The translations under genes and the position numbers were made by a program. Below are positions 1-50,682 of a stretch of 50,682 nucleotides of DNA, piece after piece. The notes under the pieces are model-generated. The model worked only from the letters and a program-made list of their open reading frames with translations. It ran no database searches and was not told where the DNA came from. The stretch is from Candidatus Gastranaerophilales bacterium (lineage in GTDB: Bacteria; Cyanobacteriota; Vampirovibrionia; Gastranaerophilales; Gastranaerophilaceae): assembly GCA_905236055.1 (NCBI GenBank), contig CAJOOA010000042.1:1-50682 (forward strand), written 5' to 3'. The stretch's first letter is position 1, and each line of letters begins with the position of its first letter.

Positions 1-1
1 T

Positions 2-694
2 ACTCTTGAAGACCACTACTCACTAATTTCTTCTCACTTACAACGTGTTAGAGATTTGACTGAGCAAGCTGCTAACGGTACTTATGGCGCTGACTCTCTT
101 GCCGCAATTAAATCAGAAATTACTGCAAGACTTGATGAAATCGACCGTATTGCAGCTAACTGTGAATTTAACGGCATAAAGATGATGATAGGAGGAACAA
201 CTGCTCAAGGTGGTGAAGATGGCGGTATTAAAACCGATATAAATCTTCAGGTTGGTCTATACAGCGGAAGCGACAGTAAAATAACTCTTAGTGCATCCTT
301 GTTTAGAACTGCAAAAGTAGGACAATTGTTCAAGCATTACAGCAAGGGGGATAATGGCGCAACTACCGATGACACTCTTGATACAAAAGATGAAATTGCA
401 ACGGCTTGTACAGGTTCGTCAGCAGCAGATATGTTAAACAAAATCGACTATGTAATAAAGGAAATTTCAAACAGAACAACAACTCTTGGTGCTGCTCAAA
501 ACAGAATTGATTCTGCTATTGAATCTATCGCTGTTCAATCCGAAAACATCACATCTTCACTTTCTACTTTAAGAGATGCAGATATTTCGAAAGAATCTTC
601 AAACTATATTCAAGCACAGATTCTTCAGCAAGCTGCAGCAACATTGCTCGCAACAGCAAACCAAACACCAAGTATTGCTCTAAACTTGCTGTAA
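2..694 (+). CDS. Flagellin, 3' portion (5' end outside the window)
   Basis: This is the structural subunit of the flagellar filament, exported through the flagellar type III apparatus. The frame is open from base 2, so the N-terminal part lies upstream. The visible 230 residues begin in the conserved helical region (HLQRVRDLTEQAANGTYG, then EITARLDEIDRIAANCEFNG). A short variable, surface-exposed central part follows. The C-terminal helix is canonical: LGAAQNRIDSAIESI, then DADISKESSNYIQAQILQQA, ending in NLL. That terminal pattern is diagnostic of bacterial flagellins and is needed for export and polymerisation. The gene ends about 40 bases before a strong terminator. No other flagellar gene is in the window. 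Function is certain at family level; whether the organism has several flagellins cannot be judged here. Confidence 0.95.
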   Translation, partial: TLEDHYSLISSHLQRVRDLTEQAANGTYGADSLAAIKSEITARLDEIDRIAANCEFNGIKMMIGGTTAQGGEDGGIKTDINLQVGLYSGSDSKITLSASLFRTAKVGQLFKHYSKGDNGATTDDTLDTKDEIATACTGSSAADMLNKIDYVIKEISNRTTTLGAAQNRIDSAIESIAVQSENITSSLSTLRDADISKESSNYIQAQILQQAAATLLATANQTPSIALNLL

Positions 695-736
695 CGAACA
701 AAAACAGGGAAAAGATTAAGGACGATAAATATATCG

Positions 737-766
737 AAGCCGGAATAAGGAATGTTCCGGCTTTTT
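737..766 (+). terminator. Rho-independent terminator of the flagellin gene
   Basis: A 9-bp perfect stem (AAGCCGGAA / TTCCGGCTT) with a 9-base loop is followed by a T run on the plus strand. It ends at the stop of the convergent polymerase gene and may also terminate that gene. Confidence 0.85.
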
Positions 767-767
767 C

Positions 768-1973
768 CTATGGTTTTATTACAAAGTCTTGTTTGGGAGG
801 AACAAATTTATTTGTAAATCCGGTTTGAACAATATTTCGTCCGAATTTTGCTTCAAGTTTATCCAAACTTTTAGCAAGATTTTCTTTCTTTTCATCTGAT
901 TCATTTTTGAATAGACCGAGCTGCTCATTTGAAGAAGAAGATAAATCTTCCAAAACAATTCCTACACTACGATATATAATTTTGGGATTATATAACTGCT
1001 CTAATATCGGAAACGCTATCTGAGATATTTCAAATTCAAAATCCAATGGATGCTCTGTATTTGTTTTATTAAAGTACACCCTGAAATCCTTAGTACGAAG
1101 CATAACACCCACGACTCCGCATTTGCAGTCGTAACGTCTGAGCTTTCGGCAAACAGCATGAATATGAACCATAAGTTCATTTTTTATGTAGTTTAAGTCA
1201 TTGGAAAATTCTTCAAAGGCCTTGCTGTCACTTATTGATTTCGGAACGGTTTTTCCTGTTGAAACCTTGCTTATTAAATTACCTGAAAGCTCATATTTTA
1301 GCTCCAAACCCGTTTTTCCAAACCTGTTTTTAATCCAAACATCATTTTTTTGTACGTAATCATATGCCGTTTTAATACCTAATCCGCGTAATTTAGGAGC
1401 AAGCTTCCTTCCGATTCCCCAAATTTCATCAACTGAAGTTTGTCTTAAAAGCTTCGTGATTCCGCATTTTCCTGCAATACAAATATGTGAGTCCAAATTT
1501 TTTGCTTTATCGGAAGCCAATTTCGCCAATGATTTTGTTCTGCTAATACCTATTGAAACAGGAATGCCCGTTTCCTCCAGTATTCTTTCACGAATCCATG
1601 TCGCAAGCTGATAATAATTTTTTTTGTACAACTTTGATAAACCGGTCAAATCCACAAAAGCTTCATCAATTGAATATACTTCAACTGTCGGACTTATTGA
1701 ACGCAAAACCGACATAACACTGTTTGAAATTTTTCCGTAATCAACGTGGTTTGCACTTATATAAATACAGTCCGGATAATCTTTTACGGCCATAAAAAGC
1801 GGATGTCCCATAGGAATTCCCATTTCTTTTGCTTCCTTTGAACGTGCAATAACACATCCCCTTTCCCCTGAAGTTACACAAACCGGCTTACCTTGCAAAT
1901 CAGGATTTAGAGCCCTTTCACAAGAAACAAAAAAACTGTCACAATCTATCAGCGCTATATATTTTTGTTCCAA
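768..1973 (-). CDS. Y-family translesion DNA polymerase (UmuC/DinB superfamily)
   Basis: This is an error-prone polymerase that copies past DNA lesions. The N-terminal palm carries the metal-binding stretch LIDCDSFFVSCERA (Asp10 and Asp12 by this start) and the catalytic SIDEAF motif near residues 101-106. It also has UmuC-like GCVIARSKEAK and the helix-hairpin-helix region WGIGRKLAPKLRGLGI. Near the C-terminus, QLGLF (about residues 351-355) is a consensus beta-clamp-binding peptide, followed by a predicted helix. Start choice: TTG at 1973, because AAGGGG lies 7 bases upstream. An in-frame ATG at 2015 directly abuts a TATAAT box and would lie at or before the expected transcription start. 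The open frame extends further upstream, but that part looks like terminator and intergenic sequence. The sequence is closer to UmuC/UvrX-type enzymes than to DinB, but no umuD is adjacent, so the subfamily is uncertain. Confidence 0.9.
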   Translation of the reverse strand: MEQKYIALIDCDSFFVSCERALNPDLQGKPVCVTSGERGCVIARSKEAKEMGIPMGHPLFMAVKDYPDCIYISANHVDYGKISNSVMSVLRSISPTVEVYSIDEAFVDLTGLSKLYKKNYYQLATWIRERILEETGIPVSIGISRTKSLAKLASDKAKNLDSHICIAGKCGITKLLRQTSVDEIWGIGRKLAPKLRGLGIKTAYDYVQKNDVWIKNRFGKTGLELKYELSGNLISKVSTGKTVPKSISDSKAFEEFSNDLNYIKNELMVHIHAVCRKLRRYDCKCGVVGVMLRTKDFRVYFNKTNTEHPLDFEFEISQIAFPILEQLYNPKIIYRSVGIVLEDLSSSSNEQLGLFKNESDEKKENLAKSLDKLEAKFGRNIVQTGFTNKFVPPKQDFVIKP

Positions 1974-2015
1974 CAAATATCCCCTTAAAGTCCAATAATT
2001 TTCCTTGTTTATCAT

Positions 2016-2021
2016 ATTATA
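2016..2021 (-). promoter_or_regulatory. Probable -10 box of the Y-family polymerase gene
   Basis: TATAAT on the minus strand; the -35 region is weak. A transcript starting about 7 bases downstream would have a leader of roughly 35 bases that contains the AAGGGG Shine-Dalgarno sequence before TTG 1973. This supports that start over the upstream ATG. Bases 1974-2283 otherwise hold the terminator at 2083-2106 and no convincing gene. Confidence 0.5.
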
Positions 2022-2082
2022 CCAACTTTGGACAACATAATAAACCGTCGTAAAAATTTTACCCAATAAGAACTTTACACAT

Positions 2083-2106
2083 AAAAAAAACGACTCATTT
2101 GAGTCG
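2083..2106 (-). terminator. Rho-independent terminator, minus strand
   Basis: A stem CGACTC/GAGTCG with an ATTT loop is followed on the minus strand by eight T residues. It lies about 180 bases downstream of the ribbon-helix-helix gene and is the likely end of that transcript, leaving an untranslated tail of about 170 bases. Confidence 0.75.
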
Positions 2107-2283
2107 CTTTTAATCTTTCCCAATTTTTCCTTTTTTCCGCTTCTTTAGTCTTATCGCGTTCAATTTACCGTGCACGCTCTGCATCAAAGAATGCAGTTAC
2201 ACAAATTTAACGCAAATAGCTGTTTTAAACTTGCACAGCAAGTACAATCAATATTACAGTACGTATTTGTGCTAAGTTATTGC

Positions 2284-2472
2284 TTAATCCAGCAATGCTT
2301 CCAATATTGCAGCATTTTTAGTCGCAATTGCTGATGATTTTACTCTGCTTTTGTACATATAAGTACGCAAAGCTTCTCTGATCAATTCAGATCTTGTACG
2401 ATTTTCACCTTCGGCTACCTGGTCGATTCTGCTCAAGAAATCTTCCGGCATTGAAATTAAAACTCTAGCCAT
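2284..2472 (-). CDS. Ribbon-helix-helix (CopG/MazE-like) DNA-binding protein
   Basis: A 62-residue protein with the classic RHH fold pattern. A first beta-strand (ARVLISMPEDFLSRIDQ) is followed by two helices containing NRTRSELIREALRTYM, the conserved R-S-E-L-I-R-E-A core of CopG/MetJ-type repressors and antitoxins. Such proteins dimerise and insert the strand pair into the DNA major groove. The start is ATG 2472, preceded by AAAGGAG at good spacing; an upstream in-frame ATG would put the promoter inside the gene. Many relatives are antitoxins, but no toxin gene follows: the next 180 bases contain only a 24-codon stub. It is therefore either a stand-alone autoregulated repressor or an orphan antitoxin. 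An inverted repeat upstream could be its operator. Confidence 0.8.
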   Translation of the reverse strand: MARVLISMPEDFLSRIDQVAEGENRTRSELIREALRTYMYKSRVKSSAIATKNAAILEALLD

Positions 2473-2493
2473 ATATATTACTCCTTTGGTTGT

Positions 2494-2499
2494 ATTATA
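2494..2499 (-). promoter_or_regulatory. -10 box of the ribbon-helix-helix gene
   Basis: TATAAT on the minus strand, 21 bases before ATG 2472. The predicted leader of about 15 bases contains the AAAGGAG ribosome binding site. No consensus -35 is seen; the inverted repeat at 2506-2537 covers that region. Confidence 0.6.
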
Positions 2500-2505
2500 C
2501 AGACA

Positions 2506-2537
2506 TTTGATATCCTGCATATATATAAAGTATCAAA
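2506..2537 (-). promoter_or_regulatory. Inverted repeat over the RHH promoter (candidate operator)
   Basis: TTTGATA at 2506-2512 is repeated in inverted orientation as TATCAAA at 2531-2537, 25 bases centre to centre, flanking the -35 region. The arrangement fits autoregulation by an RHH dimer pair. That binding is inferred from position only. The rest of the 262-base gap before the next gene is AT-rich with no other feature seen. Confidence 0.35.
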
Positions 2538-2734
2538 CATTAAAAAAATTGCCTTTTTTGATGTAATTTTACGAATAAAATTTTATTAATAGCAGCTAAA
2601 TTCAATAATAGCTTAAAATTTTTCACTTTACAAAACTTAATAATAATCCCATTTTTACATTTCTTAATATGTTAGGCAATTATAAATATAAAAATAACTT
2701 AATAAATATAAATAAGTATCTAAAGGAGTTAATT

Positions 2735-5443
2735 ATGACGGAAATTAGCAGGGATTATGCGTTGCACGAAAATAGTGCGGCTTTTGGGAAAAAACGTGGA
2801 GGCAGTGTCCCGCAGGCGTATTATTATGTGCAGAACATGCAGTCACAAAGAACACTCAGAGATGAGTTTGTTCATCAACATAAGAAAAATGGCTTATTTG
2901 AACGCTTATATAACGGTATTAAAAATATCACCGGTTTAGGCATGGGCTCAAAAAAAGTAAAAAATATTGTTAGTGATGCCGAAAATGGTAATATATCTGA
3001 AGAAGAAGCAAGAGAAGCAATATCAAAATACAGAAAATCACAAGCAGATTCTGCGCAAATACTGGGAGATACGGCATCCATTGCAGCTTCTGCCGCAACA
3101 TTCTTTGGATTAAGGAAATTATTAAAAACCGAAGTTGCTGCAGCATTATTAAATGAGAATTATTATAAAAAATTAGGTACAAATAGTAGCGAAAAAGTTT
3201 CTAAGTACTTAAAAAAAGTTTTAGATATCGCAAAATCAAATAAAAAAATGACATTAGTCCTCGCCGGAGCGGCAGGATTCGCCGGGATGTTTGCAAAAGT
3301 TTGGACCGGAAAAATTAACCGGCTGGGTTCCAATGAATTTAAAACCGACAAGAAAGCATTCAACAATTTGGCTACAGAGGAAGACAAAGCCGCTTATAAA
3401 TATCAGAAGAAGTTAAACAAAAAGGCAAGAAAGCGTGCTAATCGGAAGAACAGATTATCAGGGTTTATAAATGGTTTAATGATGCCGGTAACTTTGCTCG
3501 GAGGAGCTATCGTAGGCATTCCTGCATATCTTGTCGGTAACACTCTAAACAGGTATTTTATAGGTAATTCTGAAGATAAAAACAAGTCAATAAAAGGTTA
3601 TGCAGAAAATATTAAAAATAACGCAGTTTTAAATAGTGCTTTAGCAATCGGAATGGCAATACCTTTGTTCAAAAAAGGTAAATTCGCAAACGTTTTTGAT
3701 AAGAACCTTAAAAAATCTTTTGACTCTTTGAAAAATGCTACGCTCAAAGATTCCGGATTTGAAGGTAAAACTGTATATCAGGAATTAAGTGACATACTTC
3801 TGAACTCAGAAAAGGTATCCGGTGTTGTTAATGAAAGCAGAGACAAATACTGGAGTGCAATAAATAAAAAAGCCCATATATTAGAAAAAGAAAAAGGCAT
3901 AAGTTTTGCAGAAGCTTTCGGGCAAGCAATGGCAGAAGGAACTAAAACTTTGGATGACACCATAAAAAAACTCACTGAAGAAAATATTTTCGCAGTTAAG
4001 ATGAAACAAATTTCAAACGATTATTCAGAATTAACAAGAGCATTAAAGGAAAATTGTCCGAGAACATATACGATTGAAGAAGCATCAGATATTGTTAATA
4101 AAACATTTGGAAACAAGTACAAACTGACGAAATCACTCGGCGCAGGTACAGTTGCTGAAACATATCTTGCCGAAACCGGAAATGGCAAAGACGTTTGTAT
4201 AAAACTTTTGAAAAAAGGCATCACCAAAGAAAAAATACTTGCAGATGAAAAGAAGTTTATTGATTTAATTAATGCTCTGCCCGAAAAATCTAAAGAAGAA
4301 AAAGATATGTTAATAAAGAATATCAAAAACTTATCCGAAGGGATACAAAAGGAAGTTAATTTTGAGCATGAAATGGAAGCTGCAAATAAATTGAGAAAAC
4401 ATACAAAAATTGCAAAAGTTGTCGAAGGAATTGAAGTTAAGGACAATATATATGTAATGGAAAAAGCCGAAGGAATAAGTTTGGAATCTTTTGCAAAAAT
4501 TAATGCTTTAAATCACAATATAAAATCATTAAAACAGTATGCCGCAGAAGGAAAAGAATGGGCTATTACAGAGTTGAAAAAGTCGGAAGCAGAACTTGAA
4601 AGATTAAAAGCTAAAACGCCCAATTGGAAGGAAATATCTGAATTATCCCCAAAAGAAGCAAGTACAATTCTTGATGAATATTACAGAATTAAAATTGAGC
4701 AGTTCAATAAGATAGGCAAGGACGGCAAGACAATTCACGCTGACACTCACTCCGGTAATATTTTCTTTGACCTGAAATCTTTTAAAGAAGGTAAAAAACA
4801 ATATTTCACGTTAATCGACACAGGAAATACTATTGATATGACAAAAGAGCAGGCCTTAAGAGCACTGAGATTAACAGATATAGTCGAAAAAGGCAGTACA
4901 GCTGATATCGCGGAATATGTTCTTGAAGGCGCAGAGCTTGGTGCAAGCGGACTTACTAAGGAAGAGGCCGTAAAGAAAATTTCTGCAGAGCTTAATAAAG
5001 CATTCTTTGATTATGAAACGAAACTAGGACCTATGACAAATGATACTATTATAGATTTCTGCTCAAATATTATGCGTAAATACAAAATTATACCGAACGA
5101 CAATCAATTGAATTTTAACAAAGCAAAACAATCAGCACAAAATTCATTTACAGAACTGCTTAATACTTTATTAACAAAAAAACTTGGTAATATTGATAAG
5201 AATACAAACAAAGCTGAAGCAATCGCCAAAGGGACAGAGACTGTTACTCATCTGTTAAGCAAAATGGCTAAATACAAGCAATGGGAAAAAATCCAAGAGC
5301 GCGCGAATTTGGCATTATTGTCGCCCCTTGAAAGGAAAAATTTTAAATATAATCCCAATTTGCTTAAACCTAACGATGAAAAATATTTAACGTACAAATT
5401 AAAACAAAAAATGAAATTTGTTACAGAAAACCCCGATATATAA
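2735..5443 (+). CDS. Large protein with membrane segments and an ABC1/UbiB-like atypical kinase domain
   Basis: A 902-residue protein. The first ~330 residues are basic and contain hydrophobic stretches near residues 171-190, 244-270 and 294-312. The C-terminal half resembles the ABC1/ADCK/UbiB kinase family: a nucleotide-loop-like SLGAGTVAETYLAE (467 on), lysine 490 in VCIKLLKKG, an acidic helix VNFEHEMEAANKL, the catalytic-loop-like HADTHSGN (668-675) and DTGN (695 on) in place of DFG. These line up in order with the family's Lys, HADxHxGN and DFG elements. UbiB proteins normally support isoprenoid-quinone synthesis, but the family's N-terminal KxGQ signature is not seen and the N-terminal domain is unlike UbiB. 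Start ATG 2735 has AAGGAG upstream. It is a single gene with no obvious partner. The kinase-fold assignment is fairly firm; activity and substrate are unknown. Confidence 0.7.
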   Translation: MTEISRDYALHENSAAFGKKRGGSVPQAYYYVQNMQSQRTLRDEFVHQHKKNGLFERLYNGIKNITGLGMGSKKVKNIVSDAENGNISEEEAREAISKYRKSQADSAQILGDTASIAASAATFFGLRKLLKTEVAAALLNENYYKKLGTNSSEKVSKYLKKVLDIAKSNKKMTLVLAGAAGFAGMFAKVWTGKINRLGSNEFKTDKKAFNNLATEEDKAAYKYQKKLNKKARKRANRKNRLSGFINGLMMPVTLLGGAIVGIPAYLVGNTLNRYFIGNSEDKNKSIKGYAENIKNNAVLNSALAIGMAIPLFKKGKFANVFDKNLKKSFDSLKNATLKDSGFEGKTVYQELSDILLNSEKVSGVVNESRDKYWSAINKKAHILEKEKGISFAEAFGQAMAEGTKTLDDTIKKLTEENIFAVKMKQISNDYSELTRALKENCPRTYTIEEASDIVNKTFGNKYKLTKSLGAGTVAETYLAETGNGKDVCIKLLKKGITKEKILADEKKFIDLINALPEKSKEEKDMLIKNIKNLSEGIQKEVNFEHEMEAANKLRKHTKIAKVVEGIEVKDNIYVMEKAEGISLESFAKINALNHNIKSLKQYAAEGKEWAITELKKSEAELERLKAKTPNWKEISELSPKEASTILDEYYRIKIEQFNKIGKDGKTIHADTHSGNIFFDLKSFKEGKKQYFTLIDTGNTIDMTKEQALRALRLTDIVEKGSTADIAEYVLEGAELGASGLTKEEAVKKISAELNKAFFDYETKLGPMTNDTIIDFCSNIMRKYKIIPNDNQLNFNKAKQSAQNSFTELLNTLLTKKLGNIDKNTNKAEAIAKGTETVTHLLSKMAKYKQWEKIQERANLALLSPLERKNFKYNPNLLKPNDEKYLTYKLKQKMKFVTENPDI

Positions 5444-5466
5444 TATTTAATCATATATTTTGATGA

Positions 5467-5472
5467 TATAAT
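5467..5472 (+). promoter_or_regulatory. -10 box of a leaderless transcript (DUF1653 gene)
   Basis: TATAAT lies six bases before ATG 5479. Transcription from the usual distance would start at or next to the A of the ATG, and there is no Shine-Dalgarno sequence. The same geometry occurs before uvrB and the histidine kinase gene. Confidence 0.6.
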
Positions 5473-5478
5473 TTGTTT

Positions 5479-5682
5479 ATGCAAGAAATACTTATCGGAA
5501 AGACATATAAACATTTTAAAGGGAACATGTACAAAGTTGTCGGATTCGCAAAGCATTCTGAAACTTTAGAAGATATGATTGTATATGAATCATTAAGAAA
5601 TAATACACTCTGGGTTCGTCCGAAATCTATGTGGAATGAAGTTGTTGATGATAAAGGCACTTTGAGGTTCACTTTATGCTAA
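5479..5682 (+). CDS. DUF1653 family protein
   Basis: A 67-residue protein matching DUF1653: GKTYKHFKGNMYKVVGFAKH, followed by SETLEDMIVYESL and LWVRPKSMW. Members are small soluble beta-rich proteins, often annotated only by the domain, with unclear function. The ATG at 5479 is chosen because a TATAAT box lies six bases upstream; an in-frame TTG two codons earlier has no ribosome binding site. Its last seven bases overlap the start of the next small gene, which implies translational coupling. Confidence 0.85.
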   Translation: MQEILIGKTYKHFKGNMYKVVGFAKHSETLEDMIVYESLRNNTLWVRPKSMWNEVVDDKGTLRFTLC

Positions 5683-5840
5683 ATCGAGAAGTTCGGGAGT
5701 GGCTTGAAAAAGTAAAATGCGGCTCATATTCTTATGATGATGCAATCAGGAGATTTACTGAACTTGCACGATTCCTTACATTTGATGAAATAAAGCTTCT
5801 TAAATCAAAATTGGAGGATTCATATTCAAACAAAATGTAA
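5676..5840 (+). CDS. Small 54-residue protein, coupled to the DUF1653 gene
   Basis: An ATG at 5676 overlaps the end of the DUF1653 gene by seven bases, with GAGG about eight bases upstream inside that gene. The 54-codon frame ends at TAA 5840. The product is charged and predicted helical (LNREVREWLEKVKC, then YDDAIRRFTELARFL and FDEIKLLKSKLEDS) with no signal peptide or membrane segment. I do not recognise the family. The overlap, ribosome binding site and ordinary amino-acid composition make it a likely real gene that a length cut-off would miss. The following gap (5841-5980) has only a weak hairpin. Confidence 0.65.
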   Translation: MLNREVREWLEKVKCGSYSYDDAIRRFTELARFLTFDEIKLLKSKLEDSYSNKM

Positions 5841-5980
5841 GCAGATTATTGCATTAATTAAAAAACTGTGCGATAATGATTTCAAGGTTAAGTACCTTTG
5901 GTCGAGGATAGAGTTTTGAGAACCCTTTTTCTTGCCAAATTTATATTGTTACAACCCGTTGAAAAGGATTCTGTTCACTT

Positions 5981-8900
5981 ATGAGTGAATTTAAATTTAA
6001 CTATGATTTCTTAAAGAATAATGCAACTCCCGGCAGTTGGAGACGCGGATATGAACTGTATCAAAAAGATATGATTCTTGAATCTTATCCCGAAAAGAAC
6101 TTTTTTAAAGCCAAAGTTAAAGGGAATTATCAGGATTTTTATGTTACCGATTTGATATTCAAGAAAAATAAAGTAGAAGCAAGATGTAATTGTCCGCTCA
6201 AAGAGGAATGGTGCAAACATTCTGTTGCCGTTGCTTTAAAAGCCATGGAAACGGGAAGTTTTGATAAATGGAACCTTGAAAAAAACGAGGTAGAGCCGGA
6301 TTTAAGCGATATTGCGGCGCCTCCTATTGAAAATCCGCAAGGAAACTATATCTTCCACTTTAACCCGAAAAGACGTCAGAACTTCTTTTCAATCCTTGTC
6401 AGAGACAGATCTACAAATAAAATTGTTCGTTCATTAGAAACAATCTTAAGAGGTCTTATAGAACTGCAAAAAGTTAATCCGGATTTTACGCTTAATGAAG
6501 CACAAAAAAATGAACTTAACATGTTTCAAACGCTTTTGAAGATTTCTAAGCAGGATAAAAAAGCCGGCTGGTATGATATTCCTATTACAAAGTTTGCTCC
6601 GGTATTCCCCCAGCTTGCTGAATTGGAAGAAGTTTTGGATGAAAAGACAAAAGAACGCATAATGTTCACAGATAATGTTTGGACACTTAATTTAGATGTT
6701 TCAACTACAAATATAAACGGCGGCACAAATATTGTTCTCGAGCTTTTCTGGACAAGGCCAGATAAAGAAGAAACTTACCCGTTTGAAGAAATTAATTATT
6801 TTTCAAGACAAATTAAGTGGGGCAGATATAAGAATTTAATATTCCCGATTAATGTTGCGATGAATGAACTTCCGCAAAGCATCATTAAGTCAACGTTTAC
6901 AGATTTAAAAGATGCTGACGGCGGTAAGTTTGTATATGAAGAATTACCGAATTTGCAGGAAATTATGCCTGTAAAAATTGCGGATAATATTACCAAATTG
7001 CTTTTGGAACATAAAACACCTGTTAATGTTGTAACTTTGGGAATCGATTACGACCAATCGTTAAAGGCATCTTTAGAGTTTGACTATTCCGGTGTAAGGG
7101 TTCCTTATTCAAAAAGCAATGACAAATCACCTTATATATCAACAAAAGATACTGAAAATGATTTGATATATTGGATAAAAAGAGATTACCAGCATGAACA
7201 AGCTGCGTATAATATGCTGCTTGCCTGTAAATTTGTTCCGATGCAGACAAATAACCTTGCATTGGAAAAAGAAAACGCAATTGATTTCTATAACTACTAT
7301 ATCCAACAAGCAGGCGATGGTTGGAAATTTGAAGAACACGATGATATGAACTTCTTCAAACTCATTCCGGAACCGTTTAGGATGTGTGCAAAAATCGACT
7401 TCTCGGAAGAATCCGTAGATAGTATGGAAATTCAGCTATATGGTCAGGTCGGAGAAGAAATTATCAATTTTGACGATATATACGATACTATTCAAAGCGG
7501 AGAAAAGTATGCTCGTGTGAGAAGTTTGGGATTTGTTGAATATCCTGCGCAAAATATTTATCAAATAATGCGCTCATTTAACTCATTTGATGCATACAGA
7601 AATGATGATAACACATTTCTTGTTAAAACATATCGTGTAGGTTTGATTACAGAACTTCAAAATCAAGGATTTGAATTGGTAATGAGCGACAAATTCCGCA
7701 AATTCTGGGAACAAATTTCAACGTTCTCGACTACAGCAGAAGGAATTGATTTACCAAAAGATATTAAAGCCGAGTTTCGTGAATATCAGATCAAGGGCTT
7801 TAATTGGCTTTGGTTCTTGTATCAATACGGCTTAAACGGAATTCTTGCTGATGATATGGGGCTTGGTAAAACACTTCAGGCATTGACACTGCTTCAGAAA
7901 GCAAAAGATGTTGACGGTCCTATGCCGACGCTTGTTATTGCACCTACAACAGTTGTATTTAACTGGGAAAACGAAATTGAAAAATTTGCTCCCGAATTAA
8001 CATGCCTTAAAATACAAGGGGCAGAACGCAAGAGCTTGTTCAAAGAAATTCCGAATTATGACATCGTTATAACAAGTTATGCGCTCGTAAGACGTGATAT
8101 TGAAAAGCTTAAGAAATATAAGTTCAGATACGTAATTCTTGATGAATCGCAGAATATTAAGAATGCAATTTCGCAAACGGCACAATCTGTCAAAGAGCTT
8201 GTTTCAGATCATAAACTCGCGCTTTCCGGTACTCCGATTGAAAACAAACTTGAAGAACTTTGGTCTGTATTTGACTTCTTGATGCCGGGATTCTTGTTCA
8301 ACGTAGCAGAATTCAATTACAGGTATGTTGCACCGATTATGGAAAGACAGGATAAAACTGTTGAAAAACGTTTAAAATTGCAGATTTTCCCATTTATTCT
8401 TCGTCGTATGAAACGAGATGTTGCAAAAGATTTGCCTGATAAAGTTGAAAATATGGCATACTGCGAACTTACTGATGAACAACGCGATTTCTACCTCGAA
8501 GTTCTTGACAGTACTAAAGAAGAACTGTTTAAGAGTATTGAACTTAACGGGCTTGAAAAGAGCAGAATGTCAATCTTCTCAGCACTTCTCAGATTACGTC
8601 AAATCTGCTGTCATCCAAAACTTTACGACAAAGAACACGTTAAAGGTGTTATTCAGTCAGGCAAATTCGAATATCTTAAAGGCATGTTGGCTCAAATTAT
8701 AGAAGAAAAACACCGAGTTCTTTTATTCAGCCAATTCGTTGATATGCTTGACATAATAAAGGGCTGGCTCGAAAGAGAAGGTATTCCTTACGAGTACTTA
8801 ACAGGTAAAACTAAAGACAGAGAATCTGCTGTTAATAACTTTAACAACAACCCGAATATTCCGATATTCTTGATTAGTTTGAAAGCCGGCGGTACAGGGT

Positions 8901-9169
8901 TGAACTTAACCGGAGCTGATTATGTAATCCACTACGACCCGTGGTGGAATCCTGCCGTTGAAGATCAGGCAACCGACCGTGCTTATCGTATCGGGCAAAC
9001 CAAGAAGGTATTTGTTTATCGGCTTATTACAAAGAATACTGTTGAAGAAAAAATTCAGAAAATTAAAGGTAGAAAAAGAGACCTTGTTGATAGCGTAGTT
9101 TCTATTGACAGAAATATAACCAAGTCACTTACAATGGAAGATATTAAAGAAATCTTCTCTGTGGATTAA
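5981..9169 (+). CDS. SWIM zinc-finger SNF2-family helicase (HepA/RapA-like ATPase)
   Basis: A 1062-residue DNA-translocating ATPase. The N-terminus has a SWIM zinc finger of CxCx6CxH form (Cys69, Cys71, Cys78, His80). A long middle region, as in bacterial SNF2 proteins, follows. The SNF2 motor occupies roughly residues 590-1060: motif I DDMGLGKT (624-631), motif II DESQ (721-724), motif III LSGTPIENKLEELWS, then the helicase C domain with LLFSQFVDM, SLKAGGTGLNLTGAD and DQATDRAYRIGQ. SWIM-SNF2 proteins are common in bacteria, including cyanobacteria and Firmicutes. They are proposed to remodel protein-DNA or transcription complexes, but the bacterial role is poorly defined. It converges on uvrB with a three-base gap and no separate terminator. 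An AAAGGA lies rather far upstream of the ATG, so the start is good but not certain. Confidence 0.93.
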   Translation: MSEFKFNYDFLKNNATPGSWRRGYELYQKDMILESYPEKNFFKAKVKGNYQDFYVTDLIFKKNKVEARCNCPLKEEWCKHSVAVALKAMETGSFDKWNLEKNEVEPDLSDIAAPPIENPQGNYIFHFNPKRRQNFFSILVRDRSTNKIVRSLETILRGLIELQKVNPDFTLNEAQKNELNMFQTLLKISKQDKKAGWYDIPITKFAPVFPQLAELEEVLDEKTKERIMFTDNVWTLNLDVSTTNINGGTNIVLELFWTRPDKEETYPFEEINYFSRQIKWGRYKNLIFPINVAMNELPQSIIKSTFTDLKDADGGKFVYEELPNLQEIMPVKIADNITKLLLEHKTPVNVVTLGIDYDQSLKASLEFDYSGVRVPYSKSNDKSPYISTKDTENDLIYWIKRDYQHEQAAYNMLLACKFVPMQTNNLALEKENAIDFYNYYIQQAGDGWKFEEHDDMNFFKLIPEPFRMCAKIDFSEESVDSMEIQLYGQVGEEIINFDDIYDTIQSGEKYARVRSLGFVEYPAQNIYQIMRSFNSFDAYRNDDNTFLVKTYRVGLITELQNQGFELVMSDKFRKFWEQISTFSTTAEGIDLPKDIKAEFREYQIKGFNWLWFLYQYGLNGILADDMGLGKTLQALTLLQKAKDVDGPMPTLVIAPTTVVFNWENEIEKFAPELTCLKIQGAERKSLFKEIPNYDIVITSYALVRRDIEKLKKYKFRYVILDESQNIKNAISQTAQSVKELVSDHKLALSGTPIENKLEELWSVFDFLMPGFLFNVAEFNYRYVAPIMERQDKTVEKRLKLQIFPFILRRMKRDVAKDLPDKVENMAYCELTDEQRDFYLEVLDSTKEELFKSIELNGLEKSRMSIFSALLRLRQICCHPKLYDKEHVKGVIQSGKFEYLKGMLAQIIEEKHRVLLFSQFVDMLDIIKGWLEREGIPYEYLTGKTKDRESAVNNFNNNPNIPIFLISLKAGGTGLNLTGADYVIHYDPWWNPAVEDQATDRAYRIGQTKKVFVYRLITKNTVEEKIQKIKGRKRDLVDSVVSIDRNITKSLTMEDIKEIFSVD

Positions 9170-9172
9170 AAC

Positions 9173-11155
9173 TTATAACATTTCTCTGAGTTTTTTCAGC
9201 TGGTCACGGATTTCTGCGGCACGTTCAAAGTCGAGAATTTTAGCGGCTTTATGCATATCCTTTTCAAGTTTTGTAATAAGTTTAGGTAAATCCTTCTTAT
9301 CAATACCCATTTCGACCATTTCTTCCGCAACAATATCTTCAAAATCTCTATAGCTTTCAACAAGCGAAAGAAGATTATTTTCGATTGGTTTCTTAATAGT
9401 TTGAGGTATGATTCCGTATTTCTTATTGTGCTCCAGCTGAATTTCACGTCTGCGGTTTGTTTCATCTATGGCTCTCTGCATAGAATCAGTTATTTTATCG
9501 GCATACATAATAACTTCACCGCAAGAATTACGAGCGGCACGACCTATTGTCTGAATCAAACTTGTATCTGAACGCAAAAAGCCCTCTTTATCCGCATCCA
9601 TAATCGCAACAAGCGAAACTTCGGGGATATCAAGTCCTTCTCTGAGTAAATTTACACCAATTAAAACGTCAAATTCACCAAGCCGTAAATCTCTCAAAAT
9701 TTCAACACGCTCAATCGATTTGATATCACTGTGTAAATATCGAACTTTAATACCGTCTTGAAGGAAAAAGTCCGTCAAATCTTCCGCCATACGTTTTGTA
9801 AGGGTTGTAATCAAAACACGCTCATTTTTATCGGCACGTTTTTTAATTTCCGCCTTTAAATCAGGAATCTGTGTTTCAATAGGTCTTATGTGGATTTTCG
9901 GATCGACAAGTCCTGTCGGACGGATAATTTGTTCAACAATCTGCTGTGAAGTTTCTTTTTCAAAATCTGCGGGGGTTGCGGAAATATAGATTTTTTGTCC
10001 TACTTTATCAAAGAATTCCTTACTTTTCAGTGGTCTGTTATCCTTCGCACAAGGGAGTCGAAAACCGTAATCCACAAGTGTTTTCTTTCTTGATGCATCA
10101 CCATGATACATTCCGTTTAATTGAGGAATTGTAACGTGAGATTCATCAATTACAGTTAGAAAATCCCCTCTAAAATAGTCCAAAAGGGTTGCTGGGGCAG
10201 AACCTACAGGTCTGCGTTCAATTATTCTGGAATAGTTTTCAATTCCAGAACAATAACCCATTTCCTTAATCATTTCTATATCGTACTTAACCCTCTGCTG
10301 CAATCTTTGAGATTCAAGGATTTTGTTTTCACTTTCCAATTCAGCAACTCTGTTTTTAAGTTCCTGACGAATCATTGCAATAGTTTCTTCTTCGTTCTCA
10401 TCATAGGCGATATAATGAACTGCGGGGTAAATAACAACAGATTCAGGTGTTTCGATTATTTCTCCGGTTAAATGGTCGATTTTAACAATCTTTTCAACTT
10501 CATCTCCGAAGAAATAAATCCTTGTAATGATTTTTTCGTAAGCTGGCATTATTTCCAGAATATCCCCTCTTGCCCTGAAAGTTGAGCGCTCCAGCTCGAC
10601 ATCATTTCTTGTATATTGAACCATTACAAGATGCTTAATCAGGTCATTCCGTTCCAATTGCTGACCGACTTCAATCTTTATAGTCCCTTTAAAATAGCTT
10701 TCAGGAAGTCCCAAACCGTAAATACAGCTTACTGATGCAACAATAATTACGTCGTTCCTTTCATACAAACTTCTTGTCGTATTATGGCGCAGGCGATCGA
10801 TTTCGTCATTTATGCTTGCGGACTTTTCGATATAAGTATCTGTTCTGGGGATATACGCCTCCGGCTGATAATAGTCGTAATATGAGATAAAATATTCGAC
10901 CGCATTATCAGGAAAGAGCTCCTTAAATTCGTTATATAATTGCGCCGCAAGAGTTTTGTTATGGGCAATGATCAGAGTCGGTTTTTGTACTTGCTCAATA
11001 ACATTTGCAATAGTAAAAGTTTTCCCTGAACCGGTTATCCCGAGTAATGTTTGAGTATCATACCCTTTATTCACACCCTCAACTAATTTTTCAATCGCTT
11101 TGGGCTGATCTCCCGCCGGCTTATATTTTGATGAAATTTTGAACTTATGTTCCAT
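9173..11155 (-). CDS. uvrB: UvrABC excinuclease subunit B
   Basis: UvrB is the damage-verifying helicase-like subunit of nucleotide excision repair. It is loaded by UvrA and then recruits UvrC. The 660-residue length matches the family. Visible features are Walker A GITGSGKT, the beta-hairpin region around [12 protein letters not shown], motif II with [11 protein letters not shown], the helicase C part with [20 protein letters not shown] and [10 protein letters not shown], and a C-terminal UVR domain ([20 protein letters not shown]) that contacts UvrC. The start is ATG 11155. No Shine-Dalgarno sequence precedes it; a TATAAT box sits six bases upstream, so the mRNA is probably leaderless. No uvrA or uvrC is in the window. 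Confidence 0.98.
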
Positions 11156-11161
11156 AACAAG

Positions 11162-11167
11162 ATTATA
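11162..11167 (-). promoter_or_regulatory. -10 box of leaderless uvrB transcript
   Basis: TATAAT on the minus strand, exactly six bases before the uvrB ATG, with TG a few bases upstream. No LexA-like palindrome is apparent around it. Confidence 0.6.
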
Positions 11168-11190
11168 CTACATAACAGGGTTTATAGATA

Positions 11191-11793
11191 TCAGCATTCA
11201 TTATGGCTCTTTGTATAAATCCAAATTATGCCTATTAAAGATACATAAAATAACATTTCTGTAATCTCTTCAAAAACCATATTATGCATCGTGTGTTCGG
11301 CATACAGCCCCAAACCCATACCCAAAAGCATAAAAAATATGTTCCATAGCGGCAATTTTGTATTTTTAATATAGTTCCACAAATTTATAAAAAGCTTATT
11401 TTTAAGGAAATAAAAACCAACCGAGGCAATAAAAACACCGTAAATCGGGTGCGCCAAATATCCGTATTTAATATCTTTCCAACTGTAAAATACATTTTCA
11501 TAACCAGGGACAGGGAAAAACAGTGTACGCCCGCAATTTACTTCTCTAAGAATAAGGATTAAGAGAACCAATCCGACAAAAATAAAAAACTTTTTATCAA
11601 TTTTGGAAAAGAAAGATAAATATAAGCCAAAAAACAGAACCGCCATCTGTATGTTTTCCAAAAGCCCGTTCTCATAACCGAATCGTTCCGGTAAAAACAG
11701 AACACAAGGAATTATCAATAATGCATTTAATATAGCAAACCAAGTAATTCCGTATATCTTAAAATCGAAATGTTCTTTCAAAAATTTTATCAT
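11191..11793 (-). CDS. Multi-pass membrane protein of unknown function
   Basis: A 200-residue hydrophobic protein with about six predicted membrane helices, including ITWFAILNALLIIPCVLFL, MAVLFFGLYLSFF, FFIFVGLVLLILIL, YGVFIASVGFYFL, IFFMLLGMGLGLYAEH and MLFYVSLIGIIWIYT. Conserved-looking polar residues sit at helix ends (REVNCGR, EHTMHNMVFEE), which could form an active or binding site within the membrane. The start ATG has GTGAGGA upstream. It lies 14 bases downstream of recJ on the same strand and is probably cotranscribed with ctp and recJ. I do not recognise the family. Confidence 0.8.
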   Translation of the reverse strand: MIKFLKEHFDFKIYGITWFAILNALLIIPCVLFLPERFGYENGLLENIQMAVLFFGLYLSFFSKIDKKFFIFVGLVLLILILREVNCGRTLFFPVPGYENVFYSWKDIKYGYLAHPIYGVFIASVGFYFLKNKLFINLWNYIKNTKLPLWNIFFMLLGMGLGLYAEHTMHNMVFEEITEMLFYVSLIGIIWIYTKSHNEC

Positions 11794-11807
11794 CCTAAAA
11801 TCCTCAC

Positions 11808-14141
11808 CTATAATTCAACCGTCATAAAGCTGTTTTTATAATCGTTAATCGTATTCATCAATTCCACATACTCTTCATATTTTGTACTTATTGTCAGATT
11901 AGACATATCTTTATTGTTGTTAAGCGCTATGCAATAAAAGTTTTCTTCCCTTGCATTAATTGAAATTATGCCCGCATCAGCAAAGAGTTCCAATAATAAT
12001 TCAATTACTTCTTCCGTCACACCTAACGCTGCAGCACCTCTCGCCAGAACGAATCTGCCTTCCTGATTATTAACGCAAAACTTCAGCATACCCGTGAAAT
12101 TCTTTATTATTCCGCTAACATCCGGCTTATAACTCGTATAATTCATATAATGCAAAGATTTAGCACAAACTGTTTGCATAACTTTTTCATATAAATCTTC
12201 CGAACACGGATAATCAAAGAACATTAAAACATCATTTTTGGAAATTGTATTTCGATTAACCACACACTTTTTGATACTTTCGTACGGTTTAAGCATTTCA
12301 ACAATATTTTTGTCCTCTGCAAATACCGAAATCCCAAGTTTTGAAGTTTTTATGTAATCATTTACTTGCTGCAATATATTTGTTTTTTTTCTGTGATCAT
12401 ATACTTTTATTTGTGATTTTTTTTCTTCCTTCAGGTGCTCTGAATGAATATCCTTAATTACAAGTTGTATATTCGTAGCTCCGTTGTAAGTGTTTAGTTG
12501 CGGTGCAAAAGCCATGTCCAGCTTATCTCCGGAAATTAACGGAACATCTCCCTTCCCCCACCAAACGCAATCCAGAGGACCTTTTTGAGTATCAACAATG
12601 AGTTTTAAGTGTTCTCTTGTGGAACCCATTAATTTCTTCTGTTTTAGAGTTAAATCTTTAACCACAAAAGTAGGTGACGGATTTGATGCTCCAAACGGTT
12701 CTAATTGTGAAATCTGTTCAACCAACGTTGTATCGATATCATCAATCGATAACTCCAAGTCAATATCAAGAGAAGGTGAAAGTGTTTGACCGCCTAACAT
12801 CTCATCAATTGTCTGATTAAGAGCGTTTTTAACATTCTCAAAAGATGCTTTGTCTTCGCTAAAACTAAATCCGGCTGCGAGTTTGTGTCCGCCAAAGCCA
12901 TCAAAATATTCCGAAATATTTGTCAAAATTTCATATAGGTTTAATTCCTTAACTCCTCTCGCCGAGCATCTGAAAAGCTTGGTTTCGGGGGAATAATTCA
13001 TTATAAATGCGGGCTTATAATATTTTTCAACAAATTTTGATGCCACAATACCAACAATTCCAACATGCCAATCCTGATTATAGAGGACTATCGCATTGTC
13101 TCTCATACCTGTTGATTGCCACATTTCATCAGCTTGCGCAAAAGTTTGTGAAACTAATTCCTGACGAACTTTATTAAAATTTTCCAAATTGATTATTGCC
13201 AATTCGATTTCCTGCTTATTTTCGGAAATCATAAGTTTTACTGCCGCCTCAACCGTATCTAATCTGCCGGAAGCATTGATTCTTGGTGCAATCGTAAAAG
13301 CTATCTGGTCGGAAGTCAAACCATTCTCACAATTTACTCCGGCAGCATCCAGCATTCGTTTTAAGCCATAGTGTTTTCCCTGTGCTATCAGTTCAATACC
13401 TTTTGTTACAAGGTATCTGTTTTCTCCTATTAAAGGCACTATATCAGCTATAGTTCCTACCGCAACAAAAGGAAGAAGTTCGTAGCTGAAAATTAGTTCA
13501 TTGTAGTGCTCTAACACTCCTTGTGCAAGTTTAAAAGCAACTCCGACTCCTGCAAGATAGGTTAAATATTCTATTTGCAGAGAGGTAAGCTTTTCGTCAA
13601 GTGAATTCATAGCTTTCGGATTTATTATCGCATAAGCGGGCGGCTGTTCTTCCGGTGCTTCGTGGTGATCCGTAATAATAACATCCCGACCAAAACTGTT
13701 TATAAACTTAACTTCCTCAACACTGCTTATTCCGTTATCTACAGTAATAATCAACTTTGGTTTTTTTTGTGCCATCAATTTCACAAGCGCTTTTGAATTA
13801 AGTCCGTGGCCTTCTGTATCTCTATCGGGGATATAATAATCAACAACGCCGCCCAAATGGGTGAATGTTTTCATTAGCACGGCCGTTGAAGTAACTCCGT
13901 CTGCATCAAAGTCCCCGTATATTAAAATATTTTCCTTGCCATCAATTGCCTTAACAATTCTATCAACCGCTTTAGACATATCACAAAAAGCGTTCGGATG
14001 AGTCAGAGTAATTTCAAGAGGATGCAAAAACTCCCGCTTTGCATCCTCGCTTTTAATTCCCCTTATTTCCAAAAGCCGATCTAATACAGATTTTTTACTG
14101 TCACTGTCGCCCTTAATTATCCATTCTGTTGTACAAGACAT
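11808..14141 (-). CDS. recJ: Single-stranded-DNA-specific 5'-3' exonuclease RecJ
   Basis: RecJ degrades single-stranded DNA from the 5' end in recombination, mismatch repair and base excision repair. The 777-residue protein carries the DHH-family motifs DFDADGVTST, VDNGISS and TDHHEAPEE (the DHH motif proper). The DHHA1 domain has GFGGHKLAAGFSF, and an OB-type region follows. A C-terminal extension of about 200 residues makes it longer than the E. coli enzyme; long RecJ forms are common in cyanobacteria and Firmicutes. The ATG overlaps the end of the ctp gene by 25 bases, so the two are coupled. Confidence 0.95.
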   Translation of the reverse strand: MSCTTEWIIKGDSDSKKSVLDRLLEIRGIKSEDAKREFLHPLEITLTHPNAFCDMSKAVDRIVKAIDGKENILIYGDFDADGVTSTAVLMKTFTHLGGVVDYYIPDRDTEGHGLNSKALVKLMAQKKPKLIITVDNGISSVEEVKFINSFGRDVIITDHHEAPEEQPPAYAIINPKAMNSLDEKLTSLQIEYLTYLAGVGVAFKLAQGVLEHYNELIFSYELLPFVAVGTIADIVPLIGENRYLVTKGIELIAQGKHYGLKRMLDAAGVNCENGLTSDQIAFTIAPRINASGRLDTVEAAVKLMISENKQEIELAIINLENFNKVRQELVSQTFAQADEMWQSTGMRDNAIVLYNQDWHVGIVGIVASKFVEKYYKPAFIMNYSPETKLFRCSARGVKELNLYEILTNISEYFDGFGGHKLAAGFSFSEDKASFENVKNALNQTIDEMLGGQTLSPSLDIDLELSIDDIDTTLVEQISQLEPFGASNPSPTFVVKDLTLKQKKLMGSTREHLKLIVDTQKGPLDCVWWGKGDVPLISGDKLDMAFAPQLNTYNGATNIQLVIKDIHSEHLKEEKKSQIKVYDHRKKTNILQQVNDYIKTSKLGISVFAEDKNIVEMLKPYESIKKCVVNRNTISKNDVLMFFDYPCSEDLYEKVMQTVCAKSLHYMNYTSYKPDVSGIIKNFTGMLKFCVNNQEGRFVLARGAAALGVTEEVIELLLELFADAGIISINAREENFYCIALNNNKDMSNLTISTKYEEYVELMNTINDYKNSFMTVEL

Positions 14142-15322
14142 GTCATCTCTTTCAATACTTCAATAGCTTTTTTCAACTGAACGTCATCTTTTGCATCGAC
14201 ATTCTCTTTAGTCAATTCTACCACAACATCAGGAGTAATTCCTTTTTTATGAATATCAGCTCCGGAAGGAGTGAGATATCTTTGAATTGTAATATTCATA
14301 CCTGATTCATCAGGAAGCTTGTTAATTTCCTGAACCAATCCCTTACCAAAAGACTGCTCCCCGACAATTGTTGCACGATGATTATCTTTCAAGGCACCGC
14401 TTAGGATTTCGCTTGCAGATGCAGAACCTTTATTTATCAAAACAACCACCGGCTTTTGTGTAACCTGTGTGTATCTGGCTCTGGTAGTGCTTTTGTACCT
14501 ATCACGGTCAACAGTACTTACAATTACACCTCCCCTTAAAAGCATGTCCGAAATATAGATTGCGTTTGTTAAAAGTCCGCCGGGATTTGAACGCAAGTCA
14601 ATTATTATTCCTTTTTTATCAGCAGATGAATTTAAAATCGTTTCAATTTCAGATGCTGCATTTTTGCTTATAAACGAGCTTAACCTTATGTATTGAATAT
14701 CATCGGGAATAACAGTAGTATCAAAAGGCGGCTTGCAAGAAACCGATTTGACCTCTATTTCATCCCTTACAATGCTATACACCCTGTTTGGAACCCCTTT
14801 CCTTTGGATTAAAAGTTTTACGGTAGTTCCTTTTTCACCCCTGATTTTATCAGCCGCAGCATCAATATTTATCCCTTTTGTACTTTCACCATTGATTTCA
14901 AGAATCTGATCGTCTGCAAGAAGCCCCGCACGCTCTGCCGGAGAATCTTCAAGCGGAGCAATTATAACCAAATTTCCGTCACGAAGACCGATTTGAGTTC
15001 CTATACCTTTTAAAGAACCTTTTATTGACTGAGTTTCTTCAGAGAATTCCTTCGGCTGTAAAAATCTTGTATATGGGTCATTCAAACTGGCAAGCATCGT
15101 ATCTATTGCAACATAAGCATCTTCTTGTGTCTTTAGTTTATGGTCGTACCTATATCGCCATTTAGCCCAGTCTTGTTGATTGTTGGAAGGATCGTAGTAT
15201 TTTTTGTTAACAACTTTCCATACATCATCATATAATTCTGCAGGAGTTGCTGCAAAAACGGTATTAAACGACAAATATATAATTGCACTAACCGCCAACC
15301 CCATCTTTATAAATCTTTTCAT
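14117..15322 (-). CDS. C-terminal processing peptidase (S41 family), exported
   Basis: A 401-residue periplasmic serine protease of the CtpA/Prc type. It has an N-terminal signal sequence (hydrophobic core about residues 8-22, cleavage near VFAATPA). A PDZ domain of roughly 100-180 (DGNLVIIAPLEDSPAERAGL, DQILEINGEST) follows. The S41 catalytic core contains the serine in NKGSASASEILSGAL and the lysine in GEQSFGKGLVQEI, the Ser-Lys dyad of this family. These enzymes trim or degrade envelope proteins with exposed C-termini; in cyanobacteria a paralogue matures photosystem protein D1, which is not relevant here. The start has AGGAGAGG upstream. It is the first gene of the ctp-recJ-membrane protein unit. 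Confidence 0.94.
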   Translation of the reverse strand: MKRFIKMGLAVSAIIYLSFNTVFAATPAELYDDVWKVVNKKYYDPSNNQQDWAKWRYRYDHKLKTQEDAYVAIDTMLASLNDPYTRFLQPKEFSEETQSIKGSLKGIGTQIGLRDGNLVIIAPLEDSPAERAGLLADDQILEINGESTKGINIDAAADKIRGEKGTTVKLLIQRKGVPNRVYSIVRDEIEVKSVSCKPPFDTTVIPDDIQYIRLSSFISKNAASEIETILNSSADKKGIIIDLRSNPGGLLTNAIYISDMLLRGGVIVSTVDRDRYKSTTRARYTQVTQKPVVVLINKGSASASEILSGALKDNHRATIVGEQSFGKGLVQEINKLPDESGMNITIQRYLTPSGADIHKKGITPDVVVELTKENVDAKDDVQLKKAIEVLKEMTCLVQQNG

Positions 15323-15473
15323 TTACCTCTCCTTATAATCTTTTTTATTGGTATACCGTAAAGATTATTATGTCATAACTACATAGTACATAATTTTCAA
15401 AATTTAATCAAATGTATTAGCAAAAAAAAAAAATTTAGAAGTTTTCTATTAAACAATAAATGTAAATATCACC

Positions 15474-16766
15474 ATGAACGTAACACCTCTTAAACATTCT
15501 GCATACGCCAATTTAAACACCATCGCAAAAAGTGCTGGTGCAAGGAATTATCTTTATATGCAATCTCCGCTAAAATGTATCGCCGGCAATACTTGTGCAT
15601 GCTGCGGACAAAAAATGCTCACACGCGTTGATATTTCAAAAATATGGTCAACAATTACTCTTCCGCTAAAAGAAGTTCTTCCTAACTACAGATGGGAGAA
15701 AGTAAAGAATAACCATCCTGATTTATTTAATACTATAACTTATTTAGCAAATAAATTTCCCAAAAAAGCTCTAAGCGACATAATATTGGAAAAGCCGGAA
15801 CATGTACTTTTTATGGATGCAATCGCCAATTCGGTTGATAGATATAGATGCACTCGGAATTTATCACCGCATGAATATCGTGAATACATAAAAAGTCTTA
15901 CGATGGGAGTATTAAATACTTCTGCCTGCATTTTAAAAGATGCTAAAGATGTTATTCCGGTATTAAAGCCCTATGAAAGCTATATGCGGGGTCACAGGAA
16001 AGAGATATTTAACGAACTGGAATATCAATCTTCAAAATATCCGGATAAAAAAATTTTTGACATAATAAGAATGCCCGAACTTTCCGAAAAATATATTGAA
16101 AACACTTATTATGAAGCAGTTAATTTTGCAAAAAAACGTGATTATCATTGGGAAAGAGCTGATAAGATAATTTTGAGGAACAAACCGGAACTTAAAGATG
16201 AAATTAAAAAATTGCGAACGCGAGTCGCTCAGGCATACGGAAGCGATGACGAAAAAAGGGTTGCTTATCAGATACAAGAATTATACAGAATATTTCTCAA
16301 AGAGCATAATCTTAACCATTTAGAAAAAAACGTTCTTGGAGAAATTTGCCAAATTCCGCTCCTAACATTTACCAAAAATTCATTTTTGTCATATCCAAGG
16401 AGATATTATTCAGACGGACTAATTGTTCAATACATAATAAGACCGTTCATGGAAACGGTGAAAAGTATTGTACCTCCAAAAAAAGGAGGATACGAACTCA
16501 GCAACAAAATACTTGTATGCAGAGAATGCGGAGATAATTTGGCGCAAATACCATATACCGAAACTGCACTTTATCATCCTGAGATGATAAAAAATACAGA
16601 AAAACAATTACAGTTCATTGGGAATAAAATTTTAGACGGAACCCTACCCTCAGAACTTTTTGATTACCCAATAGCAGTTTCAAAAACATTATACAACTAT
16701 TCCGGCGGCTTAATAAATCCGGATTTGTCCAATTATATTGAAAATATAAAAAACATTAAACTTTAG
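15474..16766 (+). CDS. Unknown protein with split four-cysteine zinc site (paralogue 1)
   Basis: A 430-residue, mostly helical, soluble protein that I cannot name. CxxC pairs lie at Cys41/Cys44 (NTCACCGQKM) and Cys349/Cys352 (LVCRECGDNL), about 300 residues apart. The sequence around the second pair (IVPPKKGG, then a few residues, then NKILVCRECGDNL) has the spacing of an HNH/treble-clef zinc finger: GG, a conserved N, then CxxC. The catalytic histidine position is not His. The 300-residue insert contains charged helices, with EFAKKRD-like and YSDG stretches shared with the next gene. The N-terminus is polar and lineage-like. No Shine-Dalgarno is evident, but the start aligns with that of the paralogue. 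The next gene begins 15 bases downstream. Confidence 0.8.
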   Translation: MNVTPLKHSAYANLNTIAKSAGARNYLYMQSPLKCIAGNTCACCGQKMLTRVDISKIWSTITLPLKEVLPNYRWEKVKNNHPDLFNTITYLANKFPKKALSDIILEKPEHVLFMDAIANSVDRYRCTRNLSPHEYREYIKSLTMGVLNTSACILKDAKDVIPVLKPYESYMRGHRKEIFNELEYQSSKYPDKKIFDIIRMPELSEKYIENTYYEAVNFAKKRDYHWERADKIILRNKPELKDEIKKLRTRVAQAYGSDDEKRVAYQIQELYRIFLKEHNLNHLEKNVLGEICQIPLLTFTKNSFLSYPRRYYSDGLIVQYIIRPFMETVKSIVPPKKGGYELSNKILVCRECGDNLAQIPYTETALYHPEMIKNTEKQLQFIGNKILDGTLPSELFDYPIAVSKTLYNYSGGLINPDLSNYIENIKNIKL

Positions 16767-16781
16767 CCGAGAAGGATTTTT

Positions 16782-18092
16782 ATGAATATTAAGTCAATCA
16801 GCAATTCAAACTACTCCAAAACAACAATATCACACCAAGCCCATATGCATAAAATGGCTTTTTACTCCCCATCTCCTATCAAAAATATTCGGGGAAATCG
16901 TTGCGCATGCTGTGGCGAAGAAATGATTCCTTACCCTGTTACTGCTAATTTGTGGGCAAAAATTACTCTTCCGATATCACAAGTTGTTAAAGGTCTGCGA
17001 TTAGAACGCCTAAAAGAAGAGCATCCTAACGTATACAAGGTTTTAAATTATTTTGCTTATATGTATCCAAACCAATCACTCGACAGCATTCTGCTTGATG
17101 GAAGTAATCACAATATGTTTGTTGATTCCATTACACATACTGTGTTAGAAGCTAATGACAGTGAGTTCCCGAGTTCTGTTGCTTTCAGGAAAGCTATAAA
17201 AAGGGAAACTATGAATATTTTTAATATTTTTGAAAGCAATTTAAAAAATTCTTCAGAAGTTATTAAAGAACTGAAACCGCTGGAAAAATTTATGCACAAT
17301 GAAAAAAGAGAAATATTTGAAGAACTTGAATCTTTGTCAGCAATTTATCCCGACAAAAAATTATCCGAATTGGTACAGCTGCCGGAAGTAGTGGAAAAAC
17401 ATATACGGGGTTGCTATGATGATGCCATTGAATTTGCAAAGAAACGTGATTTTCATTGGCAAAAGGCAGATGAAATCATTCTAAAAGAAAACTCGAATTT
17501 GCAAGATGCCCTTAAAAAACTTCACTCTGAGGTTAACGCCATATACAATGATGATGATCCTCAAAGATGCGCATACTTTATCAAAAAATTGTACAAAGGT
17601 TTCTTGGAGAAAAATAATCTTGAACATATAGAAAAACCTGTTCTTGAAGAAATTAGTCAATTGCCGGTCAGAGGTAATACAAAAAATCTAGTCATGGCAA
17701 AAATAAGAAATAATTATTCAGACGGCGCAATAGTAAGATTTTTAACAAGACCTGCTATGGAAAGCGAAAAAAGGATTATTCACGTAGATGATGGCGGCAG
17801 CAATAATTTAACAAACAAAGTTGTAATGTGCCGTGATTGCAGTGATGATCTTAATAAACTGCCTTTTGAAGAATTCTGTGCGTATCGCCCCGAAATCATA
17901 GAGAATACAAAAAAACAGATAAAATTAGTAGAAGATAGAATTATCGACGGTTCAATTGATTTTTCCTTCAGGCACTATCCTATTGAAGTTGCCAAAGTTC
18001 TTGACGAATATACAAACGGAATTGTCAAGCCGGATTTAGCAGAGTATATTGCAAAAATAAAAGAAATGGAAAATTGCGAAGGGCTTCCGTAA
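16782..18092 (+). CDS. Unknown protein with split four-cysteine zinc site (paralogue 2)
   Basis: A 436-residue paralogue of the preceding product, collinear along its whole length. The cysteine pairs are in the same places (Cys41/Cys44 in NRCACCGEEM; Cys350/Cys353 in VMCRDCSDDL). Shared blocks include IYPDKKLSEL/KYPDKKIFDI, FAKKRDFHW/FAKKRDYHW and NNYSDGAIVRFLTRPAMES. The zinc half-site is preceded by HVDDGGSNNLTNKV, again HNH-like in spacing but without the DH catalytic pair. AGAAGGA precedes the ATG. The pair is a tandem duplication that has diverged substantially, so both copies have probably been kept by selection. Function is unknown. Confidence 0.82.
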   Translation: MNIKSISNSNYSKTTISHQAHMHKMAFYSPSPIKNIRGNRCACCGEEMIPYPVTANLWAKITLPISQVVKGLRLERLKEEHPNVYKVLNYFAYMYPNQSLDSILLDGSNHNMFVDSITHTVLEANDSEFPSSVAFRKAIKRETMNIFNIFESNLKNSSEVIKELKPLEKFMHNEKREIFEELESLSAIYPDKKLSELVQLPEVVEKHIRGCYDDAIEFAKKRDFHWQKADEIILKENSNLQDALKKLHSEVNAIYNDDDPQRCAYFIKKLYKGFLEKNNLEHIEKPVLEEISQLPVRGNTKNLVMAKIRNNYSDGAIVRFLTRPAMESEKRIIHVDDGGSNNLTNKVVMCRDCSDDLNKLPFEEFCAYRPEIIENTKKQIKLVEDRIIDGSIDFSFRHYPIEVAKVLDEYTNGIVKPDLAEYIAKIKEMENCEGLP

Positions 18093-18097
18093 AAAAG

Positions 18098-18937
18098 CTA
18101 ATTCATTATCATTAACAACTCACGAATCACTTTTGTTGCGACAGCAGTAGAAGCGCCTGATGCATCATAATCAGGTGCAAGTTCAACAACATCTGCTCCT
18201 ATAATATTAAAGTTCTTCAGATGTTTAAACCAGCCCAAAAGCTCATTGAAAGTAAAACCGCCGGTTTCCGGAGTTCCTGTACCTGGCATTATTGCAGTAT
18301 CTAAAACATCCAAGTCTACCGTAACAAATACGTTTTTATCTTTTAATGAATCTAAATCGGTATAAGCTTTGGCAAGAGTATTATACTTTTTCATCAACTC
18401 AAATTCTTCTTTCATACCGGAGCGGATCCCTATCTGTCTGATGTTTTCGAATCCGACAATCTCGCCACAATGATGCATCACTGCAGAGTGAGAAAGTTTT
18501 TCACCAAGATATTCTTCACGCAAATCCGTATGCGCATCAAAATGAATTATCGCAAGATTTTTGTAATATTTAGAAACAGCTTTTATTTCAGGCAAAGTTA
18601 CAAGATGCTCACCGCCTATTCCGAGTACCTTTTTCCTGTCTTTGTATATTTCATCGACATTTTTTTCTATCAAATCCAATGACTTTACTGTATTACCCAG
18701 AGGAAATTCCAAATCTCCGACATCATTAAAATTGCAATCCTGCAAGTGTTTATCAAAATAAGGAGAATATTCCTCCAAGCCCCAACTCGCTAATCTTATC
18801 TGCTCAGGAGCAAAGCGAGAGCCGGAGCGATAAGAAACGGTTCCGTCAAAAGGCATTCCGAGCATTACTATATCAGACGTGTTGTAGCTTTTATTTTCAC
18901 CCATCCAATTTCTGTCTAAAAAAGGACCTGTTAACAT
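18098..18937 (-). CDS. speB: Agmatinase (arginase/agmatinase/ureohydrolase family)
   Basis: A 279-residue enzyme predicted to hydrolyse agmatine to putrescine and urea. The dinuclear manganese site is intact: GIGGEHLVTLPE, HFDAHTDLREEY and TVDLDVLDTAIMPGTGTPE. The N-terminal FDGTVSYRSGSRFAPEQIR pattern is typical of agmatinase-like proteins rather than true arginases. AAGGAG lies six to seven bases before the ATG. It ends five bases from the convergent zinc-site paralogue. Related ureohydrolases (guanidinobutyrase, formiminoglutamase) cannot be excluded by sequence alone, and no speA or speE is nearby. Confidence 0.88.
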   Translation of the reverse strand: MLTGPFLDRNWMGENKSYNTSDIVMLGMPFDGTVSYRSGSRFAPEQIRLASWGLEEYSPYFDKHLQDCNFNDVGDLEFPLGNTVKSLDLIEKNVDEIYKDRKKVLGIGGEHLVTLPEIKAVSKYYKNLAIIHFDAHTDLREEYLGEKLSHSAVMHHCGEIVGFENIRQIGIRSGMKEEFELMKKYNTLAKAYTDLDSLKDKNVFVTVDLDVLDTAIMPGTGTPETGGFTFNELLGWFKHLKNFNIIGADVVELAPDYDASGASTAVATKVIRELLMIMN

Positions 18938-18991
18938 ATTTATCTCCTTATATGTTTTTGAAGTTTAATACAAATATCAAGCTAAATCAAA

Positions 18992-21412
18992 TTAATATTT
19001 GTTATATTTTTTGTATTTTCTTGATTTTATATCATAATACAAAACGTTTTTCCTATTTTTGTTTACGACGAATTTTATAGAATTGTTTGTATCAGTGCGC
19101 AAAATGGTCGAATTCCTCAAAAGCTCAATTGTATACATAGAAGGATGCCCGAATTGATTTTCGCCTGTTGAAATCAGCGAATATTCAGGGTTTAAATGTC
19201 TTACTATACTTTTATTTATCCCGCCTACAGCTCCATGATGAGGCACTTTTAAAACAGTTATATTTCGCGGAATATCACTAATAACCGAATTTATTCCGTC
19301 TATACCTGCATCACCCGTAAACAACATTGAAAAGTCATTATAGATTAAAAGTGTAATTATTGAATTATCATTATCTTTTTTCCCTTTATAATTGCTCAAA
19401 TTGCTTATCTTTAATCCTTTATTTTCGTACACTGTTTGTCTATTTTGAACAAGAATATTGTTAACATTTCGATTCTGTGCGGTTTCGTATATTGATTTTG
19501 CAGCGTTCGATTCGTGGAAGTTACTGTTCAAATAAATTTTGTCAATCTTAACCGCTTTCATTAAATCAACCGCACCTCCGCAATGGTCATTATCAAAATG
19601 TGTAACAATAAGAGAATCTATATTTTTTATCCCATTGTCTTTTAAATACTTAATTATGATAACTTCGGCCTGTGATTTACCACCATTATATCCGAATTTT
19701 CCTGTATCAATCATTATGTATTTATTCTCCGGAGTTTTTATCAGAAAGCAATCCGCATTCCCAACATCAAACGCAGTAATCTCAAGATTTGAATTTTTTA
19801 TCGGAATAATAGTTATTAAAAGCATTAAAAGCAAAATGAATATACCGATCAACGCCCGTTTTAAATATTTTTCTCTTAATTCTTTATACAAAATCACCGA
19901 AACACAAATTAGAATACCATAATATAAAAGAATCTGAAAAATCGCAGGATGGGATGTTTGAAGTGCCGAATATGGCAGTTTACCCCAAAAATCAGAAATA
20001 TTTACAAGAATTGTAATCAGCGGATTTAATACAAAATCAAAGATTCCGCACACAAAATCCGCAATTGGTTTTATCGCAGAAAGCATTGAACTTATAAATC
20101 CGCCAAAACTCAAAACCATAAGAATTGGAACACTCATGATATTTGCAAAAACAGAATACAAACTTATGTTATTGAAATAAAAAATCTGAATCGGAATTAC
20201 CCATAATTGAGCGATTACAGGAATTGCAACGGCTGTTACAACAAAATTGGCAACCTTATTTTTAAATCTGTCAAAAGCAGGTGCCATAATCAGAATTCCA
20301 AAAGTTACTATAAATGACAACTGGAATCCGACATCATTTATCCACAACGGATTATATAAAAGCATAAGCAGTGCAACAAATGACAAAAGCGAAATACTGT
20401 GTGCATCACGGTCAATTAATTTGCCGGCTAAAACAAACAAAAGCATACAAGTTGCTCTGATTACAGACGCCCCAAGTCCTGTCATTAATGAATAAATCCC
20501 AACCATTGCCATGCCTGAAACGACCCTGATTTTAAACGGAATTTTAAATAAAGACATTAATAAGTAGAAAAATCCGTAAATAAAAGCAACGTTCATTCCC
20601 GAAGCCGCAAGTATATGCAGAAGTCCAGAATTAACAAAAGACTGTTTGATATTTTGAGGAGGGGAAACAGCGTCATCGCCAAATACTATCCCGCCTAGTA
20701 TTTCAAGATTTGGAGATTTTAAATATTTGGAGTGAATTTGAATTACATTTTCTCTGTAATCGTTCACCCTTTGCAAAAATTTCTCTTTCAAGGTGAAGTT
20801 TTTATCCGATATTTCAAAATCATTCGCATAAAATACAGCATACGCGTTGTAATTTCTTAAATAATTTCCGTAATCAAATTGAGATGGGTTTCCTGCTTTA
20901 AATGGCGTTGACAGTCTGCCTTTAAGAATGTATGAATTGTATAGCTTCAACTTTTTCAACTTCGATTGATTTTCCGGATTTTCATTTACCGTAACAAGTA
21001 CTTTTTCCGACTTAAAACATTTCTCAACCGAACCGAATTGAATTTTATCAGTTTTAAAAAAGAATTTCGGCTTACCCTCAGAAAGACCTTGAGGTATGGA
21101 AATAATAGTGCCTGTAATTTGTGAATTTACAGGTGCAAGATTAAGTAATTCGTCAGTTCGCTTAAGCCGCAGAGAAGTATTTGCAACACCCAGACAAAAA
21201 ATGATTGTCCACAAAACAAGATACTTTAAAGGTAGCAAATTTTTATAAGCAAGAAAAATAAATCCCGAACAAAGCATAAGAGAAAAAATAAAAATATTTT
21301 CGCTTAGAGTACTATAGAGAGCAAGCACATAAATACCGGCTGTTACCAGCATTAGAATATTCTTACTTTCGGAAAGTTTAGAACAAGCTTTTGCTATTAA
21401 TTGAAAGCACAC
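18992..21412 (-). CDS. comEC: ComEC/Rec2 family DNA uptake channel protein
   Basis: An 806-residue inner-membrane protein that passes single-stranded DNA into the cytoplasm during natural transformation. The order of parts matches the family. There are N-terminal membrane helices and a DUF4131/OB-like soluble part. The polytopic competence domain with LLHILAASGMNVAFIYGFF (family HLLAISGLH motif) follows. The C-terminal metallo-beta-lactamase domain has VTHFDNDHCGGAVDL, LLIYNDFSMLFTGD and LKVPHHGAVGG. The retained metal ligands suggest an active nuclease domain. The GTG start overlaps the kdsC stop (TAGTG), so translation is probably coupled. With the pilin-like gene at 29.7-30.4 kb, it suggests competence. 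Confidence 0.95.
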   Translation of the reverse strand: MCFQLIAKACSKLSESKNILMLVTAGIYVLALYSTLSENIFIFSLMLCSGFIFLAYKNLLPLKYLVLWTIIFCLGVANTSLRLKRTDELLNLAPVNSQITGTIISIPQGLSEGKPKFFFKTDKIQFGSVEKCFKSEKVLVTVNENPENQSKLKKLKLYNSYILKGRLSTPFKAGNPSQFDYGNYLRNYNAYAVFYANDFEISDKNFTLKEKFLQRVNDYRENVIQIHSKYLKSPNLEILGGIVFGDDAVSPPQNIKQSFVNSGLLHILAASGMNVAFIYGFFYLLMSLFKIPFKIRVVSGMAMVGIYSLMTGLGASVIRATCMLLFVLAGKLIDRDAHSISLLSFVALLMLLYNPLWINDVGFQLSFIVTFGILIMAPAFDRFKNKVANFVVTAVAIPVIAQLWVIPIQIFYFNNISLYSVFANIMSVPILMVLSFGGFISSMLSAIKPIADFVCGIFDFVLNPLITILVNISDFWGKLPYSALQTSHPAIFQILLYYGILICVSVILYKELREKYLKRALIGIFILLLMLLITIIPIKNSNLEITAFDVGNADCFLIKTPENKYIMIDTGKFGYNGGKSQAEVIIIKYLKDNGIKNIDSLIVTHFDNDHCGGAVDLMKAVKIDKIYLNSNFHESNAAKSIYETAQNRNVNNILVQNRQTVYENKGLKISNLSNYKGKKDNDNSIITLLIYNDFSMLFTGDAGIDGINSVISDIPRNITVLKVPHHGAVGGINKSIVRHLNPEYSLISTGENQFGHPSMYTIELLRNSTILRTDTNNSIKFVVNKNRKNVLYYDIKSRKYKKYNKY

Positions 21413-21954
21413 TAATTATTTTGTCCCTCTGATATCTGAGCTATCTTTTTTATTCCATTAGCATCAAGTATAAAATCACACAGTTCTCTTACCGCACCGC
21501 GCCCGCCATCTATTGATGATTTAAAATTACATATTCTTTTTACTTCTTGTACAGCATCTTTAGGACAGCAAGCCAGTCCGACTTTTTCCAACACGCAAAC
21601 ATCCGGAATGTCATCTCCCATATAAGCAACATTTTCGTATGAAAGATTATATTTTTTCATAATTTCCTCAAGTGCGGCAAGCTTATATTGCTGACCTTGA
21701 TAAACTTCCGTTATATTTAAATTTTTGGCTCTATGAGCAACTGTACCGTTATTTCTGGCTGTAATTATTGCAGTAATGAAGCCAGATTTATTAACCCTTA
21801 CGATTCCGTGACCGTCTTTTACGTTGAAAGTCTTATACTCAACGCCATTTTCATCGTAGGTAACACTCCCATCAGTCATTACTCCGTCTACGTCGAATGC
21901 TAAAAGTTTAATCTTTTTTGCTGCTTTTTTAGCGCCATATTTTAACTCTGCCAT
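21412..21954 (-). CDS. kdsC: 3-deoxy-D-manno-octulosonate 8-phosphate phosphatase (KdsC-type HAD)
   Basis: A 180-residue HAD-superfamily phosphatase that makes free Kdo for lipopolysaccharide inner core. Visible motifs are LLAFDVDGVMTDG (nucleophile Asp and second Asp), IITARNN (motif II), a lysine in QGQQYKLAAL, MGDDIPDVCVL (motif IV), and the C-terminal GGRGAVRELCDFIL typical of KdsC. There is no cap domain, as in tetrameric C0 HADs. The start is ATG 21954 with GAGGG upstream; a longer frame would run into the promoter. It implies a Kdo-bearing outer membrane. The family also includes phosphatases fused to CMP-sialate synthesis, but the length and C-terminus fit KdsC. Confidence 0.92.
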   Translation of the reverse strand: MAELKYGAKKAAKKIKLLAFDVDGVMTDGSVTYDENGVEYKTFNVKDGHGIVRVNKSGFITAIITARNNGTVAHRAKNLNITEVYQGQQYKLAALEEIMKKYNLSYENVAYMGDDIPDVCVLEKVGLACCPKDAVQEVKRICNFKSSIDGGRGAVRELCDFILDANGIKKIAQISEGQNN

Positions 21955-21983
21955 AAATTTATCCCTCAGATTGTACATGGACA

Positions 21984-21989
21984 ATTATA
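21984..21989 (-). promoter_or_regulatory. -10 box of the kdsC-comEC unit
   Basis: TATAAT on the minus strand, preceded by TGTAA, giving a predicted leader of about 23 bases that includes the GAGGG site before kdsC. No clear -35. Confidence 0.5.
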
Positions 21990-22013
21990 TTACAAAAACA
22001 TAGTAAGGTTGAT

Positions 22014-22349
22014 TTAGCTCTCAATACTAATCCATTTCTTTGGATCAAATTTTAAATCATTAACCCTGATGTTTAACCCTTTCATATATGGAGTAAATTT
22101 TTGTATAAGCATTACTTTGTACAAAGAAAGCTCTTGTGCAACAACAGGATTCTGGCAGGCAACAACCATAACACCTCCAGGAAGCATGCTATACGGTTTT
22201 GATTTGTTTTTAAATTTTTCTGGCAGAATATTCTCCCAAAATTTGTACATATTTGTTCTTGTTACGGCTTTTTTCAATTGAGGATTACTCATCATCGAAT
22301 TGATGACTTCTTCAACTTCTTCAAAATCCGTATACAAAACCTTTCCCAC
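22014..22349 (-). CDS. DciA-like (DUF721) protein
   Basis: A 111-residue protein resembling the DUF721/DciA family. A helical N-terminus is followed by the KH-like core FWENILPEKFKNKSKP, GGVMVVACQNPVVAQELSLY, LIQKFTPYMKGLNIRVNDLK. This fits the family pattern of a tryptophan near the start of the core, a short strand with paired hydrophobics, xxxVxQEL and a final strand. DciA binds replicative helicase DnaB and helps load it where DnaC is absent. The start is GTG 22349 because AGGGGG lies at good spacing; an in-frame ATG seven codons earlier lacks such a site. It is divergent from nrnA. Assignment is by pattern only. Confidence 0.7.
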   Translation of the reverse strand: MGKVLYTDFEEVEEVINSMMSNPQLKKAVTRTNMYKFWENILPEKFKNKSKPYSMLPGGVMVVACQNPVVAQELSLYKVMLIQKFTPYMKGLNIRVNDLKFDPKKWISIES

Positions 22350-22400
22350 AGAATTTCCCCCTTTAATCATAATCTCTATGTTTATGTTAATATTGTCGAT

Positions 22401-23348
22401 ATGGGATTAGATTTAGATAATATCATAAAAAACTCAAAAAAGATACTTTTGTTAAGCCATGTTAACCCTGATGGCGATACATTAGGTTCGATGTGTGCTT
22501 TGTATTCAATGATATTGAACAGATTCAAAATAAAAGCCGATATGTCTGTGGTATCTAATATCCCTATGAATTACAGATTCTTACCAAACATAAACAAAGC
22601 CGAAAGATATTTCGATAATTCTCTCGTTTATGACTTAGTTATTACGTTGGACGTTGCATCAATTGAAAGAACCAGAGATTCGAAAATATTTTTTGATAAA
22701 GCGAAAGTAACGGTTAATTTTGACCACCATAAAACGAATCCTAATTTTGCTCAGTACAATATCGTTAGTCCTGAAGCAAGTTCGTGCGGTGAAGTTTTGT
22801 ACAATTATTTCAAAGAAAACAATTGGGAAATAACAAAAGATGCCGCAAATTGTTTATATGTGGCAATAATGACCGATACCGGTAATTTCAGGTTTGAAAA
22901 CACAACATCTGCCGCACTTCGTATTGCCGCAGATTTGGTAGATATCGGAGCCAATCCCAATATTTTGTATAAAAATTGCTATGAAACAAAAACGAAAAAT
23001 TTTGTTATGTTCCAAAATTATTGTGTAGATAAAGCTATATTTTCCGAAGATAACAAAATTGTTTACACAACCGTTTACAAAAAAGATTTGGAAAAATTTT
23101 CCGCAGGAGATGATTATACTGACGGAATAGCAGAAACTCTTCGTGCCATTGATACCACAGAAGTTTCATTTGTTTTAAAAGAAGTAGATACCAAATTGAC
23201 AAAAGTTTCTATGCGTAGTAAACATACAGATGTTGCCCAAATTTGTGAAAAATTTCAAGGCGGCGGACATACCTATGCAGCAGGATGCACAATAAAATCA
23301 AGCATTTCTGATGCAATAGAAAAAATTATGAAAGAGATTAAATATTGA
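22401..23348 (+). CDS. nrnA: DHH/DHHA1 nanoRNase / pAp phosphatase (NrnA-like)
   Basis: A 315-residue phosphoesterase that degrades short oligoribonucleotides and often 3'-phosphoadenosine 5'-phosphate. The manganese-binding motifs are present: LLSHVNPDGDTLGS, ITLDVASIERT, VNFDHHKTNPNF and AIMTDTGNFRFENT. The C-terminal DHHA1 domain carries KFQGGGHTYAAGC. The ATG at 22401 is chosen because the protein then starts at the usual place just before the first motif; the longer open frame overlaps the divergent DciA-like gene. There is no clear Shine-Dalgarno, and an AT-rich -10-like stretch lies immediately upstream. The stop overlaps the start of the YihY-family gene by four bases. Confidence 0.92.
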   Translation: MGLDLDNIIKNSKKILLLSHVNPDGDTLGSMCALYSMILNRFKIKADMSVVSNIPMNYRFLPNINKAERYFDNSLVYDLVITLDVASIERTRDSKIFFDKAKVTVNFDHHKTNPNFAQYNIVSPEASSCGEVLYNYFKENNWEITKDAANCLYVAIMTDTGNFRFENTTSAALRIAADLVDIGANPNILYKNCYETKTKNFVMFQNYCVDKAIFSEDNKIVYTTVYKKDLEKFSAGDDYTDGIAETLRAIDTTEVSFVLKEVDTKLTKVSMRSKHTDVAQICEKFQGGGHTYAAGCTIKSSISDAIEKIMKEIKY

Positions 23349-24238
23349 ATATAAAAGTTACGGTTAAAAACCACCTAAAATTTATCAAAAGTGTTATTTT
23401 ATCTGCAGTTGAAAACGATTTCTTCGGCATGGCTTCAGAGATGGGATTTATGCTTACAATCGGAATTTGCCCTCTGATACTGTTTTTAACGGCTCTTTTC
23501 GGTTGTATCGGTAAACATTATTTCATGAATCCGATTTTTATTTTTATGCAGAACATTATGCCGTCAAATGCTTTAAATGTAATTAAAATAGTATTAAATG
23601 AAGTCTTTTTCTTCTCCAAGGGCGGTTTATTGGCAATTCTCGGTTTTTGCATAACTTTGTTTTTATCAACTAATACTCTTGCCATTGTCGCAAAAGGTCT
23701 TAATCGTGCTTATAAAATAAAAGAAACAAGAAATTTTTTATATTCCCGGCTTTTAGCATTGGTAATGGTGTTTGTAAATGCCCTTGTACTATTCTTAAGC
23801 ATTACGCTAATCGTCTTCGGTAAAGTTATTATCAAATTCCTTGTTACATATTTCGGAATGACTGAACATCTTGCTAACATAATGCTCTTTGTACGTTGGC
23901 CGATTGCGTTTTTAACTTTGTTCATACTTGCATATTTAAGTTATTATATACTTCCGGACCTTTCTGGACACGAAAAGCTAAGACGACACAGTGCGCTTCC
24001 CGGTTCAATATTTTTCTGTATCTCATGGTTAATCGGTTCGTGGGGATTTTCAATATACGTAAACAATTTACATACATACAATTTCGTATACGGAACAATT
24101 GCCGGATTTGCAGTAATGATGATGTGGCTCTACTACACATCTATTCTGATTTTAATTGGCGGAGAAATAAATTCTCAGCTTTATGAAAAACTTGAAAGAA
24201 AAGAAACTTTAATAGAAAAACGGCAATCTAAAGAATAA
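23345..24238 (+). CDS. YihY/BrkB family inner-membrane protein
   Basis: A 297-residue polytopic membrane protein of the YihY (UPF0761) family, formerly misannotated as RNase BN. It has about six membrane helices and the signatures FFGMASEMGFMLTIGICPLIL near the start and WLIGSWGFSIYVNNLHTYNF, YGTIAGFAVMMMWLYYTS and LIGGEINSQLYEKLE near the end. It starts with TTG overlapping the nrnA TGA (TTGA), with GAGA upstream, so it is translationally coupled. Family function is unresolved; transport or envelope roles have been proposed. Confidence 0.9.
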   Translation: MNIKVTVKNHLKFIKSVILSAVENDFFGMASEMGFMLTIGICPLILFLTALFGCIGKHYFMNPIFIFMQNIMPSNALNVIKIVLNEVFFFSKGGLLAILGFCITLFLSTNTLAIVAKGLNRAYKIKETRNFLYSRLLALVMVFVNALVLFLSITLIVFGKVIIKFLVTYFGMTEHLANIMLFVRWPIAFLTLFILAYLSYYILPDLSGHEKLRRHSALPGSIFFCISWLIGSWGFSIYVNNLHTYNFVYGTIAGFAVMMMWLYYTSILILIGGEINSQLYEKLERKETLIEKRQSKE

Positions 24239-24316
24239 ACCTTTAGAATTTATTCCCAACTTAAACGGCATGCTCATAAGTCAGCAAATGCTGCCTTTTG
24301 GTTTGCCCAACGGTTA

Positions 24317-24904
24317 TTACTTCATAATACCCGTTTTTAGTACCTTACCAAATTCCATCATTACACTCTGAGTATCTTCAGTCATTTTAGATACCTTCCA
24401 GCCGATTTTTTTGAAGAACGGTATAATGTTTTTAGGCACGCACGCTGTTAATTTTTCTGCAGAAAACTTGTTATGGATAGCTTCCATCATCGTTTTTCCG
24501 ACATTCTGCAAATCACTGTACGGATTATTGTAAACATAAAACGGATTTACTCTTACATAATCAACTTCCGTATGGCCTTTGCCTTTTGCTGTCGTTTTTA
24601 CAATACCGAGTATTGCTGATGGTCGTATTCTTGCAAAATCTTCATTTTGACCGGTCAGAACAAAATATCTTGATTTTACATCACTTGTCGATTGGCTCTC
24701 ATAGGTAAAGACATCTTCCAGCAATGCGATTTCGTTATCTTTCCATATATGCTTGATTGCATCCAATGTCTGCTTGTCTTTAGTATTAAACAGATTTAAT
24801 TCGGTCAAAAAGGCCGGCTGCTTTGTTGTGATCTGTATGGATCTGTAACTCTTTCGTACTGATGTTGGATCAATTACTCTTTCATTTACATTTAAGGATG
24901 ACAT
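24317..24904 (-). CDS. GNAT-like acetyltransferase-fold protein (tentative)
   Basis: A 195-residue soluble protein. The C-terminal half has the strand-helix order of a GNAT fold: SAILGIVKTTAKG, TEVDYVRVNPFYVYNN, then helix VGKTMMEAIHNKFSAEKL, then NIIPFFKKIGWKVSKM, which resembles the closing FYxKxGF segment of acetyltransferases. The acetyl-CoA loop (Q/RxxGxG/A) is poorly matched, so activity is doubtful. The N-terminus (MSSLNVNERVIDPTSV) is polar and lineage-like. Start ATG 24904 has GGAGGAG upstream. It stands alone between two convergent or divergent neighbours. The 78-base gap to the YihY gene has only a weak hairpin. Confidence 0.55.
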   Translation of the reverse strand: MSSLNVNERVIDPTSVRKSYRSIQITTKQPAFLTELNLFNTKDKQTLDAIKHIWKDNEIALLEDVFTYESQSTSDVKSRYFVLTGQNEDFARIRPSAILGIVKTTAKGKGHTEVDYVRVNPFYVYNNPYSDLQNVGKTMMEAIHNKFSAEKLTACVPKNIIPFFKKIGWKVSKMTEDTQSVMMEFGKVLKTGIMK

Positions 24905-25029
24905 TAAATTACTCCTCCACCATCTATAGTAAAACATATGAAAATATTTTTTGCCAACTTTTACGTTTTATTTACATTACTTAATAAATAATTTTTAAAA
25001 AAGCAATTTTAGTCTTAAATTGGACTTTA

Positions 25030-25035
25030 TATAAT
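25030..25035 (+). promoter_or_regulatory. -10 box of the unknown membrane protein gene
   Basis: TATAAT, 27 bases before ATG 25063, leaves a leader of about 20 bases containing AGGA. This argues against the in-frame TTG at 25045 as start. Confidence 0.45.
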
Positions 25036-25062
25036 TATGGAAGGTTGAATTACAGGACTTTT

Positions 25063-26448
25063 ATGCAATTAGATTGTGTAAACAATTTAAATAATCATTC
25101 GGAATTGTGCCAACATCCGAAATTTTTGGCGCATAATGGTGCTGTAGTTTCCAATCCTTCCGGAGAGAGTCCTTCCAAAGCAGAAGAAAAAGCTGAAAAG
25201 AAGAAAAGAGGAAGAGTCGCGCTTACCGTGAGCGGAAGCGTATTAGGATTATCAATAGCCGTAATGGCGCTTAACCCGCGTATTTCATCCAAATTAATCG
25301 AGAAGTTAAAAGCATTAAAAACAGAAACGAAAAAGGGTGTAGAACGCAGCAAAGACAGCATAATAAAGACAAAATTCTACAAAACTTTATCAAAGGGGGT
25401 CGATTGGAGTGCACGCTTTTTGTCTTGGACAAATAATGTCAATTCCGTTAAAGATACCTATTTTAAACATTTGTGTACAGAAGAAAAAGCTTTTGCAAAA
25501 ATAAAAAATCCAAAAAGAAGAGAGCGATTCATAAAATTTGATTCATTCTTCCGCAAAGTTATGCAAAAACCACACGAGTTGATAACAAAATGGGGAGATT
25601 CCCTTGCAAAAATAACTGTAAGAAACAGTTATAAAAGAGCAGGCAGCAAAATGGATAAATTAGAAGGATTAATTATCGACTACTCTAAAAAACTGCCTGA
25701 GGAAAAAAGGGCTGATGTACTCAAAATGTTAGCCGAAATCGGTGAACAACGCAAATATTTTTCCGCTACCGATCTTAATCAAAGATTTGTCGAACAGGAA
25801 AAATTGATGCAAAATCTTAACCGCGACATCAGAACCCGTTGGAAAAGTTATTACAGCGGTTTCATAGATAAAGAAGTCAATAATGCCCATCACTTTGACC
25901 AGAATTTACAATTCTGGGCAAAAGATATTATGCAGCCACAGAAAACAAAGCTTGAAAAAGAAGGGTTAAAAGTGGTCGACAGTTTAACAGGAGAAAACGG
26001 CAAATATAAAGAAATTATTACAGAATTATCTGGAAATTTGGGTGAAAAAGAACAAAAAACTCTGAATAAATTGTTTAATAAAACTGAAAAAAGTATCAAA
26101 AAAGCCCACAACCGAGAATACGAAGATTATTTCGACAAGAAAAGGGACTTAACTTTGGGAAGTGCGCCCACAGACATAGTTACCGGAACAATTATACTCA
26201 GTATTGCCGGAATATCATTTGCTAACGCCGAAAATAAAGACAAACGCATATCCCGACTAATTACTAAAATAATACCTGCAATAGCCGGATTTGGCACAAG
26301 TATAGCCCTTACTTCAATGCTGTTTTCCGGAACAAAAGGTATGTTGTCAGGTCTTGCGGCCGGAGGTGTTCTTAGCTTATTAGGAAGCAAATTGGATAAA
26401 CACCGGATTAACTTAAAGAATAAATTATCCGAAAAAAATATTGCATGA
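25063..26448 (+). CDS. Unknown membrane-associated protein
   Basis: A 461-residue protein I do not recognise. A polar, Asn/Ser-rich N-terminus of about 50 residues (NNLNNHSELCQHPKF) ends in a basic stretch EKAEKKKRGR. One membrane helix follows at about 52-70, then a long charged helical region rich in Lys and Glu, then two or three C-terminal hydrophobic segments (VTGTIILSIAGISFA, IIPAIAGFGTSIALTSMLF, GMLSGLAAGGVLSLLG). The layout resembles the 40.2-kb protein and the N-terminal part of the UbiB-like protein here: short polar head, basic patch, membrane segment. It lies just upstream of rbfA but with a separate promoter between. Confidence 0.75.
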   Translation: MQLDCVNNLNNHSELCQHPKFLAHNGAVVSNPSGESPSKAEEKAEKKKRGRVALTVSGSVLGLSIAVMALNPRISSKLIEKLKALKTETKKGVERSKDSIIKTKFYKTLSKGVDWSARFLSWTNNVNSVKDTYFKHLCTEEKAFAKIKNPKRRERFIKFDSFFRKVMQKPHELITKWGDSLAKITVRNSYKRAGSKMDKLEGLIIDYSKKLPEEKRADVLKMLAEIGEQRKYFSATDLNQRFVEQEKLMQNLNRDIRTRWKSYYSGFIDKEVNNAHHFDQNLQFWAKDIMQPQKTKLEKEGLKVVDSLTGENGKYKEIITELSGNLGEKEQKTLNKLFNKTEKSIKKAHNREYEDYFDKKRDLTLGSAPTDIVTGTIILSIAGISFANAENKDKRISRLITKIIPAIAGFGTSIALTSMLFSGTKGMLSGLAAGGVLSLLGSKLDKHRINLKNKLSEKNIA

Positions 26449-26454
26449 TATAAT
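26449..26454 (+). promoter_or_regulatory. -10 box of rbfA-truB
   Basis: TATAAT overlapping the end of the preceding gene, 32 bases before the rbfA ATG. The leader carries CGGAGGG as ribosome binding site. Confidence 0.5.
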
Positions 26455-26486
26455 ATAGGTATCACATATATACGGAGGGAAATGCC

Positions 26487-26837
26487 ATGTCTACATTACG
26501 TAATGAACGTGTCAGAAAAGAGTTAATGCGTGATGTCTCGGATATCTTAAGAAAAGAGATTCGAGGATTGGAAGGTGTTGTCTCAGTAGTTGATGTTGAA
26601 GTTTCTCACGATAATTCATTCGCCAAAATCGTCTACAGTGTCTTGGGTTCACCCGAACAAGTAAAAAAAGATAAAGAAATTATAGAAAAAAATACCGGAA
26701 AAGTGCGATATGAAATCGGTAAACGTATTCGCCTCAGAGTTACTCCGGAAATCAAATTTGTATACAGCGATGGTCTTGAACAGGGTTCAAGAGTATTGGA
26801 TTTGATTGACAAAATTTCCAAGGGCGAAATTAAGTAA
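26487..26837 (+). CDS. rbfA: Ribosome-binding factor A
   Basis: RbfA is a 116-residue KH-fold factor that binds the immature 30S subunit and helps 16S rRNA 5' end maturation. The family pattern is clear: NERVRKELMRDVSDILRKEI, VVDVEVSHDNSFAKIVYSVL and RLRVTPEIKFVYSDGLEQG. Its stop overlaps the truB start by one base (TAATG), a classic rbfA-truB pair. Confidence 0.96.
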   Translation: MSTLRNERVRKELMRDVSDILRKEIRGLEGVVSVVDVEVSHDNSFAKIVYSVLGSPEQVKKDKEIIEKNTGKVRYEIGKRIRLRVTPEIKFVYSDGLEQGSRVLDLIDKISKGEIK

Positions 26838-27691
26838 TGTTTGGGTTTTTAAATATTTACAAACCTTCAGGAATAACTTCTCACGATGTTATTTCTATTT
26901 TGCGCAAAATTACTAAAATAAAACAAATCGGTCATACCGGAACGCTTGATCCTTTTGCAGAGGGAGTTTTACCCGTTTGCATAGGAAAAGCCACCCGTCT
27001 TATCGAATATTTGGATGACGAAAAGGCCTATATCGGAACTATACAATTGGGAAAATCAACTACAACCTATGATACAGAAGGAGATATTGTTAAAACTTCA
27101 AGTAAGAAAGTTAATTTACAAGATATAGAAACTGTATTGAAAAATTTTACCGGTGAAATAGAACAACTTCCGCCAATTTATTCCGCAATAAAAATCAAGG
27201 GAAAAAAATTGTATGAGTATGCCAGAGCCGGCGAATCTGTGGATATACAACCAAGAAAAATTAACATTAAACATTTAGATATTATTAGATGGAATCCCGA
27301 AACCATGCAGCTTGAATTGTATATTGAATGTTCAAAAGGAACATACATACGTTCGCTTGCAAACGATATTGGAGAATCTTTGGAAGTATATGGGCACCTG
27401 ATTAAACTTGTGAGGGCTAAAGCAGGATGTTTTGAATTAAAAAATGCAATTAAACTTGAAAATATTAAAACTACAGATGACGTTTTTGCTAATTTAATCA
27501 ATCCGCTTGAATGTTTAAATTATCCTGTATATTACGTAAACAATGATGAATATCAATTAATTGCAAACGGGAATCCAATTAAAACTAACTGTGATAGCAA
27601 AGCTATAATTTTGACAAATAGTGAAAATAGAATTATTGCAGTGGGTGAAATTAAAAATAATCTGATTAAGCCCATAAAAGTTTTCATATAA
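26837..27691 (+). CDS. truB: tRNA pseudouridine-55 synthase
   Basis: TruB converts U55 of the T loop of tRNAs to pseudouridine. The 284-residue protein starts with the family's GFLNIYKPSGITSHDV. The catalytic aspartate is Asp38 in HTGTLDPFAEGVLP. Later motifs are PPIYSAIKIKGKKLYEYAR and CSKGTYIRSLANDIGE, followed by a short C-terminal PUA-like part. It is translationally coupled to rbfA. No terminator is evident before the rpsA promoter. Confidence 0.97.
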   Translation: MFGFLNIYKPSGITSHDVISILRKITKIKQIGHTGTLDPFAEGVLPVCIGKATRLIEYLDDEKAYIGTIQLGKSTTTYDTEGDIVKTSSKKVNLQDIETVLKNFTGEIEQLPPIYSAIKIKGKKLYEYARAGESVDIQPRKINIKHLDIIRWNPETMQLELYIECSKGTYIRSLANDIGESLEVYGHLIKLVRAKAGCFELKNAIKLENIKTTDDVFANLINPLECLNYPVYYVNNDEYQLIANGNPIKTNCDSKAIILTNSENRIIAVGEIKNNLIKPIKVFI

Positions 27692-27765
27692 AAATCTTTT
27701 TTAATTTTATTCTGACCCTAAACTGACACTGGGAGATAATTTTACCCCCAAATCCCGCATGCCTA

Positions 27766-27794
27766 TTGCCAAAACGTCGTAAATATGTTATATT
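27766..27794 (+). promoter_or_regulatory. Sigma-70 promoter of the S1 gene
   Basis: TTGCCA at 27766-27771, 17-base spacer, TATATT at 27789-27794 with TG one base upstream (extended -10). It lies 32 bases before the ATG. Confidence 0.7.
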
Positions 27795-27826
27795 TAACTG
27801 TGTTTATTGCAAAAGGAGAATACAAG

Positions 27827-28885
27827 ATGGCTAAGAAGTATTCCGACGAGGATTTTGAATCCCTTCTGGCACAATATGATTATACCTTTAAGAGAGGTGA
27901 TATTGTCAAAGGTATTGTTTGCGCATATGAATCGGACGGTGCTATTGTTGATATAGGTTCAAAATGTACGGCTTTTGTTCCTTCAAATGAAGTTTCTTCG
28001 GATAGGAAAGCTAAAGCTGAAGATATTTTAGAAAAAGGCGGAGAGTACGAATTTTTAATCACTCAAGATTGTGATGAGAACGGAAAATTTACTCTTTCGT
28101 ATAAAAAAGTACATCTCGCACATACCTGGGCAGAACTTGCAACTATCAAAGAAGCGGACGAAACAATTTCCGTAGTCGTTACTCAGCACGTTAAAGGCGG
28201 AATAATTGTTGATGTATCAGGAGTTCAGGGATTTATCCCTCAAGGACAATTGTGCGCAAAAGAATCTGCTTGCGAACCGGGTGATAAAATTGATGTTAAA
28301 ATCTTAACGTTAGACAAATCTCAAAACAATCTTATTCTTTCAAATAAGAAGGTTTATGAAACAAATATGGCTGAAACGAGAAAGAATGTCTTCTCTCAGA
28401 TAGAAGTAGGTCAAGTTGTTAAAGGGGAAGTCGTAAGAATTACTGACTTTGGTGCATTTGTTAATATTGGCGGAGTTGATTGTCTGCTTCCGCTTTCACA
28501 GATTTCTTGGAAATGGGTTGAACATCCTACCGATTTATTATCAGTAGGACAAGAAATTAATGTTGAAATCATAGACATTGATTACGACAAACAAAGAATC
28601 AGTTTGAGTTTAAAAAATACAGAGCCGGATCCTTGGATTAAAGCAGAAGAAGAGTTAAAAGAAGGCGATATCAAAGAAGGTGTGATAACCCGCCTAAAAG
28701 CATTCGGTGCATTTGTTGAGGTTATTCCGGGTGTTGAGGCACTGCTTCCTCAGTCTGCATTATCAGAATTCCAAAATGCAAAGGGTAAAATTCTTAATAT
28801 CGGAGACAAAATTGATACTAAAATTATAAAATTCAATCCTAAGGACAAACGTATTTCTTTGGGTTTGCCTACAGATGAAGTTTAA
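27827..28885 (+). CDS. rpsA: Ribosomal protein S1-type protein with four S1 repeats
   Basis: A 352-residue RNA-binding protein made of four S1 OB-fold repeats, at roughly 20-85, 100-165, 185-260 and 270-345. Clear cores are GDIVKGIVCAYESDGAIVDI, VTQHVKGGIIVDVSGVQGFI, GEVVRITDFGAFVNIGGVDC and GVITRLKAFGAFVEVIPGVE. S1 binds mRNA leaders on the 30S subunit. Four-repeat forms of about this size are usual outside Proteobacteria. The start is ATG 27827 with AAGGAG upstream; the open frame extends further but includes the promoter. It has its own promoter and terminator. Confidence 0.92.
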   Translation: MAKKYSDEDFESLLAQYDYTFKRGDIVKGIVCAYESDGAIVDIGSKCTAFVPSNEVSSDRKAKAEDILEKGGEYEFLITQDCDENGKFTLSYKKVHLAHTWAELATIKEADETISVVVTQHVKGGIIVDVSGVQGFIPQGQLCAKESACEPGDKIDVKILTLDKSQNNLILSNKKVYETNMAETRKNVFSQIEVGQVVKGEVVRITDFGAFVNIGGVDCLLPLSQISWKWVEHPTDLLSVGQEINVEIIDIDYDKQRISLSLKNTEPDPWIKAEEELKEGDIKEGVITRLKAFGAFVEVIPGVEALLPQSALSEFQNAKGKILNIGDKIDTKIIKFNPKDKRISLGLPTDEV

Positions 28886-28899
28886 TAATTTAATAAAAC

Positions 28900-28934
28900 A
28901 AAGAGGCGCTCCTTGTAAGGGGCGCCTCTTTGTT
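28900..28934. terminator. Bidirectional terminator between S1 and Hsp20 genes
   Basis: A long GC-rich stem, AAAGAGGCGC at 28900-28909 paired with GCGCCTCTTT at 28922-28931, extended inward by CCTT/AAGG. T-rich sequence follows on the plus strand and a TTTGTTTTA-type run on the minus strand. It serves both convergent genes. Confidence 0.88.
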
Positions 28935-28945
28935 GTCAAACTTTC

Positions 28946-29401
28946 TTATGAAATTGTCAACTTCTTTGTCCCGGTTTTTTCAGCATCCAATTTTGGAGCT
29001 TCTATTTTCAAAATACCGTGTTCAAGTTTTGCACTTGTTTTTTCAATATCAATTTCATCAGGAAAATAAACAGTTCTTGAAAATTCGCCATACTTAAATT
29101 CTGATTTTCTAAAGCCCTTTGAATCTTCTTTATGTTCTTCTTCTCTCTTTGCGCTTATAGTTAATCTGTTCTTTTCAAGGTCAATGTCCAAATCTTCTTT
29201 CTTAACCCCAGGTAACTCAGCTTTAACTAAATATTCTTTGTCTTTTTCGTCTATTTCAACAGGCATTGCACATTTATAAGCGTCGTCATTATAAACATAC
29301 TCAGGAAAGAAACTGTCGAAATTACGATTCAATATTGAACTAATTTCATCATTAACTGATTGAATAAAATTGTCAGGTGTTTTTTTAATAAGGAATTTCA
29401 T
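28946..29401 (-). CDS. Small heat-shock protein, Hsp20/alpha-crystallin family
   Basis: A 151-residue ATP-independent holdase chaperone. The alpha-crystallin domain spans about 45-140: KEYLVKAELPGVKKEDLDID, RLTISAKREEEHKED, EFSRTVYFPDEIDIEKTSA and the end motif LEHGILKIEAPKLD (family GxLxI). The N-terminal arm is short. The start is ATG 29401, preceded by AAGGGGG; a longer frame upstream is disfavoured. A 13-base inverted repeat sits just before the ribosome binding site. Confidence 0.95.
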   Translation of the reverse strand: MKFLIKKTPDNFIQSVNDEISSILNRNFDSFFPEYVYNDDAYKCAMPVEIDEKDKEYLVKAELPGVKKEDLDIDLEKNRLTISAKREEEHKEDSKGFRKSEFKYGEFSRTVYFPDEIDIEKTSAKLEHGILKIEAPKLDAEKTGTKKLTIS

Positions 29402-29413
29402 ATTTACCCCCTT

Positions 29414-29426
29414 CGTGCATTGCACG
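29414..29426 (-). repeat. Inverted repeat in the hsp20 leader
   Basis: CGTGCATTGCACG is a perfect inverted repeat (CGTGC, ATT loop, GCACG) ending about 12 bases before the Hsp20 ATG, next to the AAGGGGG site. In mRNA it could form a 5-bp hairpin; a regulatory role is only a guess. The rest of 29427-29654 has no gene or clear promoter that I can support. Confidence 0.4.
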
Positions 29427-29654
29427 GATCCATTGGTTGAGCGGCTAAGCCAAAATGTATTTACTACAACGAATTACAGGTCGCTCTTTGCGTTTGTAAC
29501 ATACTTGTTATTTACGTCTGTAGTTCTTACACCTATATTATTGCTCTTTTATAAAAAAAACATCCCAAAATTAACTAAATTTTAACAATCTCTAACTGCC
29601 TACCTGTACATAGTAACAAGAGCCCATTTCACAAAATTATCTTAGAACAGAAGC

Positions 29655-30428
29655 TTATCTTTCAGAAGATGCATTGGTACTGGTAGTTTCCTTCGAATTA
29701 TTTGTTGTCGTAGATGTATTATTCGATCCGGTACCCATTTCATTTCCAGGATTAGGAGTGCCCAAACCGGAATTTCCTCCGCATAGAGTGTGAGCTTTTT
29801 TTAAATCTGTGTCTCTGTCATTAAGATTGTTCGGGTTCATCAAATATGCTCTGGTCAAAGCATCCACAGCAACAAGTTTTCCGTCATTTGTAAGTTCAAA
29901 TTGGAATTGCCCGGGATTTTTACAACTGGAAGAATATGTGCATGCCTGTCTCTTGGGATTACCAACATCTATGGTAATAGTATATTTTCTCAGGGGCACT
30001 CCACCCGTTTGTATAGCACAGGATAATACCCACGTTATACCATCAGAAGTGGTGAAAGAATAGTCAGAAGAATTACCTACAGAGGAAGCACTTACCGGCG
30101 AGGACACATTTAAATATTCTGACAACAAGGCCGGATACTTATTTGGGCCTTGGTAATTGTTTGAATCATGCTTGGGATTAGTATCTTTATCTAATGGCTT
30201 CTGCCAACAATTCAATATGTGTTGGCATGTATCATTATACATATATAAACTCGGATTGTTGAAGATTTCATTATTCGTATCATTAAGTGTTTTGTATGCT
30301 TTTAGGACTTTTGCTTTGTCTCTGTCTGGCATTGCATTGTGCATTTGAGGTATAACAAGCGCTGCTATAACCCCAATAATACCAATTGAAACCAATAGTT
30401 CCGATAACGTAAATCCTTTATTTCTCAT
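29655..30428 (-). CDS. Type IV pilin-like / pseudopilin protein
   Basis: A 257-residue protein with a textbook type III signal: basic MRNKG, cleavage before Phe, and FTLSELLVSIGIIGVIAAL with glutamate at +5 of the mature protein. Prepilin peptidase would cut after the glycine and methylate the Phe. The remainder is a globular domain with several cysteines (DTCQHILNCW, RQACTYSSSCKN) that may form disulfides, then a low-complexity Ser/Thr/Asn tail. It could be a minor pilin, a competence pseudopilin or a type II secretion pseudopilin. No assembly genes are adjacent, but ComEC is 8 kb away. AGGTG precedes the ATG. Confidence 0.88.
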   Translation of the reverse strand: MRNKGFTLSELLVSIGIIGVIAALVIPQMHNAMPDRDKAKVLKAYKTLNDTNNEIFNNPSLYMYNDTCQHILNCWQKPLDKDTNPKHDSNNYQGPNKYPALLSEYLNVSSPVSASSVGNSSDYSFTTSDGITWVLSCAIQTGGVPLRKYTITIDVGNPKRQACTYSSSCKNPGQFQFELTNDGKLVAVDALTRAYLMNPNNLNDRDTDLKKAHTLCGGNSGLGTPNPGNEMGTGSNNTSTTTNNSKETTSTNASSER

Positions 30429-30452
30429 AAATCACACCTCATCTTTTCTTGC

Positions 30453-30461
30453 ATTATATCA
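30453..30461 (-). promoter_or_regulatory. Extended -10 promoter of the pilin-like gene
   Basis: TGATATAAT on the minus strand (TG, one base, TATAAT), 24 bases before the ATG, fits an extended -10 promoter; the -35 is poor. Confidence 0.55.
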
Positions 30462-30501
30462 TATCAGCGTGATAAAATAAACTTGTTGATTGAGGGAAAA
30501 T

Positions 30502-31131
30502 ATGTACACGCTTGTTTATTCGATTACAAAAGATCCGGAACCGGAAACAGTCTATATAAATCTTACAAACTCTTGCACTAATTCGTGCATTTTTTGTTTA
30601 AGAAGCCAAAAAGATGACGTTTGCGGTTCTCAAATGTGGCATGATGATGATTACACACTTGAAGATATCCTTAAACAATTTGAAAGTTATAAGCCGACTC
30701 CTAAACAAGTTGTTTTTTGCGGATACGGGGAACCCTTTTTACGCAAGTCAATGATGAAAGAGTTTGCAGAATATTTAAGACAAAATTATCCCGAAGTTAA
30801 GATAAGAGTCAATACAAACGGACACGCAAACGCCATATACAAAACTAATGTCATAGATGAATTTAAGGGATTGTTAGACGAAGTTTCCGTAAGTTTAAAC
30901 TCCGACGATTCAGATGAGTACGATGAAATCTGTAATCCTAAAATAAAAAATGCGTACGAAGAAGTTAAAAATTTTATTTTCGCATGCAGCAAAGCGGGAA
31001 TAAAAACGGTCGCAAGCGTAGTTACGGGGTTTGATAAAGAACATAATATAAATGTATCCGCTTGCGAAAAAATTGCACACGAACTCGGTGCAGAATTTAG
31101 AAACAGAGAATATATAGAAAATGGCTATTAG
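30502..31131 (+). CDS. Radical SAM protein, TatD-associated type
   Basis: A 209-residue radical S-adenosylmethionine enzyme. The cluster motif is Cys25-x3-Cys29-x2-Cys32 (LTNSCTNSCIFC). It is followed by VVFCGYGEPFLRKS (the GGEP-like SAM motif as GYGEP), VRVNTNGHAN, LDEVSVSLNSDD and VVTGF. The short length and pattern match the family usually encoded next to or fused with TatD nucleases; no tatD is here. The substrate is unknown. The ATG at 30502 has GAGGG upstream. It starts an operon with the next unknown gene and maf. Confidence 0.88.
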   Translation: MYTLVYSITKDPEPETVYINLTNSCTNSCIFCLRSQKDDVCGSQMWHDDDYTLEDILKQFESYKPTPKQVVFCGYGEPFLRKSMMKEFAEYLRQNYPEVKIRVNTNGHANAIYKTNVIDEFKGLLDEVSVSLNSDDSDEYDEICNPKIKNAYEEVKNFIFACSKAGIKTVASVVTGFDKEHNINVSACEKIAHELGAEFRNREYIENGY

Positions 31132-31141
31132 AAGGACCCTT

Positions 31142-31633
31142 ATGCAAGTACAAACCATTCAATCCACTAATTTTGAATCAAAACAACGATTTATTACACC
31201 TGATATGCATGAAAACATTAAATTATTACTGAATAAAATGAATGAAAGCAGTACATACAATTCTAACGGTTATTATTTTCGAGCTAATATTTTTAAAGAA
31301 ATCTCGACTAAAAATCACAAAGTAAAATTTCGAGACGGCAGAATGTTCCTAGAAAATAAAATTAATCAAAAAGAAATTGACGGCGAAACTCTTTTTACAA
31401 TCGGGCGTACTGAACTTGTTATAAGTAATAAAACCGGCGAAATCATTGACTACTATAAACCGCTTTTTTCGACTTGGAAAAATATAATTAAAAATATTGG
31501 TAAATATTTGGAATTTTTTAAGAATAATTTTGATAATATGGAACTTGTAGAACACAAATCACTGCCAATACAAGGTTTAACAGAAAAGGGATTAAAAAAG
31601 TTCAGACAACTGACGGAAGGCGTTAATGGTTAA
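31142..31633 (+). CDS. Unknown soluble protein, lineage type
   Basis: A 163-residue protein I cannot assign. It starts MQVQTIQSTNFESKQRFI, a polar head ending in an aromatic-basic motif seen in similar form in other unknown proteins here. The middle has strand-like segments (KVKFRDGRMFLENKI, TLFTIGRTELVISNKTGEII), and the rest is helical with no membrane helix. The ATG at 31142 has AAGGA six bases upstream. It is 10 bases after the radical SAM gene and overlaps maf by eight bases, so it is cotranscribed with both. Confidence 0.75.
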   Translation: MQVQTIQSTNFESKQRFITPDMHENIKLLLNKMNESSTYNSNGYYFRANIFKEISTKNHKVKFRDGRMFLENKINQKEIDGETLFTIGRTELVISNKTGEIIDYYKPLFSTWKNIIKNIGKYLEFFKNNFDNMELVEHKSLPIQGLTEKGLKKFRQLTEGVNG

Positions 31634-32201
31634 ACTGATTCTTGCTTCAAATTCACCAAGAAGAAAAAAAATTATGTCAGATTTAGGGCTTGATTTTGAA
31701 ATCATACCCTCAAATTATGACGAAAAGCTGGAAACAGATATTTTTTCTTATGATTTGATAGAGGATTTGGCGACTAAAAAAGCTTTGGATGTCGTAAAAC
31801 GAACCGATAAAAATGCGATAGTTCTTGGAGCAGATACTGTTGTTGTTCTACACAACAAAATCCTCGGCAAGCCACACACAAAAGACAATGCTTTCAAAAT
31901 GTTGAAAGAACTATCCGGCCAGACACACTCGGTCGTAACATCGCTCTGCGGAATAAATACAAAAATAAACAGAGCCGCATTAATTTCAACTACAAGTTAT
32001 GTACGATTCAATGAACTTACGGATGAAATGATTAATTATTACGTAGATACTTTTAATCCGCTTGATAAAGCAGGAAGCTATGGGATACAAGAACTGCCTC
32101 CCAATTATATTGATAAATACGAAGGAAGTTTTGAAAATATAGTTGGTCTTGATCCTGATGCGATAAAAAAAGTGTTACTTCAACTTGATTATAAGATATA
32201 A
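31626..32201 (+). CDS. maf: Maf-family nucleotide pyrophosphatase
   Basis: A 191-residue house-cleaning enzyme that hydrolyses dTTP/UTP or modified nucleotides to monophosphates. Motifs: LILASNSPRRKKIM (substrate loop), AIVLGADTVVVLHNKILGKP (catalytic Asp), and AGSYGIQELPPNYIDKYEGS with NIVGLD at the end. This fits the Maf/YhdE group. GAAGG precedes the ATG inside the previous gene. A terminator follows. Confidence 0.95.
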   Translation: MVKLILASNSPRRKKIMSDLGLDFEIIPSNYDEKLETDIFSYDLIEDLATKKALDVVKRTDKNAIVLGADTVVVLHNKILGKPHTKDNAFKMLKELSGQTHSVVTSLCGINTKINRAALISTTSYVRFNELTDEMINYYVDTFNPLDKAGSYGIQELPPNYIDKYEGSFENIVGLDPDAIKKVLLQLDYKI

Positions 32202-32204
32202 AAA

Positions 32205-32236
32205 ATAAAGGGCGATTTTTAATCACCCTTTATTCT
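32205..32236. terminator. Terminator shared by maf operon and rplR
   Basis: Stem ATAAAGGG-x-GAT / ATC-x-CCCTTTAT around an A/T loop, with T-rich sequence on both sides, lies between the convergent maf and rplR genes. Confidence 0.75.
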
Positions 32237-32256
32237 TATTGAATGATATTTTCTTA

Positions 32257-32625
32257 TTAAAACATCAAGCCGGCTTCTCTTGCAGCATCTGCCAAAGCAG
32301 CTACTCTGCCGTGATAAAGGAACCCGCCTCTGTCAAATACAACACATTCGATTCCTGCAGCTTTTGCTTTCTTCGCAATAGCTTCACCAACAACCTTAGC
32401 AGCTTCAATGTTACCACCGTGTGCCAATTTTTCTTTAAGGTCTTTATCAACTGATGAAGCCGATGCAATAGTTACATGTTTTTCATCATCAATCAATTGC
32501 GCATAAATATGCTTTGTACTTCTGTAAACAGCCAATCTCGGAAATTCAGAGGTTCCTGATAATTTAACTCTGATTGATTGATGTCTCTTTTGTACTCTTG
32601 GTTTTCTTGTTTCTTGTTTAATCAT
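32257..32625 (-). CDS. rplR: 50S ribosomal protein L18
   Basis: A 122-residue 5S-rRNA-binding protein. Family features: basic N-terminus [57 protein letters not shown] and the conserved end [20 protein letters not shown]. It is the last gene of a three-gene ribosomal unit; normally rpsE follows, but here a terminator and the convergent maf operon follow. Confidence 0.98.
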
Positions 32626-32693
32626 TTCTTTTCTCCTTTACCCGAACCTGCTTGACTAATGTCAAGAGTTCATTTGGGCTTATTTACTATTTA

Positions 32694-33233
32694 TTATTTT
32701 TTACCTGCTTTGCCGGCTTTCTTTCTGATGTATTCGCCTTCATATCTTACGCCTTTTCCTTTGTATACTTCAGGAGGACGTTTGCTTCTGATATAAGCTG
32801 CTACATCACCTACAGCTTGTTTGTTTGAACCTTTAACAGTGATTTTTGTATTAGCTTCTACACTGAGTGTAATACCTGCCGGAGGAACAATAAGAACAGG
32901 ATGAGAATATCCCAGAGCCATGTTAAGGTTTGAACCCTCCATATTAGCACGGTAACCAACACCGACGATTTCAAGTTTCTTTTCAAATCCTTCATGAACG
33001 CCCTTAACTGCATTTGCAATCAATGTTCTGAAAAGACCGTGTAAAGCACCGGTTTTTCTGTCATCAGAATTCGGTTCAACTATTATGTGATTGTCTTGAA
33101 CAGAAACCTTAACTTCATCTCTAAAAGATACTGATTCAGTACCTTTTGGTCCTTTTACGGTAATTAAATTACCGTCAATTTTTACTTCAACTCCCGAAGG
33201 AATTTCTATCGGTTTTTTTCCTATACGTGACAT
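32694..33233 (-). CDS. rplF: 50S ribosomal protein L6
   Basis: A 179-residue protein with two related domains, MSRIGKKPIEIPSGVEVKI at the start and the rRNA-binding C-terminal KRPPEVYKGKGVRYEGEYI. AAGGAG lies upstream. It is 60 bases downstream of rpsH and 68 bases upstream of rplR, a wider spacing than usual for this operon. Confidence 0.98.
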   Translation of the reverse strand: MSRIGKKPIEIPSGVEVKIDGNLITVKGPKGTESVSFRDEVKVSVQDNHIIVEPNSDDRKTGALHGLFRTLIANAVKGVHEGFEKKLEIVGVGYRANMEGSNLNMALGYSHPVLIVPPAGITLSVEANTKITVKGSNKQAVGDVAAYIRSKRPPEVYKGKGVRYEGEYIRKKAGKAGKK

Positions 33234-33293
33234 ATTTTTCTCCTTTTTATTTTGTATGCGAACCTTTCTGTCAATTGCGTTCGCCTAATAATA

Positions 33294-33689
33294 TTAGTAA
33301 ATGTAGCAAAGAACTTCGCCGCCTAAGTTTTCTTTTCTTGCTTTACGGTCTGTTAATAAGCCCTTGCTTGTTGAAACAATTGCAATACCCATTCCGCCCA
33401 AAACTTGAGGCATATTTTTCGCTTTGCAATAGCTTCTTAAACCCGGTCTTGAAACTCTTTGTAATTTAGAGATAACCGGCCTGTTTGATTCATCATACTT
33501 CAACTCAATTGAAAGAGTTTTGAAATTTCCGTCAACTTTTTCAGAATAATCTGAAATGTAACCTTCTTCCTTTAAAAGCTTAGCAAGTGCTACTTTTAAT
33601 TTAGAAGACGGCATTTCTACAGACGGATGTGAAACAACATTTGCATTTCTGATTCTTGTTAGCATATCTGCTATCGGATCTGTGTTCAT
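33294..33689 (-). CDS. rpsH: 30S ribosomal protein S8
   Basis: A 131-residue primary 16S rRNA-binding protein: [18 protein letters not shown] at the start and [38 protein letters not shown] and [10 protein letters not shown] at the end. In E. coli, S8 also represses its operon. Here it is the first gene of rpsH-rplF-rplR, with its own promoter and a leader of about 135 bases; rplE and rpsN, which usually precede it, are absent. Confidence 0.98.
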
Positions 33690-33831
33690 ATTTTTCTTCC
33701 TTTTCTCTTGTGATGCGGTTTACGAAAGTGACTATTTTAAGGCCCTGTCGTACCTTCATCCTTCTACTCGTTGCTTACCGAATTAATTTTTGCTCATTGA
33801 AAAGCGTCTTTCGGCAGTCCAACACTGAAAT

Positions 33832-33858
33832 ATTATAATAAACAGTTTTTAAATGCAA
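33832..33858 (-). promoter_or_regulatory. Promoter of the rpsH-rplF-rplR unit
   Basis: TATAAT on the minus strand (33832-33837) with TTGCAT 15 bases further upstream (33853-33858). It yields a leader of about 135 bases before rpsH (33690-33825), in which I see no reading frame; it may hold an autoregulatory structure. Confidence 0.5.
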
Positions 33859-33908
33859 GCGTTATGTATAAATTTTTAAATTATGACTTTTATAATAAAA
33901 TAATAACT

Positions 33909-34979
33909 ATGATAGAACTCAAAGATTTTAAAGAAGATATTCATAAATGTTCCAAATGCGGATTATGCCAAAAAGATTGTCCAATATATAAAGTAACCGG
34001 TAACGATTGTTCGGTTTCAAGAGGACAGTTTATTATGCTAAAAAGATTTTTAAACGGTGATTTGAAGATGACAAAAAATATAAACCGCTATCTGTCGCTT
34101 TGTTTAAAATGCGGAAAATGTTCAGAATCTTGCCCAAGCGGAGTGGATGCCGTTGATATTCTGTGCGCAGCAAAATATGAATATTATAAAACCCGCTTTT
34201 TTGAAAGAACAGTATCCGTCCTGCAAAAACGTATTTTATTCGGGATTTTCCCTGATTTAATCAATATTTTTATTCCCAAGAAAAAAAGTAAAAAGTTTGA
34301 TAAAAAAGTATTATATTTTGGAGGGTGCAATTCCAAATATACAGGCAACTCTTCTGTAATAAAAATAATGAACACAATCGGAACCGAAGTTATAACTCCG
34401 AACTTTTCATGCTGCGGAATGCCATTTCTTGCAGACGGGAATTTTGACGATTTTCGTGCACATATGAACAACTACATAAGTATTTTGAAAAAATACGAAA
34501 TCAAAGATATTGTTACAACTTGTGCAAGTTGCGAAAAAACAATCAGAGATTATATAAAATGGTGCGACAACGAAGATGACAAAACATTCCTTAAAAAATT
34601 AAATATAAAAAATATTTATGAATATTTGCACGAAAACAATTTTACACTTAAATTAAAAAAGCACTTGAGTGCAACTTTCCATAAGCCATGTAATGAAAAG
34701 CATTTTCAGGATGTCGATTACGTATTAAATTCAACTGAGAATCTTAAATACATAAGAGCAAAAGATTATGACAAATGCTGCGGTTTACACGGATTTTTTA
34801 ATCCTTCGGAATATAAAACTCTTTCGAAAATATTCAAGCTTAAACGTGATTCAATTCTTTCGACAAAAGCCGAATATATACTCACAACCTGCTTTGGGTG
34901 CAAAACGGCATTAAATTTTTATTCTTTTGGTAAATACAAGACTTCTGATTTAATAGAATTTTTGGCAAACAATATTTAA
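33909..34979 (+). CDS. Fe-S protein with two 4Fe-4S clusters and two CCG domains (GlcF/GlpC-like)
   Basis: A 356-residue electron-transfer subunit. Two ferredoxin-type sites lie at Cys14/17/20/24 (CSKCGLCQKDCP) and Cys65/68/71/75 (CLKCGKCSESCP). Two cysteine-rich CCG domains follow: GGCNSKYTG, FSCCGMPFLADG and TTCASCEKT; then FHKPCNEKH, DKCCGLHGFFN and TTCFGCKTAL. The order matches glycolate oxidase subunit GlcF, LutA/GlpC and HdrD-like proteins. No FAD-containing partner (GlcD, LldD) or LutBC is adjacent, so the electron donor is unknown. Start ATG 33909 lacks a Shine-Dalgarno; TATAAT lies 12 bases upstream, so the leader is a few bases at most. Confidence 0.88.
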   Translation: MIELKDFKEDIHKCSKCGLCQKDCPIYKVTGNDCSVSRGQFIMLKRFLNGDLKMTKNINRYLSLCLKCGKCSESCPSGVDAVDILCAAKYEYYKTRFFERTVSVLQKRILFGIFPDLINIFIPKKKSKKFDKKVLYFGGCNSKYTGNSSVIKIMNTIGTEVITPNFSCCGMPFLADGNFDDFRAHMNNYISILKKYEIKDIVTTCASCEKTIRDYIKWCDNEDDKTFLKKLNIKNIYEYLHENNFTLKLKKHLSATFHKPCNEKHFQDVDYVLNSTENLKYIRAKDYDKCCGLHGFFNPSEYKTLSKIFKLKRDSILSTKAEYILTTCFGCKTALNFYSFGKYKTSDLIEFLANNI

Positions 34980-34983
34980 TTCA

Positions 34984-35005
34984 ATATAGACCATATGGTC
35001 TATAT
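34984..35005. promoter_or_regulatory. Perfect 22-bp palindrome, candidate TetR-type operator
   Basis: The half-site ATATAGACCAT is followed directly by its reverse complement. The core TAGACC-N4-GGTCTA has the form of NemR/TetR-family operators. It lies between the Fe-S protein gene and the exported AMIN-like gene. No TetR gene is in the window, and a hairpin terminator role for the upstream gene is the alternative, though no T run follows. Confidence 0.5.
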
Positions 35006-35079
35006 CAATTTTAATCCAACGATTGATGTCTTGCCCATGAGGAACATGTACACTTAAGAACAAGGGAGAGAGTGTATTT

Positions 35080-36144
35080 ATGAAAAGAATTATGTTGTTA
35101 TTAGGGATAGTTTTTTCGGTAATCGGCGCATACGCTAACGAAAACGTACTACAATCAATTGAAATTGAACCTGTTAAAGATACTTACAATATAGTGCTTG
35201 TATCAGACAAGGCCGTTGATGTAAAAAAGACCGTTCAGGCATCAAATAAAATAAACCTTGTTCTGAAAGATATAAGAGCTTCTAAAACCATCAGCACTGT
35301 TTACAACAATGTATCAAATGTTGATACGGTTATGGTAGAACAGCAAGGAAACAGCGTAAACATATTTTTCCAAGCAGAAAATGCCGAAGCCGCAACCGTA
35401 ACATTCGATGCAATTACACCAGCACCCGTAAAAACTTCAAGCAGCTCAACCCCACTTAAACTAAGCAACCCTATAGAAAGCTACGCTCCTATATATAATG
35501 AAGATTTTCAAACTGCGAAAACTTCAAAACTTTTCAATAAGTTAAAATCAAATTCTACGGTAAGTGATATAAAAGACAGTCTTGATGAGGCATCTGACGG
35601 AGATACTGCAAATAAATTCATATCCTTTGGTTTGTTGACCATACTTGTTGTAGCAGTATCCAGATTGTTTAAGAAAAAAGAACCCGAAATGCGCATCGGA
35701 CTTTCACAGCAATTCGGCACCCCTGTTACAGGCAATGCGTTTGAACAAACACTTCAGCCGGCATTCCAAACTGCAACCGGGACGGCAAAACCGTTTACCA
35801 CAGTAAACTATGGTATCAATGCTTACAAAAACGGAGAAAGAAATCCTTATGAAACAACTCCAATGCAGTTTCATAATCCGAGATTGCAAAAATATGCATC
35901 ACTGGTTGCACAAGAAACAGCCGCTCAACCGGTTTTAACAAAAACAGCGCCGCAACCGGCTGCAGCAAAAGCAGTGTCAAGAGGTATGACTACTCCGGTT
36001 AACACTGCCCCTGTAAATCAATCAAATCCTAATATTGATAATCTCAAATTTTTGGAATCTATGACTGCTATATATGAAAAAAGTGGCCGCCACGACCTTG
36101 CAAAAGGTTTAAAAGCAAGTTTGAGTAAAAACAGCATTAAATAA
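35080..36144 (+). CDS. Exported membrane-anchored protein with AMIN-like domain
   Basis: A 354-residue protein with a signal peptide (MKRIMLLLGIVFSVIGAYA, cleavage likely after AYA). A beta-rich domain at about 22-112 (IEIEPVKDTYNIVLVSD, NKINLVLKDIRAS, VDTVMVEQQGNSVNIFFQAE) resembles AMIN domains of secretins and cell-wall amidases. One membrane helix follows at about 180-197 (ISFGLLTILVVAVSRLF), then a low-complexity Pro/Ala/Thr/Gln tail and a final helix FLESMTAIYEKSGRHDLAKG. The AMIN part would be periplasmic and the tail cytoplasmic. GGGAGAGAG precedes the ATG. A strong terminator follows. AMIN homology is by pattern only. Confidence 0.7.
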   Translation: MKRIMLLLGIVFSVIGAYANENVLQSIEIEPVKDTYNIVLVSDKAVDVKKTVQASNKINLVLKDIRASKTISTVYNNVSNVDTVMVEQQGNSVNIFFQAENAEAATVTFDAITPAPVKTSSSSTPLKLSNPIESYAPIYNEDFQTAKTSKLFNKLKSNSTVSDIKDSLDEASDGDTANKFISFGLLTILVVAVSRLFKKKEPEMRIGLSQQFGTPVTGNAFEQTLQPAFQTATGTAKPFTTVNYGINAYKNGERNPYETTPMQFHNPRLQKYASLVAQETAAQPVLTKTAPQPAAAKAVSRGMTTPVNTAPVNQSNPNIDNLKFLESMTAIYEKSGRHDLAKGLKASLSKNSIK

Positions 36145-36176
36145 CAAACAACAATCTTTTTATAAAACTATGCTAC

Positions 36177-36205
36177 TGCGCCGGTAAAACCTGCGCACTC
36201 TTTTT
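36177..36205 (+). terminator. Rho-independent terminator after the AMIN-like gene
   Basis: Stem TGCGC-C-GGT / ACC-T-GCGCA with an AAA loop and one mismatch, followed by CTCTTTTT. Confidence 0.75.
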
Positions 36206-36239
36206 ATGCATATTTTTTTCATGAATTGAATATATGCTA

Positions 36240-36268
36240 TTGAAGTAACCGCTTAAAAATGTTATACT
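36240..36268 (+). promoter_or_regulatory. Sigma-70 promoter of the GGDEF operon
   Basis: TTGAAG at 36240-36245, 17-base spacer, TATACT at 36263-36268 with TG one base upstream. It precedes the GTG start by 31 bases. Confidence 0.7.
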
Positions 36269-36299
36269 AAGTGGGTTATATAACTAGCAGGATACACCG

Positions 36300-38198
36300 G
36301 TGGGTTTTTTCGACAGAATAAAACGTTTTAAAAAAGAGCTGGAAAAGGTTGAAACTTCAATATATGCAGGCAAGCAATCGCTTCTTGAAGTTTACGAACT
36401 CAATTTAAAGCTTGAAGCCGAAATAGCGGAAAGAACGAAAGAGTTAGATACGGCTAACAAGCAAATGCTTACCTTGCAGCATATTTGGGACATGATGAAT
36501 TCATCAAAGCCGCTTTCGAGTGTCCTTAATGCGATTACTTCAAGTTTACAAGGCGAGCTTGGATATCTTAATTCCTGCATAGCTAAAAAAATGGTCGACG
36601 GAGAGGGCGAATATCTTCAAATGATGGCATATTCCGGTCCTATATTTGAAAGTCTTTTCAGAAGTATTTTCGGTTGCGAACCGCCGGAAAAACGCTTTAC
36701 TGACCATAATATTGATGAAATATACAATGCTATAGAAAAAGACGATATTTATATTTCAAAAGATGTTGCAAGACTTATCAAAAGCACAATGCCTGATGTT
36801 TCTGATGAAGTTGTAGCAAAAGAATTGGGCAGATCCGGGACAAAATCATATATTCTTATCCCGCTCACATATAACCATACCCATTATGGTTCGCTTGTAG
36901 TATTTTCTTCACGAGAAGAAGCTTCTGAAAATGAATTAAAATTTCTAAAACTGTTTTCCAAACAAATTGAACTTGCAATGACAATCGCAAGCTTATTCCA
37001 AACTGTTAAAGAACAGGCCGTTACTGACAGTATGACCGGCTTGTATAACAGAAGATATTTTGAAGAATTCCTTAGAAAAGAAACTATACGTTCAAAACGT
37101 CAGAACACAAAATTTTCAATCATCGGAATCGATTTGGACCATCTTAAAAAAATCAATGATAAATATGGTCACAATTACGGCGATGTAGCCATAAAAGCAA
37201 TTTCAGAAGTGCTCAAAGGCAGCTGCAGAACCATTGATATTGCGGCAAGGATGGGCGGAGAAGAATTTAATGTAATACTTCCTGGAGTTGATTCACAGGG
37301 CGGACTTATTTTTGCGGAACGTATCAGAAAGACTATCGAAAGTATTCCTCTCGAAAAAATCGGTCATATAACCGCCAGCATCGGCGTAGGAACATATATG
37401 GAACATTCCGAAGATGTCTACGAATTGGAAGAATTAGTTGATCACGCAATGTATGAGTCCAAAAGAGCAGGCAGAAATCGCGTAACATTAGCCAAACCCG
37501 CATCTGAAACTTCATGGCAAGAGGTTGCAATTAACGCATTTACAGATATTTTATCCAAACACAGAATTCCGCTCGATAAACGAACCACTGCATCACTGAA
37601 CAAAAAATTACAGGAAATGAATATAAACAATGATATGCTCTATCAGGTTTCTGATACGCTTATATCAACATACAACCCTGATCATGCAGTTGGAGGTACT
37701 AAGAAAAAAATTATACTTGCGACACTGCTTGCAAAGCGTTTTGACCTTCCAAAAGAAAATATTGATAAGCTAAAAATAGCGATTCTGCTTTATGATATCG
37801 GAAATACACTGTTACCGAAGGAAATACTCGGTAAAACCACCCCACTCAGTGAAGAAGAACTAGCTTCAATCAAACAGCATCCGCTTATTGCAGCAAGAGA
37901 AATCCTTAAACCCATAAGCGACATAGGTGATATAATTCCGATTATCGAAAAGCATCACGAAAACTGGGACGGCACCGGATACCCAGGACACATAGCCGGA
38001 GATCAAATACCGATTGAATCCCAAATAATTCTAATAGTAGATTCATATTTTGCATTGATGGAAGATCGCCCTTACAGAAAAGCGATGTCAAAAAATGATG
38101 CACTTAAAACAATATTAATTGATTCCGGTAACAAGTGGAGCGCAGCACTTGCGGATGAATTTGCATCAGTTACTAGCAACGAGGATTTCAATGATTGA
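36300..38198 (+). CDS. Diguanylate cyclase (GAF-GGDEF) with degenerate HD-GYP domain
   Basis: A 632-residue cytoplasmic signalling protein. An N-terminal coiled coil (about 10-60) precedes a GAF-like sensor domain (about 70-235), then a GGDEF domain (about 240-405). That domain has DSMTGLYNRRYFEEF, the active site GGEEF at 319-323 and an intact inhibitory site RTID at 310-313, so it should make cyclic di-GMP with product feedback. The C-terminal HD-GYP domain keeps HHENWDGTGYPG (552-563) and EDRPYR but has YDIGN (498-502) where the family has HDIGK. The earlier metal-binding histidine also appears missing, so phosphodiesterase activity is unlikely. GTG start with AGGA upstream. It overlaps the PadR gene by eight bases. 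Confidence 0.92.
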   Translation: MGFFDRIKRFKKELEKVETSIYAGKQSLLEVYELNLKLEAEIAERTKELDTANKQMLTLQHIWDMMNSSKPLSSVLNAITSSLQGELGYLNSCIAKKMVDGEGEYLQMMAYSGPIFESLFRSIFGCEPPEKRFTDHNIDEIYNAIEKDDIYISKDVARLIKSTMPDVSDEVVAKELGRSGTKSYILIPLTYNHTHYGSLVVFSSREEASENELKFLKLFSKQIELAMTIASLFQTVKEQAVTDSMTGLYNRRYFEEFLRKETIRSKRQNTKFSIIGIDLDHLKKINDKYGHNYGDVAIKAISEVLKGSCRTIDIAARMGGEEFNVILPGVDSQGGLIFAERIRKTIESIPLEKIGHITASIGVGTYMEHSEDVYELEELVDHAMYESKRAGRNRVTLAKPASETSWQEVAINAFTDILSKHRIPLDKRTTASLNKKLQEMNINNDMLYQVSDTLISTYNPDHAVGGTKKKIILATLLAKRFDLPKENIDKLKIAILLYDIGNTLLPKEILGKTTPLSEEELASIKQHPLIAAREILKPISDIGDIIPIIEKHHENWDGTGYPGHIAGDQIPIESQIILIVDSYFALMEDRPYRKAMSKNDALKTILIDSGNKWSAALADEFASVTSNEDFND

Positions 38199-38703
38199 TA
38201 TCTTGATACTATATGAGTTAAATAAATCCCCTTTAACAATGTATGGCATTTCCAAACAAATTATGACGCAGTTTTCCGTCTTAATGAAACCGAGTATGGG
38301 AACTATCCAACCGGCACTTAAAAACCTTGAAAAAAATGAAATGGTTTCTTGTCAAAAATATATGTCAAAAGGCGGCAGACCTTCAATTTGCTACGCAATT
38401 ACAAACAAAGGTAAAGAGGCCTTAGTAAAGAAAATCCTGTCACCGTTGACGGAAAACCCTGTACAATTTACCGCAAACGCACGAATTAGGTTATGCTGCG
38501 CAGATATACTTGATTCTGAAGATTACAAAAACCTGTTAAAGCTTTTGAAAAGGAAAGCCGAAGTACTTATGACAGAAACCAAAAAATTATCAGAAAGCAG
38601 CAAAATACCGGATAATTCCGAAATAATATTTGATAATTTGGCCTGCGAATACAGAAATTTGTTCTCATTATTGGAAGGATTAGAACATGCCTGCAAAGGT
38701 TAG
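38191..38703 (+). CDS. PadR-family transcriptional regulator
   Basis: A 170-residue regulator. The winged-helix N-terminus (IDILILYELNKSPLTMYGIS, MKPSMGTIQPALKNLEKNEM, KGGRPSICYAITNKGKEAL) follows the PadR pattern in which the recognition helix precedes a two-strand wing. A C-terminal helical dimerisation region follows. The start is ATG 38191 with GAGGA upstream, overlapping the end of the GGDEF gene; its end overlaps the DUF512 gene by 17 bases. Target genes and ligand are unknown. Confidence 0.88.
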   Translation: MIDILILYELNKSPLTMYGISKQIMTQFSVLMKPSMGTIQPALKNLEKNEMVSCQKYMSKGGRPSICYAITNKGKEALVKKILSPLTENPVQFTANARIRLCCADILDSEDYKNLLKLLKRKAEVLMTETKKLSESSKIPDNSEIIFDNLACEYRNLFSLLEGLEHACKG

Positions 38704-39958
38704 CGGTGTAATAAAATCCTCCATAGCGGAAGAATTAGGGATAGCAGAAGGGGATTCTCTGCTAAAAATCGATGGCACAACCCCTCAAGATATGATTGAC
38801 TATAACTTTCTATGCAAAGGAGAAGTTATTACCATAGAAATTCAAAAAGAAAATGGAGATATTGAAGAAATTGAGCTTGAAAAAGATTATGACGAAGATT
38901 TGGGAATTATATTTGAATCTGCCGTTTTCGACAAAGTTAAACCCTGTTTGAACAAATGTATTTTTTGTTTTGTTGACCAGCAACCTGAGGGTTTAAGAAA
39001 TACATTGTACATAAAAGACGATGATTACCGACTTTCCTACTTACAAGGAACTTATATTACCACAACAAACCTCACAGAAAAAGATAAAGAGCGCATAGCA
39101 AAATTGCACCTCGGACCGTTTTACATATCTGTTCACACAACAAATCCGGAATTACGCGTAAAAATGCTCAAAAATCCAAATGCGGCAAAAATTATGGAAA
39201 ATTTGAAATGGTTTAATGATAACGATATACCGTTTCATGCACAAATTGTGCTCTGCCCCGGATATAATGACGGTAAAGAATTAGAGCGAACTCTTAAAGA
39301 TTTAAGCAAATTTAAAAACAACTTGTTATCCGTCGCAATAGTTCCAGTCGGAGTAACAAAGTATCGAAAAGAAACTCTTAAAACCGTTGATAAAGAAACC
39401 GCAATTGAAACCATTAATATTTCAAGCAAATACAAAAATGTATATTGTTCGGATGAATTTTTCCTTAAAGCCGGATATAACATTCCTGCAAGCGAATACT
39501 ATAACAATTTTTCACAGCTTGATGATGGAGTTGGTTCTCTTAGAACGCTTATGGATGATTTCGATAGTTATAAATTGCCCGTAAGCTTGACAAAACCTCT
39601 TTCAATAGCTTTTGCTTGCTCGGTTGCTGCAAAATCCGCTTTTGAATATATTTCGGAAAAGCTTAACAAAATAACAAATCTTGAAGTTATCGTAAAACCG
39701 GTCATTTCAACATATTGGGGCGAAGGAGTTACAGTCGCGGGATTAATAACATCAGAAGATTTAATATCTGCAGTGAAGAATATTAAGACCGACCTCATAA
39801 TTGTACCTTCTATAATGCTCAGGCCATATACAGAACTTTTTTTAGACGGAAATTCGCTGGATTATGTAAAAGAAAAAACAAAACACAAGTTCTTTGTAAC
39901 AAAAAACAACTATTCCGTCTGTGAAGTAATAGATTTAATAAATAATTACGCTGATTAA
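38687..39958 (+). CDS. DUF512 radical-SAM-like Fe-S protein (cyanobacterial type)
   Basis: A 423-residue protein of the DUF512 family, annotated in cyanobacteria as a putative FeS oxidoreductase. An N-terminal PDZ-like domain (about 1-75: GVIKSSIAEELGIAEGDSLL) precedes a radical-SAM-type cluster motif, Cys87-x3-Cys91-x2-Cys94 (PCLNKCIFCFVDQ). The TIM-barrel part has YRLSYLQGTYITTTNL, GPFYISVHTTNPELR and HAQIVLCPGYNDG. The C-terminal DUF512 domain has STYWGEGVTVAGLIT and SIMLRPYTELFLDG. The reaction is unknown. GGAAGGA precedes the ATG. It is the third gene of the GGDEF-PadR-DUF512 operon; no terminator with a T run follows. Confidence 0.9.
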   Translation: MPAKVSGVIKSSIAEELGIAEGDSLLKIDGTTPQDMIDYNFLCKGEVITIEIQKENGDIEEIELEKDYDEDLGIIFESAVFDKVKPCLNKCIFCFVDQQPEGLRNTLYIKDDDYRLSYLQGTYITTTNLTEKDKERIAKLHLGPFYISVHTTNPELRVKMLKNPNAAKIMENLKWFNDNDIPFHAQIVLCPGYNDGKELERTLKDLSKFKNNLLSVAIVPVGVTKYRKETLKTVDKETAIETINISSKYKNVYCSDEFFLKAGYNIPASEYYNNFSQLDDGVGSLRTLMDDFDSYKLPVSLTKPLSIAFACSVAAKSAFEYISEKLNKITNLEVIVKPVISTYWGEGVTVAGLITSEDLISAVKNIKTDLIIVPSIMLRPYTELFLDGNSLDYVKEKTKHKFFVTKNNYSVCEVIDLINNYAD

Positions 39959-40157
39959 TCACAAGAACATGTAATTCAATGTTCATCATGTTTACAAATA
40001 TTTACAATGAGCGAAATATATATAATTACTGCATTTCAGCCGCATTTTGTTTCGTAAAAATACAAAAAAGAGGTTTTATAAGGCAATTTTTTTAAGTCCA
40101 AATACTTAATCATGGTAGAAGGTAATAATGTAATTTTATGAAGAAAGGATTAGTAAG

Positions 40158-40658
40158 ATGTTAAACGTAAACGGAACAACAAATGTAAACGCTGTACAAC
40201 AAACAAATACAGCACAAGCACAAAATTTGCCATTTAGAGGCAGAACAGATTATGAAAGAGCACCGGAATATGATACATACGAATCCGGTAAAAAACACTC
40301 AGGTTTAAAAACCGTAGGATGGTTAACAGGTTTGACCGCAGTAGGACTCGCTATCGCAAGTTTTGTTAAAGGTAAGCAAAAATTACCGGAAAATAGCAAG
40401 TTGGGCGACATAATGAAAGAAGGTTGGAAAGAAGTAAAAACCGGATTAAAAAATTTGTGGTCTAAGGTTGGTGGAAAGAACAAAGTTACAAAGAGTAACT
40501 CCAATGAAGTACTTACTAAGAAAATAAATGAAGCCAACAATAAAGAAGCTTTGGAAAAACTTGGTGAACGTGTTAAAAAATATGGTTCAGAAGAAACCAA
40601 AAAGGCATACGAAGAAGCATTAAAGAAATTTGAAGAAGCAGCAGAAAACGCAGCTTAG
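40158..40658 (+). CDS. Small membrane protein with polar N-terminus, lineage type
   Basis: A 166-residue unknown protein. The first 25 residues are Asn/Thr/Gln-rich (MLNVNGTTNVNAVQQTNTAQ), ending in LPFRGRTDYE. One membrane helix lies at about 51-70 (KTVGWLTGLTAVGLAIASFV), followed by a strongly charged helical tail rich in Lys and Glu. No cleavable signal peptide. AAAGGA lies upstream at long spacing. It stands alone with its own terminator. Layout parallels the 25.1-kb protein. The 199-base gap before it has a small GAACAT/ATGTTC inverted repeat and no gene I can support. Confidence 0.75.
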   Translation: MLNVNGTTNVNAVQQTNTAQAQNLPFRGRTDYERAPEYDTYESGKKHSGLKTVGWLTGLTAVGLAIASFVKGKQKLPENSKLGDIMKEGWKEVKTGLKNLWSKVGGKNKVTKSNSNEVLTKKINEANNKEALEKLGERVKKYGSEETKKAYEEALKKFEEAAENAA

Positions 40659-40718
40659 TAAGGCCTCAAAATCAATTAAAAAAGTTCCGAAAAAAAATTA
40701 CATCAAATAATCCGAATA

Positions 40719-40750
40719 AATCGGGAAGGTTTTTCCTTCCCGATTATTTT
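40719..40750 (+). terminator. Rho-independent terminator
   Basis: An 11-bp perfect stem AATCGGGAAGG / CCTTCCCGATT with a T5 loop, then ATTTTTAT. It ends the preceding small membrane protein gene. Confidence 0.9.
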
Positions 40751-40802
40751 TATAAATTAACTAAGATTTTGCATAAACATACAATTCACCGAACGTAATA
40801 AA

Positions 40803-40831
40803 TTGACACGATTATCCCGTTGTGATGTAAT
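40803..40831 (+). promoter_or_regulatory. Promoter of adhE
   Basis: TTGACA at 40803-40808, 17-base spacer, TGTAAT at 40826-40831. An overlapping TATAAT at 40831-40836 is an alternative -10 with a poor spacer. AAGGAG precedes the adhE ATG. Confidence 0.65.
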
Positions 40832-40866
40832 ATAATTAAGACTTTTAAGATTATAAGGAGAGAGAA

Positions 40867-43539
40867 ATGGCTACCGCAAAAACCCCCAAAAAAACAACAA
40901 AGTACAAAACCGTAAGAAAATTAGAAAGGGCTTTTAGAGCTTCGACAAAGGTTGAAACCGCAGAACAATTGGAAATTCTTATTTCCAAAGTTCAAAAAGC
41001 ACAAAAAATATACGAAACTTACACGCAAGAGCAAGTTGATAAAATATTTCAAGCTGCTGCGACAGCAGCTAACAAAGCACGTATTCCGCTTGCGAAAATG
41101 GCTGTTGAAGAAACCGGTATGGGAGTTTTGGAAGATAAAATTATCAAAAATCATCTTGCAGCAGAATACATATATAACAAGCATAAAAACGCAAAGACTT
41201 GCGGAATAATAAGTGAAGATAAAGAAAACGGAATTAAAATTGTTGCAGAACCATTAGGGATATTAGCCGGAATTGTTCCGACAACGAATCCCACATCTAC
41301 AGCTATTTTTAAATCCTTAATTGCACTTAAAACAAGGAATGCAATAATTTTTTCACCGCATCCGAGAGCCGCAAAATGCACTATAGAAGCTGCTAAAATA
41401 GTTTTGGAAGCCGCAGTTAAAGCAGGTGCACCGGAGGATATAATCGGCTGGATAGATGTTCCGTCTGTTGAACTTTCTGCAGCACTTATGCAACATCCCT
41501 CAATAAATTGTATAATAGCAACCGGAGGTCCGGGAATGGTTAAAGCCGCTTATTCGTCCGGAAACCCCGCATTGGGTGTAGGCCCGGGTAATGTCGCAGC
41601 AGTAATTGATGAAACCGCAGATATTCAAATGGCCGTTTCTTCAATATTGATGTCGAAAACATTTGATAATGGCATGATTTGTGCATCTGAGCAATCTGTT
41701 ATCGTATGCGAAGACGTTTACGAAAAAGTTAAAGAAGAATTTGTCTTAAGAGGTGCATACATTGTTAAAAAATCCGATGAAAAGAAATTGGTTGAACTTC
41801 CGTTTATAGATCCGCAAAGAGGGACCGCACATCCTTTAATCGTCGGACAATCTGCTTGCAAAATTGCAAAAATTGCCGGTTTTAAGGTTCCTGAAAACTC
41901 GAAAATTCTTCTCTGCGAAAGACCAAAAGTTGACTGGAACGATCCGTTTTCAAGAGAAAAATTATCACCAATTTTGACAATGTACAAAGCAAAAAACTTT
42001 AAAGAAGCTGTTGAAATGGCACATGAATTGGTATTCAAAGGAGGTGCCGGACATTCGGCGGCTCTGTATACCGATGAACGTAAGAGTGACAGAATAGACT
42101 ACTATGCAGAAAACATGCCTGCTTGCAGAATTATTATAAATTCCCCATCTTCTCAGGGAGGCATAGGAGATTTATACAACTTCAAATTAGAACCGTCATT
42201 ATCATTGGGATGCGGTTCTTGGGGGAAAAATTCGGTCTCCGGAAATATCGGAGTAGAACACTTACTTAACTATAAAACTGTTGCTGAAAGGAGAGAAAAT
42301 ATGTTGTGGTTCAAAGTTCCGCCAAAGGTTTACTTTAAAAGAGGTGCTTTAGACCTTGCTCTCAGAGTTCTTAAGGGTAAAAAACGGGCCTTTATTGTAA
42401 CAGATAAATTCTTATTCGATTCCGGCGCAGTTGATAAAATAACGAAAGTTTTACACGAAATTGATATAGAATATCAAATATTCTTTGACGTAAAACCGGA
42501 TCCGACTTTGTCTACTATAAATCAAGCTATGGCACAGTTAAGACCTTTTGAACCGGATTTAATTATTGCCCTTGGCGGCGGTTCACCGATGGATGCAGCG
42601 AAAATTATGTGGCTTATGTATGAACAGCCGGATGTTAATTTTGAAGATATCTCAATGAGATTTATGGATATAAGAAAACGTGTTTGCCAGATACCAGATT
42701 TGGGTAAAAAAGCCACGATGGTTTGTATACCTACAACATCCGGAACTGGCTCCGAAGTTACGCCGTTCTCAATAATTACAGATGATAAAACAAATGTTAA
42801 ATATGCTATTGCAGATTACGCTCTGACGCCAAACATCGCAATCATCGACCCGAACTTTGTTGACGGTATGCCAAAAGGTTTGACTGCTGCATCGGGTATT
42901 GATGCTTTAGTACACGCAATTGAAGCGTATGTATCTTGTATGGCAACCAACTTTACGAATTCAAATGCTTTGGAAGCAACCAAGTTGATCTTCAGGTATC
43001 TTGAACGTTCTTATACAAAAGGCGCAAATGATCCTGCCGCACGTGAAAAAATGCATTATGCGGCAACAATCGCCGGTATGTCATTTGCAAACTCCTTCCT
43101 GGGAATATGTCACTCGATGGCACATAAACTTGGTGCAATGTACCACGTTCCGCACGGGGTTGCAAATGCATTACTTATAAGACAAGTAATCAAATTTAAT
43201 GCAACAGATGCTCCCAAAAAACAGGCGATATTCCCACAATACAAATATCCGAATGCAAAGGCAAAATATGGCCAAATTGCGGATGAGCTTAAACTTGGCG
43301 GCAAAACTGATGACGAGAAAGTTGAACGTCTCATCACTGCTGTAGAAGGACTTATGATTGCGATAGATTTACCGCTCTCCATAAAGGATTACGGCATCGA
43401 TAAGAAAACGTTTATGGCAAATCTCGACGAGTTGGTCGAACTTGCGTTTGATGATCAATGCACGGGAGCTAATCCGGTTTATCCGCTTATGGAAGATATT
43501 AAAAAACTTTACATAGACGCATACAACGGAGTTGTATAG
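40867..43539 (+). CDS. adhE: Bifunctional acetaldehyde-CoA / alcohol dehydrogenase
   Basis: AdhE reduces acetyl-CoA to acetaldehyde and then ethanol, using two NADH; it is a main fermentative redox sink. The 890-residue length matches the family. The N-terminal aldehyde dehydrogenase domain (about 1-450) has the catalytic Cys272 in NGMICASEQSVI and GPGNVAAVIDETAD. The C-terminal iron-dependent alcohol dehydrogenase domain (about 460-890) has LGGGSPMDAAKIMW, TTSGTGSEVTPFSI and the metal-binding ASGIDALVHAIEAYVS and CHSMAHKLGAMYHVPHGVAN. Such enzymes assemble into spirosomes. It has its own promoter and is monocistronic. It supports an anaerobic, fermentative life style. Confidence 0.98.
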   Translation: MATAKTPKKTTKYKTVRKLERAFRASTKVETAEQLEILISKVQKAQKIYETYTQEQVDKIFQAAATAANKARIPLAKMAVEETGMGVLEDKIIKNHLAAEYIYNKHKNAKTCGIISEDKENGIKIVAEPLGILAGIVPTTNPTSTAIFKSLIALKTRNAIIFSPHPRAAKCTIEAAKIVLEAAVKAGAPEDIIGWIDVPSVELSAALMQHPSINCIIATGGPGMVKAAYSSGNPALGVGPGNVAAVIDETADIQMAVSSILMSKTFDNGMICASEQSVIVCEDVYEKVKEEFVLRGAYIVKKSDEKKLVELPFIDPQRGTAHPLIVGQSACKIAKIAGFKVPENSKILLCERPKVDWNDPFSREKLSPILTMYKAKNFKEAVEMAHELVFKGGAGHSAALYTDERKSDRIDYYAENMPACRIIINSPSSQGGIGDLYNFKLEPSLSLGCGSWGKNSVSGNIGVEHLLNYKTVAERRENMLWFKVPPKVYFKRGALDLALRVLKGKKRAFIVTDKFLFDSGAVDKITKVLHEIDIEYQIFFDVKPDPTLSTINQAMAQLRPFEPDLIIALGGGSPMDAAKIMWLMYEQPDVNFEDISMRFMDIRKRVCQIPDLGKKATMVCIPTTSGTGSEVTPFSIITDDKTNVKYAIADYALTPNIAIIDPNFVDGMPKGLTAASGIDALVHAIEAYVSCMATNFTNSNALEATKLIFRYLERSYTKGANDPAAREKMHYAATIAGMSFANSFLGICHSMAHKLGAMYHVPHGVANALLIRQVIKFNATDAPKKQAIFPQYKYPNAKAKYGQIADELKLGGKTDDEKVERLITAVEGLMIAIDLPLSIKDYGIDKKTFMANLDELVELAFDDQCTGANPVYPLMEDIKKLYIDAYNGVV

Positions 43540-43556
43540 ATAACTTCCGTTTTCGT
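43525..43556 (+). terminator. Probable terminator of adhE
   Basis: A hairpin AACGGA-GTT / AAC-TTCCGTT (one bulge) overlaps the stop codon and is followed by TTCGTTT. Modest. Confidence 0.4.
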
Positions 43557-43559
43557 TTA

Positions 43560-43588
43560 TTGTTGAAAATAGTTTTACGTGGTATAAT
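43560..43588 (+). promoter_or_regulatory. Promoter of the histidine kinase, leaderless type
   Basis: TTGTTG at 43560-43565, 17-base spacer, TATAAT at 43583-43588. ATG follows after six bases, with no Shine-Dalgarno, so the transcript should start at or beside the ATG. Confidence 0.65.
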
Positions 43589-43594
43589 TTCGGT

Positions 43595-45457
43595 ATGGAA
43601 AATACAGACGCGGTTAAGAAAGAGGGGAAGAAAAAAAGCGGTATGTCCGCTCAAGCACGACTTATTGCTGTCGGGCTTGTAATTAGTACCATTTTCATTC
43701 TGACAGTTGCGTGGTTTGCTCTCATTAGCATAGATAAAAATATGTACAATGCATATAAAAGTTTTGGTCAGGTCTTGTCCAAAACTCTTGCAATTGAAGG
43801 TGTTGAAGTTACAAAAGAAGTACCGCAGCTTGCAAAATATGATGCACTTAGAACAAATGCCAATTCTATCTTAAAGAGTAATGATGATATTTCTTTTATA
43901 ATTTTCAAAGATAATAATTCCAAAACAATTTATTCAAGCAAAGACGATTACTCCGAACGCGCAGGAAAGGCCAAAATCACTGTAAGTTCACCTATGATAG
44001 TTAAAAATCTCGGTGAATCTGCTAATGCCGGTTCGGTTGAAGTCGGTTTATCCGGAACTATCATGGACAATATTTCTGCAACGACCAAAGTTTCGGTTTC
44101 AATAGTTTTCTTGTTAGCATGGCTCGTAATTGCCGGAATCGTCTATATGAACTCATCAATAATTACAACCGAACTCAGAAAACTTTATCAAGGCGTAAAA
44201 AAGATTTCATCAGGCGAATTCGGATACATGCTTGACGACAAAAACGTCGGTCATGAAACCAAAGAGCTTTATGACGCGTTCAATGACATGTCCGAAAAAC
44301 TTAGCCGATACAATGAACAAACTATTGAAAGTTTAACCTTTGAGAGAAATAAACTTGAGGCCGTTTTGATGAGTATCGTAAACGGTGTTGTAGTTTGCGA
44401 TAACCACGACAAAGTTATTATGGTTAATAACCATGCCAAGAAACTGCTTGAAGTAGATGAAGAAAATATCATAGGGACTCAAATTCAGCAGTTCTGCGAT
44501 TCAACCGGTGAATTTTGTTTCAGTGATAAAATTGCTCAATTTAAAGACACCCCGCTCGAAGAAGACGGTAATCCTGCACCGTTTAATATTGAAGTTGACA
44601 AACGGATTATCAAATGTCTGATTTCCCCTATGTTCACTCGTTCAAATGCTTATGTGGGATACATTATAGTTTTGATAGATGTTACAAAAGATGTCGAAAT
44701 GGACGAGCTTCGTTCACATTTCATATCAAATGTTTCTCATGAGCTCAGAACTCCGGTAACTGTTTTGAGAAGCTATATAGATACGCTCTATAATTTCGGA
44801 AACGATTTTGATTTTAATACCCAAAGAGAATTTATCGGGGTTATGAATCAGGAAATCATCCGTCTTAATCGTATGGTTAATGATATTCTTGATTTCTCAA
44901 GATATGAATCTCAGAATGTTAAACTTGAAAAATCAAAACAAAATATTATGGAAATTGTTGAAGATTGCGTTAATCAGGTCCAAGTTCTTGCAAAAGAACA
45001 CGATTTAACGATTTCTATAATGAAAGAGCCGGATTTACCTGAAATTTGGCTTAATATAGACAGTATATCGAGAGCTTTGATGAACATTTTAACCAATGCT
45101 ATCAAATATTCTCCTGATGGTAAGCGTATAAAAATCAGAGTTGAGCGCTCTCGTGACGGAGAATATGTTGAAGTAAGTGTTGAAGATCAAGGTCCGGGAA
45201 TTCCCGAACAATATCAGAAAAAGATATTTGACAGATTTTTCCGTGTCGAAAACGATGCTCACACAGTTAAAGGCACCGGGCTTGGCTTACACCTTGTAAA
45301 GGTTACCATTGAAAAACATCATAACGGACAAGTATTTGTACAATCAAAAGAAGGCGAGGGCTCAACTTTCGGCTTCAGACTCCCAATAAACATTTCCAAA
45401 GAAGAAGAGGAAGAATTTGCACCCAAAAACGCACTTCCTGCCGAAAGCGAAGCGTAA
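43595..45457 (+). CDS. Membrane sensor histidine kinase, HAMP-PAS-HisKA (NblS/PhoR-like)
   Basis: A 620-residue sensor kinase. Membrane helix 1 (about 22-46), an extracytoplasmic sensor domain of about 120 residues, membrane helix 2 (about 167-187), HAMP, PAS (LEAVLMSIVNGVVVCDNHDK), HisKA with the phosphorylated His382 in SNVSHELRTPVTVL, and HATPase_c with ILTNAIKYSPDGK, EDQGPGIPEQYQ, FDRFFR and GTGLGLHLV. The order and the HAMP-PAS linker resemble cyanobacterial NblS (Hik33) and Firmicute WalK/PhoR, which sense stress or phosphate. No response regulator is adjacent. The gene has its own leaderless-type promoter. Confidence 0.93.
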   Translation: MENTDAVKKEGKKKSGMSAQARLIAVGLVISTIFILTVAWFALISIDKNMYNAYKSFGQVLSKTLAIEGVEVTKEVPQLAKYDALRTNANSILKSNDDISFIIFKDNNSKTIYSSKDDYSERAGKAKITVSSPMIVKNLGESANAGSVEVGLSGTIMDNISATTKVSVSIVFLLAWLVIAGIVYMNSSIITTELRKLYQGVKKISSGEFGYMLDDKNVGHETKELYDAFNDMSEKLSRYNEQTIESLTFERNKLEAVLMSIVNGVVVCDNHDKVIMVNNHAKKLLEVDEENIIGTQIQQFCDSTGEFCFSDKIAQFKDTPLEEDGNPAPFNIEVDKRIIKCLISPMFTRSNAYVGYIIVLIDVTKDVEMDELRSHFISNVSHELRTPVTVLRSYIDTLYNFGNDFDFNTQREFIGVMNQEIIRLNRMVNDILDFSRYESQNVKLEKSKQNIMEIVEDCVNQVQVLAKEHDLTISIMKEPDLPEIWLNIDSISRALMNILTNAIKYSPDGKRIKIRVERSRDGEYVEVSVEDQGPGIPEQYQKKIFDRFFRVENDAHTVKGTGLGLHLVKVTIEKHHNGQVFVQSKEGEGSTFGFRLPINISKEEEEEFAPKNALPAESEA

Positions 45458-45477
45458 GGATAAGCCCTAAACTGCAC

Positions 45478-45507
45478 AAAAAAGAACTCTGTTAAGAGCT
45501 CTCTTTT
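45478..45507. terminator. Bidirectional terminator between histidine kinase and rpmH
   Basis: Hairpin AGAACTCT / AGAGCTCT with a GTTA loop and one mismatch. T runs follow on both strands (better on the minus strand, six T), serving the convergent kinase and rpmH genes. Confidence 0.65.
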
Positions 45508-45528
45508 GAAATCTATTTATTTAAAAGA

Positions 45529-45681
45529 CTAAGCGCGTTCGCTACCTGATACAGAGATAGCATGTCTGCCTTTAGCACGTCTTCTGTTTAATACTTCACG
45601 ACCGCCTGGAGTTGCCATTCTTGCTCTAAATCCGCTAACGTGTTGTCTTTTAAGCTTTGTTCCTTCTAATGTACGTTTCAT
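45529..45681 (-). CDS. rpmH: 50S ribosomal protein L34
   Basis: A 50-residue protein, too short for ordinary length cut-offs but unmistakable: [20 protein letters not shown], then [20 protein letters not shown], with the short tail [10 protein letters not shown]. The GFRARMxTxxGRxVLxxRRxKGR pattern is the L34 signature. AAGGAA precedes the ATG. It is usually followed by rnpA; here a terminator and the convergent kinase gene follow, so it stands alone. Confidence 0.97.
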
Positions 45682-45776
45682 TTTTCTATTTCCTTTTCAG
45701 CCAGTTTTACTTATAATACTGTTATACTAATTAAAACATAAAATTTAGTCAAATAAATAATTAAGGAATGTTAAAA

Positions 45777-46595
45777 ATGTCAAAATACACAAAAATCGGC
45801 TTTATTGGTTCGGGTAAAATGGCGGGAGCCATAATAAAAGGACTTATTAAAAGCAATTTTATATCAGCAAACTGTATTGAAGCAACTCAGGCAGAAACCG
45901 AAGGACTTGAAGAAAAGTCAAAACTGCTCGGAGGGGTAAAAGTTACCAATGATAATAAAGAACTTGTAAAGGGCTCTGACGTAATATTTATTGCGGTAAA
46001 ACCGAATCAGGTTTTGGGCGTTGTAGAAGAGATAAAATCATTTGTTGTCTCAGAAAAGCTTGTTGTTTCAATCGCAGCCGGTGTAAATGTAAAAAAATTG
46101 GAATCGAACTTGCCTCAAGGTTCTAAAGTTATTCGTGTTATGCCCAACACTCCGGCTCTTGTCGGTGAAGGAATGAGTGGAATTTATGGTGGAACAAAAG
46201 CGAATAAAGAAGATATAAACTTTGTTAAAAATCTGCTTTCCACGATAGGAAAATGTATTGTTGTTGATAATGAAGCCCAAATGGATATTGTAACGGCTAT
46301 TTCCGGCTCCGGACCGGCTTTCTTTTACAAAGTTATGAATGATATTGCACTTGCTGGAGAAAAACTCGGACTTGATTACGAAAAATCTCTGATGCTCAGC
46401 ATTCAGACCGCAATAGGTTCCGCAAAAATGGCTTTGCAAAGAGATGTTAGTATGGAAACACTTATTTCAAATGTGGCTACAAAAGGCGGCTGCACAAGAG
46501 TCGGCGTCGACTCAATGCTGAGCGCAGATACAGAAAAAGTATTTTATGAAGTTATAAAGTCCACCGCACAAAAAGCTTGCGAATTGGGAAAATAA
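45777..46595 (+). CDS. proC: Pyrroline-5-carboxylate reductase
   Basis: ProC makes proline from pyrroline-5-carboxylate with NAD(P)H. The 272-residue protein has the Rossmann nucleotide loop IGFIGSGKMAGAIIKGL, the FIAVKPNQ segment, RVMPNTPALVGEGM and the substrate-binding C-terminal AISGSGPAFFYKVM, with ATKGGCTRVGVDSM. Start ATG 45777 has AAGGA nine bases upstream; an ATG three codons earlier is too close to that site. It converges on smc with a 21-base gap. Confidence 0.97.
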   Translation: MSKYTKIGFIGSGKMAGAIIKGLIKSNFISANCIEATQAETEGLEEKSKLLGGVKVTNDNKELVKGSDVIFIAVKPNQVLGVVEEIKSFVVSEKLVVSIAAGVNVKKLESNLPQGSKVIRVMPNTPALVGEGMSGIYGGTKANKEDINFVKNLLSTIGKCIVVDNEAQMDIVTAISGSGPAFFYKVMNDIALAGEKLGLDYEKSLMLSIQTAIGSAKMALQRDVSMETLISNVATKGGCTRVGVDSMLSADTEKVFYEVIKSTAQKACELGK

Positions 46596-46616
46596 AATTA
46601 TAATTTATCCCTAAAC

Positions 46617-49600
46617 CTAATCCCTGAGTTTTACGCCGGTAACTTTTGAAATGCCTTTTTCTTTCTGAGTTACACCGATTGTACGATTTGCGGATTCAAT
46701 CATCGGTTTTCTGTGGCTTACAACAATAAACTGTGTCTCTTCTGCCTGAGATTGAACAATATGCGCAAGTTTTTCAACATTTATACCGTCCAAGCTGGCA
46801 TCTACTTCGTCAAAAGCATAGAAAGGAGCCGGCATATATCTTTGAATAGCAAATACGAATGATAAAGCAGTAAGCGCTTTTTCTCCGCCGGACATACCCA
46901 TAAGCCGTTGTTTTTTCTTATCTCTTGGCTGCGCCTCAATATCGAGTCCACCCTCAAATGGCTTTTCTTCATTTTCAAGAATAAGAGTACCCTCACCATC
47001 TGATAACTTATGGAATACTTCCTTAAAGTTTTCGTTAATAGAATTATAGGTTCTGAGGAAGGTTTCTTTCTTTAAATCTTCATAACCCTTCATTCTTTCC
47101 AGTATTTGAGCCCGTTCACTGCTCAGAGTTTCAATTTGCCCCTGCAACTCCTGCTGACGAACGGAAACTCTGTCAAACTCTTCCAAGGCACGCATATTTA
47201 CCGCACCTAAATCATCCATTCGCTTTTGCAAACGCTGAATTTTTGCGGTAATTTCATCTATAGACATTTCAACCGGAGTCAATTCTTCGACATTTACTCC
47301 CGCCTCTTCAAGTGTGGCTTTTGTTTCTTCAAGAAGCGGTTCCAATTCTCTACGTCTTGCTTTAAAAGATTCTATCTGCTCTCCGATTCTTTCTATATCC
47401 GATTGTTTCAGATTTTTTTGAGTTTCTATATTGATTAAATCCTGATTAATCTCATCTCTTTGAGTTAAGAGTTCGCCCAATTTATCCGTTATTTCTTTAA
47501 TTTTGACTTCCAAATCTTCAAGCTGAACATTCAAAACTTTAATTTCTTCTCCGAATCTAACCTTATCGAGTTCTAATTCTTTGTTATTGTTTAATGAGCG
47601 TTCAATCGTTTCATTATAGGTTTTAATCGTAGTATTTATAAACTCTATTCTTTGTTTACAACCATCAATTTCGTTTTCGGCATCAGATTTATTTTTCTCA
47701 TACCGTTTGATTTCCGCTTCCACGCCTGAAGTTTTTTCCTTCAATTCTTTCAAATCGGTGTCGTTCATAAGCTTTTCAACTTCATAAATTTCGGCTTGAA
47801 GAGACGTCATTTTTTCCGAAATAGTAATATGTTCTTCTTCAAGCTTGTCCAAAGCTTTTTCAAGCTTTGCTATTTCCGGTTCTGTGACCTTTATAAATTC
47901 GAGTTTTTCATCAATATTTTTTTGATTTTCTGAAAAACTTGTTTCAAGATTCGTTAATTCAATCTTTGCCTTGCTAAATTCAGTAGTTGAAATGGAATGT
48001 TTAGTCCTAATATCCTCCATTTTTTCTTCAAGCGAAATCCGTTTGGAAAGCAAGCTATTATACTTATTTTCCATTTCTTTTAATCTTGAATTGTAAGTTT
48101 CAAGTTCGCTATCCGAGTTTTGAGAGAATCTTAAGCCGGTTTTCTTAACTGCACCACCTGTTATTGAACCGGATTTTTCGAACAAATCACCCGAAAGAGT
48201 AACCATTCTGTATTTGCCGATAAGTTTATTAGCCACTGAACGATCCTCTACAACAAGAGTTTCACCGACTGCGTAGTAAAAAGCATTTAGATATTCATCA
48301 TCAAAATCAATAAGATTAATGGCAAAATCAATTACACCTTTTTCCTTAGGAAGATTTAGCGTTTTGGGACATTTGACAATTTTGTTCAGCGGAACAAAAG
48401 TTGCTCTGCCTGCATTTGCGGATTTCAACAACTCAATACAAGTTGATGCAGTATGTTCATCATCAACGACTATATGGGACATTCTCCCACCGACAGCGAT
48501 TTCCAGTGCTGTAGAATACTCTTCGTCAACTTTTCCGAGTTTCATAAGAGGTGCGTGAACACCTTTAATATTTGCACTTATAACTGTATCAACCGCACGT
48601 CCGAGGTTAGCATCTTCGTTCGCTTGCTTAGCTGCCTCAAGCATATAAATTTTCTTGCGTGCAGCTTGCAAGTCATAGTCCAAATCTGTGATTTCGTTTT
48701 TAGTTTTATCCAGCTCATCAAAAGTACTTTTAAGGATATTTTTGAAATCGTCAAGTTCTTTTTCCAATTGCTCAATCAAAAGTTCTTTAGAAGATTTTGT
48801 TTCACTAAAATTAGCTTTAAAATCTTCCAGTTCTTTTAATTTACCCCTTGATTCTTCAAGCTGTTTCTTTTTTCCTGCAAGTTCCGCTTCCATTGGGGCT
48901 TGTTTTTGAATAAGCTTTGTCTCTTTATCCTGTTCCGTTTCAAGCGACTTTCTCAGAGTATTCCTCTTTTCGATATGCTTTTCGGCCGATTCATTCAAGC
49001 CCGACATATCTTCAAGTATTTTATTTAAAATCTTTTTTTGTTCTTCAATATTGGATTCAATATTTTTGATATTTTCTTCCGTCATTGAAATCTGAAGCTC
49101 GGCTTCTTTAATCTTACCCTTCTGAGTTTCAATACCGTTTTTTGTATTCTCAACGGCTTTAAGATTATCCTGAATCTGCTTGTCAGCATAAGCAATCGAT
49201 GAATTCTTTCTTGCAATATCGCCTTTTACTTCTTCCGCTTGCTGCTTCAATTCGATTTGATGATTTTCACCTTTTTCTTTAATGGTTGCTGAAAGTTCTT
49301 CATATTTTTCACGAACAAGTTTAAGCCGTTCTTCCAAATCCTTTGATTTCAGCTCTTCTTCTTTTTTCTTTTTGGTAAATTCAAGAATGTTTTCATGAGC
49401 TTTTTCAAGATTTCTTCTTATATCAAAAAATTTAACCGTATTTATTTGGCTTTCCAAACCAACTTTCTCGTCTTTTAATTTTTGATATTTTAACGCGACT
49501 TCTCTTTCTTCTTTCAGCTGCTCAAGTCGTGCGCTGACTTCGTTGAGAATCAAAGTTGAATTTACAACACGTTTTTCAACAGTTTCAAGTTCATTGGTCG

Positions 49601-50108
49601 CTTGCTCTATTCTTCTGTCGAAATCCGCTACTCCTGCAATTTCATCAATAACTTTTCTTCTCTCATAAGGAGTGCAGCTCGTTATACTCGTAACGTCGCC
49701 CTGCATAACAACATTGTAGCTATTCGGAGTAATATTATGTTTTTCCAATTTGTCATGTATTTCAGAAAGCGTAGCAATTTTATCATCTATATAATAAACA
49801 CTGTTAAACCCTTGCGAAGACTTTCTTATACGTCTTGCAATTGAAAAATCACCCTCGCCTGTTTCGCCGAAAGTAACTCTTACAAATGCCTCATTTCTTT
49901 TGTTATATGTGGAAATCAAGTGAAAAAGTTTTTCGGCACGAAGCGTTCTACTTGTAGAAAGCCCTAAGGCAAATAAAATACTGTCAATTATCGTACTTTT
50001 ACCTGATCCGTTAGGACCTGAAATGGTCGTAAAACCTTTCAGCATAGGTATTTCTACTTTATTCGCAAACGACTTAAAGTTATCAACTTCGAGCTGTTTT
50101 ATATACAT
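46617..50108 (-). CDS. smc: Chromosome segregation ATPase SMC
   Basis: SMC forms V-shaped dimers that, with ScpAB, extrude DNA loops and organise the chromosome. The 1163-residue protein has Walker A TISGPNGSGKSTIIDS near residues 28-43, a long N-terminal coiled coil, a central hinge at about 510-670 (MSHIVVDDEHTASTCIELL, LSGDLFEKSGSITGG), a C-terminal coiled coil, the ABC signature MGMSGGEKALTALSFVFAI, Walker B PFYAFDEVDASLD and the D-loop. GGGGAG precedes the ATG. No scpA or scpB is in the window. Bases 50109-50240 hold its promoter region; a TTGACA (50179-50184, minus strand) is present, but the matching -10 is ambiguous. Confidence 0.97.
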   Translation of the reverse strand: MYIKQLEVDNFKSFANKVEIPMLKGFTTISGPNGSGKSTIIDSILFALGLSTSRTLRAEKLFHLISTYNKRNEAFVRVTFGETGEGDFSIARRIRKSSQGFNSVYYIDDKIATLSEIHDKLEKHNITPNSYNVVMQGDVTSITSCTPYERRKVIDEIAGVADFDRRIEQATNELETVEKRVVNSTLILNEVSARLEQLKEEREVALKYQKLKDEKVGLESQINTVKFFDIRRNLEKAHENILEFTKKKKEEELKSKDLEERLKLVREKYEELSATIKEKGENHQIELKQQAEEVKGDIARKNSSIAYADKQIQDNLKAVENTKNGIETQKGKIKEAELQISMTEENIKNIESNIEEQKKILNKILEDMSGLNESAEKHIEKRNTLRKSLETEQDKETKLIQKQAPMEAELAGKKKQLEESRGKLKELEDFKANFSETKSSKELLIEQLEKELDDFKNILKSTFDELDKTKNEITDLDYDLQAARKKIYMLEAAKQANEDANLGRAVDTVISANIKGVHAPLMKLGKVDEEYSTALEIAVGGRMSHIVVDDEHTASTCIELLKSANAGRATFVPLNKIVKCPKTLNLPKEKGVIDFAINLIDFDDEYLNAFYYAVGETLVVEDRSVANKLIGKYRMVTLSGDLFEKSGSITGGAVKKTGLRFSQNSDSELETYNSRLKEMENKYNSLLSKRISLEEKMEDIRTKHSISTTEFSKAKIELTNLETSFSENQKNIDEKLEFIKVTEPEIAKLEKALDKLEEEHITISEKMTSLQAEIYEVEKLMNDTDLKELKEKTSGVEAEIKRYEKNKSDAENEIDGCKQRIEFINTTIKTYNETIERSLNNNKELELDKVRFGEEIKVLNVQLEDLEVKIKEITDKLGELLTQRDEINQDLINIETQKNLKQSDIERIGEQIESFKARRRELEPLLEETKATLEEAGVNVEELTPVEMSIDEITAKIQRLQKRMDDLGAVNMRALEEFDRVSVRQQELQGQIETLSSERAQILERMKGYEDLKKETFLRTYNSINENFKEVFHKLSDGEGTLILENEEKPFEGGLDIEAQPRDKKKQRLMGMSGGEKALTALSFVFAIQRYMPAPFYAFDEVDASLDGINVEKLAHIVQSQAEETQFIVVSHRKPMIESANRTIGVTQKEKGISKVTGVKLRD

Positions 50109-50240
50109 TAATTCTTCTCCCCTAAAATAGCGATAATACTACGCTACTATAAAATTAGTAACACTAGAAAGCCCGTTGTGTCAAACTGTTAAGAAGATTT
50201 TTACATTGCAAGGGCTTAAGATAACTAAAAAATCACTCGA

Positions 50241-50269
50241 TTAAAACAAAAAAGCACCCAAAAGGTGCT
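50241..50269 (-). terminator. Rho-independent terminator of ssrA
   Basis: Stem AGCACC / GGTGCT with an A-rich loop, followed on the minus strand by TTTTTTGTTTT. It lies about 90 bases past the mature tmRNA 3' end. Confidence 0.85.
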
Positions 50270-50355
50270 ATTGCTTTTCAATTGGTTTGTGATTATAACC
50301 ATCAAGTCAAAATATTAAAAGTGTTTTTGGTTACTTTTTATACATAAAAAGTAAC

Positions 50356-50682
50356 TGGAGATGAGGGGAGTTGAACCCCTGTCCAATGCGGATAAAAACT
50401 GACATCTACGTGTGTAGCGATTTATTATCTCGGATTAACAAGGAAAATCACAAAACCTAAGATAATCCAAAGGCATTTTACGGATGCCGAACCTCCAATG
50501 GTTAACTTGATACGCATACCATCATTTGCGCACTGCGTCTTGCATAATTTCATCCGATTAAGCGGCAAGCTGGCCAAATCGGAGGGCTGATTGCCGCAAA
50601 TTAGGCAGCAAGTGCTCTTTTAGCACCGAAGTCAGCATAAATAACGTTGTTTTCAGCGTTTATTTTAATTTGCCCGTTGATA
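50356..50682 (-). ncRNA. ssrA: Transfer-messenger RNA (ssrA), 5' end outside the window
   Basis: tmRNA rescues stalled ribosomes and tags the nascent peptide for proteolysis. On the minus strand, the 3' end has a tRNA-like T arm (GGGG-TTCAACT-CCCC) and an acceptor end CATCTCC plus A. The template CCA is not followed: the next bases are GTT, so CCA must be added after transcription. The tag frame runs from GCT at 50657 to TAA at 50601 and encodes AENNVIYADFGAKRALAA, with the usual ALAA end read by ClpXP-type proteases. Pseudoknot-forming sequence lies between. The 5' acceptor strand and the first pseudoknot are beyond base 50682. Confidence 0.95.

Follow-up and report, generated by a model that had tools for sequence, protein, structure and literature searches.

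A split-HNH protein family in Gastranaerophilales and a tandem pair of its members devoid of the catalytic residues

The gene pair and its neighborhood

The window analyzed here, the whole stretch of 50,682 nucleotides, corresponds to contig C42 in a draft genome of 1.76 Mb, and MAGs of Candidatus Gastranaerophilales, along with related gut MAGs, are its closest named relatives. Between two conserved neighbors, a divergently transcribed ctpA-like gene and a convergently transcribed speB-like gene, it contains two genes on the same strand, separated by a 15 bp gap, whose products, P0001 and P0002, share 39-40% identity. The features of the locus are the following.

14117..15322, minus strand: ctpA-like protease (PDZ/S41-type by sequence), conserved divergent neighbor, adjoining recJ
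15474..16766, plus strand: P0001, 430 aa, catalytically degenerate split-HNH protein
15594..15608, plus strand: first zinc knuckle of P0001, CACCG (residues 41-45); C41 and C44 are invariant in the 19-member alignment
15654..16430, plus strand: helical insert of P0001 between the knuckle and the beta-beta-alpha core, approximately residues 61-319 (approximate borders), from the secondary structure of the model; missing from the Pfam HNH profile
16461..16466, plus strand: K330-S331 of P0001, at the position of the catalytic E/D-H, from the sequence and alignment
16503..16532, plus strand: second zinc knuckle of P0001, N344...C349-x-x-C352-G353, with Gly at the position of the metal-ligand Asn (AnaCas9 N606)
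16782..18092, plus strand: P0002, 436 aa, tandem paralog of P0001
16902..16916, plus strand: first zinc knuckle of P0002, CACCG (residues 41-45), from the sequence
17769..17774, plus strand: K330-R331 of P0002, at the position of the catalytic E/D-H, from the sequence and relatives
17814..17843, plus strand: second zinc knuckle of P0002, N345...C350-x-x-C353-S354, with Ser at the position of the metal-ligand Asn
18098..18937, minus strand: speB/agmatinase-like gene, conserved convergent neighbor

An initial reading of the sequence alone had noticed in both proteins a CxxC at residues 41/44 and a second one some 300 residues downstream, preceded by GG and N-K, along with the absence of the catalytic histidine and its acidic partner, and all these observations are borne out: the second CxxC is at 349/352 in P0001 and at 350/353 in P0002, the GG and N-K precede it in both, and the catalytic pair is replaced by K330-S331 and K330-R331, respectively. 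The CACCG signature of each protein holds three cysteines (41, 43 and 44), of which 41 and 44 make up the CxxC, and C43, the extra third cysteine of CACC, is present in many family members. In an alignment of 19 members that extends down to 16% identity, C41, C44, C352, G339 and N344 are invariant and C349 is nearly so, and because of this conservation, the cysteine layout is more than a chance coincidence.

A discontinuous HNH motif

Most of the relatives of these proteins contain the core motif E/D-H-[IV]-x-[PA]...N...CxxCN..R, and several of them (L036, with an E-value of 6e-9, L031, L045, L046 and L030) pass the cut-off of the Pfam HNH profile (PF01844). The suggested profile search thus identified the domain in the relatives but not in the window pair, for which the matches fall below the Pfam HNH cut-off, P0001 yielding only HNH_5 at an E-value of 0.25. 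The matches of the relatives cover profile positions 14/15-46 of 47; with such a start, the contiguous match does not include the first knuckle, which, in the relatives with a full HNH motif, is located 200-300 residues upstream of the core. Among solved structures, those of AceCas9, GmeHNH, AnaCas9, McrA and IscB are the closest in sequence; the alignment with AnaCas9 matches the CxxC of the family to C602/C605 and the residue that follows to N606. The catalytic metal of AnaCas9 is coordinated by D581 and N606, and zinc sites of the [CxxC]2 type are a regular feature of HNH enzymes (PMC5304195). With K-S...G and K-R...S at the catalytic positions, the window pair is HNH-derived rather than a pair of HNH nucleases.

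When the two halves were joined in sequence, the match to PDB sequences still ended at the HNH core and did not reach the first knuckle; the match became no longer because the linker in the joined sequence is longer than that in ordinary HNH domains. Contiguous [CxxC]2 HNH controls from the same genomes, of which a regular expression retrieved three, were too few to score. The split is seen, instead, in the structure, the Pfam offset and the co-inheritance of the cysteines, and the joined-sequence score contributes nothing to it.

Several candidate kinships were rejected. The helical part yields Pfam matches to DUF6388, OHA and Ogg-HhH that are below the cut-off and differ between the paralogs. 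In the L045 copy, matches to PHROG 2214 also extend over some of the insert; in Gastranaerophilales genomes, however, the matches of that PHROG center on the HNH stretch, so we interpret them as similarity of the HNH core rather than kinship through the insert. The HNH stretch also matches IscB (NCBIfam NF040563), with E-values of 1e-7 to 1e-4 in relatives and 4e-4 in P0002; membership in the IscB or Cas9 families was rejected, given that the IscB scores are 20-31 bits against a cut-off of 175 and the Cas9d scores 18-26 against 375, in both cases for the HNH stretch only.

Predicted structures and co-inheritance of the cysteine pairs

The AlphaFold models of P0001 (pLDDT 85.9, pTM 0.81) and of a compact relative, L045:7209-8240 (pLDDT 82.6, pTM 0.77), are confident except for the N-terminal tails. 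The order of elements in the P0001 model is the knuckle, the insert, strands 326-331 and 345-349, and helix 350-358. The core of a treble clef consists of a knuckle, a loop, a hairpin and a helix, in this order (PMC4999995), and the model follows the two-knuckle version of this order, with the first knuckle before the hairpin and the second one at the start of the helix, so that the insertion in this family sits in the treble-clef loop between the first knuckle and the hairpin. The best superposition of P0001 is with AnaCas9 (Z 7.8, rmsd 3.2, 109 aligned residues, model 24..411 against chain 547..665), whereas the L045 copy covers 100 of the 106 chain residues of the GeoCas9 HNH domain (model 48..334) and aligns with AceCas9 over 112 residues; on the DALI scale, the Z values of 6-8 in these superpositions are moderate. 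The HNH domain of AnaCas9 holds a Cys4 zinc site. Since the alignments begin before the first knuckle and fill nearly the whole contiguous domain, the two halves are predicted to come together. Foldseek on its own produced no significant match, and the insert fold found no convincing match of its own, only middling Z values to unrelated helical bundles.

The fate of the cysteines in the family conforms to this picture. Among the 63 relatives in which both sites are readable, 53 keep both pairs (49 with four cysteines and four with His in place of the third one) and ten lack both, typically with CPYxG and SxxA/SxxG at the respective sites. No relative in this sample has a single pair; homologs lacking one pair had been named in advance as evidence against a common site. 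The association is nominally strong (Fisher p 8e-12 if the rows were independent, which they are not); the ten zinc-less relatives (L014, L016, L017, L019, L020, L021, L023, L024, L025 and L026) form a single clade with 100/100 support and accordingly represent one coupled loss, not ten. The E/D-H and the Asn are kept in this clade, and its knuckle remnant, CPYTG, resembles that of zinc-less Cas9 HNH domains. The expectation that the cysteines would be invariant across homologs therefore fails for the family as a whole, given that this clade lost both pairs together. The central proposition, an HNH/treble-clef finger split by a long helical insert, is supported by the Pfam offset, the superposition with Cas9 HNH domains and the retention or loss of the cysteine pairs together in 63 of 63 relatives. 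The models and the sequence conservation jointly provide a strong case for a single HNH domain in which a predicted Zn(Cys4) site links the parts on either side of the insert.

Alternatively, the two CxxC motifs could form separate sites, for example, an N-terminal metal-binding or redox motif and an HNH remnant, as might be suspected from the distance of 300 residues between the pairs and from the third cysteine, C43, within the CACC motif of many members. However, in the models, the region preceding the first knuckle superposes with the beginning of Cas9 HNH domains, the only clade that lost either pair lost both, and CxxCGx[KM] is the standard first knuckle of HNH domains, that is, precisely the part that the Pfam match lacks. 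We consider independent motifs very unlikely.

The HNH domain of this family resembles those of type II-C Cas9 (AnaCas9, 4OGE; AceCas9, 8D2K) in the beta-beta-alpha order E/D-H...N...CxxCN. Unlike Cas9, the family contains neither RuvC nor other Cas9 parts and has 200-300 residues between the first knuckle and the core, and the window copies, unlike the Cas9 HNH domain, lack the D/E, the H and the metal-ligand N. In GVE2 HNHE and GmeHNH (4H9D), a Cys4 zinc site is formed by two CxxC within the HNH fold (PMC5304195), but the cysteine pairs are at an ordinary spacing, 35 residues in GVE2 HNHE, compared to about 305 in the window proteins. The assertion that the layout belongs to no described family thus stands for the architecture but not for the domain, which is a Cas9/IscB-like HNH. 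The treble-clef/HNH fold evidently tolerates an inserted domain of 200-300 residues that separates the first zinc knuckle from the catalytic core; this architecture is real and somewhat surprising within the HNH superfamily.

Loss of the catalytic residues in the window pair

The catalytic E-H-N is replaced by K-S-G in P0001 (K330-S331, G353) and by K-R-S in P0002 (K330-R331, S354), whereas the zinc ligands are kept. This loss is not a trait of the family: E-H or D-H is present in 49 of the 53 members with both zinc knuckles, and on the tree, catalytic residues were lost with the zinc site kept three times, in the window pair, in L010 and in L015, the last of which is a long branch. P0001 and P0002 are sisters (support 99/87), joined next (100/99) by L048 from G058, a single-copy ortholog at the same site with an intact EEHIIP...CRSCNMDR. 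Both copies have K instead of E and lack the terminal R, suggesting that degeneration probably preceded the duplication. Because the family includes a clade that lost the zinc ligands but retains E-H, as well as members that retain these ligands but lost E-H, it constitutes a natural test of the purpose of the zinc site. The structural hunch of the sequence-only reading was, then, largely right; what it missed is that the family is common in the order, with most members catalytically complete, and that the window pair forms a branch that is both duplicated and catalytically dead.

We consider it probable that the window pair represents a Gastranaerophilales split-HNH family, in which the two copies, each with one Zn(Cys4) site, would be non-cleaving, nucleic-acid-binding or regulatory pseudonucleases. 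Under this scenario, a helical domain of 200-300 residues would be inserted into the loop that leads from the first zinc knuckle to the catalytic hairpin and helix, and a single Zn(Cys4) site, as the models and the co-inheritance of the cysteine pairs indicate, would join both ends of the chain. The ancestral protein most likely nicked or cut DNA using E/D-H-N and a divalent metal, with the helical insert probably providing substrate binding or gating. In the window lineage, the gene at the ctpA-speB site would have been duplicated and the three catalytic residues lost, probably before the duplication, with the zinc site and the fold kept, so that the two proteins most likely bind nucleic acids or regulate without cleaving.

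Another possibility is that the pair are decaying duplicates of a nuclease that is no longer needed, in which degradation began with the catalytic residues and is now spreading to the rest. Such decay is compatible with the disappearance of all three catalytic residues, with the existence of degenerate copies elsewhere in the family, such as the decayed relative in the window genome with three in-frame stops (G000:C9:9827-10780), and with the absence of the gene from the same site in three relatives. However, both window genes are full-length open frames that retain all four cysteines, GG and N344 at 39% identity, and catalysis was apparently lost before the duplication, so that it is the inactive form itself that was duplicated and kept. 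Furthermore, the divergence between P0001 and P0002 is 0.47, 0.31 and 0.54 at the three codon positions, the second being much more conserved than the third; together with the intact frames, this weakly suggests continuing constraint at the protein level, the signal being weak because third positions are near saturation. On balance, decay appears unlikely.

Distribution and rapid divergence of the family

A search with a profile built from the 19 members detected the family in 307 of 383 Gastranaerophilales genomes, representing 41 of 52 genera. Of 292 genomes sampled across the phylum, 128 were positive, all of them from Gastranaerophilales, and the sampled class-mates and other cyanobacteria gave no member at E <= 1e-12; within the sample searched, the family is apparently limited to this order. 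Relatives emerged only in the alignment-based search, a single-sequence search of the genome contigs with P0001 having returned no match. What is new here is a family that is widespread in Gastranaerophilales, with representatives in about 80% of the sampled genomes of an uncultured gut order in which the functions of most genes are unknown. Tandem copies are common, with two or three consecutive ones in L044, L045 and L046, and the window genome also contains a more distant copy with a full frame (G000:C23:10490-11317). In addition, in ORFs of 660-1020 aa in this order, the PHROG 2214 HNH match begins with the E-H strand and leaves out the first knuckle (G106:C1:330602-330820, G109:C2:206902-207108, G124:C18:10897-11085 and similar); these are, possibly, larger split-HNH families.

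In many congeners, the family gene is flanked by ctpA, itself next to recJ, on one side and by speB on the other; in L052, L057 and L069, also congeners, it is absent, and ctpA and speB are direct neighbors, about 80 bp apart. The genes found at this site all fall into a single clade within the genus, consistent with vertical inheritance accompanied by losses. The presence or absence of the gene at this junction, the abundance of HNH domains in homing endonucleases and the tandem copies elsewhere could hint at homing-type HNH endonucleases or mobile remnants. Such a selfish origin is, in our view, highly improbable: the genes are intergenic rather than located inside a gene or intron, those at the ctpA-speB site comprise a single clade, as under vertical descent with losses, and phage and viral collections gave matches to the HNH core only, nothing beyond it, with a viral fold search returning no match below E 0.1. 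A homing endonuclease proper was rejected, the genes being intergenic and of one clade at one site.

At these loci, identity to the window genes is 81-88% for speB (only a fragment in L036), 86-92% for ctpA and 72-77% for recJ, compared with only 23-44% for the family gene. Biologically, such fast divergence at a fixed site is what is most unusual about the family, and it makes the family a candidate for involvement in biological conflict in these gut bacteria. Conceivably, the family consists of effector or defense nucleases, perhaps exported via an N-terminal F-x-A/G motif, with the dead copies acting as inhibitors or decoys. Along with the contrast between 23-44% identity and the 72-92% of recJ, ctpA and speB, the multi-copy, tandem organization, the short N-terminal motif common to many members and a weak PtuB-like HNH match in one relative (E 2e-5; the window copies do not match) speak for such a role. 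However, no immunity, ATPase or secretion gene adjoins these genes, and no defense family was matched at a meaningful score; Septu (PtuAB), in particular, was rejected, the neighbors being recJ, ctpA and speB, with no PtuA-type ATPase. We regard a role in conflict as possible but doubtful. A more elaborate version, in which Gastranaerophilales would carry a large, hitherto undescribed class of domain-inserted HNH nucleases acting in fast-evolving conflict, the insert controlling the closure of the zinc site and the activity, and dead tandem copies inhibiting active ones or serving as decoys, seems quite unlikely.

A short N-terminal motif, approximately [PSTN]xF[KGQR][AGS], is common to many split-HNH members and to unrelated proteins of these genomes; it occurs in 22 of 155 ORFs at residues 4-60 compared to two of 155 at residues 64-120. 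Carriers include the window ORF at 40158-40658, L031:1284-1775, L032:1796-2248, L038:9927-11315 and L039:2963-3601, and the window protein at 2669-5443 has a looser version, AAFGKK. The motif is a candidate sorting or export signal. Upstream of recJ in several relatives, tandem proteins of 130-166 aa that start with FxGLWG (L031:1284-2250, L032:1282-2248, L033:657-2136 and L034:1750-2244) apparently comprise another fast-evolving, multi-copy family.
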